A DNA stretch of 64,000 bases from Stigmatella ashevillena. GTDB taxonomy: Bacteria; Myxococcota; Myxococcia; Myxococcales; Myxococcaceae. A program made the translations under genes and the position numbers. The stretch covers positions 372,001 through 436,000 of the forward strand of contig NZ_JAQNDM010000002.1 in the NCBI RefSeq assembly GCF_028368975.1, read 5' to 3'. Of this stretch, positions 1-64,000 are shown piece after piece. The notes beneath the pieces are model-generated. The model saw nothing but the letters and a program-made list of their open reading frames with translations. It did not search any database and was not told the DNA's origin. Every line of letters begins with the position of its first letter. The stretch's first letter is position 1.

Positions 1-148
1 CGTCCACGGTGCAGGGCCCCCGCGGGGCCACGTCGCCCGGTCCCCCTCCGGGGAAGAACGCCTCGGGGTCCTTCGACGCGCACCCCGCCCACGCCAGGCA
101 CACGCCCAGCAGGCCCAGCAGCCATGGCGCGCGGGTGTGTGCACTCAT
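1..148 (-). CDS. Lipoprotein, N-terminal part only (runs off the window)
   Basis: The reverse strand opens with ATG at 148 and reads without a stop to the window edge (49 codons visible). The first residues form a signal peptide with a clean lipobox: hydrophobic 'LLGLLGVCLAWAGC', with cysteine at about residue 21. The mature part seen so far is Gly/Pro rich. It should be exported and lipid-anchored. The body of the protein lies outside the window, so no function can be given. It is divergent from the DUF721 gene. Confidence 0.7.
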   Translation of the reverse strand, partial: MSAHTRAPWLLGLLGVCLAWAGCASKDPEAFFPGGGPGDVAPRGPCTVD

Positions 149-258
149 CAGGGGCTCCCAGCTCCGGAGGGGTCCCTGAACCTTACAGGCAGGCGAACCG
201 CTCCGCGACTCGGCCTGTCATTGGCTTTCCCGCCGCGCCAGCCGATGATTCCCCCGTC

Positions 259-555
259 ATGCCCCGCCACGAGCCCAAAGCCCTGGAGGCCCTGCTGCCC
301 CGTCTCCTGGCCCGTCTTGCCGAGGAGTCCGGCAAAGGCCAGTCCCTGATGCCCGTCTGGGCCGCGGCGGTCGGCCCTCAGATTGCCAAGCACACCTCTC
401 CCTACGTCCTTCAAGGCGCCACGCTGGTGGTCACCGTGGAGAGCGCCGAGTGGGCCCAGACGCTGACGCGGGAACAGGCCTCTGTGTGTGAGCGGCTCAA
501 CGAAAGGCTGGGGACTGGAAGGGTGACGGCGCTGTCCTTCCGGTTGCAAGGATGA
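259..555 (+). CDS. DUF721 (DciA-like) protein
   Basis: This 98-aa protein starts at ATG 259 (MPRHEPKALEALLPRLLARL); an upstream in-frame ATG at 124 lies in non-conserved sequence and overlaps the divergent lipoprotein. It shows the DUF721 pattern: N-terminal helix, central 'MPVWAAAVGPQIAKHTSP', then a short beta region ending 'VTVESAEWAQTL'. DUF721 proteins include DciA, which loads or stimulates the replicative helicase DnaB in bacteria lacking DnaC; that role is inferred here, and family members are often called only hypothetical. It is translationally coupled to the next gene through an ATGA overlap (552-555). Confidence 0.75.
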   Translation: MPRHEPKALEALLPRLLARLAEESGKGQSLMPVWAAAVGPQIAKHTSPYVLQGATLVVTVESAEWAQTLTREQASVCERLNERLGTGRVTALSFRLQG

Positions 556-2087
556 TGTTCGCTCTGGCGCTGACGGCCCTCGTCGCGGCCGCTCCCCTGT
601 CCTCGGAGCCCTCGGAGTCCTCGGAGCCCTCGGAGTCCCTGGAGCAGCAAGCGATCCTCCACGTGGCCCGCGAGTTCGAGCGCGTGGGGCGCCGCCTGCC
701 CGCGAAGGATCTCGCGCTGACCGAGGCCGCCCGAAGGCTCGCCCGGGAGGCGCTGGACCCCCAGGCGCCCTCCGGCGCGCCGGACCTGCTCGCGTTCACA
801 TTGGCCCTCAGCGACTCGGGCAGCACCGATCCCAGCCCTCGCACCTTCTTCATTCGCGCCTGGGCCCACGCACACGCCATCGAGACCTTCCTGGCCCGCA
901 CGGACATCAGCGCGGAGCCCGCGACCCATTTTGGCGTGGGCGTGGCCACCGTCGACGAGCGTGCTTCGCTCGTCCTGTTGCTCGCCGAGCGCAAGGCGGA
1001 GCTTCAGCGCTTCCCGCGCGCCTTCCCCCGCCCAGGCGTCTCCCAGATGCTGTGCGGTGCGCTGGTGCCCCCCCTGAACGCAGCGGAACTCTACCTCTCG
1101 CTGCCCGATGGCACCGTGAATCGCCTGGGGATGGCACGGCAGGACGGACCGGCCTTCTGTGCGCGGCTCGCGTTTCCCCAGAGCGGGGGCTACACCGTGG
1201 AGGTGTTGGGGAACGGGGCCAAGGGGCCCGAGGTCGTCGCGCTCTTTCTCGTGGATGTGGGCGGGCCGCGGGAGCGGGCCAGCGTCGAGGCGGTGGACGA
1301 GCCCACCACCCTCGCCGAGGCACGGCAGTTGATTCTGGCCCGCATCAACCGCCTGCGCCGGGCCCATCGCCTGAACCCGCTGGCCCCCGACAGCACCCTG
1401 GAAGGCGTGGCCCAGGCCTACAGCGAGCGCATGGCCCAGGAGGGTTTCTTCGCCCACGTGGCGCCCGATGGCTCGGACGTGCGCTCACGCATGGCCACCG
1501 CGGGCTCGGCCTACGGCAGCTTCGGGGAGAATCTGGGCTTGGCCGGGGGGCCCCTGGCCGCGCACGCGGGCATCGAGTACAGCCCTGGCCACCGCAGGAA
1601 CCTGCTCGCCCCGTCGTTCACGCACGCGGGCATCGGGGTGGTCTTCCAGACCGTGGACGGGCAGCCGCGGGCCCTCGTCACCGAGGTGTTCTCCGCCGCG
1701 CTGCTCGCCCCACCCGCGGATCCCCTCGAGGAGGCCTACAAGGCCATCGACGCCCGGCGCAAGAAATCCAAGCTGCCGCCCCTCGAACGCAGCGAGGTGT
1801 TGGAGCAGATTGCCCTGGACCACGTGCGCCGGGCGCTCCAACTGGACACGCCCAAGAAAAGCCTGCCCGGCTCTTCGCTGTACGAGCGCGTCTTCCAGGC
1901 CTTGCCAGAGATGGACGCCACCGTGGCGGACTTCTACGTGGCGGAGGCTCCCACCGCCCTGGCCGAGTCCAAGAACCTCTTGGAGGCTCGCCACAGACAG
2001 GTCGGCGTGGGCATCCTCCGCGGAGACTCGAAGACCTTTGGCAAAGACCGCGCCTGGATCGTGGTCATCTACGCCGCGCCCCGGTGA
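552..2087 (+). CDS. Secreted CAP (SCP/PR1) domain protein with a degenerate second CAP-like repeat
   Basis: The 511-aa product begins with a signal peptide (residues 1-15), then a low-complexity Ser/Glu/Pro stretch encoded by a repeated 'ccctcggagtcctcggag' tract near 598-640. Residues about 256-380 form a CAP domain: 'ILARINRLRRAHRLNPL', 'GFFAHVAPDG', 'GENLG', and 'GHRRNLLAPSFTHAGIGV' match the family motifs for the His/Glu cleft. Residues about 395-505 look like a second, decayed copy ('AYKAIDARRKKSKLPPLERS' ... 'HRQVGVGI') without the conserved histidines. CAP proteins are extracytoplasmic; in bacteria their molecular role is mostly unknown. The start overlaps the DUF721 stop. Confidence 0.8.
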   Translation: MMFALALTALVAAAPLSSEPSESSEPSESLEQQAILHVAREFERVGRRLPAKDLALTEAARRLAREALDPQAPSGAPDLLAFTLALSDSGSTDPSPRTFFIRAWAHAHAIETFLARTDISAEPATHFGVGVATVDERASLVLLLAERKAELQRFPRAFPRPGVSQMLCGALVPPLNAAELYLSLPDGTVNRLGMARQDGPAFCARLAFPQSGGYTVEVLGNGAKGPEVVALFLVDVGGPRERASVEAVDEPTTLAEARQLILARINRLRRAHRLNPLAPDSTLEGVAQAYSERMAQEGFFAHVAPDGSDVRSRMATAGSAYGSFGENLGLAGGPLAAHAGIEYSPGHRRNLLAPSFTHAGIGVVFQTVDGQPRALVTEVFSAALLAPPADPLEEAYKAIDARRKKSKLPPLERSEVLEQIALDHVRRALQLDTPKKSLPGSSLYERVFQALPEMDATVADFYVAEAPTALAESKNLLEARHRQVGVGILRGDSKTFGKDRAWIVVIYAAPR

Positions 2088-2103
2088 GCTTCCCCGGGAA
2101 GCT
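2087..2103. terminator. Inverted repeat between convergent genes
   Basis: AGCTTCCCCGGGAAGCT is a perfect palindrome lying exactly between the stop of the CAP gene and the stop of the small cysteine protein on the other strand. Its position suggests a bidirectional terminator, but the loop is short and there is no clear T-run. Confidence 0.4.
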
Positions 2104-2336
2104 TAGATGGGGCGGCGTTGGGTGGCGTAGGCTTCGATGCCCATCTGGGGCGGCGCCACGTTCTGGTAGAGCGGACACTTCATGCACGAGAACGACTGCC
2201 AACCGCGGCGCACCGCCTCATCGAGGCAGTTGTCGTAGTGGTGACAGTTGAGGTTGCGATGCGACTCGACACCCGCTCGCTTCGGGCCAGCCTCAGGATT
2301 GATGGTCTGCGACAGATCGGACGGACACGGCTTCAT
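2103..2336 (-). CDS. Small cysteine-containing hypothetical protein
   Basis: This 77-aa protein starts at ATG 2336 after GGGAGGG. It has cysteines at residue 4, at 'NCHHYDNC' (with two His) and in 'CMKCPLY', an arrangement that could bind a metal. There is no signal peptide or membrane segment, so it is probably cytoplasmic. I do not recognise the family. The spaced Cys/His residues and the good ribosome site argue that it is a real gene rather than a chance frame. Confidence 0.55.
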   Translation of the reverse strand: MKPCPSDLSQTINPEAGPKRAGVESHRNLNCHHYDNCLDEAVRRGWQSFSCMKCPLYQNVAPPQMGIEAYATQRRPI

Positions 2337-2575
2337 GAACGGAGCCCTCCCAGGTCAACGTTGTCCCCCCGTGCGCATCTGGACCAACGAAACAAAACCC
2401 CCAGGACCGCCCCTTGCGTGGCTGACGCAACGAGCCAGGACGTCCCAGGCGCGCCGCGATTTAGGACTTGTTGGGGCGGCTGTCAAACCACCCCCCCCGC
2501 AGGACCCCCCGGGGAATGTCCTCCAGATGGCTCCCGTTGGGAGGCCGCAGGGGTACGACCGATGAGGCACATGTG

Positions 2576-4711
2576 ATGAAGTGGAGCAGTTTGGTGGCGG
2601 GACTGGTCTCGAGCGTGGCGCTGGCCCAGGCTCCGGAGACCCTGGAGGCCGTGCGGTTGCACAAGCCGGAGGCCCAGGCCCTTCTCCAGGCCGAACTCAA
2701 GGCCTGCGAGGCCCACCCGTGCCCCCAGGCGGGCCGCATGGCGCTGCTGGGGGCCACCCTGGCCCTCTCGGAGGGGCAAGCCGCCGAGGCCCGGCAATTG
2801 CTCGAGGCGCACCCCGCCCCCCCGCAACTGGAAGCCTTTCATGCGTATTACCGCGGACAGGCGTTGTTCTACTCAGGCGAAGCGGCAGAGGCCGCCCAGG
2901 CCTTCGCGCTGGCCGTGAAGAAGGCGCCCCCTTCCCTGGCTCCTCGCGCGAAGGCGAGGCTGGGAGAGGCCTTGCTGAAGGCGGGCAAGGTGGCCCAGGC
3001 GGCGCCGGTGCTGGAGCTCGCCGCGACGCAGACGCCCTCCGCGGAGCTGCTCTACCAGCGCGCCCTGATTCGAAGCGCCAAGGGGGCCACCGAGGGGGCT
3101 CGCGCCGACCTGCGCGCGGTGGCCTTGCGCTACCCCACCCACCCGTACGCGGACGAGGCCCTCACGCGGCTGGAGCTGCTCAATCCCCCCGCCTGGTTGA
3201 CCCTCGACGAGCGCTTGCGCCGGGCGCGCGCGCTGTTGGACAGCGGACAGGCCTCGCGCGCACTGGCGGAGCTGGAGAAGGCCACGGTGCACCGCCCCGC
3301 GGAGACTCCCCTGGAGCGCTCGCGGCTGGCGCTCGCCCGGGCCCAGGTGCTGTTCGCCCTGGGGCGCGGGGATGAGGCCGAGAAGGCGCTCGCCGAAGCC
3401 CGGAAGGGCCCTCCGGAGGCCGCCGCCGAAGCGGAGTTGCTGGTCGCGCGCCGGGCACTGCGCGCCAACCAGAATGACCAGGCCCGGCAGCTCATGGCGG
3501 CCCTGGACCGCACCTTTCCCCAGGAGGCCGCGGGCGAAGAAGGGGGCTTCTTCGCGGGCTGGTTGGACTTGCAGGCAGGACGCTTCTCGGAGGCGGTGAA
3601 GGCCTTCTCCCTCTACGAGCAGCGCCACCCGCGCTCCCGGCGTCGCGACGAGGGGTTGTGGTTTCGCGCGCTGGCCCTGCTGCGCCTGGAGCGGTACGCC
3701 GAGGCGCGCGAGGCCCTGGGCCAGTTGGTCTCCGGCGCGCCGAAGAGCAGCCTCGTGCCGCAGGCGCGCTACTGGATGGCCCGGAGCCAGGAGCTGGGCG
3801 GCGCCACCGTGGCCGTCACCGCCCCCGCGTATGAGTCGGTGGTCACCTCCGCGCCGGCGTCCTTCTATGCGTTGCTGGCCTCCGAGCGCCTGCGGGCCCT
3901 GGGCCGGACGCCTCCCCAGACCTTTGCCTCGCCTCCGCGCCAACTCACCGTCCCCCGGCCTCCCGAGCTGGAGCTGGCGGTGGCCCTGAGCGAGGCCGGC
4001 CTCTTTCCGGACGCGGCCGAGGAAGTGGAGTCACGGGCCTCGCGCATCCGCTCCGCCGAGCAGGCCCTGCCCTTCGCGCACGCACTCTTGCAGATGGGGG
4101 AGTACGGCCATGCCCACGCTGTCGCCGCGCGGCACCTGTGGGGACGGGCCTTCGGCGCCCGAGCTCCGGACGCCCTGGCTGCTTTCTATCCGCGCGCCTT
4201 CGCCTCAGCGGTGGAGGCGGCGGCCACGCGCCACGAGGTGGAGCCCTACCTGGTCTGGGCCATCATGCGCCGGGAGAGCACCTTCCGCCCGGACGTGGCC
4301 AGCGCCGCGGATGCACGGGGGCTGATGCAGCTCATCCCCCCCACGGGCATCGCCATCGCCGAGCGGCTGGCCGAGCCACCTCCCAACCCGGCGGACCTGT
4401 TCGCGCCCGATCTCAACATCCGTTACGGCGCCTGGTACCTCTCCCAGCTCATGAAGCGCTTCGCGCACCCGGTGCTGGCGGCGGCGGCGTACAACGCGGG
4501 CCCCAAGGCAGCGCTCAAGTGGGCCCAGGAGAAGGGCGCTCTGCCCTTGGATCTCTTCATCGAGGAGATTCCCTTCCGAGAGACCCGTGGCTACGTGAAG
4601 CAGGTGGTGGCGGACCTGTACCTGTACCGCGCCTTTTATGGGCAGGGCTCGCCGTTGCCCCCGCTGACCCTGACGGTGCCTTCGCCCGCGGTGGAGGGCG
4701 TCGGCTTCTGA
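2576..4711 (+). CDS. TPR-containing soluble lytic murein transglycosylase (Slt type)
   Basis: The 711-aa protein starts at ATG 2576, eight bases after GAGG; the frame opens earlier at 2468 but that part precedes the signal peptide (KWSSLVAGLVSSVALAQA). Residues about 25-470 are alpha-helical repeats of TPR character ('YRGQALFYSGEAAEAAQAF', 'GRFSEAVKAFSLYEQRHP'), the superhelix seen in Slt enzymes. The C-terminal catalytic domain has 'AIMRRESTFRPD' with the catalytic Glu at residue 567, 'ARGLMQLIP', 'NIRYGAWYL' and 'AAAAYNAGP'. It cleaves the MurNAc-GlcNAc bond of peptidoglycan to give 1,6-anhydro products, in the periplasm. The length fits Slt-like lyases. Confidence 0.9.
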   Translation: MKWSSLVAGLVSSVALAQAPETLEAVRLHKPEAQALLQAELKACEAHPCPQAGRMALLGATLALSEGQAAEARQLLEAHPAPPQLEAFHAYYRGQALFYSGEAAEAAQAFALAVKKAPPSLAPRAKARLGEALLKAGKVAQAAPVLELAATQTPSAELLYQRALIRSAKGATEGARADLRAVALRYPTHPYADEALTRLELLNPPAWLTLDERLRRARALLDSGQASRALAELEKATVHRPAETPLERSRLALARAQVLFALGRGDEAEKALAEARKGPPEAAAEAELLVARRALRANQNDQARQLMAALDRTFPQEAAGEEGGFFAGWLDLQAGRFSEAVKAFSLYEQRHPRSRRRDEGLWFRALALLRLERYAEAREALGQLVSGAPKSSLVPQARYWMARSQELGGATVAVTAPAYESVVTSAPASFYALLASERLRALGRTPPQTFASPPRQLTVPRPPELELAVALSEAGLFPDAAEEVESRASRIRSAEQALPFAHALLQMGEYGHAHAVAARHLWGRAFGARAPDALAAFYPRAFASAVEAAATRHEVEPYLVWAIMRRESTFRPDVASAADARGLMQLIPPTGIAIAERLAEPPPNPADLFAPDLNIRYGAWYLSQLMKRFAHPVLAAAAYNAGPKAALKWAQEKGALPLDLFIEEIPFRETRGYVKQVVADLYLYRAFYGQGSPLPPLTLTVPSPAVEGVGF

Positions 4712-4724
4712 CGTTCAACCCGGC

Positions 4725-5417
4725 TCAGGGGCGCCCGGACAACCGGCGTTGAATCTCGTGCTCCAGTTGGTGCACCACCTCGGACAGGGGCAGGACGCTG
4801 GAGTCCACGCGCACGGCATCCTCGGCGGCCTTGAGCGGCGCCACGGCGCGGGTCGAGTCGTCCCGGTCCCGCTGGGTCTGGTCCGCGAGCACCTCGTCCA
4901 GGCTGCGCTCGACGCCCTTCTGGAACAGCTCCTCGTAGCGGCGCCGGGCACGGATCTCCGACGAGGCTTCCAGAAAGAACTTGGCGTCCGCGTCCGGGAA
5001 CACCACGGTGCCAATATCCCGGCCCTCCAGGATGGCCCCCTTCTCTGCCTCCAACGCCAGGCGGCGCTGGAGCGCGAGCAGCCCGCTGCGGACCACCGGG
5101 CGGCTGGAGACCTGGGAGGCGCGCATGGAGATTTCCGGCGTGCGGATCTCCAAGGACACATTCTGGCCATCCAGGAAGACGTGGTTCTCCTCGTCCACCA
5201 CCTGGAAGTGGATGTGGATGCGCCCCAGCAGCGCGTCCAACTGGGCGTCGTCATCGAAGGCAATGCCCTCGCGCTGGGCCATCAGCGCCACGCAGCGGTA
5301 GATGGCCCCCGTGTCCACGAGCGCAAAGCCGAGCCGTCGGGCCAGCAGCTTGGAGACCGTGGACTTGCCGGCGCCCGCGGGGCCGTCGATGGCGACAATG
5401 AAAGGCCGGGAGCTCAC
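4725..5417 (-). CDS. cmk: Cytidylate kinase
   Basis: This 230-aa enzyme phosphorylates CMP and dCMP with ATP. It starts at GTG 5417, preceded by AGAGGA. The P-loop 'GPAGAGKST' is at residues 12-20. Further family motifs are 'VDTGAIYRCVA', the CMP-binding insert 'ISMRASQVSSRPVVR', and 'GRDIGTVVFPDAD'. The gene lies 14 bases downstream of accA on the same strand and is probably co-transcribed with it. The reading frame stays open upstream into accA, but that extension is antisense-free shadow sequence of accA in another frame. The gene is convergent with the lytic transglycosylase gene, 13 bases apart. Confidence 0.93.
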   Translation of the reverse strand: MSSRPFIVAIDGPAGAGKSTVSKLLARRLGFALVDTGAIYRCVALMAQREGIAFDDDAQLDALLGRIHIHFQVVDEENHVFLDGQNVSLEIRTPEISMRASQVSSRPVVRSGLLALQRRLALEAEKGAILEGRDIGTVVFPDADAKFFLEASSEIRARRRYEELFQKGVERSLDEVLADQTQRDRDDSTRAVAPLKAAEDAVRVDSSVLPLSEVVHQLEHEIQRRLSGRP

Positions 5418-5431
5418 GCGCGCGGATCCTC

Positions 5432-6400
5432 TCAATGGCCGGAGAAGACGCCGAGGGCGCGGAACTTGTCGTACCGGTCCTTCACCAGCGCGTCCGGGGA
5501 CATCGCCGACAGCTCGGACAGGTGCTTGCGCAGCACCTTGCCCAGCCCCTCGGCCGCCTTGAGCGGATCCCGGTGCGCGCCGCCCGCGGGCTCGGCGATC
5601 ACCTCGTCGATGATCTTCATGCCCAGCAGATCCTTCGCGGTGAGCTTCAGGGCATCGGCGGCCTTGCTCGCCTGGGCGGAGTCCCGGAAGAGGATGGAGG
5701 CGCAGCCCTCGGGGGTGATGACCGAGTAGACGCTGTTCTGCATCATCAACACGCGGTTGCCCACGCCGATGGCCAGCGCTCCGCCCGAGCCTCCCTCGCC
5801 GATGACGGTGGAGAGGATGGGGACCTTGAGCCGGCTCATCACCTCCAGGTTGACGGCGATGGCCTCCGCCTGGCCGCGCTCCTCGGCGCCCATGCCCGGG
5901 TAGGCTCCCGGCGTGTCCACGAAGGTGAGGATGGGCTTCTCCAGCCGCTCGGCCAGCTCCATCAGCCGCAGCGCCTTGCGGTAGCCTTCCGGGCGCGGCA
6001 TGCCGAAGTTGCGCGCCATGTTCTCCTTGGTGCTGCGCCCCTTCTGATGGCCAATCAACATGACGGGCTTGCCGTCCAGCCGCGCGAACCCTCCGACGAT
6101 GGACGGGTCCTCGCCAAAGCGGCGATCCCCACACAGCTCGAAGAAGTCGGTGAAGAGGTACTGCACGTAGTCCAGGAAGTAGGGCCGAGCGCTGTGGCGG
6201 GACAGCTGCACCACCTGCCACCGGGTCAAATCGCTGAAGATCTCCGTTTGAAGCTTCTTGGCCTTCTTCTCCAGCCGCGAAATCTCCGAGGAGAAATCCA
6301 CCGAGCCGCTTTCAGAGAGGACCTTGAGCTCCTCGATCTTCTTTTCCAGCTCAATGAGGGGGCGTTCGAAGTCGAGCGCGTAACCAGTACCGGTCGCCAT
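5432..6400 (-). CDS. accA: Acetyl-CoA carboxylase carboxyltransferase subunit alpha
   Basis: The 322-aa protein starts at ATG 6400. It opens with 'LDFERPLIELEKKIEELK', the helical N-terminus of AccA, followed by 'RHSARPYFLDYVQYLF', 'IGHQKGRSTKENMARNFG', 'FVDTPGAYPGMGAEERGQ' and 'VIGEGGSGGALAIGVGNRV', all diagnostic of the alpha subunit. Together with AccD it transfers carboxyl from biotin to acetyl-CoA, giving malonyl-CoA for fatty acid synthesis. The usual length is about 320 aa. Followed by cmk on the same strand; the partner accD is not in the window. Confidence 0.95.
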   Translation of the reverse strand: MATGTGYALDFERPLIELEKKIEELKVLSESGSVDFSSEISRLEKKAKKLQTEIFSDLTRWQVVQLSRHSARPYFLDYVQYLFTDFFELCGDRRFGEDPSIVGGFARLDGKPVMLIGHQKGRSTKENMARNFGMPRPEGYRKALRLMELAERLEKPILTFVDTPGAYPGMGAEERGQAEAIAVNLEVMSRLKVPILSTVIGEGGSGGALAIGVGNRVLMMQNSVYSVITPEGCASILFRDSAQASKAADALKLTAKDLLGMKIIDEVIAEPAGGAHRDPLKAAEGLGKVLRKHLSELSAMSPDALVKDRYDKFRALGVFSGH

Positions 6401-6510
6401 GGCGCCGACCTAGCACCTGCCCCTGGGGACTTTCAACGCGCAAGCCGCTTCGCGCCCGGCGTTACGCGCTGCGTAGTAAATGCGCCAGGGGTTTCCCCGT
6501 CCGGAGAGAG

Positions 6511-7209
6511 ATGATGCACCGATGGCCTTTGCTGCTCGTACTTTTGGTTGCCTCCCCAATCCTCGGCCAGCCTGCCAAGGCCCGGGGCCTCAATACCGAA
6601 GGCTTCCGCCTGTACCAGGCCGGCCAGTATGCCCAGGCCCTGGAACGGTTCCGGGCTGCTGCCCAGGCCAACCCCCGGTATGCCCTGGCCCATTACAACG
6701 TGGCCGCCACGCTGGGGGTGCTGCGCAAGCAAAAGAAGGTGTGCGAGCACGAGGCCTACCTGGCCACCATCCTCGAGCACCTGACCCTCGCCGTCGAGCT
6801 GGACCCCCAACGCCTCAAGCGCGCCCAGCAGGATGCGGATCTGGATCCCATCCGCGCCACCGTGGGGTGGCAGAAGCTGCTGGGGCGCTCCCCTTCGCGC
6901 GCCGAAGACGTGCCCCTCATCCTTCGGGCCGTGGACTGGTATGGCCCGGGCGTGGGCGTCTATGGAACGCTGGTGCGCCTCCACTTCCAGGAGAAGGGGA
7001 AGTTGGTGTTGAAAAGAAAGACCGTCTCGGACGAGGGGCTCACCGAGGAGAAGGCCCTCACGGGAACCTACACGGTGAAGGGGAACACGGTGAAGGTGAC
7101 ATTGCCAGGGTATGACAAGCCCCTCACCGGCTCGCTGACGCCCACGGGGCTCCTGACGCTGCCAGAGCTGGGCCCCTTGACGGATGCGCCTTCCGAGTGT
7201 GAGGCCTAG
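6511..7209 (+). CDS. Exported TPR-repeat protein
   Basis: This 232-aa product has two adjacent ATG codons (6511, 6514) after GGAGAG; the second has the better spacing. A signal peptide is clear ('MHRWPLLLVLLVASPILG'). One to two TPR units follow ('GFRLYQAGQYAQALERF', 'ALAHYNVAATLGVL'), then a C-terminal domain of beta character ('GTYTVKGNTVKVTLPGY'), which resembles small lipocalin-like or secreted stress domains but is not recognised. It is probably periplasmic. Divergent from accA and convergent with the next gene, overlapping it by four bases at the 3' end. Confidence 0.65.
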   Translation: MMHRWPLLLVLLVASPILGQPAKARGLNTEGFRLYQAGQYAQALERFRAAAQANPRYALAHYNVAATLGVLRKQKKVCEHEAYLATILEHLTLAVELDPQRLKRAQQDADLDPIRATVGWQKLLGRSPSRAEDVPLILRAVDWYGPGVGVYGTLVRLHFQEKGKLVLKRKTVSDEGLTEEKALTGTYTVKGNTVKVTLPGYDKPLTGSLTPTGLLTLPELGPLTDAPSECEA

Positions 7210-7427
7210 GGCTCTTCGGCGGAGGCGCCCTCGGCTTCGAGGGCAAAGGAGTCCTCCGCCCCCTCCTGCTGGCCTGTCCACGTGGTGTGGCCTCCGGCGA
7301 AGCCCTCCAGGGGCCAGGGGCCTTGCTGTGCCTCCACGTCCTGATCCTTGAGTCCCTGCTCCCGGAGCCGTTGCCGCTCTTGCTCACGCTCTCGCTGGTG
7401 CAACTTCTCCATGGCATCATTCGCCAT
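7206..7427 (-). CDS. Small charged hypothetical protein
   Basis: ATG 7427 follows GGGAGG with ideal spacing, giving 73 aa (MANDAMEKLHQREREQERQR...). The N-terminal third is a strongly charged Glu/Arg/Gln helix; the rest is acidic and probably unstructured. No signal peptide. The reading frame opens at 7466 but the ribosome site decides for 7427. Not recognised. Confidence 0.45.
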   Translation of the reverse strand: MANDAMEKLHQREREQERQRLREQGLKDQDVEAQQGPWPLEGFAGGHTTWTGQQEGAEDSFALEAEGASAEEP

Positions 7428-7525
7428 CTGGCACCTCCCTCCCAGAGAAGGTGCAGACGGTCTCACCGAGCGTCAGCGGGTGACCGGGGCTTGCCTGCCG
7501 GGCGGCAGGGCGGACATCCCGCGGA

Positions 7526-9481
7526 TCAGGCCGCCTTGATCTTCACCGGCGCCGACAGGGCGTACCAGGCGGTGCGGAAGGCCTTCAGCTCCCGCAGGCC
7601 CGCGGGGTGACGCCCCAGGGCAGGCGCCATGGTGACGGGCAGGCCGATCTTCTTCTCGATGGCCTTGGCGGCGTTCAGCTCCAGCTTGCGGCGGTTCTCG
7701 CACTTGGGGCACGTGGACTTGGGGCCCACGCGGTTGACGAGCACCCGCTCCACCTGGAGCTTCTTCTCCTGGAGGTACTCCACCAGCCGCTCGGTGCGCG
7801 AGGCCGCCAGGTCTTCTCCCCGGGTGACGACGACGAAGCGGGACTCGTTGGGCGAGGCCAGCGCCTCCTCGAAGCGCTTCACGTGCTTGAGCAGGGCGGC
7901 CACGTCGTCGGCCAGCTCCCCCAGCCCCTTGGCGCGGTACTTGGACAGCACGCCGTGCAGCGCGCTCAGCCAGGTCTTCGCCGTGTCGGCCAGCTCCACC
8001 ACGCGCATGGCGGTGACCATGGGCGCCGGATCCACGACGATGCGCTTGAAGCGCTCCTGCACCAGCGCATCCGTGAGGCAGCTCAGCGCCGCCAGCTCGT
8101 CGATGCCCGGGGGCGCGCACTCCAGCAGGTTGCGCAGCGCGGCCAGATCCGGCGGCACGTCATTGCCGGACTTGGGAGCACCCTCGAAGGCCTTCTCCGC
8201 CTTCTCCTTGAGGCGCTTGCGCAGGGCATTGAACCAGCCGGCCACGTCCAGCTCGCGGGCGTAGAGGCCCTTGGTGCCCTTCACCTGCGTCTCGGTGTCC
8301 GTGAGCCGGCTCTGGAGCACATCCGAGAGCGAGTGCGCCGGATCCGTGGAGATGAGGAGCACGGGCCCCTCCTTCTCGGTCAGCGTCACCGCGGCGGCGG
8401 CGGCACAGGAACTCTTGCCCACCCCGCCCTGCCCGACGAAGAAGATGAGGCGCGTGGGCGGCAGCGGCGGCGCGGCGATGGGAGGCATGGAGGGGGCGCG
8501 GACCAGCGCGGGCGGCCCCTCGGCCGCGGAGAACTCCAGCGGCTTGGTCTCCTTGCCGCCCGTCCACTCGTTGGCGAACTCCTTGAGCCCATCCAGGCCC
8601 CGGGGCGCCAGCTCGCGCTTGGCCACCAGGTGCACCGGGACGGTCTTGTCCAGCGCCTGGAACTTGCGCACGTGGGGGGCTTGCAGGCCGCGGCGGCCGT
8701 GACACGCCGGACAGCCGTCCTTGGCCTCCACCTGGTTGACGAGAATCTCCGTCACCGGAATGCCCCGCTCTCGCAGCTGCGCGAACATCATGCGCGTCTG
8801 CGCCTCGGGCACGGGCTCGGCCAGCGCCACGAGGTGGAAGGCGCTCCGGGTGCCATCCTTGAGCAGCGCCAGCAGCCGCTCCGCGCGGGCGCCTGTCTCC
8901 TCGAGGAAGCCGGGCTCCGCCACCGGCTCCTTCTTGCTCTTGGAGCCCGAGGCGGGCTTCTCCGCGCCAGTCTTCACGATGCCCAGGAACTTGCGCAGCC
9001 CTTGCGGCAGATCGAACAGGCGCAGCGTGTGGCTGGTGGGCGAGGCATCCACGACGATGCGATCAAACTCCTTGTCCTCCAGCAGGGACTGGAGGTGGAA
9101 GAGCCCCACCAGCTCCTCCAGTCCGGGAACGGCCTGGGCGAAGATCTTCCCCAGGTCCTCCTCGGACAGGTGCGTGCCCTTGCCCGCGGCCTTCTCCAGG
9201 GCTGGGACGTACTTGGCGGCGAACGGCTTGAGCAGCGCCGCGGGCTCCAGCTCCGCCGCGTACAGCCCTCCTTCGCCCTTGCCCGGCACCAGCTTGGTGG
9301 GCTTGGCGGGCAGCTTCTTCTTCACCAGATCGGAGAGCGAGCGCGTGGTGTCCAGAGAAACCAGCAGCACCTTCTCCTTGGGCGCATCCTCCGAGAGCAT
9401 CAACGCAAAGGAGGCTGCGAGCGTGGTTTTTCCAACCCCGCCCTTACCGCCGAAGAAGTGGAGAACTCGCGCATCACTCAT
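7526..9481 (-). CDS. Tandem ArsA/GET3-family ATPase (two fused ATPase units)
   Basis: The 651-aa protein contains two ArsA-type units. The first has the deviant Walker A 'GGKGGVGKTT' at residues 11-20 and switch II-like 'VDASPTSHTLRLFDLP'. The second has 'GQGGVGKSS' at about 346-354 and 'VDPAPMVTAMRVVEL', where the GET3-type histidine is lost. Each unit carries a CxxC (C257/C260 and C591/C594), as in GET3 where this motif binds the dimer zinc. ArsA proteins drive arsenite export; GET3 homologues carry tail-anchored membrane proteins. No ars genes are nearby, so a GET3-like or chaperone role seems likelier, but this is inference. No membrane segment. Confidence 0.85.
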   Translation of the reverse strand: MSDARVLHFFGGKGGVGKTTLAASFALMLSEDAPKEKVLLVSLDTTRSLSDLVKKKLPAKPTKLVPGKGEGGLYAAELEPAALLKPFAAKYVPALEKAAGKGTHLSEEDLGKIFAQAVPGLEELVGLFHLQSLLEDKEFDRIVVDASPTSHTLRLFDLPQGLRKFLGIVKTGAEKPASGSKSKKEPVAEPGFLEETGARAERLLALLKDGTRSAFHLVALAEPVPEAQTRMMFAQLRERGIPVTEILVNQVEAKDGCPACHGRRGLQAPHVRKFQALDKTVPVHLVAKRELAPRGLDGLKEFANEWTGGKETKPLEFSAAEGPPALVRAPSMPPIAAPPLPPTRLIFFVGQGGVGKSSCAAAAAVTLTEKEGPVLLISTDPAHSLSDVLQSRLTDTETQVKGTKGLYARELDVAGWFNALRKRLKEKAEKAFEGAPKSGNDVPPDLAALRNLLECAPPGIDELAALSCLTDALVQERFKRIVVDPAPMVTAMRVVELADTAKTWLSALHGVLSKYRAKGLGELADDVAALLKHVKRFEEALASPNESRFVVVTRGEDLAASRTERLVEYLQEKKLQVERVLVNRVGPKSTCPKCENRRKLELNAAKAIEKKIGLPVTMAPALGRHPAGLRELKAFRTAWYALSAPVKIKAA

Positions 9482-9744
9482 TGCGTCGTGGCCTTCCTTG
9501 ACGCGCCCCCTCGTCGGTCCTCGGAACCGTGTACTCGTAGACAGCCGCGAAGAAGGCGGAGAGATCCCCGGTCAGGTGATGACCCGTACGGGAACCTCGT
9601 ATGTGGGAGAGCTTAAGGATCCCCCGTCCAGAGGGTAAAAGTCAAGAAGTGACGCGGGGTTTGCCGGACGGGTGCCCCCCTGGAAGCCCCCCAATGGAGA
9701 GGCCCAAGGGCGCGAAATCCGGGCGGGAATTCCAACCCGGAGGG

Positions 9745-11181
<1,437 letters not shown>

Positions 11182-11252
11182 GATGAAAACCTCCCTACTG
11201 CTTTGTAAGTCGCGAGAAAAAGAGAACGTCAGGACGCGGACAAGCCATCCGC

Positions 11253-11930
11253 TCAGGCGCGCTTGAAGGCCAGGCGGCAGACGCCTGCCCGGATCTGAAA
11301 CCCAATGCCCAACTGGGCACACCGCAGCTCCAGGGCCGCCACCGTGTCCAACGACTGCTCCGGGGCGTTGCCCGCCGAGTCGGCCACCTCGAGCAGGGCC
11401 AGCCCGTCCTCGGCCCGGACCGAGACATTCACCTCCCCGCCCGCCTCCGAGCGGCCGAAGGCCCGCAGCAGCGTCTGGACCAGGAAGAAGCTCAGCTCCC
11501 CAGCATCCGGCAAGAGGACGCGCAAGTCGGGCTCGATGGCGGTCTGTACCTTGATGCGGCGCCGCCGGCTCTCGTGCGCCAGCACATCCATCGAGCGCTT
11601 GGTGACATCGGACAGAGAGGCTTCGCCCGCCGCGCTGCCCCGGAAGACGATGAAGTCGGAGAACTGGCGGAGGATGCCGTCCACGCGCTGGATCTGATCG
11701 CGCATGGCCTTGATGTTCTTCTCCTGTGAGGGAGGCACCTGTCCCGTCTCGCCCTTGAGCTTCTCGGAGAGAACCTCCAGGTTGATGGAGAGGGCATTCA
11801 GCGGATTGCGCACGTCGTGCAGGAGGCTGTCCATCAGGGTGGGCACCGCGCTGTAGCGCGCAGCTCCGACCACCTGATCCGAACCTTCCTGGACTGCAGG
11901 CACACTGGTCACAGCCGTGGAGATAACCAA
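11253..11930 (-). CDS. Histidine-kinase-like protein with dimerisation domain and degenerate ATP-binding domain
   Basis: This 225-aa soluble protein starts at TTG 11930, six bases after GAGGAG. The HisKA box is clear: 'LLHDVRNPLNALSINLEVL' with His38. The C-terminal half has the fold order of a HATPase domain, but the N-box asparagines, the DxGxG loop and the GLGL loop are missing ('VADSAGNAP' stands where the G1 box should be). It therefore probably cannot bind ATP and could act as a phosphotransfer or inhibitory partner. It lies 71 bases upstream of the sigma-54 regulator. No sensor domain or membrane helix. Confidence 0.7.
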   Translation of the reverse strand: MVISTAVTSVPAVQEGSDQVVGAARYSAVPTLMDSLLHDVRNPLNALSINLEVLSEKLKGETGQVPPSQEKNIKAMRDQIQRVDGILRQFSDFIVFRGSAAGEASLSDVTKRSMDVLAHESRRRRIKVQTAIEPDLRVLLPDAGELSFFLVQTLLRAFGRSEAGGEVNVSVRAEDGLALLEVADSAGNAPEQSLDTVAALELRCAQLGIGFQIRAGVCRLAFKRA

Positions 11931-12111
11931 CGGAAACTCCTCAGAAAATGCAGCCTACCCACCGCCCTATCTACCCGGGCGAGGATTTAGGGAGCACGGA
12001 TGTAAACGGCAACCCCAGGCCGGTAATTCTTGCCGAAACCCGCAAATTCCCCTGTTAAAACGACGGATTGCCGCGCCCTGAAAGTGTCCAGGGCGCGACA
12101 TCTGCCGGGTT

Positions 12112-12561
12112 TCAGCGCGGCTCGGGCGGGCGGGCAGCATCTCCCAGGCCGGTCAGCTCCAGTCCGAGCCGGGCGGCGTACTCGAAGATGCGGGGATCAC
12201 GGTAGAACTCGCCGAACACGATGCGCACACAGCCACTGTTCGCGATCAGCTTGAAGCAGGGCCAGCACGGGCTGGCGGTGGTGTAGATGGTGGCCCCGTC
12301 GATGCGCACACCGTTCTTGGCCGCCTGGATGATGGCGTTGGCCTCGGCATGAACGGTGGCCACGCAGTGGCCGTTCTCCATCATGTGGCCCACATCATCA
12401 CAGTGGGGCAGTCCCCGGATGGAGCCGTTGTAGCCGGTGGACAGGATGGTCCGATCCCTCACCAGGAGCGCCCCCACGTGCTTGCGATCACACGTGGCGC
12501 GCGAGGCCACCTGCCTCGCGATGTCCATGAAGTACTGGTCCCAGGAGCTGCGCTCGGCCAT
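12112..12561 (-). CDS. dCMP / cytidine deaminase-family zinc enzyme
   Basis: The 149-aa protein starts at ATG 12561. The zinc motif is complete: 'TVHAEANAI' with His and the proton-shuttling Glu, and 'ASPCWPCFKLI' giving PCxxC. 'STGYNGSIRGLPHCDD' is typical of dCMP deaminases (ComEB type), which convert dCMP to dUMP for thymidylate synthesis; these enzymes are about 150 aa. The frame is open further upstream but that overlaps the Uma2 gene. Separated from Uma2 by 53 bases on the same strand. Confidence 0.88.
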   Translation of the reverse strand: MAERSSWDQYFMDIARQVASRATCDRKHVGALLVRDRTILSTGYNGSIRGLPHCDDVGHMMENGHCVATVHAEANAIIQAAKNGVRIDGATIYTTASPCWPCFKLIANSGCVRIVFGEFYRDPRIFEYAARLGLELTGLGDAARPPEPR

Positions 12562-12614
12562 GGCCCGGGTGTAGCCCGGCGCGTCCGCCCGTCCACTTCC
12601 TGGCCAGCCCCACC

Positions 12615-13202
12615 CTACGGGGTTCCAGGGGGCTCCTGCGTCTCGGGAAGCCAGAGCGCGCCGAGCTCCAGCGAGATGGCATCGAAGGGCGGGGCCCGGA
12701 TGGACTCCTCCCCTGACCAGGCGCCCAGCTCCAGCCACCGGCCATCGCGCAGTTGGAACACCTCCAACGTGCGTCCGATCGGATCCACCAGCCACACGAA
12801 CTCCACCCCCTCGCGCGCGTAGACGTGCTTCTTGCGCACCCGGTCGAGCCCCGCGGTGGAGGGTGAGAGCACCTCGCACACCCAGTCTGGCACCAACGAG
12901 AAGTACGGCACTCGCGGAATGGTGGGCAACCGCGCCCGCCGCCAGCCGGCCAGGTCCGGCACCAGCACGTCCTTGCCGAGATGCAGCTCGGGCTCATCGA
13001 CGATCCACCAGCCTCCGGGCCCTCCACGGCCTCGCTGAAAGGGGCCATAGAGCTCTCCTCCCAGCGCGGAGCTGGCCGTGGCATGGTCGCTCGCCGGGCG
13101 CGGGGAGGCGATCAGCTCCCCCGCGATGATTTGCCCGACGGTGTTCTCGGGCAAGGCGATGAGTTGCTCGTAGGTGGCCTCGGGCGCCGGCTTAGGGCTC
13201 AT
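12615..13202 (-). CDS. Uma2 family (DUF820) restriction-endonuclease-fold protein
   Basis: This 195-aa protein starts at ATG 13202 after CAGGAG. It has the Uma2 core: 'TYEQLIALPENTVGQIIAGEL', 'SDHATASSALGGEL', 'WWIVDEPELHLG' , 'VLVPDLAGWRR' and 'PDWVCEVLSPSTAGLDRVRK', followed by 'EFVWLVDPIGRTLEVFQL'. Asp and Glu in 'VPDL' and 'CEVLSPS' are the putative nuclease residues of the PD-(D/E)xK fold. Uma2 proteins are very abundant in cyanobacteria and myxobacteria, and their biological role is unknown. Same strand as the dCMP deaminase. Confidence 0.85.
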   Translation of the reverse strand: MSPKPAPEATYEQLIALPENTVGQIIAGELIASPRPASDHATASSALGGELYGPFQRGRGGPGGWWIVDEPELHLGKDVLVPDLAGWRRARLPTIPRVPYFSLVPDWVCEVLSPSTAGLDRVRKKHVYAREGVEFVWLVDPIGRTLEVFQLRDGRWLELGAWSGEESIRAPPFDAISLELGALWLPETQEPPGTP

Positions 13203-13281
13203 GGCAGCACTCCTGAGGCAGGCTGGGGAACTCCCGCCTTCACAGGTAGCACCGAGCCCCCTCGCCAGCAACAGGGGTCGC

Positions 13282-14157
13282 CTACCGCTGCGCGGTCTGT
13301 CCCGCGCTGCCCTCGAGGGAGCGCGAGAGCAGGCGGCCGAACCCCTTGGCCTCTAGGAACCCTCGCACCTTCGAGGTGGGCGCGGCGAAGGTCTCGCCGG
13401 GCATGGGCACATCGAAGCTGTAGTCCTTGTCGGCCACCGCGAAGCCCACCTTGGCCGTCCGGTACCCTTCGACGATCGCCAGCAGCTTGCCCGTCTCCAG
13501 GCTGAAGATGCCGCCCCCGGAGGCCCCGTAGCCAATGGGCGCGTCGGTCTTCACCATTCTCGGCTGGCGGCTCTCGGTGTCCCACTCCACCTGCGACAGC
13601 ATGCCGCCGGACAGGGACAGGGATTTGCCGAAGGGGCACGCGGCCACCACCACGTCCTCGCCCAACTCCAGCTCCGCATCCTCCGCCAGCTCCGCGCGGG
13701 ACAGCTCCACCCCCGGCACGCGCAGCAGCGCCAGATCCATCTCCGGCACCTTCCCCGTGGCCACCACCTCCACCGGGAACTCGGTGACTTCCGCCCGGTT
13801 CTCCTGGGTGACGACCATCCGCGGATCCTTCAGGCCGTCCATGTCCACCGCGTGCGCGTTGGTGATGACGTAGCTGAAGCGCCCCTCGTCCGTGCGCTCG
13901 GTGCCAATCACCACCCCCGAGGCGCTCCGCCGGGTCTTCCCACCCTCGCTCACCACCAGCCGCACGTTGTGCGGAAGGATCTGCCGCACCACCTGCTTGC
14001 GCGTGGGACGCCCCTCGTGGACCGCCACCACCCTCTGAAGCTCCGGAGCGACCGGGGCAAGGCGAACCTCTGCCGCGGCAGGAGGCTGCGAGGGTGCCGC
14101 GCTGGCGCAGGACAGGAGGGTGAACAGGGCGGGGGCCCCGAGGAGAAACCGGTTCAT
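13282..14157 (-). CDS. Trypsin-like serine protease, probable lipoprotein
   Basis: The 291-aa protein starts at ATG 14157 (GGAG five bases upstream; the TTG just before it is less likely). The signal peptide ends in a lipobox-like 'LFTLLSCAS'. The trypsin fold triad is readable: His in 'VITNAHAVD', Asp in 'EMDLALLRVPG', Ser in 'IGYGASGGGIF'. The oxyanion motif is GASGGG rather than GNSGGP, a common variant in HtrA-like enzymes. No PDZ domain follows. It should act in the periplasm or on the outer membrane; the substrate is unknown. Confidence 0.82.
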   Translation of the reverse strand: MNRFLLGAPALFTLLSCASAAPSQPPAAAEVRLAPVAPELQRVVAVHEGRPTRKQVVRQILPHNVRLVVSEGGKTRRSASGVVIGTERTDEGRFSYVITNAHAVDMDGLKDPRMVVTQENRAEVTEFPVEVVATGKVPEMDLALLRVPGVELSRAELAEDAELELGEDVVVAACPFGKSLSLSGGMLSQVEWDTESRQPRMVKTDAPIGYGASGGGIFSLETGKLLAIVEGYRTAKVGFAVADKDYSFDVPMPGETFAAPTSKVRGFLEAKGFGRLLSRSLEGSAGQTAQR

Positions 14158-14280
14158 CAACGCTCCGGGAAGAGGGCAGACAGAAAGAGAACAGCGAACT
14201 ACTTCTCTGGAGCGAATCTTCCTGCGATGTGACTGCCCGCGAAAGCAGGCGGCCAGGCATCCCTCCCCTTCCCGCCTGCC

Positions 14281-16533
14281 TCAGCCGTAGCGCTTCTTCA
14301 TCAAGAACAGGATGGCGTCCTTGGCGCAGTGCTCGCAGTAGCCGTAGCGGTCCACCATGGTCTTGAGCGTGCTCTCCACCTGGGACTGCTCGCGCTGGGA
14401 GAGCGAGCCACGCTCCTCGGAGAGGTACTTGAGGATGTTCTCCTTGTTCTTGCGCAGCACCCGCTTGCGCTCCTCGAAGTAGTGATCCCTCAGGCGCTTG
14501 AACATGTCCGGGAAGATGCGCGGGTAGTCCATCGCCACGTCCGGGTTGTCCAGCCGGTGCGCGCCGATGCTGGAGATGAGGCCCCGGCGGTACTCTCCGG
14601 GATCCTCGCCCTTGGGCATGATGATCCCTTCCATCTCCGCCATCCGGCCCTCGTCCGGCCGCTCCATCTCCCCGGTGACGCGGTTGCGCATCTTCTCGCC
14701 GCGCACCCAGTGGCTCACGTGCTGGAGGTAGCGCTCCACCAGCTCGCGGTACTGGTCCTCGGAGACCAGGCCCATGGAGTCGCGCACCTCCGAGTCCACC
14801 CGGTTCAGGTACTCCCCTTCCACCGACCGGACGAACTCCGCATGGTCGTGGTAGTGGTCCACCACCTCTTGCTGGAGGAACTCGTAGACGCTCTTGTCCT
14901 GGCAGATGGCCTCGAGCTCCTCGAGCACCGCCAGGGCGTTGAGGCACTTGTAGTCCGGGCTCTGCGCGGCGTTGAACAGCGCCGTTTTGATCTCCCGCGC
15001 GCTGGCACCCGAGCGGCCCTCGTAGTTCGGGTACGTGTCCGACTCCTCGTAGAGCTCCGTGCGCAGCCGCTTCAGTTCCTTGTTGTTGGCCGAGCTCAAC
15101 CGGTGCGGCGCCCTGCCCTCCGCGTAGAGGTGCATCTTCTCCAGCGGGGTGACGTGATCGACCAGCTCCTTCACATCGGGGGCGTAGCGCTCGGGGATGG
15201 GCTTCTTGAGCCGGGTGAGCACCGCCCACATGGCGGCCACCTCGGTGGCGTGCGGCGCCACGTGCTTGCCCACCGAGGTGGAGGTGATCTGCGCGTCGTA
15301 GATCTCCTGCTCCAGCTTGTAGTGGCGCAAGTAGGGCACCCGCACCAGCTCGATGCGGCCCTTGAAGGACGCGAAGTCCGGCAGTTCCTTGAAGGCGCCC
15401 AGGTGCTTCTCGTTGGCGGAGGCCAGCAGCACCTCGTCCAGTTGAAGCACGAACGGCTCCAGCGGCACCTGCGCCGTCTCACTGAAGCCCAGCAGGTACT
15501 TGAAGGCCTCCAGCGGACGCTTGAGCAGGTCCGAGTACTCGATCATGCCACGGTTGGCATGCACCAGCGGGCCGTGCGGCTCGAAGAGCACCACGCCGTG
15601 CAGCGCCGGGGGCAGGTTGAGCTGGGTCCGGTCCGCGGTGATCTGCTGGACGATGGCGTCCACGCTCATTTGCGGCTCCACCGTCACCGTGCCCTCCTGG
15701 TAGCGGCGCGAGACGTAGAAGCGCTCGATCTGCACGTGGCGCAGCACCTTGAGGTAGTCGCCCGCGTACGCGTTGAGCAGCGCCGTGAAGATGCGCCGGC
15801 ACTTGTGGCACATCTCTCCGTCGCGGATGTAGTCGGAGAGGATGAAGTCCCCCGAGGCCCCGTCCCCGGTGCCCAGCCCCTTCTTCTTCAGCGCCGCCTC
15901 CAGCATCTTGCGGCGCTCGATGGGCGGGACGACGAACAGGGGGTGATCCCTCAGCTCACACGGCATCCGGACATCAATGGACTCGGCCTCCAGGTGCGCG
16001 AAGGTCGTCGTCAGGTCCGTCTCCGGAGTGGGCCCCCGCTCTCCGAAGCCGATGGAGCCCTTGATGAGCTTCTCCGAGGGAAACACCCACCCCAGCCGGT
16101 ACAGCGCGCCGTACGGCTGGTTGGAGTAGTCCTCCATGCCCGCCTTGATCGCGTTGACGAAGGTGGACTTGGCGCTGCCGTTGGGGCCGTGCAGGAGGAT
16201 GAGCTTGTTGATGCGGCCGGTGCGCACGAAGTTGCCCAGCAGCCGGTAGAGGGCGTTCTGCACCTCTTCCTGGCCGGCCACCCGCCCGTCCCGGTCAATG
16301 CCCGGCACATCGAAGACCTTGAAGCGCCGGATGGTGCCCGTGGGGTGTGGCACCTGCTCGGTGCCATAGTGGTCCATCACGTCACGCAGGTACTGGGCCG
16401 CGTTCCGGGCCTGAGCGCGGGGATCGTTGAAGAAGAGCGAGACGTACTCCTCGAAGGACAGGATGGACCTGTTCTTGACGAAGTCGGCGGACACCTGGGC
16501 CCCGATGTCCTGCAGGTAGCGCTTGGCTTCCAC
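14281..16533 (-). CDS. prkA: PrkA family serine protein kinase
   Basis: This 750-aa protein starts at GTG 16533 after GAGGAG. It has the PrkA AAA domain with P-loop 'LLHGPNGSAKSTFVNAIK' (residues 114-130) and the C-terminal PrkA kinase-like region. Two cysteine pairs are present ('GEMCHKCRRIF' and C-terminal 'YCEHCAKDAILF'), which may bind metal. PrkA homologues (YeaG of E. coli, PrkA of Bacillus) act in starvation, sporulation and stress responses; some are reported as proteases rather than kinases. The usual partners (YeaH-like and SpoVR/YcgB) are absent here. It is longer than the typical 630-680 aa. Divergent from the Hsp70-like gene. Confidence 0.88.
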   Translation of the reverse strand: MEAKRYLQDIGAQVSADFVKNRSILSFEEYVSLFFNDPRAQARNAAQYLRDVMDHYGTEQVPHPTGTIRRFKVFDVPGIDRDGRVAGQEEVQNALYRLLGNFVRTGRINKLILLHGPNGSAKSTFVNAIKAGMEDYSNQPYGALYRLGWVFPSEKLIKGSIGFGERGPTPETDLTTTFAHLEAESIDVRMPCELRDHPLFVVPPIERRKMLEAALKKKGLGTGDGASGDFILSDYIRDGEMCHKCRRIFTALLNAYAGDYLKVLRHVQIERFYVSRRYQEGTVTVEPQMSVDAIVQQITADRTQLNLPPALHGVVLFEPHGPLVHANRGMIEYSDLLKRPLEAFKYLLGFSETAQVPLEPFVLQLDEVLLASANEKHLGAFKELPDFASFKGRIELVRVPYLRHYKLEQEIYDAQITSTSVGKHVAPHATEVAAMWAVLTRLKKPIPERYAPDVKELVDHVTPLEKMHLYAEGRAPHRLSSANNKELKRLRTELYEESDTYPNYEGRSGASAREIKTALFNAAQSPDYKCLNALAVLEELEAICQDKSVYEFLQQEVVDHYHDHAEFVRSVEGEYLNRVDSEVRDSMGLVSEDQYRELVERYLQHVSHWVRGEKMRNRVTGEMERPDEGRMAEMEGIIMPKGEDPGEYRRGLISSIGAHRLDNPDVAMDYPRIFPDMFKRLRDHYFEERKRVLRKNKENILKYLSEERGSLSQREQSQVESTLKTMVDRYGYCEHCAKDAILFLMKKRYG

Positions 16534-16891
16534 GTCGGCTCTCCTCTGTGGTGTGGGTCACTGCCGGAGCCCCCCCAACGCCGGGTGGCTCCCCTCATTC
16601 CGATGAAGGAAAGCACCTTTTCCCTCGGGCCGGGGGAAGTCCAGGGGCCCGTGGACGCATCTGTTGGGGGGCGCTCTCTCTGCCCGCCTCCCCTCCAACC
16701 ATGGAACAGGGGGCTCCCGGGGTGTGGGCCGGTGTCTGGAAGGCACCCGGTTCTCCTTCCTCCGGCGGCTCACGGTCGGCTATGACGGGGCAGAGCGCCC
16801 CGGTCCGCTTCCTGGATGCTTACTCGCGGACGCATTCCTGGTGAAATAGCGTTCGCAGGCCCTTCCGGCCCAGCCTTGGAGTCCACGCGCG
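16534..16891. other. Divergent intergenic region between prkA and the Hsp70-like gene
   Basis: This 358-base stretch separates two divergent start codons, so it must carry both promoters. I find no convincing sigma-54 (GGCAC-N5-TTGC) or sigma-70 pair, no gene and no strong inverted repeat. Ribosome sites sit at each edge (GAGGAG before prkA, GGAG before the Hsp70 gene). Confidence 0.5.
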
Positions 16892-18415
16892 ATGCAAAAG
16901 AAGGAGCCCATCATCGGCATCGACCTCGGCACGACGAACTCGTGTGCGGCGTATGTCGACGAGAGCGGGAATGTGAAGCTCATCCCCTACAAGGGCGGCG
17001 ACTACACCATCCCCTCCATCTTCGCCATCGATGACAAGGGCAACGAGCTGATCGGCTTCGAGGCCAAGCGCCAGTGGCAGCTCAACCCGCGCAACACCAT
17101 CTACGGCGCCAAGCGCCTGGTGGGCCGCGGGTACAAGAGTGACATCGTCGACACGATGAAGAAGGTCGTGGCGTACTCGATGCGCCCCGGCAAGAAGAAC
17201 GACGTCGTGCTGGATGTGGGCAAGAAGGAGTTCACCCTCCAGGAAGTCAGCGCGAAGATCCTCAACAAGATCCGCGACGTGGCGGCCAACCACCTGAAGG
17301 TCCCCATCAAGCGCGCGGTGGTGACGGTGCCCGCGTACTTCAATGATCGCCAGCGCCAGTCGGTGAAGGATGCCGGCAAACTCATTGATCTGGACGTGGT
17401 GCGCATCATCAACGAGCCGACCGCCGCGGCGCTCGCCTATGGCGTGGGCAAGGGGCTGAAGGAGAAGGTCGTCGTCTATGACTTGGGCGGCGGCACCTTC
17501 GACGTGTCGATCATCGAGATCCGCGACCGCGTCTTCGAGGTGAAGTCCACCGGCGGCGACATCTTCCTGGGCGGCATCGACTTCGACAACGCCATCATCC
17601 ACCACGTCCTGAAGGACTTCGCGTCGAAGACGGGCATTGATCTCGCCACGGACCCGGTGGCCATGCAGCGCATCAAGGATCTGGCCGAGCGCACGAAGAT
17701 CGATCTGTCGGCGCGCGAGGAGGTGCCCTTCAACATCCCCTTCATCACCATGACGTCCCAGGGCCAGCCCCTGAACATCGAGATGAAGTTCACGCGCCGG
17801 ATGCTGGAACAGCTCACCAACCAGCACATCGACCGTTCGCTCCAGATCGTCGCCCGCGTGCTGGTGGACTCGGGGCTGTCCACCAAGGACATCGATCAGG
17901 TGATGCTGGTGGGCGGGCAGACGCGCATGCCCATCGTGCAGGACCGGCTGACGAAGTTCTTCGGCAAGCCGCCCAGCAAGGGCGTGCACCCGGACGAAGC
18001 GGTGGCCATTGGCGCGGCGCTCTACGCGAACTCGCTGGAGGACAACAGCAACCTGCGCATCCAGCTGCTGGACGTGATTCCGATGGCCATCGGGCTGGAG
18101 AAGGCGGGCGGCGCGTTCCACACGGTGTTCGCGCGCAACGCGGCCATCCCCAACGCCAAGCAGCTCCTGGCCACCACGAGCATGGACAACCAGACGGAGC
18201 TGGCCATGCGCATCTTCCAGGGTGACCACGAGATGGTGGCCCAGAACGACATGCTCGGGGAGTTCACCTTCTCGGGCATCCGCGCGGACAAGGCGGGCCG
18301 GGTCCAGGTGGAGATCACCTTCGATGTGAGCGTGGAAGGCATCCTCACGATGCGCGCGAGGGATCCGGCCACGGGCCGTGAGATGCGGACCACGGTCCGC
18401 GTCAGCCAGTCCTGA
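16892..18415 (+). CDS. Hsp70 (DnaK-like) chaperone lacking the C-terminal lid
   Basis: The 507-aa protein has a full Hsp70 nucleotide-binding domain: 'IGIDLGTTNSCAAYV' (phosphate 1), 'IINEPTAAALAYGVG', 'VVYDLGGGTFDVSI' (phosphate 2) and 'VMLVGGQTRMPIVQ' (adenosine). A beta substrate-binding domain follows, ending 'VSVEGILTMRARDPATGRE'. True DnaK is about 610-640 aa with an alpha-helical lid and an acidic tail; both are missing. It is therefore a paralogue, not the housekeeping DnaK. M. xanthus has DnaK-like proteins in motility (SglK) and exopolysaccharide control (StkA); I cannot assign this one to either. No dnaJ or grpE nearby. Divergent from prkA. Confidence 0.88.
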   Translation: MQKKEPIIGIDLGTTNSCAAYVDESGNVKLIPYKGGDYTIPSIFAIDDKGNELIGFEAKRQWQLNPRNTIYGAKRLVGRGYKSDIVDTMKKVVAYSMRPGKKNDVVLDVGKKEFTLQEVSAKILNKIRDVAANHLKVPIKRAVVTVPAYFNDRQRQSVKDAGKLIDLDVVRIINEPTAAALAYGVGKGLKEKVVVYDLGGGTFDVSIIEIRDRVFEVKSTGGDIFLGGIDFDNAIIHHVLKDFASKTGIDLATDPVAMQRIKDLAERTKIDLSAREEVPFNIPFITMTSQGQPLNIEMKFTRRMLEQLTNQHIDRSLQIVARVLVDSGLSTKDIDQVMLVGGQTRMPIVQDRLTKFFGKPPSKGVHPDEAVAIGAALYANSLEDNSNLRIQLLDVIPMAIGLEKAGGAFHTVFARNAAIPNAKQLLATTSMDNQTELAMRIFQGDHEMVAQNDMLGEFTFSGIRADKAGRVQVEITFDVSVEGILTMRARDPATGREMRTTVRVSQS

Positions 18416-18430
18416 CCCCGGAAACACGAA

Positions 18431-18455
18431 GACCCCGCTCTTGAGGAGCGGGGTC
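18431..18455. terminator. Hairpin between Hsp70-like gene and clpX
   Basis: GACCCCGCTC, loop TTGAG, GAGCGGGGTC form a perfect 10-bp stem between convergent genes (stops at 18415 and 18486). It likely terminates both transcripts; the clpX side ends in TTCGTGTTT, the other side has no T-run. Confidence 0.7.
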
Positions 18456-18485
18456 CGTGGCACCACGAGCAGCCCGGGAAGAAGA

Positions 18486-19766
<1,281 letters not shown>

Positions 19767-19963
19767 TGCTGCCTCCGAGTTCGCCGGGCTCCGATTGTTC
19801 GGAGCCTACATCACCGCCCACACCCGCTCGACAGGCTGCCCACGTCTCGAACAACCGGTCTCGACAAAATATAGGCTCCCGCTCGACGCGCAGGAAGCCC
19901 ATCGAGGCCCCCCGTCGTCATGCCTACATACTCCGGATGGGCTCAGCGTTCGATAACAGTCGC

Positions 19964-20596
19964 TCAGGCGTTCGTCACGCCCGCCGCGAGCTCTTCCATA
20001 TCCTCCGCCAACGCGGAGGCACGCTCGGCAATAGCGGAGGGCACCCGTCGGCAGCCCGACAGCTCACTGGCGAGCTTGCGCGTCATTTGGGCCAGCTTGC
20101 GCACCTGGAGGCTCTCGGGAGGCGGCTCGGGAGGCGGCTTGGGGAAGCGCTCGGTGAACTCGCGCTTGAGTTCGGTGGCCGGCTTCTCCTCGTTCCAGAT
20201 GCTGTCCCGGAGTGAACGGTACTCGGAGGGCGACAGTTGGCCCCGGTCGGCCGCGTCCGCCAACACTTCCACCACCTCGAAGGGAGGGGCCTTCTGGGGG
20301 AACTCCTGCTCCTCCAGCGCCTCGGGGGGCTCGTGCTTGGCCAGGAAGCTGAACGAGCGCGTCAATTTCAGGGCCGTCTGCTTCTTGATGTGCAGCTCCT
20401 TGAGGCAGTAGGCCTCGAAGGAGGGGTAGCCCCACTGCTCGTACTGCGCCTCGTCCCGGACCTGGACGAGCAGCTTGCCCAGCTCGGCCCAGGTGGACTT
20501 GAACCGCTTGGCTGCCAGCAGCACGGTGTGTCGGAACGTACCCGGTGGGACGGAGTGGGCCTTCTTCTGGATGTCGGTTTCCGCTGCGGAGAGCAT
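19964..20596 (-). CDS. Conserved-looking hypothetical protein
   Basis: This 210-aa soluble protein starts at ATG 20596. Residues about 40-90 ('WAELGKLLVQVRDEAQYEQW' followed by 'GYPSFEAYCLKELHIKKQTA') resemble the helical region of DUF3102-like or plasmid-type proteins that precede a helix-turn-helix, so DNA binding is possible. The middle is Pro/Glu rich ('FPKPPPEPPPES') and the C-terminus is a helical segment that may form a coiled coil. No signal peptide. I do not recognise it with confidence. Confidence 0.6.
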   Translation of the reverse strand: MLSAAETDIQKKAHSVPPGTFRHTVLLAAKRFKSTWAELGKLLVQVRDEAQYEQWGYPSFEAYCLKELHIKKQTALKLTRSFSFLAKHEPPEALEEQEFPQKAPPFEVVEVLADAADRGQLSPSEYRSLRDSIWNEEKPATELKREFTERFPKPPPEPPPESLQVRKLAQMTRKLASELSGCRRVPSAIAERASALAEDMEELAAGVTNA

Positions 20597-20641
20597 GCAG
20601 CGGGTATCGCTCAGGCACCGGGACCGGGCAAAAAACCGTCC

Positions 20642-21553
20642 CTACCCCTTCTTGCCGACTGTGAAGGAGAGGCCAACGGAGGCCAACGAGCCCTTATAGG
20701 GCTTGAAGGGCCAGCGCTGCAGCTCGCCCAGGAGGCATTTGTGCAGTGCGCCATCCTTGAGCTGGGGGTGGTCCACCCAGAGCTTGTTCACCCGGCCATC
20801 GTTGCCGATGACGAACTCGATGGGGACCTTGGCGGCGAAGCCGGGCCGCCGCTCGGCCTCTTCCTTGAAGCACCGGAAGAGCGTGCGCTGGTTGGTGGCG
20901 ACCACCTTGTTGATGGCGCCCTGGTCGAAGGAGACGCCCATGTCCAGCCCATCCGGCTCGGTGGAGACACTGCCGGAGCGCGGCTTCTTGGGCACCGCCG
21001 CCGAGGCGGGAGAGGCCGCCGCCACGGGTTTCGAGGGGCCTGTGCCAGGCGCCTTGTCCGGGGGACGACTGGGAGCGCCTTGCGTCGGATAGGCGAGGAG
21101 GTCCTCGTCCTCGCTCGGCGCCTGGGCCAGGGTGATGGTGGGCATCTCCACGGAGATGTCCGCGTACTCGTCCTCGCCGCCTCCGGGACCGTGCACCGCG
21201 AACCTTCGCCCGGCCCAGACCGCCAGCCCCACCAGGACCAGCGTCACCACGCCCAGCGTGCTGCCGATGAGGGTGCGCTTGCGGCGCTTGCGCTCATTCA
21301 CCAGGCGCATCTCCGCGTCCACCCGCATCTTCGCCGCGGCGCGCGCCACGTGGACCCGGAAGCCCTCCATGCTGTCGAGGCGTTGGAAGTCGCGCACCCC
21401 CGGCGGCGCCACCAGGGTGTCCCCCGTCAGCTCTCCCGTGTACAGCTTCTCCACGAGCTGCTGCCCGGAGAGCGGCCCCAGGACGAGATCGCCCTGACGG
21501 AATAGCCACTGCTCTTCACTCAGCCCCGCCTCAAGCTCATGTCCAGCCGCCAT
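20642..21553 (-). CDS. GYF-domain membrane protein with AgmX/PglI-type C-terminal domain
   Basis: The 303-aa protein starts at ATG 21553. Residues about 15-60 form a GYF_2-like domain ('QWLFRQGDLVLGPLSGQQLV'). A basic stretch 'NERKRRKRT' leads into one transmembrane helix (about 92-112). A Pro/Ala linker follows, then a TonB-like C-terminal domain with 'LFRCFKEEAERRPGFAAKVP', 'FVIGNDGRVNKLWVD' and 'LHKCLLGELQRWPFKP', the pattern of the myxobacterial AgmX/PglI tail with its two cysteines. AgmX/PglI are linked to adventurous gliding motility and envelope assemblies in M. xanthus. The cytoplasmic GYF and periplasmic tail suggest a trans-envelope linker; this is inference. Confidence 0.78.
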   Translation of the reverse strand: MAAGHELEAGLSEEQWLFRQGDLVLGPLSGQQLVEKLYTGELTGDTLVAPPGVRDFQRLDSMEGFRVHVARAAAKMRVDAEMRLVNERKRRKRTLIGSTLGVVTLVLVGLAVWAGRRFAVHGPGGGEDEYADISVEMPTITLAQAPSEDEDLLAYPTQGAPSRPPDKAPGTGPSKPVAAASPASAAVPKKPRSGSVSTEPDGLDMGVSFDQGAINKVVATNQRTLFRCFKEEAERRPGFAAKVPIEFVIGNDGRVNKLWVDHPQLKDGALHKCLLGELQRWPFKPYKGSLASVGLSFTVGKKG

Positions 21554-22463
21554 GCAGCGCGCAGTATCCTTGTCCCTTCGTGTCACCGCAACGCTGTCCC
21601 TCTCCTTCGATGGGTTCGTCTTGAAGCGGATTCCCACCACACTGTGGCTCTGGTACCGCGGCGGAGGCTTCCATGGCTTCCAGCGCCAGCCGCAGGGCAC
21701 CACCGTGCAATCGGCCTTGGAGGCGGTGCTTCGCTCGACGGGCGTGCCCGCCACGGTGATGCCCGCGGGGCGCACCGACCGGGGCGTGCATGCCCGGATG
21801 CAGGTGGTGAGCCTCCGGCTGGAAGCGGGAGATGAACCCGAGGCCCTCGCCGCCCGGCTCCCGGCCCTGCTCCCGCCAGACCTAGGGGTGTGCGCCGTCC
21901 GCAAGCCGCACCCCTCCTTTCATGCCCAGTGGAGCGCGGCGGGAAAGACGTACTGCTACCGCGTGCAGTTGGGAGGACGGGGGGCGGACGCCTGGCGGCC
22001 CTATGTCATGGATGCCGCCGAGGAGCCTCGCTTGGCGCAGCGCGCCATCGCTCCCGAGCGCTTGGCGGAGCTGCTGCGCATGGCCGTGGGCTCGCGGGAC
22101 TTCTGGGCGTTCCATGCGAGCTCCAGCCCCCGCAAGTCGCGGACGCTGGAATCCGCCACGGTGCACGAGTTGGGAGGGGGGTTGTTCGAGGTCCGGCTGC
22201 GCGGGGACTCCTTCGCGCGCTACCAGGTGAGGTACCTCGTGGGCTCCGCGCTGCTCACCGCCGCCGGGCAACTTCCGGAGGCGCAGTGGCGGGCCGCCCT
22301 GGAGACGGCGGAATCCATCCCGGGACTCAGGGCCGCCGCGGCGGGGCTGATCCTCTGGGAGGTGCGCTATCCGCCGGGCGTGGATCCCTTCTCCCCCGCC
22401 GACAGGACAGCGCCTACCGGACTGCCACGAGAACCGCCCTTCGTGGACGCGTCCGGCCTGTAA
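21552..22463 (+). CDS. truA: tRNA pseudouridine synthase TruA
   Basis: TruA makes pseudouridine at tRNA positions 38-40. The catalytic Asp is in 'AGRTDRGVHARMQVV', with the family motifs 'YRGGGFHGFQRQ' near the N-terminus, 'FHAQWSAAGKTYCYRV' and 'ARYQVRYLVGSALLTAA'. The longest frame starts at ATG 21552 (303 aa); the first 23 residues are not family-like, and TTG 21621 (just before 'KRIPTTLWLWYRG') would give a standard N-terminus, so the true start is uncertain. If 21552 is right, the start overlaps the start of the divergent GYF gene within the single sequence CATG (21551-21554). Confidence 0.88.
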   Translation: MQRAVSLSLRVTATLSLSFDGFVLKRIPTTLWLWYRGGGFHGFQRQPQGTTVQSALEAVLRSTGVPATVMPAGRTDRGVHARMQVVSLRLEAGDEPEALAARLPALLPPDLGVCAVRKPHPSFHAQWSAAGKTYCYRVQLGGRGADAWRPYVMDAAEEPRLAQRAIAPERLAELLRMAVGSRDFWAFHASSSPRKSRTLESATVHELGGGLFEVRLRGDSFARYQVRYLVGSALLTAAGQLPEAQWRAALETAESIPGLRAAAAGLILWEVRYPPGVDPFSPADRTAPTGLPREPPFVDASGL

Positions 22464-22476
22464 GGCCTGCGCCGGC

Positions 22477-22641
22477 TCAGTCGACGACGCGATCCTCGTA
22501 CTTCGACAGCAGATCCGAGATCGCCTCCCGGAGGTACTCGCTCTGCCGGATCCGCGTGGCGCGCGACAAGTCCTTCAACGTGTCCAGCTTCTCGCGGGAG
22601 AGACGGAAGACCACCGAGGTGAGGCGAGGCGTGTTGTCCAT
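22477..22641 (-). CDS. Small ribbon-helix-helix (CopG/Arc-like) protein
   Basis: This 54-aa gene starts at ATG 22641, six bases after a very strong ribosome site (TAGGAGGTT). It reads 'RLTSVVFRLSREKLDTLKDL' then 'SRATRIRQSEYLREAISDLL', a beta strand followed by two helices: the ribbon-helix-helix DNA-binding fold, which works as a dimer. Such proteins repress their own promoters or serve as antitoxins, but no toxin gene follows. An inverted repeat flanks its ribosome site (see 22641-22668), consistent with autoregulation. Confidence 0.8.
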   Translation of the reverse strand: MDNTPRLTSVVFRLSREKLDTLKDLSRATRIRQSEYLREAISDLLSKYEDRVVD

Positions 22642-22668
22642 GTGTGCAACCTCCTACAGGTGCGCACA
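22641..22668 (-). promoter_or_regulatory. Dyad around the ribosome site of the ribbon-helix-helix gene
   Basis: TGTGTGCA (22641-22648) and TGCGCACA (22661-22668) are inverted copies with one mismatch, centres 20 bp apart, i.e. about two helical turns. The ribosome site lies between them and the start codon touches one arm. It could be an operator for the encoded protein, or an RNA hairpin with the ribosome site in its loop. Confidence 0.45.
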
Positions 22669-22701
22669 ACATCTCACAGAACCTTCGGATCACAAGAAAA
22701 C

Positions 22702-23208
22702 TCACCGGCTGCTGATCGGAAAATGCCACTGCAGACCGGTGAATGCCTCGGCGTCCCAACGCAGGCCTGATCCGAATCCGAGCGAGAGCCCGAAGCCTCC
22801 ATATAAGGAGAGATGATCCGACAGCGTGTGGCGCGCGCCGAACCCTAGGCGAGGCCCCACCCAGGTCCCAGAAAACAGCCTCAGGGAGGCGCCGAGATCC
22901 ACGAAGGACTGCCAGTCCTCGTCGCCGAAGAAGCTGCGGTAGCCCCCGAGCAGCACGCCCTCGGATCCGGAGGGGCCCAGCACGCCGCGGGTCAGCAGGA
23001 ACACCTCGTTCCGGTCGTCGCCCACCGTGAGGCTGCCGCCCAACTCCAGAACGCCGGCCACGCCCGTCGCGCCCCGCTTGGAGCGGATGACGTCGCTGTA
23101 GCCCAGCCCCAGGCCGCCCAGCAGGCTCACCTCGCGGTGGGATTCGTAGTACTGGCCCTGGGCCCTGGGCGCCGCGAGCAGCAGCCCCAGCAGCAGCAAC
23201 CCTCTCAC
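22702..23208 (-). CDS. Small outer-membrane beta-barrel-like protein
   Basis: The 168-aa protein starts at GTG 23208, eight bases after the larE stop, so it is probably co-transcribed with larE. A signal peptide is present ('GLLLLGLLLAAPRAQGQ'). The rest is a series of Gly/aromatic alternating strands ('LLGGLGLGYSD', 'FVDLGASLRLFSGTWVGPRL') and it ends in an aromatic-rich strand 'GLQWHFPISSR', typical of a small barrel, although the last residue is not Phe. Function unknown. Confidence 0.65.
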   Translation of the reverse strand: MRGLLLLGLLLAAPRAQGQYYESHREVSLLGGLGLGYSDVIRSKRGATGVAGVLELGGSLTVGDDRNEVFLLTRGVLGPSGSEGVLLGGYRSFFGDEDWQSFVDLGASLRLFSGTWVGPRLGFGARHTLSDHLSLYGGFGLSLGFGSGLRWDAEAFTGLQWHFPISSR

Positions 23209-23215
23209 GGGGAGA

Positions 23216-24097
23216 TCAACTCACCACGGGAAGCGGAAAGCCCTGCGAGGGCTTCCCCACTCCCGCGGCCTCGTTCATGCGGCCCGAGCGGAACGGCTCG
23301 AGATCCAACGCCACGAACTGGAAGCCCAGGGCCTTGAGCGCGCGGTTGATCTCCAGCCGCACGTCGGCCGCCAGGAACCGGCCATACTCCTCTTCCGCCA
23401 ACTCCAGCCGCGCCACCTGCTCGTGGTAGCGGACGCGGAACTGGCGGAAGCCCAGCCGGCGCAGCTCGGACTCCGCGCGGGCGATCTGGAACAAGCGCTC
23501 GCGCGTCACCGAGGTGCCGTAAGGAATCCGCGAGGCCAGGCAGGCCATCTGCGGCTTGTCCCAGGTGGGCAGTCCCAGGTGGTGGCTCCACGCGCGGATC
23601 TCGTCCTTGGTGAGCCCCGCCTTCGCCAGCGGAGACTGGACGTGGTGCTCCTGGGCGGCCTTGTGCCCCGGACGGTGATCCTTGAAGTCGTCCGCGTTGA
23701 AGCCGTCCAGCACCACCGCGTAGTCCAGCGCCTGACGCCGGGCCTCGCACAAGTCGTACAGCTCCGTCTTGCAGAAGTAGCAGCGGTTGGTGGGGTTTGC
23801 CGCGTACTGGGGATTGGCCAGCTCGTTGCTCGTCAGCACCTCGTGGCGGGCGCCGAAGCGAGCGGCCAGCTCGCGCGCCTCCTGCTCCTCCTCGGGGGCC
23901 ACCGACGCGGAGAGCGCCGTCACCGCCAGCGCTCGCTCACCCAGCTCCTCGACGGCGATCTTCAGGACGAAGGTGGAGTCCACCCCGCCGGAGAACGCGA
24001 CCAGCGCCGTGCCATGGGCTCGGATCGCCGCGCGCATGGCCTCCAGCTTGGGACGGGAGGAGTCGCACAGGGCCTGGATCCGTTCGGGGCTCAGCAT
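23216..24097 (-). CDS. larE: ATP-dependent sacrificial sulfur transferase LarE
   Basis: This 293-aa enzyme starts at ATG 24097 after TAGGAG. The PP-loop 'FSGGVDSTFVLK' is at residues 35-46. Cysteines in 'NRCYFCKTELY' (C106, C109) and 'MACLASRIPYGTSVT' (C186) are at the family positions; C186 matches the sulfur-donating cysteine of the Lactobacillus enzyme, and the three-Cys set resembles LarE proteins reported to use a [4Fe-4S] cluster. LarE sulfurises the nicotinic acid-derived cofactor of lactate racemase. LarB, LarC and LarA are not in the window, so the substrate here is uncertain. Located among other sulfur genes. Confidence 0.88.
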   Translation of the reverse strand: MLSPERIQALCDSSRPKLEAMRAAIRAHGTALVAFSGGVDSTFVLKIAVEELGERALAVTALSASVAPEEEQEARELAARFGARHEVLTSNELANPQYAANPTNRCYFCKTELYDLCEARRQALDYAVVLDGFNADDFKDHRPGHKAAQEHHVQSPLAKAGLTKDEIRAWSHHLGLPTWDKPQMACLASRIPYGTSVTRERLFQIARAESELRRLGFRQFRVRYHEQVARLELAEEEYGRFLAADVRLEINRALKALGFQFVALDLEPFRSGRMNEAAGVGKPSQGFPLPVVS

Positions 24098-24116
24098 GGC
24101 GATCTCCTATAAGCAA

Positions 24117-24151
24117 AGGGCCCTCGATTGCACGCGCAACCCGAGGGCCCT
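24117..24151 (-). terminator. Terminator hairpin downstream of the CysC-like gene
   Basis: AGGGCCCTCG and CGAGGGCCCT form a perfect 10-bp stem, and the loop contains a further TTGC/GCAA pair. In the reverse direction it is followed by TTTGCTTAT. It lies 45 bases past the CysC-like stop and just before larE, separating the two transcripts. Confidence 0.65.
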
Positions 24152-24195
24152 CGAAGCTTCTGTCCGCCCCTGCTCAGGGACGAAAGGTGTGGCGG

Positions 24196-24906
24196 CTACT
24201 TGCGCTTCGCGCCCTTCTTGGTGCTGGTGGGCTTGGCCACGCGGGCCGCGCGGGTGGCCGGCCGGGACTTGGTGCCCTTGCCGGGCTTGTCGGCCTTGGG
24301 CTCGACGCGGCGCGCCTTCTTGGGCTGGGGGTTGGCCTTCATCTTCTTGCCGGTGATGATCTTCAGCTCCTCGGAGGTCATGTAGCCGAGGTCCAGCAGG
24401 GCCTGGAAGATCTTCGCGGCGCCATCCTCCACGCTCTCGGTGTCCGAGTGGATCGTCACCTCGGGAGACGTGGGCGGCTCGTACGGCTCGGTGATTCCAA
24501 TGAAGTTGGGGATCTCCCCGCTGAGGGCCTTCTTGTACTTGCCCGTGGAGTCGCGCTCGATCAGCGTCTCGGTCGGACAGTCGACGTAGACCTCGACATA
24601 GCGGCCAATGGTCCGGCGGTTCTCCTCGCGGACACTCTTGTAGGGGCTCACGCAGGGCACGAGCACCGCGACATTGTTGCGCGCCAGCAGCTGGGCCACA
24701 TAGCCGACCCGGCGCACGATGATGGAGCGCTCTTCCTTGCTGTCGCCCAGTCCCTGCCAGAGCTCCTGGCCAATCTCTCCCTCGTCCAGGGTCTCCACGT
24801 GGCGGCCCACCTGACGCAGCCGTGCGGAAATGTAGGCGGCGATGGTGCTCTTCCCGGTGCCATGCATGCCGGTCAGCCAAAGCGTGAAACCAGTGGTGCT
24901 GGGCAT
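24196..24906 (-). CDS. CysC-like adenylylsulfate kinase with a basic histone-like tail
   Basis: The 236-aa protein starts most likely at ATG 24906 (GGGAG upstream); in-frame ATGs at 24948 and 24966 would add up to 20 residues. The P-loop 'LTGMHGTGKSTIAAY' (residues 11-25) and 'VLVPCVSPYKSVREENRR' with 'YVEVYVDCPTETLIERD' match APS kinases, which phosphorylate adenosine 5'-phosphosulfate to PAPS. The DGDxxR motif is altered to 'LDEGEIGQEL', so substrate use may differ. Residues about 192-236 form a Lys/Arg/Pro/Ala tail ('KKMKANPQPKKARRVEPKAD') absent from normal CysC; it resembles histone H1 or HMGA-like tails. Confidence 0.75.
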   Translation of the reverse strand: MPSTTGFTLWLTGMHGTGKSTIAAYISARLRQVGRHVETLDEGEIGQELWQGLGDSKEERSIIVRRVGYVAQLLARNNVAVLVPCVSPYKSVREENRRTIGRYVEVYVDCPTETLIERDSTGKYKKALSGEIPNFIGITEPYEPPTSPEVTIHSDTESVEDGAAKIFQALLDLGYMTSEELKIITGKKMKANPQPKKARRVEPKADKPGKGTKSRPATRAARVAKPTSTKKGAKRK

Positions 24907-25085
24907 AGAGTGCTCACTCCCTGCGCGCGAAGCGAAGGATCGCTCCATCAGTGCGCGGCGGATCAAAAGACGCGCGCGTTATAGACGAAAACCCAGGGGT
25001 TTGACAATCGGTGCCCACCTTTCCGCAGGTGGGGGAAGCAACCAGCCAAGTGCTTGCCTCCATTGGGTTTTTCGTCCCATTCCTT

Positions 25086-25547
25086 CTACAGCGGAACCCC
25101 CCGATCCTGAAATTCTCCCTCCCGCCACCAATAGATCCGGGCCTCATGGGCCTGTCCTCGTTCCACGTTGACTACAAGGTAGGATACTTCTGGCAGCAGA
25201 GGAATTCCTCCGGGGGCGGCTGCCTGGCGGTCCTCGGCCGACAGCACGGCCACCCCATCGATGTGCGAGTGGAACACACACGCAATCTGTTCGTTCCGGG
25301 CATCCGCCTCCCGGTTCAGCGCCAGCCACTCCCGGGGCTCGAACAGAAAGGCGGTGCGGGCGGAGTGGGGAAAACGCCGGGGATCCGCCGCGTGGTACCG
25401 ATCATAGGCGTTGGGGAGGCACCGGACGCGCCAAGGTCCCCAGGGCCCCGCGCGAAGAAGCACCCCGCAGCCCTCCTGGGGGTAGCAGGCCTCCAGGTGC
25501 CGGAGGACTTCCGAGAGGTCCTCGGGCAGCGCGTCGCTCACCGGCAT
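25086..25547 (-). CDS. JAB/MPN (JAMM) metallopeptidase, Mec-like
   Basis: This 153-aa protein starts at ATG 25547, inside the end of the preceding gene (10-bp overlap). The JAMM motif is perfect: Glu25 in 'PQEGCGVLL', His93 and His95 in 'VFHSHID', then Ser103 and Asp106 in 'LSAEDRQ'. In actinobacteria the homologue Mec+ releases cysteine from the carrier protein CysO. Being the last gene of an operon with a CysO-like carrier, the same job (cleaving after the Gly-Gly tail) is the best inference. It could also remove the carrier from proteins. Confidence 0.85.
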   Translation of the reverse strand: MPVSDALPEDLSEVLRHLEACYPQEGCGVLLRAGPWGPWRVRCLPNAYDRYHAADPRRFPHSARTAFLFEPREWLALNREADARNEQIACVFHSHIDGVAVLSAEDRQAAAPGGIPLLPEVSYLVVNVERGQAHEARIYWWREGEFQDRGVPL

Positions 25548-25933
25548 CGGGCGCAGCGCCGCAGCACCATGTCCACCACCTGCCCAGGTGCCAGGCACCA
25601 CCGGCCCCCCAGCGCGGGCCCCTGCCCGCGTTGCAGCCGCTGAAAAACCAGCGCCCCGAGCGCTCCCAGCGCCAGTCCCAAGACCCCCGTGGGAGGGGGC
25701 CCCAGCGTTCGGACCGTCTCCCCAAAACACCACACGCACCCGGCGTCTCCCCGGAATACCACCCCTCCCCGCTGGCCATCTCCCCCCAGCGCCACCCAAG
25801 GGGCCTCTCCTCCCCAGGCGGCGGGCAGCTCGGCCAGCCGGCCCTCGGCTTCGGGCCCCAAGGCGTCCAGATAGGCGAAGGCCGTGCGCCCCGCAGGCCC
25901 GGCGCCTTCCCGCCGCGGTCCCTTCGGCGCCAC
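25538..25933 (-). CDS. Truncated E1-like protein: zinc domain of a ThiF/MoeB-type enzyme without the ATP-binding half
   Basis: The 131-aa product starts at GTG 25933, with its ribosome site AGGAGGG inside the last codons of the carrier gene. Its C-terminal two thirds align by eye with E1 enzymes: 'GDGQRGGVVFRGDAGCVWCF' matches the strand before the first CxxC, 'PTGVLGLALGALGALVFQRL' matches the helix that lines the E1 dimer, and 'RRCARC' supplies the second CxxC (C66/C69, C127/C130). The Rossmann GxGGxG nucleotide site is absent and there is no room for it upstream. It may pair with the full ThiF-like protein as a non-catalytic subunit; this is inference. Confidence 0.65.
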   Translation of the reverse strand: MAPKGPRREGAGPAGRTAFAYLDALGPEAEGRLAELPAAWGGEAPWVALGGDGQRGGVVFRGDAGCVWCFGETVRTLGPPPTGVLGLALGALGALVFQRLQRGQGPALGGRWCLAPGQVVDMVLRRCARCR

Positions 25934-25937
25934 CGCC

Positions 25938-26210
25938 CTACCCTCCTGCCATGGCGGCGATGAGGGTCAGCCGGTCCGAATCCTTCACGGGCGTCTCCAG
26001 GTCCTGGAGGCCGCGGATGTCCTCGTCGTTGTGGAAGACGTTCACGTAGCGGCGGAGCGCGCCTTTGCCGTCGAGCAGGCGCGGGCCAATCCCTGGAAAG
26101 CGCTTCTCCAGATCGCTCAGCACTTCCCCCACGGTCGCCCCCTGCGCCTGCACCTCGCCCTGGTTCCGGGTGAAGCCCCTCAGGGGCGTGGGGATGTGGA
26201 CCTTCGCCAT
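25938..26210 (-). CDS. CysO-like ubiquitin-fold sulfur carrier (MoaD/ThiS family)
   Basis: This 90-aa protein starts at ATG 26210, two bases after the ThiF stop. It ends in Gly-Gly (residues 89-90, 'LIAAMAGG'), the activation site of this family. 'VHIPTPLRGFT', 'VLSDLEKRFPGIGPRLLD', 'LRRYVNVFHNDEDIR' and 'DSDRLTLIAAMAGG' resemble CysO of Mycobacterium more than MoaD or ThiS. CysO is activated by an E1, thiocarboxylated, and donates sulfur to O-phosphoserine via CysM to make cysteine. The E1 and peptidase partners are adjacent; cysM is not in the window. Confidence 0.85.
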   Translation of the reverse strand: MAKVHIPTPLRGFTRNQGEVQAQGATVGEVLSDLEKRFPGIGPRLLDGKGALRRYVNVFHNDEDIRGLQDLETPVKDSDRLTLIAAMAGG

Positions 26211-26212
26211 GC

Positions 26213-26926
26213 TCAGCTCCCGTGCTCGGTGAGCCCCGGCCATCTGCCAGGGGCACAGCTGGGACAGTCCGGCTCACGGCGCACGCGCACCGCCCGCCCC
26301 TCGAGCGCCTCTCCATCAAAGACGTGCAGCAGGGCCTCGTCCCGGGCCAACCCGGCTTCCCCCGTGAGCCGCTCCAGTGCCAGCATCGCCTGGACCGTGC
26401 CCACCCACCCCATAAGGGGGCCCGGCACGTCCTCCCGTGCCATCGGAGGAGCGGCGCTGGGCGAAGGCGGCGCCTTGTAGAAACAGCGCAGGCACGGTCC
26501 TTCCGGATCCACGCGCAGGGCTTGCCCCTGCATGCGCAGCACGCTCCCATGCACGAGCGGCACGCCCGTGAGCACCGCCACGTCCGACAGGAAGAACGGG
26601 GTGAGCGTGCCACCGGTGGCATCGATGACCAGCTCGTGCGAGCGGAAGAGCGCCTCGGCGTTGTCCGCGTTCACCCGCTCGGTGAGCGCCTCGGTGCTCA
26701 GGCCCGGAAAGGTCCGCGCCAGGCCCTCGGCGGCGGACTCCGCCCTCGGCCGACCCTCGTCCGAGGGGCGATGCCAGATCGGCTGGGGGAGGCGGGTGCT
26801 GTCCACCCGGTCTGGATCCACCAGCGTCAGGTGCCCCACCCCCGCGTGCGCCAGCGCGAGCGCGGCCGGGCACCCCAGGCCTCCCGCCCCCACGACCAGC
26901 ACCCGCGCTTCCGGTAGGTGGCTCAC
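26213..26926 (-). CDS. ThiF/MoeB-type E1 adenylyltransferase
   Basis: The 237-aa protein starts at ATG 26926. It has the E1 nucleotide-binding motif 'VLVVGAGGLGCPAALALA' (residues 9-26), acidic 'LVDPDRVDSTRLPQ', Asp102 in 'VIDATGG', and two zinc CxxC pairs (C145/C148 and C221/C224). It should adenylate the Gly-Gly tail of the CysO-like carrier in the next gene. It is shorter than MoeB: the N-terminal helix with the Arg finger is missing, the usual Lys is Arg ('EGRPRAESA'), and there is no rhodanese domain. First gene of the four-gene operon 26926-25086. Confidence 0.85.
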   Translation of the reverse strand: MSHLPEARVLVVGAGGLGCPAALALAHAGVGHLTLVDPDRVDSTRLPQPIWHRPSDEGRPRAESAAEGLARTFPGLSTEALTERVNADNAEALFRSHELVIDATGGTLTPFFLSDVAVLTGVPLVHGSVLRMQGQALRVDPEGPCLRCFYKAPPSPSAAPPMAREDVPGPLMGWVGTVQAMLALERLTGEAGLARDEALLHVFDGEALEGRAVRVRREPDCPSCAPGRWPGLTEHGS

Positions 26927-27051
26927 GTGACACTCCTCTCATTCAAAAGCTGCCCCACGAGGAGCCGTCCGAATATCCTGCCGCACCGCGACGTCCCGCA
27001 CCTGCGTTTCACTCCTACCCTCCAGCCCCTTGGGCTCTCCTGACAGGACAT

Positions 27052-27453
27052 ATGAAAAAGCTGACTGGCGTGCTCGCCCTTTCGCTCTCCCTTTTCGCCG
27101 GCTGCCGCAGCGCGGGCGATTCCTCGGTCCGGCCCGATGCGTCCTCCCCTCCCCAGACGGGCACCTCACAGGATGCGCTCACGGGGGATGCGGGCGCCTC
27201 CCCCACCCCGTCGGCCCCCACCGCCCTGTCCGATGCGGAGCGTCAGGCGAAGGAGGCCTGCCTGGACCAGTGGTTGAAGGCCCGGCAGCTCGATCCCTAT
27301 GGCAACGCCGACGGCACCATGTACATGGGGGGCACGCCGCTCTTCAACGAGGCCACGGGTGAGACGAAGGACCGGCTGGAGTTCGTCTACCAGAAGCAGC
27401 CCGAGTCGAAGAAAGCCTGCCTCGAGGCAGGCGTGGCCCCCCCGGGGAAGTAA
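27052..27453 (+). CDS. Small lipoprotein
   Basis: The 133-aa product starts at ATG 27052 after ACAGGA. The signal peptide ends in the lipobox 'LSLSLFAGC' with Cys18. A Ser/Pro/Thr-rich linker follows (residues 20-60), then a compact domain with two cysteines: 'AKEACLDQWLKARQLDPYG' and 'KKACLEAGVAPPGK'. The 'LDPYGNADGTMYMGGTPLF' segment with Asp and Gly might bind calcium, but I do not recognise the family. Divergent from the E1 operon. Confidence 0.65.
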   Translation: MKKLTGVLALSLSLFAGCRSAGDSSVRPDASSPPQTGTSQDALTGDAGASPTPSAPTALSDAERQAKEACLDQWLKARQLDPYGNADGTMYMGGTPLFNEATGETKDRLEFVYQKQPESKKACLEAGVAPPGK

Positions 27454-27543
27454 GCAGGCACCGGGTGGCCTCTCGTTCAAGGGGGGAGCGAACTGTGGGC
27501 CCGGGATTTCCGGCGGCCCGACTGCTCCCTTAAGCTGCCCTCC

Positions 27544-28827
27544 GTGACGGACACCGGCCTCGCCCGAGACGAGGAAAAACCCTCCAACGATCTGCGCGCG
27601 CGGGTGCGCGCGGTGTTGGAGCGGCGAAATCTCACGGACACCATCTCCGCCGAACAGGCCGCCGCGTCGTGGGAGCAGGACCGCTTCGTGGCCCGGGCCC
27701 GGGCGCTGTTCTACGCGCGGATGATGTTCCTGACCCTGGGCCTGCTCATCCTGGCCGTGCCCGAGTGGTCCGGGTACTTCGGGCTCACGGGCCCGCTGGC
27801 GTTCGGCGGCTACTTCGCGATGCTGCTCTACAGCGTCGCCAACTTCCTGGTCATCGATCACCCCAAGGCGGGCCGGTGGGTGACGTACTTCACGCTCTGC
27901 TTCGACCTCATCATCATGGTCGTGCTGATCGTCAAGCCGCAGGTGGGCGGCGGCCTCCAGAGCCCGCTGCTGGCCACGCAGCTGCTGTTCACCACCCTCT
28001 TCGCCATCCTCTATCCCAAGCCGCTGGCCATCCTGCCGCCCCTGCTGGCGCTGCCCATCACCACCCGGTTGGACCTCTTGCTCAACCGCTCCGTCACGGC
28101 CATCGAGCTGCTGACGCTGCTGTGGTACTCGGGCCTCAACTTCATCATCGTCTACGTGGTGGTGTACCTGAACGAGCGGGAAGCCGCCGCGCACCGCGAG
28201 GTGGTGGAGCTCCAGGGAGATCTCAAGGAGCTGGCCATCGTAGAGGAGCGCAACCGGCTGGCGCGGGAGATCCACGATGGGCTGGGCGCCTCGCTCTCCT
28301 CGATGATCATCCAGTCCGAGTACATCCTGAGCCTGGCGAAGGACGGCTCGCTGCGCACCGAGATCAGCGAGCTGAAGGCCACCGCCGAGGAGTCCATCGA
28401 GGAGCTGCGCCGCAACCTGCGGATGATGCGCGAGGACTTCGAGCTGACCCAGGGGCTGGAAGACTACGTGAAGACGTTCCGGGAGCGGACGCAGTTGGAC
28501 ATCCGCTTCGAGCGCTCGGGCATTCCGCGCAAGCTGTCCCCGGATGCCCAGCTGGCCCTCTTCCGCATCCTCCAGGAGGGCCTGTCCAACACCGCCAAGC
28601 ACGCCCAGGCCCAGGTGGTGAACGTGAGGCTCGACTTCACGGAGGACCGCGTGCACCTGACGGTGCGCGACGATGGCAAGGGCTTCGATCCGAAGAAGAC
28701 GCCCCGAGGCCACTACGGCCTGCTGAACATGCGCGAGCGGGCCATGAAGCTCGGGGGCGAGGTCATCGTGGACTCTTCCCCTGGCGCAGGCGTGCTCGTC
28801 TCCTTTTCCATTCCCAGCACTTCCTGA
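27544..28827 (+). CDS. NarL-type membrane histidine kinase (HisKA_3)
   Basis: This 427-aa kinase starts at GTG 27544. Residues about 55-205 hold five to six transmembrane helices and no periplasmic sensor domain. The HisKA_3 box 'EERNRLAREIHDGLGASL' carries phospho-acceptor His244; the C-terminal HATPase has 'RILQEGLSNTAKHAQA', 'VRDDGKGFDP' and 'GHYGLLNMRERA'. It is the sensor partner of the LuxR-type regulator that starts 15 bases downstream. The signal is unknown; kinases of this architecture (DesK-like) often sense the membrane. Confidence 0.88.
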   Translation: MTDTGLARDEEKPSNDLRARVRAVLERRNLTDTISAEQAAASWEQDRFVARARALFYARMMFLTLGLLILAVPEWSGYFGLTGPLAFGGYFAMLLYSVANFLVIDHPKAGRWVTYFTLCFDLIIMVVLIVKPQVGGGLQSPLLATQLLFTTLFAILYPKPLAILPPLLALPITTRLDLLLNRSVTAIELLTLLWYSGLNFIIVYVVVYLNEREAAAHREVVELQGDLKELAIVEERNRLAREIHDGLGASLSSMIIQSEYILSLAKDGSLRTEISELKATAEESIEELRRNLRMMREDFELTQGLEDYVKTFRERTQLDIRFERSGIPRKLSPDAQLALFRILQEGLSNTAKHAQAQVVNVRLDFTEDRVHLTVRDDGKGFDPKKTPRGHYGLLNMRERAMKLGGEVIVDSSPGAGVLVSFSIPSTS

Positions 28828-28842
28828 CTGACCGGAGCTTTC

Positions 28843-29607
28843 GTGGACGCCCCTCCGATTTCGGCCCCCGCCCCCATCCGGGTCTTCGTGGTCGAGGACC
28901 AGACCAAGATCCTCAAGAACCAACTGCGTCTGCTGGAGGGCCACCCGGACATCGAGATCATCGGCACTGCCTTGTCCGGGGAAGCCGCGCTCGAAGAGGT
29001 CTCCAAGACGGTCCCCGACGTCATCCTGCTGGACCTGGGGCTGCCGCGCATGAGCGGCATCGACGTGACGCGGGAGGTGAAGGCCACCTACCCCAAGGTG
29101 GAGATCCTCATCTTCACCATCTTCGATGAGGAGGACAAAGTCCTCGAGGCCGTGAAGGCGGGCGCCTCGGGCTATCTGCTCAAGGGCGCGCCGGTGGACA
29201 AGATCATCGAGGCCATCAAGGAGGTCCGGGCTGGGGGCACGGTGATTCAGCCCAACCTGGCCCGCCGGCTGCTGCGCCACTTCCGCGTGGAGCCCGACAG
29301 TGGCCCGGTCCCCACCGAGCCGAGGCCCGGGGTTGCTGAAACCGGGACCGTGGCGCCCCCGGGACCCACGCCTCCCGCGGAGGCCTCCGCCGATGCGGAC
29401 CCGCTGCTCAAGCCGCTGTCGGATCGGGAGCGGGAGATTCTCCAGCTCATCGCCAAGGGCGTCTCCAACAGCGAGGCCGCGAGGCTGCTCAGCCTGAGCA
29501 AGGCCACCATCCGCACGCACCTGGAGCACATCTACCGCAAGCTGGAGGTGACCAACCGGGTGGAGGCCGTGACCGAAGGCATCCGCAAGGGCCTCATTTC
29601 CGTTTAG
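28843..29607 (+). CDS. LuxR/NarL-family response regulator
   Basis: The 254-aa regulator starts at GTG 28843, five bases after GGAG. Receiver: 'VFVVEDQTKILKNQL', Asp64 in 'VILLDLGLPRMSGID', Lys in 'YLLKGAPVDKI'. A long Pro/Glu/Ala linker (about 150-190) is unusual for the family. The helix-turn-helix reads 'LSDREREILQLIAKGVSNSE' then 'AARLLSLSKATIRTHLEHIY'. It should be phosphorylated by the kinase encoded just upstream. Targets are unknown; the fructose PTS operon starts about 110 bases downstream on the same strand. Confidence 0.9.
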   Translation: MDAPPISAPAPIRVFVVEDQTKILKNQLRLLEGHPDIEIIGTALSGEAALEEVSKTVPDVILLDLGLPRMSGIDVTREVKATYPKVEILIFTIFDEEDKVLEAVKAGASGYLLKGAPVDKIIEAIKEVRAGGTVIQPNLARRLLRHFRVEPDSGPVPTEPRPGVAETGTVAPPGPTPPAEASADADPLLKPLSDREREILQLIAKGVSNSEAARLLSLSKATIRTHLEHIYRKLEVTNRVEAVTEGIRKGLISV

Positions 29608-29627
29608 AGACGCTCCCGTCTGGTTTT
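29608..29627 (+). terminator. Short hairpin with T-run after the response regulator
   Basis: AGACG, loop CTCC, CGTCT, followed by GGTTTT, begins right after the stop codon. The stem is only 5 bp, so it would be a weak terminator between the two-component pair and the fructose operon. Confidence 0.4.
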
Positions 29628-29714
29628 GGAAGCCGCGGCGCGATCTTTTCCGCTTCGGGCTCGCCAATGATGCCACGCTCCCTCTGGCCGCCTTCCACAG
29701 GGAGAACGCACCAG

Positions 29715-32573
29715 ATGCTCACGTTGACTCGGGACGATGTCCGGCTGGGGTGCCGCGCCGCGGACTGGCGCGAGGCCTTGGCGCAAGCCGCCCAGGCCTT
29801 GACCGACGCCCACCGCGTGTCAGCGGAGTATCGCGAGGGGCTCCTGGCCCGCGAGGCCCAGTCCTCCACCTACCTCGGCAACGGCATCGCCATCCCCCAC
29901 GGCACCCCGGAGAGCCGACGCTACGTCCGCTCCACCGGGGTGCGTGTGCTCCAGTTTCCCGAGGGGCTCACCTGGCATGATGGCCACCGCGTCAACCTGC
30001 TGGTGACGATCGCCGCGCAGTCGGACGAGCACCTCGACATCCTGCGCCAACTCACCCACGTTCTGGAACGCGAGGGCGTCGCCGAGGCGCTGGCCCGGGC
30101 CACCCACGCCGAGGAAGTCATCGCGCTCCTGTCCCGCGTTCCGGTGACGGCGAAGCTCGACGCGGAGACCCTCTGTCTGGGCCTCCCGGTCCGGGACCGG
30201 CTGGAGCTGGCGTTGATCGCCGCGGCGAGACTGCGCCATGCCGGGTGTGTGGACGCTGCCTTCGTGGCGGCCATCGCCGGCCAGACGCCTGTTTCCTTGG
30301 GTCAGGGGCTCTGGCTCGTGCACGGCACCACGGGCGTCCAGTCCCCGGGCCTGGCCCTGGCGACACCGGAGCGGCGCCTCCAAGATGACGCGGGAGATGT
30401 CGCTGGCGTCTTCTGCCTGGCGGCCCAAGGCGATGCGCATCGCTCCCTGCTGGAGCGCCTCGATGGAATGCTCGCACGCGGTGATGGGGCCCAGCTCGCC
30501 GGTCTTCCCGGGGAACAGATCCTGGCCCGATTGGCCGGTGAGTCCGCCCAGGCACAAACCGCCCGGGTGCGCCTGCTCAACGCGCACGGCCTTCATGCGA
30601 GACCTGCCCGGGAGCTGGTGCAGGTGGCACGGACACAATCCCTCCCGGTTCGCGTCCGCCTGCTGGAAGGCAGCGGCGAGGCGGTCTCCACCTCCAGCCT
30701 GACCAAGGTCATCGGCCTGGGCGCTCGACGAGGCCAGACGCTCGTGTTCTCGGCCGAGGGCGACGGTGCCGCACAAGCCGTCTCGGCCCTGGCGGAGGCG
30801 GTGCGCAACGGGCTTGGAGAGGCCGTGATGCCGATCCGTGAGACGCAGGAGGAGGACAGCCTCCCCCTGGCCGCCCCCAAAGAGCCCCCCGTCCCGCCGA
30901 AGGCCGATGAGCTGCTGACGGCGATTCCCGCCTCGCCGGGGATCGCGATCGCTCCGGCCTACGTGCTGAAGCTGCCCACGTTCCAGTACCCCGAACGGGC
31001 GGCGAATGCCGCGCAGGAGCGCCAACGGCTCGAACGGGCACTCCAGGGGGGCCATGAACAGCTCGAAGCGTTGGTGAAGCGCACCGCCGGTGGAGAGGTC
31101 GCCCAGATCCTCTCCATCCATGCGGAGATGTTGGAAGATCCCGCGCTGCGAGAGGCCGCCTTCGAGGCCATCGGTGAAGGCCTGTCGGCGGAAGCTGGCT
31201 GGTGGCGGGCGATCGACACCGCAGCCCGCAACCAGGAAGCGCTCGCGGACCGGTTGCTGGCCGAAAGGGCCGCGGATCTCCGGGACGTGGGCCGCCGCGT
31301 GCTGGGGCTGCTCTGTGGCGTCGAGATCCCGGCGCCCCCGGAGCACCCCTATGTCCTGGTGGCCGATGACGTGGGCCCCTCGGATGTCGCCCGGCTGGAC
31401 ACGGCGAAGGTTCGTGGCCTCGTCACCGCCCGGGGAGGCGCCACGTCCCACAGCGCCATTCTCGCCCGCGCGCTCGGCATCGCGGCGGTCGTCGGGGCGG
31501 GCGAGCGCGTGCTCACCTTGAACTCCGGCACCGAGCTCATCGTCGATGGCGAGAACGGGCGCATCATCACCGCCCCTTCCCTGGAGCGCCGCCAGCGCAG
31601 CGAGCGCCGGCTCCACGAACAGCAGGAACTCCAGAAGGCGGCCTATGGCCAGCGCCACGAAGCGGCACGGACCCTTGATGGACACCGCGTCGAGGTGGGC
31701 GCGAACCTCGGTGACACGGCGCATGCGGCCGATGCCGTCGCGCGAGGCGCCGAGGGCGTCGGGCTGTTGCGCACCGAATTCGTGTTCATGGCGCACTCCC
31801 AGATGCCGGACCTGGCGACCCAGATCGCCGAATACGGAGAAGCCTTCGATGCCCTGGCGGGGCGTCCCCTGGTAGCGCGCACCCTCGATGTCGGCGGAGA
31901 CAAGCCGCTCGCGTATTGGCCCATGCCCCGGGAGGACAACCCCTTCTTGGGCGTTCGCGGCATTCGCCTCACGCTGACACGGCCAGAGGTGCTCGAAACG
32001 CAGCTCCGCGCGTTGCTGACCGCCGCGGGGAGCCGCCCCGTGCGCATCATGTTTCCGATGATCAAGGACATCGAGGAGTTCCGGGCGGGCAAAGCCCTCT
32101 TCGATCGTGTCCAGGCCGAGGTGAAGGCCACCGATGTGCAGTTGGGCGTCATGATCGAAGTGCCCTCCTGTGCGCTGCTGGCCCCCACCCTGGCCAAGGA
32201 GGCCGACTTCTTCTCCATCGGAACGAACGATCTCACCCAATACACGCTCGCGATCGACCGAGGCCACCCGATGCTGTCCGCGCAGTCCGATGCGCTCCAT
32301 CCCGCCGTGTTGCGGTTGATCCGCCTGACGGTCGAGGCGGCCCACGCCGAGGGCCGCTGGGTGGGCGTCTGTGGCGAACTCGGCTCGGATCCGTTGGCCA
32401 TCCCGGTGCTGGTGGGGCTGGGCGTGGACGAGCTGTCCGTCAGCAGCCGCAGCGTGCCGATGGTGAAGGCCCGGATTCGAGGGCTGACCCTGACACGGGC
32501 CCGCGAACTGGCCGAGCTCGCGCTGCGCCAATCCACTGCCGCCGGGGTGCGCGAAGCCATGGAGGCGGCCTGA
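29715..32573 (+). CDS. fruB: Fructose PTS multiphosphoryl protein: EIIA(Fru)-M-HPr-EI fusion
   Basis: The 952-aa protein starts at ATG 29715; the frame opens at 29667 but lacks family sequence there. Residues 1-145 are EIIA(Fru) with active His62 ('GIAIPHGTPESR'). A degenerate EIIA-like middle domain (about 150-280) follows, then HPr with His294 ('NAHGLHARPARELVQ'), then enzyme I (about 400-950) with His579 ('GGATSHSAILARALG'), 'GVGLLRTEFVFM' and 'TLDVGGDKPLAY'. It moves phosphate from PEP through EI and HPr to EIIA, and on to FruA. One polypeptide thus replaces three PTS proteins, as known in Xanthomonas. The stop overlaps the fruK start. Confidence 0.93.
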   Translation: MLTLTRDDVRLGCRAADWREALAQAAQALTDAHRVSAEYREGLLAREAQSSTYLGNGIAIPHGTPESRRYVRSTGVRVLQFPEGLTWHDGHRVNLLVTIAAQSDEHLDILRQLTHVLEREGVAEALARATHAEEVIALLSRVPVTAKLDAETLCLGLPVRDRLELALIAAARLRHAGCVDAAFVAAIAGQTPVSLGQGLWLVHGTTGVQSPGLALATPERRLQDDAGDVAGVFCLAAQGDAHRSLLERLDGMLARGDGAQLAGLPGEQILARLAGESAQAQTARVRLLNAHGLHARPARELVQVARTQSLPVRVRLLEGSGEAVSTSSLTKVIGLGARRGQTLVFSAEGDGAAQAVSALAEAVRNGLGEAVMPIRETQEEDSLPLAAPKEPPVPPKADELLTAIPASPGIAIAPAYVLKLPTFQYPERAANAAQERQRLERALQGGHEQLEALVKRTAGGEVAQILSIHAEMLEDPALREAAFEAIGEGLSAEAGWWRAIDTAARNQEALADRLLAERAADLRDVGRRVLGLLCGVEIPAPPEHPYVLVADDVGPSDVARLDTAKVRGLVTARGGATSHSAILARALGIAAVVGAGERVLTLNSGTELIVDGENGRIITAPSLERRQRSERRLHEQQELQKAAYGQRHEAARTLDGHRVEVGANLGDTAHAADAVARGAEGVGLLRTEFVFMAHSQMPDLATQIAEYGEAFDALAGRPLVARTLDVGGDKPLAYWPMPREDNPFLGVRGIRLTLTRPEVLETQLRALLTAAGSRPVRIMFPMIKDIEEFRAGKALFDRVQAEVKATDVQLGVMIEVPSCALLAPTLAKEADFFSIGTNDLTQYTLAIDRGHPMLSAQSDALHPAVLRLIRLTVEAAHAEGRWVGVCGELGSDPLAIPVLVGLGVDELSVSSRSVPMVKARIRGLTLTRARELAELALRQSTAAGVREAMEAA

Positions 32574-33526
32574 TGGCTCGAGTCCTGACATTGACCCTGA
32601 ATCCCGCCTTGGATCTCGCGCTCCGCCTGGGGGAGTTCCGGCTCGGCGAGGTCAACCGCACCGAGAGCACCCGGCTCGACGCCGCGGGCAAGGGCATCAA
32701 CGTGGCGCGCGTCCTCGCGGGGCTCGGGCACGAAGTCACTGTCTCGGGCCTGCTCGGCGCGGACAACGAGACGGCGTTCGTGAAGGCCTTCGCCGACTGC
32801 GGCTTGAGGGATGCCTTCATCCGGGTGCCAGGCGATACGCGCATCAACGCGAAGCTCTCCGAGGCGAGCGGGCGCGTCACGGACTTGAATGGGCCGGGCC
32901 TGCGAATCCCCGGACACGCCTTGGAGGCCCTGACGGCGCGCGTGGGCACCCTGGTCACCGGACACGAGGCGGTGGTGATCTCCGGCAGCCTGCCGCCCAA
33001 CGTCACCCCGGCCCAGCTCGCGGGCCTCATCACGCTGATCCGGGAGCGCGGTATCCCCGTCTGGCTCGACACCAGCGGTCCCGCCCTGACGTCCGGTCTG
33101 GCCGCGCGGCCCTCCGCCATCAAGCCCAACGAGACCGAATTGGCGGGGTGGGCTGGACGCCCGCTCGAAACATCCCAAGCGCGCCTGGAAGCGGCCCTCA
33201 AGCTCAATTCCGAGGGCATCGAGGACGTGCTCGTCTCCGCGGGCTCCGACAGCGTGCTGTGGGCCCAACGCGGCAGCGCCCTGGAAGCCACCCCGCCCCG
33301 GGTTACCGTGCTCAGCACCGTCGGCGCGGGAGATACGCTGCTGGCGGGCGCACTGCACGGCGTCCTGTCCGGCTGGCCGAGGGTGCGGACCCTGCGCTTC
33401 GCGACGGCCTTGGCCGCTGAATCCGTGCGCCACGTGGGCGTTGGCGATCCCAAGGCCGAGGATTTCGAATCCCTCCACACCCAAACCCTTGTCCGCAACC
33501 CAAGCACCGGGGAGATGCACGGATGA
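32573..33526 (+). CDS. fruK: 1-phosphofructokinase
   Basis: This 317-aa PfkB-family enzyme starts at ATG 32573, overlapping the fruB stop by one base. Motifs: 'TLTLNPALDLALRL', 'DAAGKGINVARVLAGLG' (sugar site), 'ISGSLPPNVTPAQL', 'AIKPNETELAGWAG' and 'LSTVGAGDTLLAGALHG' with the catalytic Asp in GAGD. It phosphorylates fructose 1-phosphate made by the PTS to fructose 1,6-bisphosphate. Its stop overlaps the fruA start by four bases (ATGA). Confidence 0.93.
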   Translation: MARVLTLTLNPALDLALRLGEFRLGEVNRTESTRLDAAGKGINVARVLAGLGHEVTVSGLLGADNETAFVKAFADCGLRDAFIRVPGDTRINAKLSEASGRVTDLNGPGLRIPGHALEALTARVGTLVTGHEAVVISGSLPPNVTPAQLAGLITLIRERGIPVWLDTSGPALTSGLAARPSAIKPNETELAGWAGRPLETSQARLEAALKLNSEGIEDVLVSAGSDSVLWAQRGSALEATPPRVTVLSTVGAGDTLLAGALHGVLSGWPRVRTLRFATALAAESVRHVGVGDPKAEDFESLHTQTLVRNPSTGEMHG

Positions 33527-35328
33527 ACGTCCTCATCATCACGGCCTGCCCCAGCGGCGTGGCCACGACCTTCCTGGCAGCCCGGGCCCTGGAGCGCGCC
33601 GCCCAGCGACGCGGTTGGACTGCCTGGGTGGAGATGCACAGCCAGTTGCAACCGCAGGTCCCCATCGATCCGGTCAAGCTGGGCGCCACGGACCTGATCA
33701 TCGCCGCGACGAGCACCGAGGTGGATCTCTCCCGGTTCGTCGGCAAGCGCGTCTATCAAGCACCGATCTCCCAGGCGATCCCCGAGCCCGATGCCTTCCT
33801 GGCACGCGCCGAGAGCGAGGCGAAGCCGCTGGCCATGTCTCCCACCGGGAACCGCTCCGGAGCGGCCGTGGCCCCGGTCCCCCGTGCCGCGACCTCCCCT
33901 GCGAAGAAGATCGTGGCCGTGACCGCCTGCCCGACCGGTGTCGCCCATACCTTCATGGCGGCCGAGGCCCTCACCCAGGCCGCACGCGGTCTGGGCCACC
34001 CCATCCGGGTGGAGACCCAGGGCTCGGTGGGCGCTCAGAACAAGCTGACCCCCGAGGAGATTCGAGAGGCCGATGTCGTCATCCTGGCCTGCGACATCGA
34101 AGTCGATCAGTCCCGCTTCGCTGGCAAGCGCGTCTGGAGAACCTCCACGGGCTCCGCGCTGAAGAAGTCGAACCAGACGATCCAGGAGGCGTTGGACAAA
34201 GCCCAACCGCTGGGAGGCGAGGCGAGCCGTCCCACGGCGCAGGCGGACGGAGGAACCAAGGGCAGCGCTCAGGGCAAGCGCGGCCCCTACCGGCACCTGC
34301 TGACGGGCGTGTCGTTCATGCTGCCGATGGTCGTCGCGGGCGGCCTGTTGATCGCGCTGTCGTTCGTGTTCGGCATTGATGCCTTCAAGCAGGAGGGCAC
34401 GCTTGCGGCGGCACTCATGCGGATCGGGGGCGGGGCCGCCTTCAAGCTGATGGTGCCCTTGCTCGCGGGTTACATCGCGTATTCGATCGCCGACCGGCCC
34501 GGCATCGCGCCCGGGATGATCGGCGGCTATCTGGCGAGCGATCTGGGAGCTGGGTTCCTGGGGGGAATCGCCGCCGGTTTTCTGGCCGGCTACGTGGCGC
34601 AGGCCATGAGCCGGCACCTCAAGCTCCCCCAGAGCGTGGAGGCACTGAAGCCCATCCTGCTCATTCCCCTGGGCGCAGGGCTCATCACGGGTCTGGTCAT
34701 GATCTACGTCATCGGCGCGCCCGTGGCCGCGGTCATGTCGGCGATGACCACGTTCCTGACCAACATGGGCTCCGGCAACGCCGTGCTCCTGGGCCTGCTG
34801 CTCGGCGCGATGATGTGCTTCGATCTGGGCGGGCCCGTGAACAAGGCGGCCTACACGTTCGGGGTCGGCCTGCTCTCGGCCGGAGGGCCTGGCGCCTACG
34901 GCCCCATGGCCGCGATCATGGCCTCCGGCATGGTGCCCCCGCTCGGCATCGGGCTCTCGAGCCTCCTGGCCCGCTCCAAGTTCTCGGAGGCCGAGCGCGA
35001 GGCGGGAAAAGCGTCCCTGGCGCTGGGCCTGTGCTTCATCTCCGAGGGCGCGATTCCCTTCATGGCGAAGGATCCGCTGCGCGTCATTCCGATCTGCATG
35101 ATCGGCGGCGCCATCACCGGGGCGATGTCGATGTACTTCAGCGTGCAGCTCATGGCCCCGCACGGGGGCTTGTTCGTGCTGCTGATCCCCCACGCGGTCA
35201 ACCACGTGCTGCTGTACCTGCTGTCGATCCTCGTGGGCTCCCTGGTGGTCTGCGCCGGCTATGCCCTGATCAAACCCGGCCAGGCCGAAATGCCCGGCAC
35301 GGTGTCCGGCGAGGGCGGCGCCCGGTAG
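33523..35328 (+). CDS. fruA: Fructose PTS permease EIIB'BC
   Basis: The 601-aa permease starts at ATG 33523. Two EIIB domains come first: an N-terminal copy with Cys9 ('IITACPSGVATTFLAA') and a second with the phospho-Cys136 ('VTACPTGVAHTFMAAEAL'). A Gly/Thr linker leads to EIIC (about 255-600) with many membrane helices and the motif 'FDLGGPVNKAAYTFGVGLL'. It imports fructose as fructose 1-phosphate. Complete fruBKA operon, as in enterobacteria; no FruR-type regulator in the window. Confidence 0.93.
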   Translation: MNVLIITACPSGVATTFLAARALERAAQRRGWTAWVEMHSQLQPQVPIDPVKLGATDLIIAATSTEVDLSRFVGKRVYQAPISQAIPEPDAFLARAESEAKPLAMSPTGNRSGAAVAPVPRAATSPAKKIVAVTACPTGVAHTFMAAEALTQAARGLGHPIRVETQGSVGAQNKLTPEEIREADVVILACDIEVDQSRFAGKRVWRTSTGSALKKSNQTIQEALDKAQPLGGEASRPTAQADGGTKGSAQGKRGPYRHLLTGVSFMLPMVVAGGLLIALSFVFGIDAFKQEGTLAAALMRIGGGAAFKLMVPLLAGYIAYSIADRPGIAPGMIGGYLASDLGAGFLGGIAAGFLAGYVAQAMSRHLKLPQSVEALKPILLIPLGAGLITGLVMIYVIGAPVAAVMSAMTTFLTNMGSGNAVLLGLLLGAMMCFDLGGPVNKAAYTFGVGLLSAGGPGAYGPMAAIMASGMVPPLGIGLSSLLARSKFSEAEREAGKASLALGLCFISEGAIPFMAKDPLRVIPICMIGGAITGAMSMYFSVQLMAPHGGLFVLLIPHAVNHVLLYLLSILVGSLVVCAGYALIKPGQAEMPGTVSGEGGAR

Positions 35329-35364
35329 GCACCGCCCCCTTTCTCCGGAGCAGCCTCGGGCTTG

Positions 35365-36987
35365 TCAGCGGACGCGGATGGCGTCCGCGACGACGACGGA
35401 GCCCTCGGCGGCCCAGCGGCTGACCTGCACCGTGTTCCACCCCGCTGAGAAGTTCCAGGTGCCCAGCGCGTTCCACTTGCTGCCGTTCACCTGCTGGTCC
35501 GCCTTGACCGTGGCCAGGATGGTGCCCGCGGCGTTGGAGATGATGAAGGGCGTCGCCGTGGAGCGGTTGGTGCCCGCGACCCAGTAGGCGTCGATCGTCC
35601 GGGAGCCCGCGGCGGACAGATAGAACGAGAAGGTCACCGTGTCGGAGATCGCCTGGGTGGAGGCGTAGTGGTAGTTGGAGCCGTAGTAGCCCGGCGAGGC
35701 GGACGTGGCGATCCAGCTCGAGGAGCCCGCGAACTTGGCCACCGCCGCATTGTTGTTGGCGTTGTCGGAGTCCACCGTGATGGTGGCCGGGGTCTCCCCG
35801 CCACCGCCGTCGCCGCACTCGGCCTTGACCTTGCTGATGTAGCTCGACCACGGCCAGTTGGGACCCGGATCCGTGCGGTTGTTCGGCTGGAGCCGGCCGT
35901 GCGCCACGATGTGGTAGCTGTCACGCGTAATCCCCTGCCCCTTCGAGATGTCGCACGACAGCTTGGACGAGGCGGTGATCTGCCCCGCAGGGAAGCTCGA
36001 CTGGCTGGCGAAGCCGCCATGCTCGATGCCCACCGAGAAGTGGTTCACCGAGGTGCCATTCAGGCCGCAGTCCGCGCTGCCGTTGAGGCTACAGCTATAG
36101 GAGGCCGCCACGTGCCAGGCGCGGTTGGCCTCGGTCACGAGCTGGGTGATCTCACTGCCGCTCTCGTTCACCACGTAGTGGGCGGAGGCGCCCGCGGACG
36201 AATTCGTCAGCCAGCTCCAGCACCCCGAGTAAGCGCCCTCGCAGGTGTGGATGACGATCATCGAGACGTTCGTGCCCGAGGGGCGCGCGTTGTAGTTGGG
36301 CGACGCCCTCCAGATGGCGGGACCGTAGTCCGCCGACTGGGCGCGCAGTGAAGGCAGCGCGAACTTCGCCTGCACCTCGGTGGGCATGATGGAGGCGGTC
36401 ACCGTGCCCTCGGCGCTCTCGGCCACGACTCCCTGGCGCAGGGTGGCGAACACCTCGTTGTGGATGTACTCCGCCTGCGCGTCCGTGTGGGTGATGCCGC
36501 TCAGGCGCACCACGGCCGGGGCCCAGCTGCCCAGGTCCGCCCGGTCCACCTTGAGCGCCTCGGCCTCGGCCGACAGCAGCGCCGCGCCCGCGCGGATGTT
36601 GGCCAGCACGTCCGTGCGGGCCTGCTCCACGGAGACACCGGCCAGGGCCGCGCCGCGCTCCAGCCGCTCACCCCGCAGCGCCATCACACCGAAGGCGGGG
36701 GCCATCCCCTCGAACTCCTCTTCACCGCGCACCATCTGCCAGCGCGTCTCGGTGAAGGAGATGGACTTGAGCAGATCCGCCGGGATGTTGAACTCGCGGG
36801 CGGCCTTCTCGAACAGGGGATCCAACCCTCCCGTTGCACCGCGCCCGGTGGCCTCGCGGGCCGCGTCGGCGACGGCGCTGCTGGAGGGGGTCTGCGCGGT
36901 CTCCGGGCCCTCCGGAATCTGGGGGCCACAGGCGGCCAGGGCAAAAGCCACGGCGGCCGCCGCGAGCGGGTTGCGCATCGAATCCAT
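35365..36987 (-). CDS. Lipoprotein with SLT-like, amidase_2 and golvesin-like domains
   Basis: The 540-aa protein starts at ATG 36987, five bases after GGAG. Lipobox 'VAFALAAC' gives Cys20. Residues about 65-160 resemble a lytic transglycosylase ('FNIPADLLKSISFTETRW', 'FGVMAL') with Glu in place. An N-acetylmuramoyl-L-alanine amidase (amidase_2) domain follows, with zinc ligands in 'VIHTCEG' (His247), 'GIEHGG' and 'HGRLQPNNRTDPGP'. Residues about 403-540 are a golvesin-like beta domain ('GYYGSNYHYAS', 'VSRWAAEGSVVVADAIRV'), often a binding module. It probably attacks peptidoglycan, of the cell itself or of prey; the latter is inference. Confidence 0.85.
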   Translation of the reverse strand: MDSMRNPLAAAAVAFALAACGPQIPEGPETAQTPSSSAVADAAREATGRGATGGLDPLFEKAAREFNIPADLLKSISFTETRWQMVRGEEEFEGMAPAFGVMALRGERLERGAALAGVSVEQARTDVLANIRAGAALLSAEAEALKVDRADLGSWAPAVVRLSGITHTDAQAEYIHNEVFATLRQGVVAESAEGTVTASIMPTEVQAKFALPSLRAQSADYGPAIWRASPNYNARPSGTNVSMIVIHTCEGAYSGCWSWLTNSSAGASAHYVVNESGSEITQLVTEANRAWHVAASYSCSLNGSADCGLNGTSVNHFSVGIEHGGFASQSSFPAGQITASSKLSCDISKGQGITRDSYHIVAHGRLQPNNRTDPGPNWPWSSYISKVKAECGDGGGGETPATITVDSDNANNNAAVAKFAGSSSWIATSASPGYYGSNYHYASTQAISDTVTFSFYLSAAGSRTIDAYWVAGTNRSTATPFIISNAAGTILATVKADQQVNGSKWNALGTWNFSAGWNTVQVSRWAAEGSVVVADAIRVR

Positions 36988-37340
36988 GAATGCTCCTTCA
37001 ATCAGGTGGTTGAGGACTTCAGCGGCTCCGCCCTCGGTCTCGAAGGAGCCGGCGGTGTCCATTGAGCACGCCCTGTGCCAGCAGCGGCCCCCTCCGGGAC
37101 GCGATCGCGGGGTGGAGCATGGATGCTCCACTTCGGCTCACCCCCCTTCCCCCCGGCAGCCCTGCGCGCCTCCCCGCTCTGTCCGCAACCCCTTAGAATT
37201 CAAGAAGGAAGGCCCCCGTTCCGGTGTCCGCACGGGGGCTGGGTCCATCGGTGGAGGCCAGATGTCTCGATTGTCCAATTTTTGGACAATTTCCAGGTTC
37301 ACCTTTCTTCCCAGCATGAAGGGAAAGGTGTGCCCAGACG
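36988..37340. other. Intergenic region upstream of the amidase gene
   Basis: This 353-base stretch lies between tesB and the amidase gene, both on the reverse strand, and should hold the amidase promoter. Besides a GGAGC ribosome site its one clear signal is a 21-bp palindrome at 37269-37289, listed separately. No gene is convincing here. Confidence 0.5.
37269..37289. promoter_or_regulatory. AT-rich perfect 21-bp palindrome
   Basis: ATTGTCCAA-TTT-TTGGACAAT is a perfect 9-bp inverted repeat with a 3-base centre in otherwise GC-rich DNA. It is 52 bases beyond the tesB stop and 282 bases before the amidase start. It may be a regulator-binding site or a terminator for tesB; there is no T-run after the stem, and a 3-base loop is tight, so an operator seems slightly likelier. 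Confidence 0.5.
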
Positions 37341-38213
37341 TCAGGCCGGGGGCTCCTCGCGCAAGCGCATCAGCCCTTCCTGGCACACGGAGGCCACCAG
37401 ACGGCCGTCCTGCGTGAAGATGCGCCCCATCGACAGACCGCGGGCGTTGTCCGCCCAGGGGCTGTCCATGGTGTAGAGCAGCCAGTCGCTCATGCGCAGA
37501 TCCCCGTGGAACCACAGGGCATGGTCGAGGCTGGCCAGTTGGAGCCTCGGGTTGAAGAGGTTCGTCCCGTGGGGCTGGAGCACGGTGCCCAGCAGGTTGA
37601 AGTCGGAGGCATAGGCCAGCAGGTACCGGTGGACCTGCGGATCGTCCGGCAGGGCCCCATCGGCGCGGAACCACACGGACTTGCTGGGCTCGCGCGGCTG
37701 GGGCGAGAACGGATCGACAAAGGCGACAGGCCGCATCTCGATGGGCTTGTCACAGAGGAACTTGTCGCGCAGCCGTTCGGGGATGAGGTGCGCTTGGCGG
37801 CGCAGCTGCGCCACGTCCGTGGGAAAGTTCTCGGGCCCCGGCACCTCGGGCATCTTCACCTGGTGGGAGAGACCCGGCTCCACCGCCTGGAAGGACGCCA
37901 TCAGGGTGAAGATGGGCTGTCCCTTCTGGATGGCCACCACGCGCCGGGTGGTGAAGCTGCCGCCATCGCGCACCCGGTCCACGGTGTAGACCACCGGCAT
38001 GCTGGCATCGCCCGGACGCAAAAAATAGCCATGGAGCGAGTGCACGTGGCGCTCGGAGTTCACCGTCTGACTGGCGGCGGACAGGGACTGGCCGAGCACC
38101 TGGCCACCGAACAGCTGCCGAAAGCCGAGATCCTGGCTGGGCCCCCGGAACAGGTTCTCCTCGATGGGCTCCAGCTTGAGGAGCGCCAGCAAATCCTCCA
38201 GAACACGACTCAT
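37341..38213 (-). CDS. tesB: Acyl-CoA thioesterase II
   Basis: The 290-aa protein starts at ATG 38213. It has the double hot-dog organisation of TesB: 'FGGQVLGQSLSAASQTV' and 'HGYFLRPGD' in the first half, 'DHALWFHGDLRMSDWLLY' followed by 'ARGLSMGRIFTQDGRLVAS' in the second, including the Asp, Ser/Thr and Gln of the active site. It hydrolyses a broad range of acyl-CoAs in the cytoplasm. Length (about 286-290 aa) matches E. coli TesB. Alone, with a lipoprotein gene 15 bases upstream on the same strand. Confidence 0.92.
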   Translation of the reverse strand: MSRVLEDLLALLKLEPIEENLFRGPSQDLGFRQLFGGQVLGQSLSAASQTVNSERHVHSLHGYFLRPGDASMPVVYTVDRVRDGGSFTTRRVVAIQKGQPIFTLMASFQAVEPGLSHQVKMPEVPGPENFPTDVAQLRRQAHLIPERLRDKFLCDKPIEMRPVAFVDPFSPQPREPSKSVWFRADGALPDDPQVHRYLLAYASDFNLLGTVLQPHGTNLFNPRLQLASLDHALWFHGDLRMSDWLLYTMDSPWADNARGLSMGRIFTQDGRLVASVCQEGLMRLREEPPA

Positions 38214-38228
38214 GCGGTGCGTCTCACC

Positions 38229-39206
38229 TCAAGGTTGGACACGCACCACTACCACGTCGTCCACCTGGACGGAGCCCTCACTGAACAGGGACACCATCAC
38301 CCCCATGGGCTCGTCCTGGAAGGGCTCGTCGATGGTCACCTCCCCGGAGATGTGCCCCCACGCATCCGTCACCGGGACGGCAAGACACGGCCCATCCCAG
38401 GGCTCTTGGTTCACTTGAAGGCACAGGGAGACCGCCTCCCCCCCCCGGGCACCTCTCACGCGCACCTCGAGGCGGTACACCTCTCCGGCTTGCACGGGCT
38501 CGGCGAGCATTTGTTTCACGGAGGAACCCCCGGAAGCCCCCAGGCTCAACACCAGCCCGGCGTAGCCCGAGCCGCGCGCATCGGGCGAGGTGCTCGCCTG
38601 CCCGTCCGAACTCGACCAGAAGTTCCACATCCCCAGTCCACTCTCGAAGGAGCCGTTGTGCACCCGGTTTTCCGGCGCCTTGTCGGCCTCCCCCTGCTCC
38701 ACCTCCGCGGGCGCAAAGAACACGTCGTCCACGTGCACGGTGGCGCGGTCCGTCGTCACGCTGATGAGGGCCGTGGTGTTCTTGCTCTCCTCCGGCAAGA
38801 ACACGAGCTGCTCCACCGTCTGCCACTGCGGTCCAGTTTCCACCTCGAAGCCCTGGCCGTGGAAGCTGATGCTGACGCGCTCACCGCCGGACTGGCCCCG
38901 GAGTCGCGCGCGGAGCTGGTAGGTCTGCCCCGCAGAGTGCGGCGCTGTCTCCTGCCCCACCATGGAACCCCAACCGCCGGTCCCCTTGAAGAGCGCCAGG
39001 CCCAGGGCGCCTTCATCGGCGGACGAGGACAGTGCCTGAGCGGTTCCCCCTTCCGAATCCGTGGCCACCCACCATCCGGACAGCTTGGATTCGAAAGAAC
39101 CGTTGACCAACTGATTGTCCCCCACCCTCGGGGCGTGGGGCCCGCCGCACCCCATGGCCCACCCCAGCACCAGCGTCCCCAACCACCTCTGCCATTGATG
39201 GGTCAC
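38229..39206 (-). CDS. Lipoprotein with two carbohydrate-binding-like beta-sandwich repeats
   Basis: The best start is GTG 39206, nine bases after GGGAGG, giving 325 aa; the frame is open to GTG 39233. The signal peptide ends in 'LVLGWAMGC' (Cys20). Two similar repeats begin 'LVNGSFESKLSGWWVA' and 'VHNGSFESGLGMWNFW', and each ends with 'VHVDDVFF' or 'VQVDDVVVV'. This is the CBM4/9-like jelly-roll pattern seen in modules that bind glycans. No catalytic domain, so it may be a surface glycan-binding protein. It is 15 bases upstream of tesB but functionally unrelated. Confidence 0.72.
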   Translation of the reverse strand: MTHQWQRWLGTLVLGWAMGCGGPHAPRVGDNQLVNGSFESKLSGWWVATDSEGGTAQALSSSADEGALGLALFKGTGGWGSMVGQETAPHSAGQTYQLRARLRGQSGGERVSISFHGQGFEVETGPQWQTVEQLVFLPEESKNTTALISVTTDRATVHVDDVFFAPAEVEQGEADKAPENRVHNGSFESGLGMWNFWSSSDGQASTSPDARGSGYAGLVLSLGASGGSSVKQMLAEPVQAGEVYRLEVRVRGARGGEAVSLCLQVNQEPWDGPCLAVPVTDAWGHISGEVTIDEPFQDEPMGVMVSLFSEGSVQVDDVVVVRVQP

Positions 39207-39236
39207 GACGCGGTGCCTCCCGGTTTTCAACACCCC

Positions 39237-39614
39237 TTACTGACTATAAGTGACCGCATTGCTTGCCTGGACGGGAATCGCAAGGGCCGAGGGATGCGAT
39301 GTCACCGACGAGGCATTGGTCCACAGCCACGTGCCCCGGGCATAGGGCACGCTGACCATGTACGAGCACGAGCTGGTTTGGGCGCACGTCTTCGTCCCGG
39401 TGCGGTCCTGCCTCGGGCCGTCCACGGATGCGTCAATGGTGATAGCATTCACCACAGCATCACACGTGGTATTGAAGTGGAAATACATCAAACCCGTTCC
39501 GAGCCCGAACGTGGGGCCCTCCGCGGTGGCCTGACAGGTGGCAACAGCAGCGCCTGAAACATCCGCCGTGACGAGACGAAGTGAAGCCAAACCCATGAGC
39601 AACAATCCCGTCAT
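39237..39614 (-). CDS. Small exported hypothetical protein
   Basis: This 125-aa product starts at ATG 39614 after GGGAG. An N-terminal hydrophobic segment ('GLLLMGLASLRLVTADVSG') looks like a signal peptide. The mature part has four cysteines that could pair ('VATCQATAEG', 'NTTCDAVV', 'TKTCAQTSSCSY'), and is rich in Thr/Ser/Val strands. Not recognised; a small secreted beta protein. Followed by the CBM-like lipoprotein gene on the same strand. Confidence 0.6.
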   Translation of the reverse strand: MTGLLLMGLASLRLVTADVSGAAVATCQATAEGPTFGLGTGLMYFHFNTTCDAVVNAITIDASVDGPRQDRTGTKTCAQTSSCSYMVSVPYARGTWLWTNASSVTSHPSALAIPVQASNAVTYSQ

Positions 39615-39728
39615 GATTGATCTCCCTCGCGGAGCAGAGGCGCGCGAAGCGCTTCCGCATCTGGAGAGATCATCACGGATATTTTTGAGTTCCTGCTTTC
39701 ACTTAAGCGCCAAACTTCACGAGTTGTT

Positions 39729-39748
39729 CTGATTGTTTATGAAATCAG
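39729..39748. promoter_or_regulatory. Weak dyad in AT-rich leader of the kinase operon
   Basis: CTGATT-N8-AATCAG lies in an unusually AT-rich stretch (39660-39770) upstream of the kinase gene starting at 39824. It may be a regulator site or part of the promoter. Evidence is only the symmetry and position. Confidence 0.3.
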
Positions 39749-39823
39749 TGAAACTCAGAGACCGCTGTTGAAAGCCACACACAGTGAGCCCGCCATTTTG
39801 CGCGGACACGGGATGACGCTTCC

Positions 39824-41296
39824 GTGAAACTCGCACGCAAAATCACCATCGCCCTCACGCTGCTGGCCATCGCCGTCATGACGGCGCTGGAGACGCTGGA
39901 GGTCCGCAGGGAGCTGGATCGCTCCGCGATCGACATGCAGCACGACCACCGGTTGCTGGGGCACACCCTTGCGGGCTCCATCGCCCGGGCCTGGCAGGAG
40001 GAAGGCGAGGCGGAGGCGCTCACGCTCCTGGAGCAGGCCAACCGCTTCCAGGCCCAGGTGCACCTGCGGTGGGTGTGGCTGGATGGCGCGCAGGGCCACA
40101 CCGCCCCGGCGCTCTCCCTGGCCCTGCTGCGCACGCTGCGCGGGGGGCAGGACGGCTCGATGGTGGACGAGAGCCCCGCGGGGTCCGGGGTCCTCCGCTC
40201 CTACACGCCCGTGTTCATCAACACCCACCTGGGGGCCATCGAGATCTCCGAGTCCCTCGACGAGGAGCACCAGCATGTCCGCAGCACGGTGCAGAACGCG
40301 GCCATCGCCACCTGCGCCATCGCCGTGGCCTTCCTGCTGGCGGCCATGGCGATGGGGCGAAGGCTCGTGGGCAGGCCCGTCAACCAACTGGTGGCGCTGG
40401 CCCACCGCATCGGTGAGGGGCGCCTGGAGGAGCGCGTCCACCTGCGCCAGAACGACGAGCTGCAGACGCTGGCCACGGCGATGAACCGCATGGCGGAGCT
40501 GCTCCTGACCGCCCGGGAGAAGATCGCCCTGGAGACCGCGGCGCACCTGGCCACGCTCGAGCACCTGCGCCACGCGGACCGGCTCACCACCGTGGGCAAG
40601 CTGGCCTCCGGCGTGGCGCACGAGATGGGCACCCCGCTCAACGTCGTGCTCGGCCGGTCGAAGATGATCTCCTCGGGCGAGGTGGTGGGCGACGAGGTGG
40701 CCGAGTGCGCGCAGATCATCTCCCAGCAGGCCCTGCACATGACGCGCATCATCCGCCAGCTCCTGGACTTCGCGCGCCGCCGCGCGCCCCGCCGCGCCCC
40801 GGAGAACATCGCCCAGCTGGTCACCCACACCTTGACCCTGCTCCGGCCCCTGGCCACCAAGCGCAGCGCCACCCTCGTCTCCGAGGTGCCCGACTCCCTC
40901 GTCCTGGAGGTGGACAGCGGCCAGCTTCAGCAGGTCCTCACCAACCTGGTGATGAACGGCATCCACGCCATGAAGCGCCCCGGGACGCTGCGCGTGCGCG
41001 CCGGGCCCGCCCGCGCCGCCCCTCCCACCGAGACCGGCAGCGTGGAGACGGAGTGGATCCGGCTGGACGTGGAGGACGAGGGCGAGGGCATCCGCCCGGA
41101 GGACCTCCCCCACATCTTCGATCCGTTCTTCACCACCAAGGACGTGGGCGAGGGCACCGGCTTGGGGCTGTCTGTCTCCCACGGGCTCGTGCAGGACCAT
41201 GGCGGGTGGATTGCCGTGCGCAGCGAGCCCGGACATGGCAGTTGCTTCTCTGTCTACCTTCCTCCCGGAGGCCACTCATGCCAGGCCGGATCCTGA
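39824..41296 (+). CDS. Membrane sensor histidine kinase with HAMP domain
   Basis: This 490-aa kinase starts at GTG 39824. Two membrane helices (about 8-26 and 165-185) enclose a small periplasmic sensor; a HAMP linker follows ('VNQLVALAHRIGEGRLEERV'). The HisKA box 'KLASGVAHEMGTPLNVVLG' has His266; the ATPase domain has 'QVLTNLVMNGIHAM', 'VEDEGEGIRPEDLPHIFDPF' and 'GTGLGLSVSHGLV'. Its stop overlaps the start of the NtrC-type regulator, which should be its partner. The C-terminal tail (PPGGHSCQAGS) is short and not conserved-looking. Confidence 0.92.
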   Translation: MKLARKITIALTLLAIAVMTALETLEVRRELDRSAIDMQHDHRLLGHTLAGSIARAWQEEGEAEALTLLEQANRFQAQVHLRWVWLDGAQGHTAPALSLALLRTLRGGQDGSMVDESPAGSGVLRSYTPVFINTHLGAIEISESLDEEHQHVRSTVQNAAIATCAIAVAFLLAAMAMGRRLVGRPVNQLVALAHRIGEGRLEERVHLRQNDELQTLATAMNRMAELLLTAREKIALETAAHLATLEHLRHADRLTTVGKLASGVAHEMGTPLNVVLGRSKMISSGEVVGDEVAECAQIISQQALHMTRIIRQLLDFARRRAPRRAPENIAQLVTHTLTLLRPLATKRSATLVSEVPDSLVLEVDSGQLQQVLTNLVMNGIHAMKRPGTLRVRAGPARAAPPTETGSVETEWIRLDVEDEGEGIRPEDLPHIFDPFFTTKDVGEGTGLGLSVSHGLVQDHGGWIAVRSEPGHGSCFSVYLPPGGHSCQAGS

Positions 41297-42648
41297 TCGT
41301 CGAAGACGAGCGCGAAATGCGCGCCATGCTGGAAAAGGGGCTCACCCGCCGGGGCTTCACGCCCCGGGTGCTCGCCTCCGCGGAAGAGGCCCTGACGCTC
41401 TCGGCCACGGAGGACTTCGACACCGTGCTCACGGACCTCCAGATGCCGGGGTTGAATGGCCTGGAGTTGTGCGAGCGCATCGCGCTCAACCGGCCGGACA
41501 TTCCCGTGGTGGTGGTGACGGCCTTCGGCAGTCTGGAGACGGCGGTGGGCGCCATGCGCGCCGGGGCGTACGACTTCATCACCAAGCCGGTGGACCTGGA
41601 CGCGCTGGTGTTCGTCCTGGAGCGCGCGGTGCAGCACCGCGCGCTGCGCGAGGAGGTGCGGCGGCTGCGGCATGTGCTCGGCCAGGAGGCAGGCACCCGG
41701 GAACTGCTGGGCAAGAGCCCCGTGATGGCCCAGGCCTATGCCCTCATCGAGCGGGTGGCCGAGGTGGACACCACCGTGCTCATCACCGGCGAGAGCGGCA
41801 CGGGCAAGGAAGTCACCGCGCGGACGCTGCACACCCAGAGCCGCCGCCGGGACAAGCCCTTCGTGGCCATCAACTGCGCGGCCATGCCCGAGCCCCTGCT
41901 GGAAAGTGAGCTGTTCGGCCATATGAAGGGGGCCTTCACCGGCGCCCAGTCGGCGCGCACGGGCCTGTTCGTCCAGGCCGATGGCGGCACGCTCTTCCTG
42001 GATGAGGTGGGCGAAATCCCCGTGGGCCTCCAGCCGAAGCTGCTGCGCGCGCTCCAGGAGCGCAAGGTCCGCCCCCTGGGCAGCAACGAGGAGGTGGACT
42101 TCGACGTGCGCCTCGTCGCCGCCACCAACCGGGACCTGGAACTGGCGGTGGAGGAGAACCGCTTCCGAGAGGACCTCTACTACCGGCTCAACGTCATCAA
42201 CATCGAGCTGCCCCCGCTGCGCGCCCGCGGCAACGACGTGCTCCTGTTGTCCCAGCGCTTCATCGAGCAGTACGCCTCGCGCAACGGCAAGCGCGTGGTG
42301 GGGCTGTCTCCAGCCGCCGCGCAGCGCCTGCTCGGCTACGGGTGGCCCGGCAACGTGCGCGAGTTGCAGAACTGCATCGAGCGCGCCGTGGCCCTCACCT
42401 CCTTCGAGCAGCTCACCGTGGAGGACCTCCCCGAGCGCATCCGCAACTACAGCTCCCCCCGGGTCCTTCCCGAGGTGGCCGACGTGTCGGAGATGGTGAC
42501 CCTCGAAGAGGTGGAGCGCCGCTACATCCATCGCGTGGTCGAAGCGGTGGGGGGCAGCCGCACCCTGGCCGCGCGCATCCTCGGGGTGGATCGCAAGACG
42601 CTCTACCGCAAGCTGGAGCGCCGCAACGAGGCCCCGCCCAAAGCCTGA
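41278..42648 (+). CDS. NtrC-family sigma-54 response regulator
   Basis: The 456-aa protein starts at ATG 41278, overlapping the kinase gene by 19 bases. Receiver with Asp53 ('VLTDLQMPGLNGLEL') and Lys in 'FITKPVDLDAL'. AAA+ domain with 'GESGTGKEVTAR', sigma-54 loop 'GAFTGAQSARTG' and 'LFLDEVGEIPVGLQPK'. C-terminal Fis-like helix-turn-helix 'GGSRTLAARILGVDRKTLYR'. It activates sigma-54 promoters on phosphorylation by the upstream kinase. Third gene of the unit is a lone receiver. Confidence 0.93.
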   Translation: MPGRILIVEDEREMRAMLEKGLTRRGFTPRVLASAEEALTLSATEDFDTVLTDLQMPGLNGLELCERIALNRPDIPVVVVTAFGSLETAVGAMRAGAYDFITKPVDLDALVFVLERAVQHRALREEVRRLRHVLGQEAGTRELLGKSPVMAQAYALIERVAEVDTTVLITGESGTGKEVTARTLHTQSRRRDKPFVAINCAAMPEPLLESELFGHMKGAFTGAQSARTGLFVQADGGTLFLDEVGEIPVGLQPKLLRALQERKVRPLGSNEEVDFDVRLVAATNRDLELAVEENRFREDLYYRLNVINIELPPLRARGNDVLLLSQRFIEQYASRNGKRVVGLSPAAAQRLLGYGWPGNVRELQNCIERAVALTSFEQLTVEDLPERIRNYSSPRVLPEVADVSEMVTLEEVERRYIHRVVEAVGGSRTLAARILGVDRKTLYRKLERRNEAPPKA

Positions 42649-42723
42649 CATGGCACGCGAAATGCTCCCTTTTTAGACACAAGGTCGCCATGCTGTTCGA
42701 ATCCATGGCCGCCGGGGGAGACC

Positions 42724-43134
42724 ATGAAGCAACCGCACCCAAGGGCCGATGCACCCCGCCTCCTGCTGGCGGAAGATGACGCGGAAATGCGGTGCATGCT
42801 GTCCCGTGCCTTGCGGCGCTCGGGCTTCCACGTCACCGAACTCCGGGATGGACACGAGACCGTGAGCCTTTTGTCTCATTGCGTCACCCAGGGGCCCGAG
42901 CAGATGCCGCACCTGCTCATCAGCGATGTGCGGATGCCGGGCTGCACCGGATTGGAAGTCCTGGCCCACCTGCGGCGCTCCCACCAGCGCCTGCCCGTCA
43001 TCCTCATCACCAGCTTTGGCGATGAGCAGACGCACGAGGAGGCCCGGCGGCTCGGCGCGGCTCAGGTGATCGACAAACCGTTCGATCTGGACGAGCTCTG
43101 CGCCGCGGCCTGGACGCTGGTACCTGCGTCCTGA
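42724..43134 (+). CDS. Single-domain response regulator
   Basis: This 136-aa receiver starts at ATG 42724 after GGGGGAG. Acidic pocket 'LLLAEDDAEMRCML', phospho-acceptor Asp68 in 'LLISDVRMPGCTGLEVL', Thr/Ser in 'VILITSFGD' and Lys in 'VIDKPFDLDEL'. There is no output domain, so it may act as a phosphate sink or bind a partner. It lies 75 bases downstream of the NtrC-type gene and ends before a strong terminator, so it closes the three-gene operon. Confidence 0.88.
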   Translation: MKQPHPRADAPRLLLAEDDAEMRCMLSRALRRSGFHVTELRDGHETVSLLSHCVTQGPEQMPHLLISDVRMPGCTGLEVLAHLRRSHQRLPVILITSFGDEQTHEEARRLGAAQVIDKPFDLDELCAAAWTLVPAS

Positions 43135-43137
43135 GGA

Positions 43138-43170
43138 CCCCACCCGGCGCACCGGGTGGGGCATTTTGGG
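43138..43170 (+). terminator. Strong intrinsic terminator of the kinase/regulator operon
   Basis: CCCCACCCGG, loop CGCA, CCGGGTGGGG: a perfect 10-bp GC stem followed by CATTTTGGG. It begins 4 bases after the stop of the lone receiver gene. Confidence 0.8.
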
Positions 43171-43178
43171 ACTGCCCT

Positions 43179-43775
43179 CTACTCCTTGATCTTGTAGCCG
43201 CTGATCGTGACGGGCTTGCCCTCTTGCTGCCGGGCCTCGCGCGTCTTCTGCGCCGCGGCCTGGACCAGATTCAGGTATTGGGAGTCGTTCTTGAAGCCCG
43301 TGAGCAGGTGCTTCGCGTTCTCTCCGTTGACCATGCTGGGCTTGGTGTTGCCGAGGATGCTCAGCTGCGAGGACACGGGCAGCGAGCAGGCCCCGTTCTC
43401 CTTGAACACCGTCGGGTGCAGCTTGATGAAGTCATCGTAGACGTGGCCCGGCCCCTGCTCCTTGAGGAGCGTCGTGGCCGCGCGGTGCAGCGTCTCGCGG
43501 TTGGACTCGCTGTAGGTCCGCGCATCCTCGCGGGCATAGGACGGCTCGGCCTGCTTGAACTGCTTCTGGACCTCCACCATCTCCGTCCACTTGTCGGCGT
43601 TGGAGGGGTCGGCCTTGGCCATCTTCGCGTAGAAGTCGTCCTGGCCGATGGCGCCCTTCAGATCCTTGTAGCTGGGCGGAGACGAGACGGGGTTGTTGGA
43701 CCCGGAGGTCTGGGGCTGCGAGTTCGACGGATAAGAGGAGGTCTTCGGAGCGGTACCAAAGAGCTTCTTCAACAT
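43179..43775 (-). CDS. Hypothetical protein, Ser/Pro-rich N-terminus
   Basis: This 198-aa protein starts at ATG 43775 after AGGAGA; the frame is open much further upstream, but that is antiporter-gene shadow. It begins 'MLKKLFGTAPKTSSYPSN' and has a Ser/Pro/Asn-rich disordered stretch (10-40), followed by a helical domain ('DDFYAKMAKADPSNADKWTE', 'LHRAATTLLKEQGPGHVYDD'). No signal peptide. Myxobacteria have many such cytoplasmic orphan proteins; I do not recognise it. It is downstream of the DAB operon on the same strand but 66 bases apart with its own ribosome site. Confidence 0.6.
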   Translation of the reverse strand: MLKKLFGTAPKTSSYPSNSQPQTSGSNNPVSSPPSYKDLKGAIGQDDFYAKMAKADPSNADKWTEMVEVQKQFKQAEPSYAREDARTYSESNRETLHRAATTLLKEQGPGHVYDDFIKLHPTVFKENGACSLPVSSQLSILGNTKPSMVNGENAKHLLTGFKNDSQYLNLVQAAAQKTREARQQEGKPVTISGYKIKE

Positions 43776-43840
43776 GTTTGGCTCTCCTGTGTGAGTCTTG
43801 AATAGATTGTCGCCAGGTGTAGCCAAACGTTGCTTGGACG

Positions 43841-44905
43841 TTAAACGAAGAGCGCCGGGGCAATGCCTCCCAGGATGACGAGCACCGTCACCGCCGTCAG
43901 CAGCGCCACGCGCCAGCGGCGGGAGGGGGCACTCGAGGGGAGCCCCCGGAGCTCCGGCCGCGTGGGCCCACAGAAGAGGCTCGCGTAGACGCGGTAGAAC
44001 ACGATGCCGTTCAACCCCGTGGCCAACAGGAACCCGAGCGTCGCCGCAGTGGAGTGCTCCAGCAGCGCGTGGAAGAGCAGGTCCTCGGCGAAGAAGGCCA
44101 GCCCGCCGGGAAGCCCGACGAACAGCCACCCCATCGCGATGAAGAGCCGGTGCAGATCCGGCGCGACGTCCGCCAGCCCGTTGTCCGAAGCCAGCTGCTC
44201 GACGCCATAGGTGTCCTTGAGCAGCCCCGCGATGGTCATCAGCACGAAGCTGCCAGCCACGGTGGCGATGAGCAGGACGCGGGCCGACTCCCAACCCACG
44301 TGCCCGGCGAAGGCCCCCGCCATCAGCAAGCAGGACTGCGAGAAGGTGATGGCCGAGATCGCCCGCGCGGGCTCCCGTCGCACCAGCCCGAGGCCGGACT
44401 GCAACAGGGCACTCGCCACGAAGAGGATCATCACCCCGGAGCCCAGGGAGCCCTTGAGCGACGTGGGGTTCTCCACCACAAAGCGGTGAAGCCAAGCCAC
44501 CCCTGGCTGGCAGACCAGGAGCAACACGAACTCCTGCCACCGGAGCCGCCGACGCAGATCCTCCATCCACAGATGGAACGGCAGAAGCCCTCCCGCGACG
44601 GCGGCCCCCAGCGCCGCGAGCGGTTGCGCCGGCGTGCTCCAGGCCGCAAGCACCGTGGTGACCAACCCGGCCACGATCGGCAACACGGGGATCCGGGCGG
44701 AGCGCCCGGGCCTGGCCACGCTGGCCCGCACGCACAGCCACACGAAGAAGGCCACCCAGGCCACGAGGAACAGTGGGCGCGTCGGAGCCACCCAGATGCC
44801 CACCGCCGCGGCGGCGCCCACCAGCAAGGACCACCGTCCCGGGGTGCTCACCGAGACTGGCCGGGCCATCACTTCTCCATCGAGCTTCAGAAAGGCTTCG
44901 GCCAT
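43841..44905 (-). CDS. Second antiporter-like (NuoM/NuoN-like) membrane subunit of the DAB operon
   Basis: The 354-aa protein starts at ATG 44905, sharing one base with the dabB stop. It has about ten membrane helices and antiporter-family motifs: 'AAVAGGLLPFHLWMEDLRRR', 'QSGLGLVRREPARAISAI', 'LPGGLAFFAEDLLFHALLEH'. Compared with proton-pumping NuoM/NuoL, the Lys before the 'PFHLW' motif is Gly. It may therefore be a structural or regulatory second subunit. Classical DAB and MpsAB systems have one NuoL-like subunit, so this extra one is unusual. Last gene of the operon. Confidence 0.75.
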   Translation of the reverse strand: MAEAFLKLDGEVMARPVSVSTPGRWSLLVGAAAAVGIWVAPTRPLFLVAWVAFFVWLCVRASVARPGRSARIPVLPIVAGLVTTVLAAWSTPAQPLAALGAAVAGGLLPFHLWMEDLRRRLRWQEFVLLLVCQPGVAWLHRFVVENPTSLKGSLGSGVMILFVASALLQSGLGLVRREPARAISAITFSQSCLLMAGAFAGHVGWESARVLLIATVAGSFVLMTIAGLLKDTYGVEQLASDNGLADVAPDLHRLFIAMGWLFVGLPGGLAFFAEDLLFHALLEHSTAATLGFLLATGLNGIVFYRVYASLFCGPTRPELRGLPSSAPSRRWRVALLTAVTVLVILGGIAPALFV

Positions 44906-46203
44906 CAGCTCTTCCGCTGCGCTGGGGTGCTCCCGAGCAGACGGTCCTCAAGGGTGGCAATGCGCGAGAAAAATCCCAGAACAGGCCGCGCGATGAAGCT
45001 CCACTGGAAGCTGTCCAGCCAGAAGAGCCGCGAGGCCGCCAGGTACAGCGATTGACGGACCCCCACCGGCAACAGGCGCTCCCAGTTCGAACGCCGCCGC
45101 AGGCGGACATCCGTCCCCACGAGCGGGTTGTCCTGAAAGTCCTGGATGAGCGAGGAGGAGCGCAGGAACTGCCACGTCCTCAGTCCGGCATGCGCGCACA
45201 GGTGAACCAGGGCGAGCGTATGCCACCCGAGGCTGATCTCCACGTACAGCAGGCCGAGCTGCGCCATCGTCGCATACGCCAGGGACGTCTTCGCATCGGG
45301 GCGCGTGTGCCCCACGAGCGTGGCGAAGAGCGCCGTCAGCAGACCCACCCCCGCCATGGCCACGCGCACCCCGGGGTGCGCCATCCACAGCGCGCTCGTG
45401 CGCAAGAGCAGCAACGGCCCGAGGTGGACGGAGAGCGCACCATAGAAGATGGCGCTCGAGGAGGCCGGACCCTCCATGGCCCGGTGCAGCCAGGGCGACA
45501 TGGGCAACTGAGCGGACTTGGCCAGCGTGGCGAACAGCAGCACCAGGGCCACCCCCGCCGCCGTGGGCACCGCCGCGTTCTCCGCGAAGTGGGAGAACTC
45601 CGGGGTGGGCAGCGCGTGGTGGATCCACATCGCCGCGCCGAGCAGCCCCAGATCGCACACCCGGTAGTAGATGAGGGCGCGCAGGCTGTTCTGGTAGCTG
45701 CGCGGGTTGCGCCGGAAGAAGGCGATCAGCATCACCGACGACACCCCCACCAGCTCCCAGCCCAGGTAGAGCACATCGATGTTGCCCGCCAACGTCACCG
45801 CCGTGAGGGCGAAGGCCAGCAACGTCACGAGGAACCAGTAGCGCTGCGAGCCGGGCTCCCGGTGGAACGACGGCTGGGAGAAGCGCACGATGACCGGATA
45901 GATGAGGGCCACGAGGGCCAGGTACGTGACCGAGAGCCGGTCGATGAGCAGCACCACCCGCCACTCGTAACCGTTTGTCACGAGCAAGGGAGGTGTTCCC
46001 ACCTCCACCAGCCGGGCAGGCTCCTGAAGAAACAGGAGGACCAGGCCGAGGGCGCCGGCCAGCAATCCCATGGAGTGGACCACGGCGAGCCGCTGGGTGA
46101 GCCGCTCCGGAAGCCGGAGTCCGAACAACTGGGAGAGCCCCAGCACGGCGGGAATCAGCAGCGCCCAGGCCAAGGTGAGCAGGGAGACGTTCTGGAGGTT
46201 CAC
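44905..46203 (-). CDS. dabB: DabB-like NuoL-family ion-translocating subunit
   Basis: The 432-aa protein starts at GTG 46203, in a GTGA overlap with the dabA stop. It has 12 or so helices and conserved proton-channel residues: Glu150 in 'LYLGWELVGVSSVML' and Lys229 in 'LAKSAQLPMSPWLHRAMEGP'. In DAB (and MpsAB) systems the NuoL-like subunit couples cation flux to hydration of CO2 by DabA, giving bicarbonate accumulation. Adjacent dabA fixes the assignment. Slightly shorter than known DabB proteins (about 500 aa). Confidence 0.85.
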   Translation of the reverse strand: MNLQNVSLLTLAWALLIPAVLGLSQLFGLRLPERLTQRLAVVHSMGLLAGALGLVLLFLQEPARLVEVGTPPLLVTNGYEWRVVLLIDRLSVTYLALVALIYPVIVRFSQPSFHREPGSQRYWFLVTLLAFALTAVTLAGNIDVLYLGWELVGVSSVMLIAFFRRNPRSYQNSLRALIYYRVCDLGLLGAAMWIHHALPTPEFSHFAENAAVPTAAGVALVLLFATLAKSAQLPMSPWLHRAMEGPASSSAIFYGALSVHLGPLLLLRTSALWMAHPGVRVAMAGVGLLTALFATLVGHTRPDAKTSLAYATMAQLGLLYVEISLGWHTLALVHLCAHAGLRTWQFLRSSSLIQDFQDNPLVGTDVRLRRRSNWERLLPVGVRQSLYLAASRLFWLDSFQWSFIARPVLGFFSRIATLEDRLLGSTPAQRKS

Positions 46204-48728
46204 GCGTACACCTCGGCCGGCCGGTCGTGACGAGGGTCGAGGATGGGAGGCAGGGCCGTGGCCTTCGCCTCCCGGAACTCCCGCCACAGCTCCCTCCAGG
46301 GCACGAAGTTCTTGCCATCCCAGAGCTCGAGGCCGCGCGTGGATGGATCGATCCGCCCCAGCCGCATCCACTCGCCCTGCACCATGCGGCGCATGCGCGG
46401 ATGGGTTTCGATCAGGTTCCGTAGATCCTTCTCGGCCGCCTCGACGATCACCAGGATGCGCATGGGCTCGTGCAGTTCGACCATCTGCCGGGCCAGACCG
46501 ATGCGCAGGTCACTCTTGGAGCCGGTGAGCACGCCCAGCAGCGACACGACGTTCAGCGGCAGCTTGGAGCCCGCGCCGAACCCTTCGTTGTCCACGCGCG
46601 AGAAGTAGTAGTCCATGGCGATGTTCACCGCCACGGGGACCGTGCCGAGGATGGCCGAGCGCATCTGCGCCCCCCCCTGATCCTGCGTCGGATCATAGGA
46701 GACGAGAAACGATCGGCGATCGAGGAACCGCTGCGCCGTCAGCTCCCGCCGGCCGACGATGCAGGCCGCGACGCGGTTGTGGCCGTACTCGGGCCGCGGC
46801 TGGGACAGATCGTGCCCGCGGTCGAGCACGTGCTGCGCCGCCGCCTCCGCTCCCGCCCGAGGCCCCTGGCCAAAGCGCTGGCACCGCTCCACGGCGTTCA
46901 TCCGGCAGGCACGCCCCATCCGCGCCTCCAGCTCCGCCACATCCGCCAGACGCTCCGCCGGGAGCCGGTCCCGGTCGAGCACCTCGACGATGTCCAGGCT
47001 GGTGTCGTGGTAGCAGGGCACGAAGAGCGTGGTGGCCGGAATGGGCAATCCCCGCGCGGCCAGCCGCTCGCGCACCTCGGGGCGGTTGGCCATCGTGACG
47101 AACGCCCGGGCATTGGGCTCGCCCGGGTTGCCCGAGCACGCGCCGCAGCCATAGGCCTGCCGGAACGGGTTGTTCGTGTTCGTCGAGCCGTGGGCCACCA
47201 CCGCCACCAGCGGGGCGAACAGGCGCGTCAGACCGACCGTCCGCAGGGCGCCCTCGACGATGGTGGCCTGCTCATCCAGCGAATATCCGCCCTGCGCATC
47301 CAGCGCGAGGCTCGTGCGCGGGTGCGGGAAGGCCTTGCGCTGGACGGCGCGGCGCAGCCGGTTCATCCGGCTGGGCATCAGCACCTTCAACACGAGCGGC
47401 AGGAAGCTCAAGAGCCCCAGCGCGAGCGAGACGAAGAAGCCCCGGATCAGCGTCCGCGAATGATAGAAACTCAGGAGCTGTGCCTTGCCCCCGGCACGGC
47501 CCGCGCTGCGCGCGCGCGCCAGCCGCTCGGCCTCTCCATCGAGGGGAACTTCTTGAATGGTCCGCGAGGGCTCGATGACGGGAGGACACTGGCGCGTCGC
47601 CCGGCTGGCGCCCACGGCCTCGAACCGCATGTCCACGTTGAAGAAGCCGACGTAGCCCCACGTTTCGATGCCGCACTCCTTCGACTCGAGCGCGCGCCGC
47701 ATGGACTCCTCCCGGTCATCCATGCACATCAGTGCCTGGAAACGGGGGGCGGTGCTCACGGGCTGCTTCGTGTCCGGAGAGAGCCCTTCCTCGATATAGG
47801 AGAGGAAATCGCCCGCGAAGGACCGCTCGTAGGCCTCCTGCCACAGGTGCAGCCGTCCCAGGGAGGCCGTCTCCGGGGCCAGCGCGGGCCGCGCGCTCAG
47901 CTCCTCCCGGCGCAGGCCATGGCGCTCCAGCAGCCACGCGTCGAGCGCGTGCGAGGAGACGAGCATCACCGCGAGCCAATCCTTCAGGGAAGCGTGCGGC
48001 GCCTCCACAGGAGCCAGCGCGGGTTCGGCCTCCAGGCGCATGACCATTCCCGACCAGCCCTTGAGCGCGAAGAGCGTCTCCAGGCAGTACGCGGCCTCAC
48101 GCCCCTCGGGCGCCGCCTCTCGCACCTCGGCCTCGATGATCTCGTCCACCGAGCGCCCTGCCCGCTCGTACGCCCTCACCCTCGCCTTGAGCGAGCCCGC
48201 CCAGTCGAACCCCCACCCCGGCGCCGCATGCACGCTCGCCAGGAAGAAGCCCCAGAGTGCCCCCTCGCTGAAGGGGTTGGTCCACGCCGCCATGCCCTGG
48301 TCCAGGAACGAGGCGATGAGCGGTACGACGAAGTCCTGCAACATCCGGTCGTATGAGACTTGGTACCCGGCATCCAGGCGGGGGGCGAGCCTCAACAGCG
48401 CCACTGGCGCCACGGTGTTGGCCACCGCCGGATCGGCCAGGAAGCGCTCGGCCCGGTCCGGCCCGCTGCCGGGCAAGGCCTCCGCGAGCACCGCATCCAG
48501 ACTGTCCCTCCGGATGCGGCCCCGGGCGAGCTCCGAGCGGTAGAACGCCTCGGTCTCGTAGGGACGCGCCCGGTAGAGCGCCGCCGCCTCCCGCACCACC
48601 TCCCGAAATGGGCGGTCCTCCAGGTTAAGCAGGATGTTGTTGTGGATGAACGCCCAGAGCGGGTTCTGGATCGGCAACTTCGGACGGCACTCGTTCAGCC
48701 AGCCATCCACGAGGGAGGTGGGGTTCAT
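46200..48728 (-). CDS. dabA: DabA-like (DUF2309) inorganic carbon transport protein
   Basis: This 842-aa protein starts at ATG 48728 after GAGAGGA. It is a DUF2309/DabA protein, a beta-carbonic-anhydrase-like zinc protein. The four proposed zinc-site residues are all present in family spacing: Cys335 and Asp337 ('LMCMDDREES'), His513 and Cys528 ('VAHGSTNTNNPFRQAYGCGA'), with the same 15-residue His-Cys spacing as in Halothiobacillus DabA2. With DabB it converts CO2 to bicarbonate inside the cell, powered by cation flux. A hydrophobic segment at about 430-450 ('FFVSLALGLLSFLPLVLKVL') may contact the membrane. The operon is sulP-dabA-dabB-antiporter-like. Confidence 0.9.
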   Translation of the reverse strand: MNPTSLVDGWLNECRPKLPIQNPLWAFIHNNILLNLEDRPFREVVREAAALYRARPYETEAFYRSELARGRIRRDSLDAVLAEALPGSGPDRAERFLADPAVANTVAPVALLRLAPRLDAGYQVSYDRMLQDFVVPLIASFLDQGMAAWTNPFSEGALWGFFLASVHAAPGWGFDWAGSLKARVRAYERAGRSVDEIIEAEVREAAPEGREAAYCLETLFALKGWSGMVMRLEAEPALAPVEAPHASLKDWLAVMLVSSHALDAWLLERHGLRREELSARPALAPETASLGRLHLWQEAYERSFAGDFLSYIEEGLSPDTKQPVSTAPRFQALMCMDDREESMRRALESKECGIETWGYVGFFNVDMRFEAVGASRATRQCPPVIEPSRTIQEVPLDGEAERLARARSAGRAGGKAQLLSFYHSRTLIRGFFVSLALGLLSFLPLVLKVLMPSRMNRLRRAVQRKAFPHPRTSLALDAQGGYSLDEQATIVEGALRTVGLTRLFAPLVAVVAHGSTNTNNPFRQAYGCGACSGNPGEPNARAFVTMANRPEVRERLAARGLPIPATTLFVPCYHDTSLDIVEVLDRDRLPAERLADVAELEARMGRACRMNAVERCQRFGQGPRAGAEAAAQHVLDRGHDLSQPRPEYGHNRVAACIVGRRELTAQRFLDRRSFLVSYDPTQDQGGAQMRSAILGTVPVAVNIAMDYYFSRVDNEGFGAGSKLPLNVVSLLGVLTGSKSDLRIGLARQMVELHEPMRILVIVEAAEKDLRNLIETHPRMRRMVQGEWMRLGRIDPSTRGLELWDGKNFVPWRELWREFREAKATALPPILDPRHDRPAEVYA

Positions 48729-48752
48729 GGGCGTCAGTCCTCTCGTTTGGCT

Positions 48753-50228
48753 TTAGGCAGCGGAGCTGAGAGGGCGGGGTAGAAGCTCCCGCCAGAGGAC
48801 GTCCAGCGGCTCCTTGATGACTTTTCCGCCTGCGTTCTGGTACCCCACGCGCCACGCCCGGATGGCCTCGATGGCCGCGTGATCGATCTGATCCACCTCG
48901 AACCGCATGTGCACGGTCTTGGCGGCCGGGAGGGCGCGCAGCCGGGACATCACCGCCGGAACGGACAGGAAGCTCAGGTGGCCCTGGAGCGTCACGTGGA
49001 TCTCCTCGCCGCGCGTCTCCGTGGCGAGGTTCACCTTGGCCGTGCGGCGCAGCAGCAGCACGAGCGCCAGGGCGAAGCCGATGCCGATGCCCCACAGCAG
49101 GTTGATGAAGACGACGCCCGCCAGGGTGACCGCGTAGACGATGACTTCGTTGAACTCGGCGATCTTGCGGATCTCCTTGGTCTTCACCAGGTTCACGCCG
49201 ACGTGCACGAGCAGCGCCGCGAGCGCCGCCATCGGCACGCGCGCCAGCAGGCCGGAGAAGAGCAGCACGAACACCAGCATCCACACGCCGTGGAGGATGG
49301 CGGACAGCCGCGTCTTCGCGTCCGCGGCGATGTTCGCCGAGCTGCGCACGATGACGCCCGTGACGGGCAGCCCTCCCACGAGGCCCGAGAGCGTGTTTCC
49401 CACGCCCTGGGCGAACAGCTCGCGGTTCAGGTTCGCCCGCGGCCCGGAGTGGAGCTGATCCGTGGCCACCGCGCACAGCAGGGACTCGGCGCTCGCCACC
49501 ACGAAGAGCGCCAGCGCCGCCAGCACCAGATCCCCGATGGGGTGGCCGCCCAGGGACGGCAGGTGGAACTCCTTGAAGATGCCGCTGCCAATGGACACGT
49601 GGGGAATTTCCCCCGGCACGAAGAGCGACACGGCTGTGCCCACCACGATGGCGACCAGCGAGCCGGGGATGAGGCGCACCTTCTTGGACACGAAGCGGTT
49701 CCACAGAATGATGACGATCAGCGTCGAGGCCCCGACGATCAGCGCGCTGACGTTCACGTGGGGCACGGAGTCCGCCAACCCCATGATGTTGTTGAGCGCC
49801 GAGCCCTTGGGCGTGTGGCCCAACAGCACGTGCATCTGGCCCAGCGCGATGAGGATGCCGATGCCGGCCAGCATGGCCTGGAGCACCGCCGGGGAGATGG
49901 CGAGCGCGGCCTGCGCGATGCCCGCCGAGCCCGCGGCGATCTGAAGGATGCCCGCCATGGAGGCGATGACGCACGTGGTCTCGAAGCCGAACTTCTGCAC
50001 GAAGCCGTAGACCATGACCGACAGGCCCGCGGCGGGGCCGCTCACTTGCAAGGGGGCTCCCCCGAGCACGCCCACCACGATGCCCCCGATGACGGCGGCA
50101 ATGAGGCCCGCCTGCACCGGGGCTCCCGACGCCACGGCGATGCCCAGCGACAGGGGCAGCGCGACGAGGAAGACCACCAAGGAGGAGGGGAGGTCTTTGA
50201 TGAAGGATGACGACGGGTTCGAACTCAT
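48753..50228 (-). CDS. SulP-family anion (probably bicarbonate or sulfate) transporter with STAS domain
   Basis: The 491-aa protein starts at ATG 50228 (AAGGAA upstream). It has the SulP core of about 12-14 helices: 'LPSSLVVFLVALPLSLGIAV', 'VSGPAAGLSVMVYGFVQKFG', 'LFAQGVGNTLSGLVGGLPVT', then a STAS domain at the C-terminus ('VTLQGHLSFLSVPAVMSRL'). No fused carbonic anhydrase. SulP members move sulfate, bicarbonate or other anions; as first gene of the DAB operon, 24 bases before dabA, bicarbonate is the best inference. It is also similar to SulP proteins that sit beside carbonic anhydrase genes. Confidence 0.82.
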   Translation of the reverse strand: MSSNPSSSFIKDLPSSLVVFLVALPLSLGIAVASGAPVQAGLIAAVIGGIVVGVLGGAPLQVSGPAAGLSVMVYGFVQKFGFETTCVIASMAGILQIAAGSAGIAQAALAISPAVLQAMLAGIGILIALGQMHVLLGHTPKGSALNNIMGLADSVPHVNVSALIVGASTLIVIILWNRFVSKKVRLIPGSLVAIVVGTAVSLFVPGEIPHVSIGSGIFKEFHLPSLGGHPIGDLVLAALALFVVASAESLLCAVATDQLHSGPRANLNRELFAQGVGNTLSGLVGGLPVTGVIVRSSANIAADAKTRLSAILHGVWMLVFVLLFSGLLARVPMAALAALLVHVGVNLVKTKEIRKIAEFNEVIVYAVTLAGVVFINLLWGIGIGFALALVLLLRRTAKVNLATETRGEEIHVTLQGHLSFLSVPAVMSRLRALPAAKTVHMRFEVDQIDHAAIEAIRAWRVGYQNAGGKVIKEPLDVLWRELLPRPLSSAA

Positions 50229-50388
50229 GAAGCGTTCCTTATGGGGGCTCGTCAAGCACGAGGGCACGGGCAGGAGGCAAGCAAACGCCCCCGGATTTGT
50301 AATCCTTCAAGCAAATCACGCGCCATGGCCTTGAAGTCAGCCGTCTTCAACCAAAATGCCACCCTGCGTCGTACTTCCGACGGGCGCA

Positions 50389-50436
50389 TGGGGCAGGCTG
50401 CCCCGTGGCGCGATGGACTTGGGGCACTCTGCCCCA
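50389..50436. promoter_or_regulatory. Two copies of a palindrome TGGGGCA-N3-TGCCCC upstream of the DAB operon
   Basis: Copy 1 (50389-50404) is TGGGGCA-GGC-TGCCCC; copy 2 (50420-50436) is TGGGGCA-CTC-TGCCCCA. They repeat exactly 31 bases apart, about three helical turns, so a dimeric regulator could bind both on one face. They lie 161-208 bases before the SulP start and 90-137 before the TPR lipoprotein start on the other strand, and may control either or both. Confidence 0.55.
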
Positions 50437-50525
50437 TCGCTCTCCTCCTTCGAGGGCGTCCAAGGGGGCGTGGGCCGGAGGACTTCGGCTATGCTCGCCG
50501 CAGGCAATGCTTGAAAGGCTGGTGC

Positions 50526-51317
50526 ATGAACCGATTGGGAAGACTGGGGTTGGTGCTTGGGGTGCTCACGCTGACGGCGACCACCGCCTGTGAGGAGAAG
50601 CCCGAGCCCGCCAAGATCCATCGCGTGAAGGGCAGCGATCACCTCAGCAAGAAGGAGTGGAAGGAGGCCGCCGCGGCGTACGAACTGTCGCTCCAGGCGG
50701 ACCCCAAGCAGGACAAGGTCTGGGAAAAGAAGGCCTACGCCCACATGCAGATGGGCGAAACGGACAAGGCCTCCGAAGCCCTTCTCAAGCTCATGGAGTT
50801 CAAGACCGAGCCCGCCCAGAAGGCGGAGCTGTACCGCGGCCTGGCGAGCCTCCACATGCAGGGGGGCCAGAGCGACAAGGCCGAGCAGTACTTCAACGAG
50901 GCGCTGAAGCTCGAGCCCAAGGACGAGGCCTCCCTGGGGTGGCTGGCGGAGATCTACTCCCAGCGCGGCGGGGCCCGCTCCATGGCTGCCGCGCCCGTCG
51001 AGGCGGACCTCCAGAAGTCGCTCGAGTATTACGACAAGGTGATCGCGCTCAACCCCAACTCCGCCAACACGTACCTCAACAAGCGCATCGTGATGGCCAA
51101 GTACATGGAGCACGAGCGGCAGCAGAAGGACGTGGCGGAGCTGGAGATCAAGGAGAACGCCAAGGACGCCGCCAAGGCCGCCGAGGCGAAGGCCCGGGCC
51201 GAGCAGCACCAGGCGCGCATGGAGGAGTTCAAGAAGCAGTTCGACGAGCTCAGCCAGAAGTTCTCCGCGGCCTCCAAGGCCGCCAAGGCCGCTCAGGCGG
51301 GCGCTGCCACCAAGTAG
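50526..51317 (+). CDS. TPR-repeat lipoprotein
   Basis: This 263-aa product starts at ATG 50526. Lipobox 'LTATTAC' gives Cys22. Several TPR units follow: 'KEWKEAAAAYELSLQADPKQ', 'GETDKASEALLKLMEF', 'GQSDKAEQYFNEALKLEP', 'LEYYDKVIALNPNSANTY'. The C-terminal 70 residues are a charged Lys/Ala/Glu coiled coil ('EHERQQKDVAELEIKENAK'). TPR lipoproteins usually scaffold envelope complexes. Divergent from the DAB operon and convergent with the hybrid kinase gene. Confidence 0.78.
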   Translation: MNRLGRLGLVLGVLTLTATTACEEKPEPAKIHRVKGSDHLSKKEWKEAAAAYELSLQADPKQDKVWEKKAYAHMQMGETDKASEALLKLMEFKTEPAQKAELYRGLASLHMQGGQSDKAEQYFNEALKLEPKDEASLGWLAEIYSQRGGARSMAAAPVEADLQKSLEYYDKVIALNPNSANTYLNKRIVMAKYMEHERQQKDVAELEIKENAKDAAKAAEAKARAEQHQARMEEFKKQFDELSQKFSAASKAAKAAQAGAATK

Positions 51318-51367
51318 TTGGGGCGGCAACCTCCCAAGGGCCTGGGACCGGAGCCCGGTTCCAGGCC

Positions 51368-52441
51368 CTACCCCCTGAGCGGGAGCCGCAAACTGAAGGT
51401 GGAGCCCTCGCCAAGGGCCGACTTCGCGCTGAGCGAGCCCCCGTGCAGCCGCGCGAGCGCCGAGGCGATGTACAAGCCCAGGCCGTGCCCGTTGCCCCCC
51501 GAGCCCGTCGCGCGGTGAAAACGCTCGAAGATGTTGGGGATCTCCGAGGCGGCCATGCCCTGGCCCCAATCCCGCACATGAACGACGGCGAGCCCCGGGG
51601 AGAGCGACAACCCCACCTCGACGCGCTTGCCTTCGCCGCCGTACTTCACCGCGTTGGACAAGAGGTTGTTGAGGATGTTGCGCACGCGCTCGGGATCAAA
51701 GGAGAGCAGGAGCGGCTGTCCGGCACCCTCCAGGCAGAAGGACACCTGGGGCTGGAGCTCCCTCCACTCCTGCACCACGCCCTGAAGGAGCGAGGCGAAG
51801 TCCCCATGCTCCTGGTGAAGCACCATCTTGCCATCAGAGAGCCGGGCGGCATCGAGGATGGAAGTGACGAGGCTGTCCATCCGGTCGAGCTGCCGCAGAA
51901 TGGCCTCGGCGTACTTCGGGTCGCCCGCGTCCGGGTGCGCCGTCTGCCTGCGCATCAGCACCTGGGCATTGAGCCGGGCGGCGCTCAGGGGGGTTTTGAT
52001 TTCATGTGCCACCCAGTTGAGCATCTCCTCGCGCATGGTTCCGCCGGGGGACGCCGCGGCAGGGCGGGCCTCCGGTTCCACGGCCTCGGTGGGATGCACG
52101 CGCAGCACCTGCCGCACGGCACTCTCGAAGGTTTCGAGATCCACCGGTTTGTCGAGAAACACATCGGCTTCTTCCAGGCCCGGCGGACGCGCAGCACTCA
52201 AGAGCAGGAAGGGCACCTCGCGCAGCCCGGCATCCTCCCGGAGCGCGTGCAGCAAATCCATGCCGGTGCGCCGGGGCATCATGTGGTCGCTGACCACGAG
52301 ATTCGGCGACTGCGTCCGGGCCAGGAGCAAGGCTTCTTCCCCGTTGTGGGCGCGCAGGGTGCGGTGGCCCATGTCCTCCACGATCTGGGCGAAGATGTCG
52401 AGCATCGCATCCTCGTCCTCGGCAATGAGAACGAGGCTCAT
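51368..52441 (-). CDS. Hybrid receiver-histidine kinase
   Basis: The 357-aa protein starts at ATG 52441, overlapping the KaiC-like gene stop by four bases (ATGA). An N-terminal receiver has Asp52 ('NLVVSDHMMPRRTGMD') and Lys in 'FLDKPVDLE'. HisKA carries His146 ('LNWVAHEIKTPLSAAR'); the ATPase domain has 'ILNNLLSNAVKYGG', 'VRDWGQGMAASEIPNIFERF' and 'GHGLGLYIASAL'. No membrane segments. Receiver-then-kinase order means it responds to another kinase or acts in a phosphorelay; pairing with the KaiC-like ATPase suggests that is its input or output. Confidence 0.9.
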   Translation of the reverse strand: MSLVLIAEDEDAMLDIFAQIVEDMGHRTLRAHNGEEALLLARTQSPNLVVSDHMMPRRTGMDLLHALREDAGLREVPFLLLSAARPPGLEEADVFLDKPVDLETFESAVRQVLRVHPTEAVEPEARPAAASPGGTMREEMLNWVAHEIKTPLSAARLNAQVLMRRQTAHPDAGDPKYAEAILRQLDRMDSLVTSILDAARLSDGKMVLHQEHGDFASLLQGVVQEWRELQPQVSFCLEGAGQPLLLSFDPERVRNILNNLLSNAVKYGGEGKRVEVGLSLSPGLAVVHVRDWGQGMAASEIPNIFERFHRATGSGGNGHGLGLYIASALARLHGGSLSAKSALGEGSTFSLRLPLRG

Positions 52442-53913
52442 GGGGACTCACCGCCAACACTCGTGCCCAGGGCACGGGCCTGGCCCGTGAGCAGCCCCTC
52501 CGCCGAGCGCATGGGGGCCATTACCCGGATGCCCTCGTCCTTGATCTCGAACTCGCGCAGGTTCCCGTCATACCGGCTGTCGCGCATCTTCAGGATGGAC
52601 AGGACTCGGTGGATGCGACCGCGCAATTCCACGTAGCGCAGCAGCACCAGGTTCTCGCCGAGCATCGCGATGGGCGTGTCATTGAAGTCCAGCTCGGTGC
52701 CGGCGACCTTCGACACTTCCTTGGTGAACAGGGACGTTACGCCCAGGTGGCGCAACTGCACGCTGAGCGCGGCCAGGAAGCCGTGCCGACGGTCGGGATC
52801 CGAAATGGACCGCTCCAGCTCGGTCAGGCCATCCACCACGAGCTGTTGAATCCCCAGCCGCACCACCTCTTCCAGAATGCGATGGACGATGCTGTCCGCT
52901 TCCTGCTCGGAGGGAGGAAGGTGAAGCATCTTCAGCGCGCCGCGCTTCAGGTGCTCCGCCACATCCAGCCCAATCCGCCGCGCCCGGGCAATCAACATCC
53001 CGGGGGGTTCGAAGAAGGACACGAAGAGCGTCTTCTCTCCTTCCCGGGCTCCTTGCGCGGCGAAGTGCGTGGCGAGCAACGTCTTGCCAATGCCCATGCT
53101 GCCCGCCAGGAGGGTCGTGCTCAACGAGGGCAAGCCCCCTTCCATGAGCGCATCGAACTCGGCCAGGCCAAAGCTGGACCGCTTGAACGCCGGGACGTCA
53201 TCGAGGAGAGGAAGGCTCTGGGTCTCCAGGCGGGGGATGACTTCCACGCCCTCGTTGCCCAGCCGCATGAAGTGCTCACCGGTCAGATGGTTCCGGCCGC
53301 GCAATTTGACGACTTCCATCCGGCGCTGGCGGCGCCCTCCCCTGCGCAGGACATCCAAGGCCACGATGCCATCCACCGTCGTGGCTTCCGGCAGCGCCCG
53401 CAGCTTTTCCAGGGAGTATTCGGTGGTGAAGAGCCCGATGCAGTCCATCGCGGCCAGACCAATGCCCAGCTCATAGAGGAACTCGCGCAGCTGCGCCTCG
53501 TCCTGCCACAGGTCGCGGATGGAGCGCAGCCCGTCGATGAAGAGCAGCTTGGCGCCGCGCTCGCGCACGGTGTGCAAGAGCATGTCGCGGGCTTCCTTGG
53601 CGCCCTTCTTGAGCGAGGCGTAGGCGCTCACCAGAAAGAGCTTCTCGCCCAACAATCCGCGGTCGAAGAAGGAAAAGCCGGAGAGCGCCTGGACCAGCTT
53701 GTCATGGGGCTCGGAGGTCACGGTGGCCAGCACCACGGGCACGCCGCGCGCGGCGGCGCGGAAGGCCACCTGGCCGCACAGGATCGTCTTTCCGCAGCCC
53801 GGGTCTCCCGTGATGATGAGCGATTGGCGCCGGGGGATACCGCCCCCCAACAACACATCGAAGCTTGGAATGCCTGAGAGAAAAATCTGCTGAGAACTGG
53901 AGGTGTCCATCAT
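52438..53913 (-). CDS. KaiC-like double RecA-fold ATPase
   Basis: This 491-aa protein starts at ATG 53913 (or the adjacent ATG 53910). Two RecA/KaiC domains are present: Walker A 'GDPGCGKTI' (residues 36-44) with 'LLFIDGLRSIRDLW', and a second 'GSMGIGKTLLATHFAAQGAR' with 'QQLVVDGLTELER'. Each domain begins with the KaiC-type 'GIPSFDVLLGGGIP' or 'GLAEFDALMEGGLP' motif. KaiC-like ATPases outside cyanobacteria commonly occur with kinases as signalling hubs; no kaiA or kaiB is present, so no clock is implied. It is translationally coupled to the hybrid kinase. Confidence 0.88.
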   Translation of the reverse strand: MMDTSSSQQIFLSGIPSFDVLLGGGIPRRQSLIITGDPGCGKTILCGQVAFRAAARGVPVVLATVTSEPHDKLVQALSGFSFFDRGLLGEKLFLVSAYASLKKGAKEARDMLLHTVRERGAKLLFIDGLRSIRDLWQDEAQLREFLYELGIGLAAMDCIGLFTTEYSLEKLRALPEATTVDGIVALDVLRRGGRRQRRMEVVKLRGRNHLTGEHFMRLGNEGVEVIPRLETQSLPLLDDVPAFKRSSFGLAEFDALMEGGLPSLSTTLLAGSMGIGKTLLATHFAAQGAREGEKTLFVSFFEPPGMLIARARRIGLDVAEHLKRGALKMLHLPPSEQEADSIVHRILEEVVRLGIQQLVVDGLTELERSISDPDRRHGFLAALSVQLRHLGVTSLFTKEVSKVAGTELDFNDTPIAMLGENLVLLRYVELRGRIHRVLSILKMRDSRYDGNLREFEIKDEGIRVMAPMRSAEGLLTGQARALGTSVGGESP

Positions 53914-54116
53914 GAAGGGCTCAACGCGAGCAGAAAGGGGGCTACCGGGCCTTGGACCTCCTAGCACCGGCCGTGCCTGGCAAGGAGGGCTACTCCTGTT
54001 CAGCCGTCCAGACGGCAACACTCCCGACAACGAGAAAGCTTCCGGCCGAGGTGGGGTTCCAAGCCTTTTGCCTTTTGTGGTCCAGGCCGAGGGCCTGGTG
54101 CTAGGGTGAGCCCGCC

Positions 54117-54347
54117 ATGGCCAAGTCCCCCTGCCCCGTGTCGCTGTCGCAGTTCCAAGAGAAGGCCGAGCCCCTCAAGGTAGTCATCAACGGCCAGGAG
54201 CACATTGCCGAGGTCAAGGCATTCTCGACCGGCTCTTTCGGTTGGTACATCAACGGCAAGACGACCGTCACCATTGATGGCAAGCCGGTGTCGGTGCAGA
54301 TCGGCATGAACCTGACCGTCGTCGGCTCGAAGGAAGCCGAGCGCTGA
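54117..54347 (+). CDS. Small hypothetical protein of beta character
   Basis: This 76-aa protein starts at ATG 54117. It is built of short strands ('KVVINGQEHIAEVKAFST', 'WYINGKTTVTIDGKPVSVQI', 'NLTVVGS') with no signal peptide or cysteine pair, and looks like a small beta-barrel fold. Not recognised by name. Its stop TGA (54345-54347) overlaps the likely CTG start of the methyltransferase gene, so the two are coupled. Confidence 0.65.
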   Translation: MAKSPCPVSLSQFQEKAEPLKVVINGQEHIAEVKAFSTGSFGWYINGKTTVTIDGKPVSVQIGMNLTVVGSKEAER

Positions 54348-55081
54348 GCCAAGCGCCTCAAGCCCCCCTTCCCCCCCAGGACGAGCTGGAGGACTTCGAT
54401 CTCCCCTTCCTCCAGCGCTTCGTCCTCATGGTGTCGGTGCTGCTCATCGGCATCTTCACCCGCCTCACCGATCTGCTGCTGCTGCTGGGCCGCCCTCGGC
54501 TGTTGCGCCCCTACCTGGGCATCTGGCGGGAAGAGTTCCGCCATACCCCGTACCGGGCACGGCGCACCTTCGAGGTGATCCGGGCCCTGAAGGCCAGTGG
54601 CCAGCGCTTCCGGGAACTCATCTACGGTGAGACGCCGTTGCTCACGGCGATTCTGGCGTTCCGGCGGGCGGGGGTCGGCCGGGGGAGCCGGCTGGTGGAT
54701 CTCGGGGCGGGCCGGGGGCGAGTGCTGCTCGCGGCGCGGTGGCTGGGCGCCGAGGCCCGCGGCATCGAGCTGATCGCGGATCACGTGACACGGGTGGAGC
54801 CGTTGCTGGCCCGCGCCGGAGCGCGCCTCCATGTGGGGGATGCCACCCAGGAGGAGTTGGAGAGCCCCACCCACGTCTTCACCAACTGGCTGGCCCTGGA
54901 ACCCGCGACGAAGGCCCGGCTCATCGAGCGCTTCCGGACCTGCCGACCCGGAACACGCTTCATCACCGTGACACGGCCCATCGAGGCCGAGGGCTTCGTC
55001 CGGCTCTCCCGGCACTGGATGCTCTTCACCTGGGGCATCGAGTCCGTCTGGATTCACGAGTACCAGCCCGGACGGGGGTGA
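54344..55081 (+). CDS. Membrane-anchored class I SAM-dependent methyltransferase
   Basis: The likely start is CTG 54344, giving 245 aa; the first ATG is 54428 (217 aa). The CTG lies in a CTGA overlap with the previous stop and eight bases after GAAGGAAG, whereas ATG 54428 has no ribosome site and would cut a hydrophobic segment ('FLQRFVLMVSVLLIGIFTRL') that follows acidic 'DELEDFD'. The methyltransferase domain has 'RLVDLGAGRGRVLLAARWLG' (motif I), 'RGIELIADHV' and 'THVFTNWLALEP'. It transfers methyl from SAM to an unknown, probably membrane-near, substrate. Confidence 0.7.
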   Translation: MSQAPQAPLPPQDELEDFDLPFLQRFVLMVSVLLIGIFTRLTDLLLLLGRPRLLRPYLGIWREEFRHTPYRARRTFEVIRALKASGQRFRELIYGETPLLTAILAFRRAGVGRGSRLVDLGAGRGRVLLAARWLGAEARGIELIADHVTRVEPLLARAGARLHVGDATQEELESPTHVFTNWLALEPATKARLIERFRTCRPGTRFITVTRPIEAEGFVRLSRHWMLFTWGIESVWIHEYQPGRG

Positions 55082-55107
55082 GCCGCTACGCCTCCCACGC
55101 GGTCGCA

Positions 55108-56418
55108 CTAGTCTTTGTCCGAAGTGCTGGGTCTCGAACGAGCAGTCACTGGGAAGTAACAGGCACCTTTCCAGTCGTAGTAGTCCTCTCCACAAGGCGG
55201 GGAGACTTGGGTGACCTCAAACCAGCAGCCCCCCTGAATAATGGTTTGGAGGCGAGCGCACGGCGGACGGCGTTGTCCCGGCAAAGGCTCCTTGGGTATC
55301 TCCAAGGTCACCCCACTCGGCGCGGGCTCCTGTGCCGAACTGGACACCGGCAGCTCCTCTACAGCCGCGTCCGCCACGCCCCCCGTTCCGCCATCCCTCA
55401 TGCTGGAGGGAGACACCCAGAGCCCCTTCCAGTTCACGTTTCCGGCGACCGCGAGGAGCAGCCCAACGGCCAATGGGAGGAGCCCCAGAGGCCAAGACTC
55501 ACCCCATCGAGAGACCGAGACCACGGGAGGGCTCGGGTCGAGCGGCTCGTCCAAGGCCTCCATGGCGGCGGCCAACTCGCCGGCACTGCCTCGATCCTGG
55601 GGATGGTTGGAAAGCATGCGGAGAATGATCGCCTCCAACGCAGGTGCCAGTGGCTTCACCTGGCTCGGAGGCACCAGCACCTCCTGGGTGTCTCGTGCAT
55701 CATCGCCCATGATGGAGGGATCCGTCGCCGGGGGCGGGTAGATTCCCGTGCACAAACGGTAGGCGGTGACCCCCAACGCGTACACGTCATCCGCAGGGGT
55801 GGCGCTGTAATGGATGTTGGCCTCACGGCGATGGTTCCAGTGGAACCGAAGCGCCTGGGGGCTGCGGTAGATCTTGGTGCCAGGGGCCAACAGCCCCTCC
55901 GTGAGAGGGACGGCCCCTTCCCAGGTGCCGCACCCGAAGTCCATGAGGAAGGCACGGCCCTCGGGGCTCACCAGGATGTTGTCCCCTTTTACGTCCCGGT
56001 GAAGCCCTTGCACCGCATGAGTAGCCTCCAACGCCCGCGCCACCTGGGCCAGCAGCCGCAGCATCTGACGGGACGTGAGCGGATGGTCCTTCGCCCAGTC
56101 GTACAACCGGACGCCCTCCACCCACTGCATCACCACATAGGGATGAGTGTCCCCCCGGGGTCCCCCTTTCCAGGAGCCTCGCCCCAGGAGGCGCGGCACA
56201 CCGGGGTGCTGAATCCGGGCCAGCAGTTCCGCCTCACGATCGAAGCGTAAATCGTTCGGGTAACGCGCCAGCTTGAGGGCCACGGGTTGGGCCTCCGTGT
56301 TCCCCTTTCGATGTGCGCGATAGACCGCCCCGTAGACGCCATAACCCGCCCGGCCGTCCAGCTGCCATGAGCCCAGGAGGGTACCGGGAGGCAGCGCCTC
56401 TGGGGGTAGCTCGTTCAT
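55108..56418 (-). CDS. Hanks-type Ser/Thr protein kinase, membrane-anchored
   Basis: The 436-aa kinase starts at ATG 56418 after GGAG. The P-loop is variant ('DGRAGYGVYGAVYRA'), with Lys49 ('VALKLARY'), catalytic Asp142 in 'HRDVKGDNIL' and Asp160 in 'LMDFGCGTW'. The activation segment 'PGTKIYRSPQALRF' has the usual kinase form. A single transmembrane helix (about 305-325) follows, then an extracytoplasmic tail of about 110 residues with five cysteines ('RRPPCARLQTIIQGGCWFEV', 'SPPCGEDYYDWKGACYFPV'), a small sensor-like domain seen on several myxobacterial Pkn kinases. Confidence 0.88.
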   Translation of the reverse strand: MNELPPEALPPGTLLGSWQLDGRAGYGVYGAVYRAHRKGNTEAQPVALKLARYPNDLRFDREAELLARIQHPGVPRLLGRGSWKGGPRGDTHPYVVMQWVEGVRLYDWAKDHPLTSRQMLRLLAQVARALEATHAVQGLHRDVKGDNILVSPEGRAFLMDFGCGTWEGAVPLTEGLLAPGTKIYRSPQALRFHWNHRREANIHYSATPADDVYALGVTAYRLCTGIYPPPATDPSIMGDDARDTQEVLVPPSQVKPLAPALEAIILRMLSNHPQDRGSAGELAAAMEALDEPLDPSPPVVSVSRWGESWPLGLLPLAVGLLLAVAGNVNWKGLWVSPSSMRDGGTGGVADAAVEELPVSSSAQEPAPSGVTLEIPKEPLPGQRRPPCARLQTIIQGGCWFEVTQVSPPCGEDYYDWKGACYFPVTARSRPSTSDKD

Positions 56419-56475
56419 GGTGCGTCTCCAGGCAAGGCGGCAGCCTTCTGCATTGCCCGCACCCTACCTGGTGGG

Positions 56476-56877
56476 TTACCTTGAGTCAGCGCCCCGTATC
56501 TTTGTGCGAGGTTTTTTTCGCTGCATCTTGGACTTGGCAGTCTTTCCACGTGTCTTCTTTTGAGGCGTCTTGCTCAATGCGCGGCGGGGCTTCACTCCAG
56601 GCACGATTTCCCGATTCTCGTCGTGGAATTTCTTGATCAAAGTCATCGCATTCATGAGCGAATCCACGGGCCCCTCACCGAAGACCGGTGTCACCTTGGC
56701 AAGGTATCCCTCGATCATGACAGGTGAGTACCAGCAACGTTCCTGGGGGAAATGAACAGGCCGCCCGACGGTGAGCCTTGCAACACGCCGCTCGCCCTGG
56801 GGAGTCATGTATTCCCACGAGTCATCCGCGATGGGATCTTCGATTCTGCTCAGTTTCGGGCGCCAATCGTCCGGCAT
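56476..56877 (-). CDS. Small protein with DUF6968-like core and a strongly basic tail
   Basis: This 133-aa protein starts at ATG 56877 after GAGGTGATTC. Residues 25-90 ('RRVARLTVGRPVHFPQERCW', 'YSPVMIEGYLAKVTPVFGEG', 'DSLMNAMTLIKKF') resemble the DUF6968 family, often found beside toxin-type genes in myxobacteria; I am only moderately sure. Residues 97-133 are Lys/Arg rich ('KKTRGKTAKSKMQRKKPR') and could bind nucleic acid. It lies in a lower-GC patch. Its partner gene upstream codes for a cysteine-rich exported protein eight bases away. Confidence 0.55.
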   Translation of the reverse strand: MPDDWRPKLSRIEDPIADDSWEYMTPQGERRVARLTVGRPVHFPQERCWYSPVMIEGYLAKVTPVFGEGPVDSLMNAMTLIKKFHDENREIVPGVKPRRALSKTPQKKTRGKTAKSKMQRKKPRTKIRGADSR

Positions 56878-56885
56878 GAATCACC

Positions 56886-57206
56886 TCAAGGGTGGGACTT
56901 GGCAGGGGGACCGAAGTACGCATTGCAAAAAACGACGCACAGTCCTTTGGAGGCCCTGCTACTTGCCCAGCATGCTTCTCTGAGGGCCTTCTGCTTCGAC
57001 GTCTTGTTTGGAAGCCCCCTACAAAACGATTCCATGGCCTCACCACCGGCCTCGCAAGCCTGCGTACAAGCCAGTGATTTCCAAGGATCTTTGCTTGTCA
57101 CCTCATGGTCATCATCTGTTGGTTCTGCATCCAGTACCGGCGACGCCGAAACCGTCGCACAGGCTAAGAGTAGAACACCGACGGAGAATGCTTGGAATCG
57201 ACTCAT
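56886..57206 (-). CDS. Small exported protein with twin CX3C motifs
   Basis: The 106-aa product starts at ATG 57206. The N-terminal signal sequence contains 'VGVLLLAC', so it may be a lipoprotein. The mature part has six cysteines: 'CTQAC' (47/51), C62, C79 and 'CVVFC' (90/94), the spacing expected of two disulfide-linked helices. Not recognised; myxobacterial genomes hold many such small cysteine proteins next to possible toxin or immunity genes. It is immediately upstream of the basic DUF6968-like gene. Confidence 0.55.
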   Translation of the reverse strand: MSRFQAFSVGVLLLACATVSASPVLDAEPTDDDHEVTSKDPWKSLACTQACEAGGEAMESFCRGLPNKTSKQKALREACWASSRASKGLCVVFCNAYFGPPAKSHP

Positions 57207-57269
57207 GGGATTCCACGAGCATATGGAGGTTTCGCTCTACGGCCAAACACCATCGGAAGGTGAGTTGCT

Positions 57270-57589
57270 ATGACCGTCAAGATTGACTGGGAGTCCATCA
57301 GCGCACTGGCACAGCGCGTGTTGGAACAGGGCGAGCCCCTGGAACTCACAGACGAAGTGCGAGCCCTGCTTCAGCGTTCCGCACGGGAAGGGGTGGCTCG
57401 TCGCGGCTGCTCGGGGCCGAGCACCGCGCCGACCGCCTGCGAGATGCCGGAGACCTGACGGGAGCACGCAAGCAGATAGAGAAAGTGCTCGCGGTCGAGG
57501 TCGTTCCCCTCTACCGCAAGCAGGCTGAGAACGCGCTTGCCAGAATAGACCGGCTCCAGCTCGGAGGAGAACCTCGCGGGCCTGGATGA
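57270..57589 (+). pseudogene. Broken DUSAM-domain-like gene (frameshift and internal deletion)
   Basis: ATG 57270 starts 'IDWESISALAQRVLEQGEPL' then 'ELTDEVRALLQRSAREGVA', the N-terminal half of a DUSAM-type protein known from myxobacteria. The frame then degenerates and stops at 57458. The matching C-terminal half, 'HRADRLRDAGDLTGARKQIE' then 'KVLAVEVVPLYRKQAENAL', lies in another frame from about 57405 and ends at TGA 57589. The central piece of the usual domain is missing, so this is a deletion plus frameshift. Not a functional protein as it stands. Confidence 0.7.
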
Positions 57590-57614
57590 ACCGCGTTAGG
57601 GATTCAGCGGCCTG

Positions 57615-58124
57615 TTAGAGGGCGCAGTACGTCATGTTGTTCCCGCTGGGGAGGCTGAACCTTCCGATCACGCAGGAGGAACTGGTGGCGTAGCCCGTCA
57701 CGCGATAGCCCGCCGGGCAGCCAATGCCGCACGTGGCGAAGCTCGTGCCGCTGTTGGCCTGGCAATACGCCACGTTGTTGTTGGGGCTGCTGCTGGAGCT
57801 CGCGTGCTCGCAAGACGAGGTGTAGGAATAGGAGGTGGGGTGATAGCCGCTCGGGCAATCCCAGTCGCACTTCGAGAAGCTGGCACCGCTGTTGGGCTCG
57901 CAGTTCACTGAGTTGTAATAGCTGGAGCAGGACGTGGGGTTGGGGCAGCTATAGCTACAGCTGTAAGAGGTGGGGCGATAGCCGCCCGGACACTGTTGGC
58001 CACATTGAGCCAGCGCCGACTCCACTGTGCTCAGCGAGGACTCGTCCCCCTGGGAATCAACTTCGGATGAACCGCCGCACGCAGCCAGGATCGACATCAA
58101 GCACAGCGCGTAGATCTTCTTCAT
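57615..58124 (-). CDS. Lipoprotein with three cysteine-rich repeats
   Basis: This 169-aa product starts at ATG 58124 after AGAGAG. The signal peptide ends 'MSILAACGG' (Cys16, lipobox LAAC). Three repeats of about 40 residues follow, each starting CPxGYxPTSY-like: 'CPGGYRPTSYSCSYSC', 'CPSGYHPTSYSYTSSC', 'CPAGYRVTGYATSSSC', with a further cysteine in 'VNCEPNSG', 'AYCQANSG' and 'TYCAL'. The regular Cys spacing implies disulfide-bonded modules on the cell surface. Not recognised; divergent from the MshEN gene. Confidence 0.7.
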   Translation of the reverse strand: MKKIYALCLMSILAACGGSSEVDSQGDESSLSTVESALAQCGQQCPGGYRPTSYSCSYSCPNPTSCSSYYNSVNCEPNSGASFSKCDWDCPSGYHPTSYSYTSSCEHASSSSSPNNNVAYCQANSGTSFATCGIGCPAGYRVTGYATSSSCVIGRFSLPSGNNMTYCAL

Positions 58125-58307
58125 GGTTTCTCTCTGGGTCAGGGGTCATTGAGCAGGACTTCACTCGACGTGCTGGCTAAGCTGCTCTTCCTGTGACGTC
58201 AAGATTTGAGCCGACAGGGGGACGAACGCTTGAGCCAGCCAACCAACCAGGCTCTCACCTGTTCGCCCATCGTCTTTGGAGACGCGGGTGGCCATGAACG
58301 ACACATC

Positions 58308-59192
58308 ATGGAAACAGGCACCCGACGCATGCTGGGGGAGATTCTCTTGGAGCGGGGCGTGTTGAGCCGCGCGCAGCTCCGGCTGGGGCTGGTGCACCAC
58401 CATGAAGTCCGTGTCCCCCTGGGCCGGGCCCTCATCCGCGAACGGCTCTGCACCGAGAACGATGTCCTCCAAGCCCTCTCGGACCAGCTCGGCATCGGCA
58501 CCGTCGCCCTGGAGCGAGAGCGACTGGATCCCAAGCTCGCCCGGCTCATCCCCGCCCGGATCGCCCAGCAGTACCGCGTCGTTCCCCTCCGGCTGGAACA
58601 GCGCGACCGCGAGGTGCTGCACATCGCCCTGCCCGCCCCTGCCTCCATCGAGGCCCTGGACGCGGTCCGCGCCATCTCCGGCAAGCCTCGGGTCGAGCCG
58701 CACCTCGCTTCGGACACGGCCCTCTCCCGCGCCCTGTCAGGGCTGTACGGCCTCCGGGAGCCCGTCCCCGAGCCCCTCGAGTCCCTCCTCCCCGCATTCG
58801 ATGAAGCGCCCCTGCTGCTCTATGGATGGCCTCCCGTCACGGCGGTGCTGATGTCCCGGGTGCTCTCCCGGCACGGCTTCGAGACGCGGGTGGTGACCCC
58901 GCTGGAAGTGCTTCACGCGGGGCCCTCTGACATCGTCCTCGCGCCCATGCAAGCGATGGAGGGGCTCCTCATGGGCGAAGCCCGGCTCAACGGCGCGCTG
59001 ATCATCCACGGGGATTCGGACGACGAGGGCTTCGAGCGGGCCCAGGCGCTTGGCGCCCGCGGCTTCCTCGCCAACCCCTTGGACGAAGAGCTGTTGCTGC
59101 GAGCCATCCACCGGCTGCGTCCCCCGCACGCCTCCCCTCCTCGGAAGGGCCGTGCTCACGACACCGCCGAGCAGGACAGCGCCCCCAGCTGA
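58308..59192 (+). CDS. MshEN-type (T2SS E N-terminal) protein with a pseudo-receiver domain
   Basis: The best start is ATG 58308 (294 aa); the frame opens at 58206. Residues about 5-145 match the type II secretion E / MshE N-terminal fold ('LGEILLERGVLSRAQLRLGL', 'PLGRALIRERLCTENDVLQA', 'PARIAQQYRVVPLRLEQRD'), which in MshE binds c-di-GMP. The C-terminal 100 residues look like a receiver ('LLLYGWPPVTAVLMSRVL', 'ARGFLANPLDEELLLRAI') but the acidic pocket is absent and the conserved Lys is Asn. The ATPase domain of true GspE is missing. It may be a c-di-GMP-responsive adaptor; inference only. Confidence 0.7.
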   Translation: METGTRRMLGEILLERGVLSRAQLRLGLVHHHEVRVPLGRALIRERLCTENDVLQALSDQLGIGTVALERERLDPKLARLIPARIAQQYRVVPLRLEQRDREVLHIALPAPASIEALDAVRAISGKPRVEPHLASDTALSRALSGLYGLREPVPEPLESLLPAFDEAPLLLYGWPPVTAVLMSRVLSRHGFETRVVTPLEVLHAGPSDIVLAPMQAMEGLLMGEARLNGALIIHGDSDDEGFERAQALGARGFLANPLDEELLLRAIHRLRPPHASPPRKGRAHDTAEQDSAPS

Positions 59193-59305
59193 CGTGGAGC
59201 AAACGAGGGGGCTACCGCTTTCCGCCTTCCTCGTGCCTCTCACGCGGTCTTTTCCGATCGCACCTTTTTTGGCGAGCAGCCGACCCCTAACAGGAGTGAA
59301 CGGTG

Positions 59306-60418
59306 ATGAAACTTTCCGCGCCGCCAAGAGTGGTCGCAGTCGTGGGTCCCCAGGGGGTGGCCAAGAACGCCTTCTGGGAGTCCTTGATGCAACTGGCCCG
59401 CACGGATGCCGCGCCCCCTCAGCCCCGCCCCGGGACGCCCGAAGAGAACGGCTCCGCCGAGGCCCTCTCGGTGGTGACGGCCGAGTTCCAGGGCGGGCAG
59501 TGGACCTTCATCGACTGCCCGAGCGCGCCCGAGAGTTTCCAGGAGACCCAGCACGCCTTGATGATCAGCGACGCGGCCCTGGTGATCTGCGATGCCCAGG
59601 CGGCCCCCGCGGGGACCCTGGCGCCCCTGCTGCATTTTCTCGACGCACGCCGCATCCCTCACCTCCTCTTTCTCAATGCCCTCGACGAGAGCGGCGCGTC
59701 GGTGCGCGCGCTCCTGAAGTCCCTCCAGGTGCTCTCCGGCCACCCCCTCGTGCTCCGGGAGATGCCCCTCCGGGAAGGGGAACGGATGGTGGGCGTCGTG
59801 GACCTCGTGAGCGAGACCACCTGGGGAATGAAGGCCGATCGCGAGGCCTGCCTCATTCCCATACCCGACTCCCAGCGCCCCATCGAGGAAGCCGCGCGGC
59901 GTCAGATGCTGGAGCGGCTGGCGGACCAGGACGATGAGCTGCTCGAGGCGCTCGTCGAGGACTCCGTCCCCCCGCCCGAGACGCTTCATGAGCAGATGGC
60001 CCGGGCCCTGCGAGACAACCGGCTGGTGCCCGTCTTCATCGGCTCGGCCGAGCGGGGCTGGGGGCTGCTGCGGCTCCTCGAAGGGCTGCGTCAGGAGGCC
60101 CCCACGGTGGAAGAGACCCGCATGCGCCTGCGGCTCACCGCAGAGGGTGGCCCGCTGGCCCAGTGCTTCAAGACGTACCACCTGCCCGAGGAGGGCCCGC
60201 AGTGCCTGATGCGCCTGTGGCGGGGACCTGTGGAGGATGGCAGCACCCTGGCGGGCATGCGCATCGATGGCATGCTCCGGCCCCAGGGCGCCACGCGCCA
60301 CTCCGTGAAGACCGCGCGGATGGGCGAGGTGATGGCGGTGGGGAGGTTGGATCAGATCCGGGCCGGAGATCTCCTGGAGGCGGATGGCGTCCGCCGCCCC
60401 TTCGACTGGCCTCAGTGA
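59306..60418 (+). CDS. EF-G-like pseudo-GTPase, truncated
   Basis: This 370-aa protein starts at ATG 59306 after CAGGAG (or GTG 59303). It follows elongation factor G domain I and II: 'VAVVGPQGVAKNAFWESLMQ' for the P-loop, 'FIDCPSAPESFQETQHAL' for switch II, 'HLLFLNALDESGASV' for the NKxD motif, then 'LADQDDELLEALVED', 'RLVPVFIGSAERGWGLLRLL' and a domain II-like end. The GTP motifs are degraded (GPQGVAKN, DCPS, NALD) and domains III-V are absent, so it is unlikely to translocate ribosomes. It sits between an MshEN/pseudo-receiver gene and a kinase gene. Confidence 0.75.
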   Translation: MKLSAPPRVVAVVGPQGVAKNAFWESLMQLARTDAAPPQPRPGTPEENGSAEALSVVTAEFQGGQWTFIDCPSAPESFQETQHALMISDAALVICDAQAAPAGTLAPLLHFLDARRIPHLLFLNALDESGASVRALLKSLQVLSGHPLVLREMPLREGERMVGVVDLVSETTWGMKADREACLIPIPDSQRPIEEAARRQMLERLADQDDELLEALVEDSVPPPETLHEQMARALRDNRLVPVFIGSAERGWGLLRLLEGLRQEAPTVEETRMRLRLTAEGGPLAQCFKTYHLPEEGPQCLMRLWRGPVEDGSTLAGMRIDGMLRPQGATRHSVKTARMGEVMAVGRLDQIRAGDLLEADGVRRPFDWPQ

Positions 60419-60427
60419 CGCGGCCCC

Positions 60428-61759
60428 TCAGTTCAGGGAGGCGGACGCCGCGGAGACTTCTCCCAGCGAGACAATGAGCCGCGCGCCCCCCTCGGGGCGG
60501 TTCTCCGCGGAGAGCGTCCCGCCCACCCGGGCCACGTACTCACGGCACAGTGCCAGTCCCAGCCCCGTGCCCTTTCCGGGAGGTTTGGTGGTGAAGAAGG
60601 GCTCGAAGAGCCGGGGCAGCACGTGCTGGGGAATGCCCGTGCCGTTGTCCTCCACCTCCAGTTGGACCCCTTCTCGCGTTCTCCGGGCCCGCATCAGGAT
60701 GCGGGGAGGCCGCGGAGGAACCACCTCGTCCACCGAATCGGCCGCGTTCAACAACAGGTTCAGGAGCACTTGCACCAAGTACCGCTGCCCCAACCGGACC
60801 GGAGGCAACTCCGAGGCCACCTCCAGCACCACCTCTCCCCGGCCGTGCAGGCGCATCGCGGCCATGCGCTGGGCCTCCTCCATGGCCTCCTGTGGGGAGC
60901 CCTGCTCCTCGGGCTCCGAGGCGGGGCGTGCGAAGCGCCGAAGATCCATGACGATCTGCTGGATGCGCAGCACCCCTTGCCGCGTTTCGCTCAGCAGTTC
61001 GTGCAGCTCTTCCTTCTGCGGCGAGAGCACTCCGGCCAGCTCCTTGTCGAGGTAGTGCAGGTTGGACTTCACGAAGGCCAGCGGGTTGTTCACCTCGTGG
61101 GCCACCCCCGAGGCCAGTTGCCCCACGAGCACCAGCCGTTCCACCTCCGCGCGCTCGGCCTCGGCCTGCCGCCGGACGCGCTCGCTCTCGGCCAGCCGTT
61201 CCAGCACCTTCAGGCGCTCCTCCTGGGCCACCCGCTCCGCGCGTGCCAGCTTGCGGTAGGTTCTGCCCCCGTAGAGCCCGATGCCACCGAGAAGGGAATA
61301 GGTCACCGTCTGCGGCAGGAGGACGTTCAGGGGCACCCCGGCCCTCACGTTCAACAGCACCACTGCGCCCGCCATCGCGGCCAGGCCCACCAGCGTGGAG
61401 ACCGAGGAGTCTGGGGTGAACATCGCCAGGAGCAGCGGCACGGAAATCAGTGTCACGAAATAGGGGCTCGCCGTTCCCCCGGTGAAGTCGATGATCGCCG
61501 TCAGCGAGACGACACTCACCAGGCCCGACAGGGAGCCCGAAATCCAGGGGGCCAGCCGCCCCGCCCCCACGCCCAGGCCGAGCAGTGCGAAGCTCGCCAC
61601 CCAGACGACCTGGACCCAGACCAGGACGGTCGGCGGGGCTCCCCAGAGCAGGGTCTGGAGCCCCATGCTCGCCAGGATCATCCCTGCCGAGACGAAGTAG
61701 GTTTTCCCCTTTAACCGGAGCAAGGCCTCGGGCGTGGTGTCTTCGGCATCCATGGACAT
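60428..61759 (-). CDS. Membrane histidine kinase
   Basis: The 443-aa kinase is taken from ATG 61759; the frame begins at GTG 61777. Six membrane helices (about 20-175) have no periplasmic loop of note. A coiled coil ('RVAQEERLKVLERLAESERV') leads to HisKA 'GVAHEVNNPLAFVKSNLHYL' with His221 and a HATPase domain with 'VLLNLLLNAADSV', 'VEDNGTGIPQHVLPRLFEPF' and 'GKGTGLGLALCREYVARVG'. No response regulator is adjacent, so it is an orphan kinase. It is convergent with the EF-G-like gene. Confidence 0.88.
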   Translation of the reverse strand: MSMDAEDTTPEALLRLKGKTYFVSAGMILASMGLQTLLWGAPPTVLVWVQVVWVASFALLGLGVGAGRLAPWISGSLSGLVSVVSLTAIIDFTGGTASPYFVTLISVPLLLAMFTPDSSVSTLVGLAAMAGAVVLLNVRAGVPLNVLLPQTVTYSLLGGIGLYGGRTYRKLARAERVAQEERLKVLERLAESERVRRQAEAERAEVERLVLVGQLASGVAHEVNNPLAFVKSNLHYLDKELAGVLSPQKEELHELLSETRQGVLRIQQIVMDLRRFARPASEPEEQGSPQEAMEEAQRMAAMRLHGRGEVVLEVASELPPVRLGQRYLVQVLLNLLLNAADSVDEVVPPRPPRILMRARRTREGVQLEVEDNGTGIPQHVLPRLFEPFFTTKPPGKGTGLGLALCREYVARVGGTLSAENRPEGGARLIVSLGEVSAASASLN

Positions 61760-61893
61760 GGAAGATTGCCATTCCACAGTAAATTTGTGGGCTCCCTGCG
61801 GTCTGCCATCCGCTTTAGAACAAGAAATCGCCCGAAAATTCCAGTAATTCGTGATAGGTCATTTTTTCCAGCTAACCCACTAAAGGAGGGTTC

Positions 61894-63216
61894 ATGCACG
61901 AGCGTCACAGTCGGAGGGGATGGGCACGGTGCCAGCAATTGGCACTCCTGGGAGCGGCGGCCACGGTCATCTCCTGTGCGGGCGAGGTGAATGAGGCGGG
62001 CCTGGTTCCAGAGACGGTGGAGCAGGCGCTCGCGGCCTGTCCCCATGCGGTCACGACCAACACGTACGTGGGCTCGGATTGGTGGGGAACCCTGGTGTTC
62101 AAGAACACGGGCACGAGCACCATCACGAGCCCGCAGGTGATCTTCAACGTCCCGAGCGGCGTGACGTGTGATCATGACGAGGCGGGCTGGACGCATACCC
62201 AGAGCGGACAGACGTGCACGTACTCCAGCTCCAGCGTGACGATCTCCGCGAACGCGTCGTACACGTTCTATTACTCCACCACGTCCAACAGCTCCTTCAC
62301 CGCCACCAACGTGCAGCTCACCTCGGCCAGCTGCGGCGGTGGCGGAGAGGATCCTGGGACTGGCACCGGGCTGACGGCCGGCCAGAAGAAGGTCGCCGAA
62401 GGGCTGACCAGCATCTGGGAGAATGACACGCCGGCCATCGACTACGCGTACGCGGAGAACATCGACGACGGCCGCGGGTACACGAACGGACGGGCGGGCT
62501 TCTGCACCGGCACGGGCGACGCCATCATGGTCGTCGAGTGCTACAAGAACCTGCGGAGCGCGGCCAACGGCAACCTGCTGGCCAAGTACATGGCGGGGCT
62601 CACCACCATCAACAACCGCTTCCTGTCGACGGGCCAGATGCAGGCCTCGACGTCGGAGCTGGACAGCGTGGGCAACTGGGTGTCCGACTGGGCGGCGAGC
62701 TACAACAACACCACCACCCGCGCGGACTTCAAGAGCTGCCAGGACAAGATCAACGATCAGCTCTATTACACGCCCGCCATGAACGCGGCCAAGAAGTGGG
62801 GCCTCGCCAAGGCGCTCTCGAAGGCCGCGCTCTACGACGCGTTCATCAACCACGGTGAGTGGGGCGCCCTGCAGTTCATCAAGGCCGCCAACAACGCGCT
62901 GGGCAACTCCGGGCAGGTGGCGCCGGCGGTGGGCTACAACGGCATCACCGAGACGGCCTTCTTGCAGAAGTTCCTCGAGAAGCGCCGGGACACGCTCGCG
63001 GCGGACTCGACGTGGTCGGGCGCCGTGGACCGCGTCGCGGCCTACGAGAAGGCCCGCCGGCGCAACAACCTGGACCTGGCCACCGCGGTGCAGAACGACG
63101 TGCGCGCCCGGGACTGCTGGGGCACGAGCTACCAGGCCAGCGGCTACACCGTCTACAAGATCAACCCGGACGGCACCTGGAGCAACGTCACCTCGTACAC
63201 GTACTCGTGTAACTGA
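61894..63216 (+). CDS. Secreted GH46 chitosanase with N-terminal binding-like domain
   Basis: This 440-aa enzyme starts at ATG 61894 after AAAGGAGGG. The leader ends 'ATVISCAG', so it may be a lipoprotein. Residues about 48-147 are a beta-sandwich, CBM2-like ('GSDWWGTLVFKNTGTSTI', many Ser/Thr), joined by a Gly linker to the catalytic domain (about 160-440). GH46 motifs: 'LTSIWENDTPAIDYAYAEN' with the general acid Glu, 'IDDGRGYTNGRAGFCTGTGD' with the catalytic Asp. It cleaves chitosan. In a predatory myxobacterium it could attack fungal walls or exopolysaccharide. Usual GH46 catalytic cores are about 240 aa. Confidence 0.88.
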   Translation: MHERHSRRGWARCQQLALLGAAATVISCAGEVNEAGLVPETVEQALAACPHAVTTNTYVGSDWWGTLVFKNTGTSTITSPQVIFNVPSGVTCDHDEAGWTHTQSGQTCTYSSSSVTISANASYTFYYSTTSNSSFTATNVQLTSASCGGGGEDPGTGTGLTAGQKKVAEGLTSIWENDTPAIDYAYAENIDDGRGYTNGRAGFCTGTGDAIMVVECYKNLRSAANGNLLAKYMAGLTTINNRFLSTGQMQASTSELDSVGNWVSDWAASYNNTTTRADFKSCQDKINDQLYYTPAMNAAKKWGLAKALSKAALYDAFINHGEWGALQFIKAANNALGNSGQVAPAVGYNGITETAFLQKFLEKRRDTLAADSTWSGAVDRVAAYEKARRRNNLDLATAVQNDVRARDCWGTSYQASGYTVYKINPDGTWSNVTSYTYSCN

Positions 63217-63228
63217 GGCCCTGACCGC

Positions 63229-63265
63229 CCCGGGGAGCCCTTCCAGCGAGGGAGGGCTCTCCGGG
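63229..63265. terminator. Hairpin between chitosanase and outer-membrane protein genes
   Basis: CCCGGGGAGCCCT pairs with AGGGCTCTCCGGG (13 bp, one G-U wobble) around an 11-base loop, between convergent stops. No long T-run follows, but position and stability suggest a bidirectional terminator. Confidence 0.6.
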
Positions 63266-63290
63266 AGCACGCTCCTCGGGAGGACGCGCC

Positions 63291-64000
63291 TCAGAAGGAG
63301 GCTGTCGCCCCCCACTCGATGTCGATGTGGCGCTCCCGCGCCACGCCCCCCAGCTCCCAGCCAAAGCGGGCCCCCTTGCCGGTGAAGGTGTCCTTCACCT
63401 GGGACATTCGGCCGCGCACGCGATACCCGATCGGCCCCCACACCTCGCCGGCCACCCCCAGCTCCGCGGACCAGCCCGAGCTGGACACTTCCTCGCCCAG
63501 ATCTCTCACCTCCAGCTCGCGCTCCCCCTCATCCGAGAGGAGGCCCTGGCCGGCCTTGGGCGAGATGAAGAAGAGCCCTCCCGCCTCGACGCGCAGCCAC
63601 GGTTTGATGGGCAGAGAGACTTCCAGGCCCGCGGTGGGATACAGCCGGTGCGAGCCCGTGAGCGGCACGCGCGCCTGCTCATCCACATCGAAGACCCGGC
63701 TCTGCATGCCACCCCGCAGGCCTACGTAGCCAAGCTGCAACTGGGGGTCCGCGAGCAGGCTGAAGGTGTAGCGGTACATGAGCAGGGCGGAGAGCACCGT
63801 GTCCGTGGCCACCACGGTCCGCTGGGGGGTTTCCCCCGTGGAGGTGGTGATGGTCACCTGCGTCTCCGAGTAGCCCCGCGAGGCGCCCAGCTGCAACCCC
63901 AGCCCCCGCACCCACTTCTCCGAGCGCGCCAGCGGCAGCAGTTCGAGCTGTCCCGTCAGCCCCAGGTAGGGGGTTCCCGACTTGAAGTCGATGGTGTCTC
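63291..64000 (-). CDS. Outer-membrane beta-barrel-like protein, N-terminus cut by the window edge
   Basis: The reverse frame is open from the window edge (64000) to the stop at 63291, so the protein is incomplete at its N-terminus; internal GTG 63911 is not a start because 'TPYLGLTGQLELLPLARSEK' continues upstream. Repeated amphipathic strands ('LRVEAGGLFFISP', 'YRVRGRMSQVKDTF', 'RFGWELGGVARERHIDIEWG') end in a C-terminal 'WGATASF' with terminal Phe, the signature recognised by the outer-membrane assembly machinery. Role unknown. Confidence 0.7.
   Translation of the reverse strand, partial: DTIDFKSGTPYLGLTGQLELLPLARSEKWVRGLGLQLGASRGYSETQVTITTSTGETPQRTVVATDTVLSALLMYRYTFSLLADPQLQLGYVGLRGGMQSRVFDVDEQARVPLTGSHRLYPTAGLEVSLPIKPWLRVEAGGLFFISPKAGQGLLSDEGERELEVRDLGEEVSSSGWSAELGVAGEVWGPIGYRVRGRMSQVKDTFTGKGARFGWELGGVARERHIDIEWGATASF

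Follow-up and report, generated by a model that had tools for sequence, protein, structure and literature searches.

In the window, the 64,000-nucleotide stretch of Stigmatella ashevillena DNA analysed here, four minus-strand open reading frames (26926–25086), each overlapping or abutting its neighbour, encode relatives of a ubiquitin-like sulfur carrier, of E1 activating enzymes and of a JAMM peptidase. The locus raises the question whether these genes form a working sulfur-transfer system and, if not, what charges the carrier. A preliminary description had reported four tightly overlapping genes, and this arrangement was verified. Since homologues kept the same order across dozens of genomes and dN/dS was below 1 for all four genes between the window genome (G000) and G078, the four frames were not regarded as chance. 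G077, G078 and G079 are of the same genus or clade as the window genome. We consider it probable that the locus is a remnant of an E1a–TusA–carrier–E1b–JAMM operon in which the E1 is now dead, the carrier most likely being charged in trans by a rhodanese–MoeB protein and the JAMM peptidase releasing the product or recycling the carrier.

Carrier and JAMM peptidase

The second gene (25938–26210, minus strand) encoded a CysO-like sulfur carrier of 90 aa with a ubiquitin fold, recognised with PF02597 (ThiS family, 52.1 bits) and phmmer. Its C-terminus read AAMAGG, with no extension. The best solved match was M. tuberculosis CysO (3dwg_C, 1.4e-18), and the ThiS/MoaD-family protein 4n6e_B was matched at 1.7e-18. 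The fold, the terminal Gly-Gly and the CysO-type proteins as nearest solved relatives bear out the earlier assignment as a CysO-like carrier ending in Gly-Gly. Grouping with cofactor carriers of the MoaD/ThiS type had been named as the result that would speak against it. This candidate was rejected: CysO was closest, no cofactor genes adjoined the carrier gene among the Pfam and TIGR matches, which places it outside a molybdopterin or thiamine cluster, and MoaD was encoded separately, as a MoaD–MoaE fusion that was the sole other ThiS-family place in the genome. In several deeper lineages with CysM, the carrier extended one or two residues past the Gly-Gly (GGR, GGC, GGAR); judging from these termini, the JAMM peptidase would have to trim them.

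The fourth gene (25086–25547, minus strand), whose start overlaps the end of the third, encoded a JAMM/Mec+-like metallopeptidase (PF14464, Prok-JAB, 54.6 bits). The motif table showed an intact set, comprising the glutamate (EGCG) and HSHIDGVAVLSAED, in the pattern HxH-x7-S-x2-D (HSH in the window), as the preliminary description had it. Elsewhere, the JAMM protein of one locus (L089, G076) had no recognisable HxH-x7-S-x2-D although E1a, E1b and TusA were intact, and at L091_21 (G086) E1b and JAMM shared a single open frame of 379 aa, possibly a natural fusion.

E1 genes of the window and of its relatives

The first gene (26213–26926, minus strand) encoded E1a, a ThiF/MoeB-like Rossmann protein of 237 aa. 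The earlier assignment as an E1-like ThiF held for the fold (PF00899, 162.5 bits over 3–222; ThiF profile positions 17–237) but not for the active site. In the alignment and in a residue table comparing window E1a with 33 relatives (E. coli MoeB numbering), GxGGxG, four zinc-type cysteines and D62 were retained, whereas R73Q, K86R and D130G substitutions had occurred and the catalytic-loop Cys187 of MoeB aligned with methionine (C187M). The N-terminal Arg-finger helix, bearing the equivalent of MoeB R14, was absent, as previously described. Judged by these residues, window E1a appears to be a catalytically dead E1 subunit, and the case is a warning that a ThiF annotation need not mean an active E1. 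An AlphaFold model of window E1a built with 6 close homologues was uninformative (pLDDT 35.6).

In relatives, the two E1-like genes proved complementary. Their E1a proteins had the catalytic cysteine. Of the 30 relatives whose E1a is split, 29 kept all of D62, R73, K86 and D130; the exception was G078 (D62A, R73H, D130G, C187G). None of the 30 carried the Arg14 helix. Instead, intact E1b of relatives (~205 aa) began with MALREDQILRYSRQILL, which aligned with the MoeB N-terminal helix bearing Arg14, and had no ATP site; full-length E1b with this helix was found in 54 genomes. Intact E1a covered Pfam ThiF positions 17–237 and intact E1b positions 1–43. A model of one relative's E1b (mean pLDDT 86.9) gave TM scores of 0.71–0.73 to ThiF and MoeB structures. 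Since the MoeB-like helix lies on E1b and the ATP site on E1a, the E1 is divided into an ATP-site and an Arg-finger subunit. From these complementary elements on two linked genes, we infer that E1a and E1b of the relatives form an asymmetric heterodimer. Three more distant genomes (G018, G024 and G145) encoded a single-chain E1 with all elements.

The third gene of the window (25538–25933, minus strand; 131 aa) is the C-terminal remnant of such an Arg-finger subunit, as identified by the E1b profile and alignment. It kept the cysteine pairs CVWC...CARC but had lost the RYSRQ helix along with a section of its middle. Profile coverage was 95–203 in the window and 31–203 in G078, compared with 1–203 in 54 relatives, and unbroken E1b genes without the Arg-finger helix occurred in these two genomes only. 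The preliminary description had taken this gene for a zinc-only E1 paralogue and for an added subunit; it is rather the truncated second half of a split E1. Of the profile searches it had proposed, ThiF, ThiS and Prok-JAB models matched genes 1, 2 and 4, and Pfam gave no match for gene 3. A frameshift or assembly error behind the truncation was rejected, since the helix is missing from a separate genome too, G078, which has D130G in common with the window.

E. coli MoeB and ThiF resemble the divided E1 in fold and in the catalytic residues found in relatives' E1a, and in the N-terminal helix found in E1b, but they are homodimers with all elements on one chain. E1s composed of two related subunits are familiar from eukaryotes, and a halved bacterial E1 would bear on their origin: the E1s of the ubiquitin world are believed to descend from homodimeric bacterial enzymes like MoeB that later became two unequal halves. 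A bacterial pair divided likewise, in dozens of species and within a defined sulfur-transfer operon, would allow the halving step to be studied in simple proteins. Heterodimeric E1s include SAE1/UBA2, APPBP1/UBA3 and yeast Tcd1–Tcd2, and in the last of these the Arg finger of one subunit serves the ATP site of the other (PMC6031683, PMC13139853). Unlike these, E1a and E1b are bacterial, single-domain and associated with a sulfur carrier, and their dimer is deduced from genes. In ThiF, too, the Arg finger is supplied by the neighbouring subunit; the Arg finger of MoeB and ThiF has been reported to be non-essential (PMC13139853), and the split may therefore matter less than its appearance suggests.

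Ancestral operon and loss of its E1 genes

The intact family operon had the order E1a–TusA–carrier–E1b–JAMM. In a single-protein E1b scan of the genome collection, all 21 named complete loci (Hyalangium, Corallococcus, Myxococcus, Pyxidicoccus and others) contained E1a, TusA, carrier, E1b with the RYSRQ helix, JAMM and CysC. One record, L148, is named Comamonas sp. KCTC 72670 and holds a Myxococcaceae-type operon; its label is probably wrong. TusA of the relatives (PF01206, 66.9 bits) sits between E1a and the carrier. It was absent from the G078 locus and from the window, where E1a directly adjoins the carrier and the 20–32 kb interval contained no TusA gene. In deeper lineages, CysM stands between E1b and JAMM. 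A CysM-type gene lay beside JAMM at 12 deeper loci, often with a second, CysK-like gene upstream; in the tree, the CysM-type genes of the operon grouped as a single clade, and the entry nearest to it was E. coli CysM. The upstream PLP-synthase gene had no SVKDR lysine motif in G084, G085, G088, G091 and G128, and pseudoenzymes thus seem to arise repeatedly at this locus.

TusA, E1a and E1b were jointly absent, with carrier and JAMM kept, from G077/G079, G045/G047/G048 and G073–G075. G077 and G079 are nested within the window clade in the LarE tree. The tree required four changes to account for the joint absence, at least three of which were forced by well-supported branches; the three genes were lost together in at least three lineages. 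Some relatives had E1a–TusA–E1b–JAMM with no carrier at the locus, and the module's two halves are therefore separable. Lineages that have repeatedly dropped the E1 half yet retained carrier and protease offer natural experiments on E1–carrier pairing.

The operon class is already known. Classes 4b–4d of Iyer et al. 2006 combine a ThiS/MoaD-like protein, an E1 with rhodanese and a JAB protein, with or without a cysteine synthase, and Anaeromyxobacter was already listed under class 4b (PMC1779556). The family operon shares this three-part core. It differs in that a split E1 and TusA take the place of a fused rhodanese in most Myxococcales examined, and in that the E1 has decayed in the window genus. 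In the open-access literature searched, no report came up of a split bacterial E1, of TusA replacing rhodanese or of repeated loss of the E1 half. We give an even chance to a wider proposal: that Myxococcota have a split E1 of their own, an obligate heterodimer of E1a (ATP site) and E1b (Arg finger) working with TusA and a CysO-like carrier and paralleling the eukaryotic heterodimers. This E1 would then have disappeared at least three times, leaving carrier and JAMM under a housekeeping E1, and the window would show one of these losses in progress.

Selection, charging of the carrier and neighbouring genes

Between the window genome and G078 (dS about 0.3), dN/dS was 0.07 for the carrier, 0.05 for LarE and 0.08 for CysC, and 0.24, 0.26 and 0.43 for JAMM, E1b and E1a, respectively. 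Intact E1a pairs gave 0.16–0.17. The E1a value was below 1 (p about 1e-4), and constraint on E1a was clearly relaxed compared with intact pairs (p 0.003) and with its neighbours (p 1e-8). Selection therefore maintains the carrier and JAMM, whereas constraint on E1a has loosened without reaching neutrality. Since both E1 frames are still open in two species and evolve with dN/dS below 1, some function may persist, be it as a scaffold, in regulation or through coupling of JAMM translation. That E1a and E1b are pseudoenzymes with a non-catalytic job, holding the carrier for the rhodanese–MoeB protein or JAMM or acting in regulation, would also agree with the retained zinc cysteine pairs. We nonetheless think this unlikely, given the relaxation of E1a, the dissimilar later decay in the window species and G078, and the deletion of both genes in the nested sisters G077 and G079.

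In the intact operon, E1a would bind ATP and adenylate the C-terminal glycine of the carrier, with the Arg-finger helix given in trans by E1b; a persulfide from TusA would then yield the carrier thiocarboxylate, and JAMM would cut carrier adducts, ancestrally the carrier–cysteine made by CysM. In the window genome, the only complete carrier-type E1 was a rhodanese–MoeB protein with the full catalytic set (G000:C2:2579205-2579912). The loss of the local E1, the helix, TusA and operon-type CysM, with carrier and JAMM intact, argues that this protein most likely charges the carrier in trans, leaving JAMM to free the product or recycle the carrier. Precedent for this exists in MoeZR, which thiocarboxylates CysO although its gene lies apart from cysO; against it, one of the two rhodanese–MoeB-type proteins of Mycobacterium, MoeBR, was inactive on CysO (PMC3227635). 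With the CysO–CysM–Mec+ system of M. tuberculosis (plus MoeZ), the window genome shares a Gly-Gly carrier, a JAMM protein and a rhodanese-type E1 encoded elsewhere, and the deeper relatives also share a CysM-type gene. It differs in having no operon-type CysM and an E1 pair that is split and, in the window, apparently dead; its relatives differ by carrying TusA in the operon. The preliminary description's CysO-type operon is therefore apt for the carrier and the ancestry (CysO matches, 12 deeper loci with CysM), but not as a working set of E1, carrier and JAMM. Its statement that CysM and the rhodanese domain are missing from the operon stands, and operon-type CysM was not found elsewhere in the genome at E<=1e-80; a complete rhodanese-fused E1, by contrast, is encoded elsewhere.

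A working CysO/Mec+ cysteine pathway, in which the E1 at the locus activates the carrier, serine is added by a CysM encoded elsewhere and JAMM frees cysteine, was one of two functions previously suggested. The likeness of carrier and JAMM to CysO and Mec+, the CysM-type genes at the locus in deeper relatives and the presence of other PLP synthases in the window genome are in its favour. It presupposes, however, an E1a that appears dead and an E1b that is truncated. Operon-type CysM was not found in the window genome at E<=1e-80, and none of its PLP synthases fell in that clade. Because of this and of a cysE-like gene adjoining cysK elsewhere in the genome, a dedicated cysteine route is doubtful, and we regard the pathway as quite improbable. 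The other suggested function, ubiquitin-like (SAMP-type) protein conjugation with JAMM as the deconjugase, fared worse. Carrier and JAMM did score against the SAMP1 (55.2 bits) and desampylase (29.9 bits) models, but both fell under the curated cut-offs (60 and 130, respectively). For Urm1, roles in both sulfur transfer and protein modification have been described (PMC8561144). Against conjugation, the nearest solved carriers were CysO-type, sulfur transfer is the role of both ancestral partners, TusA and CysM, and the operon showed no E2-like gene. We found no positive evidence for conjugation and hold it to be very unlikely.

Beside the operon lie genes for LarE, an ATP-dependent sacrificial sulfur transferase (23216–24097, minus strand; TIGR00268, 315 bits, cut-off 150), and a CysC-like P-loop kinase (24196–24906, minus strand, with ATG at 24906 in the sequence; PF01583, 150 bits). 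Both are conserved neighbours and correspond to the LarE and CysC-like kinase noted previously. The LarE family adenylates and thiolates a carboxylate; that LarE now stands in for the E1, itself producing the thiocarboxylate of the carrier, would fit this chemistry and its position beside carrier and JAMM in every examined genome that lacks the E1, but it is equally conserved with an intact E1 and at carrier-less loci, and LarC, encoded elsewhere in the window genome, points to the usual role of LarE, so that we consider the replacement highly improbable and the function of LarE probably separate from the operon.

The CysC-like kinase reads LDEGEIGQ at the site occupied by LDGDEVRT in a second, canonical CysC, the other APS kinase of the genome (G000:C2:5065515). 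Similar variants occurred throughout the LarE-adjacent CysC-like family, and by this sequence the kinase probably has a changed substrate. Second CysO-like carriers were also encountered. At L116, L117 and L118 (G078, G077 and G079), one lay near a ThiG-family synthase (PF05690, 194 bits at L116), accompanied at L116 by a HAD phosphatase, and these clusters resemble a 2-thiosugar (BexX-type) cluster. Another, at L115 (G083), had a gene for a YcaO protein (PF02624, 233 bits) in its vicinity, along with methyltransferase-like genes.
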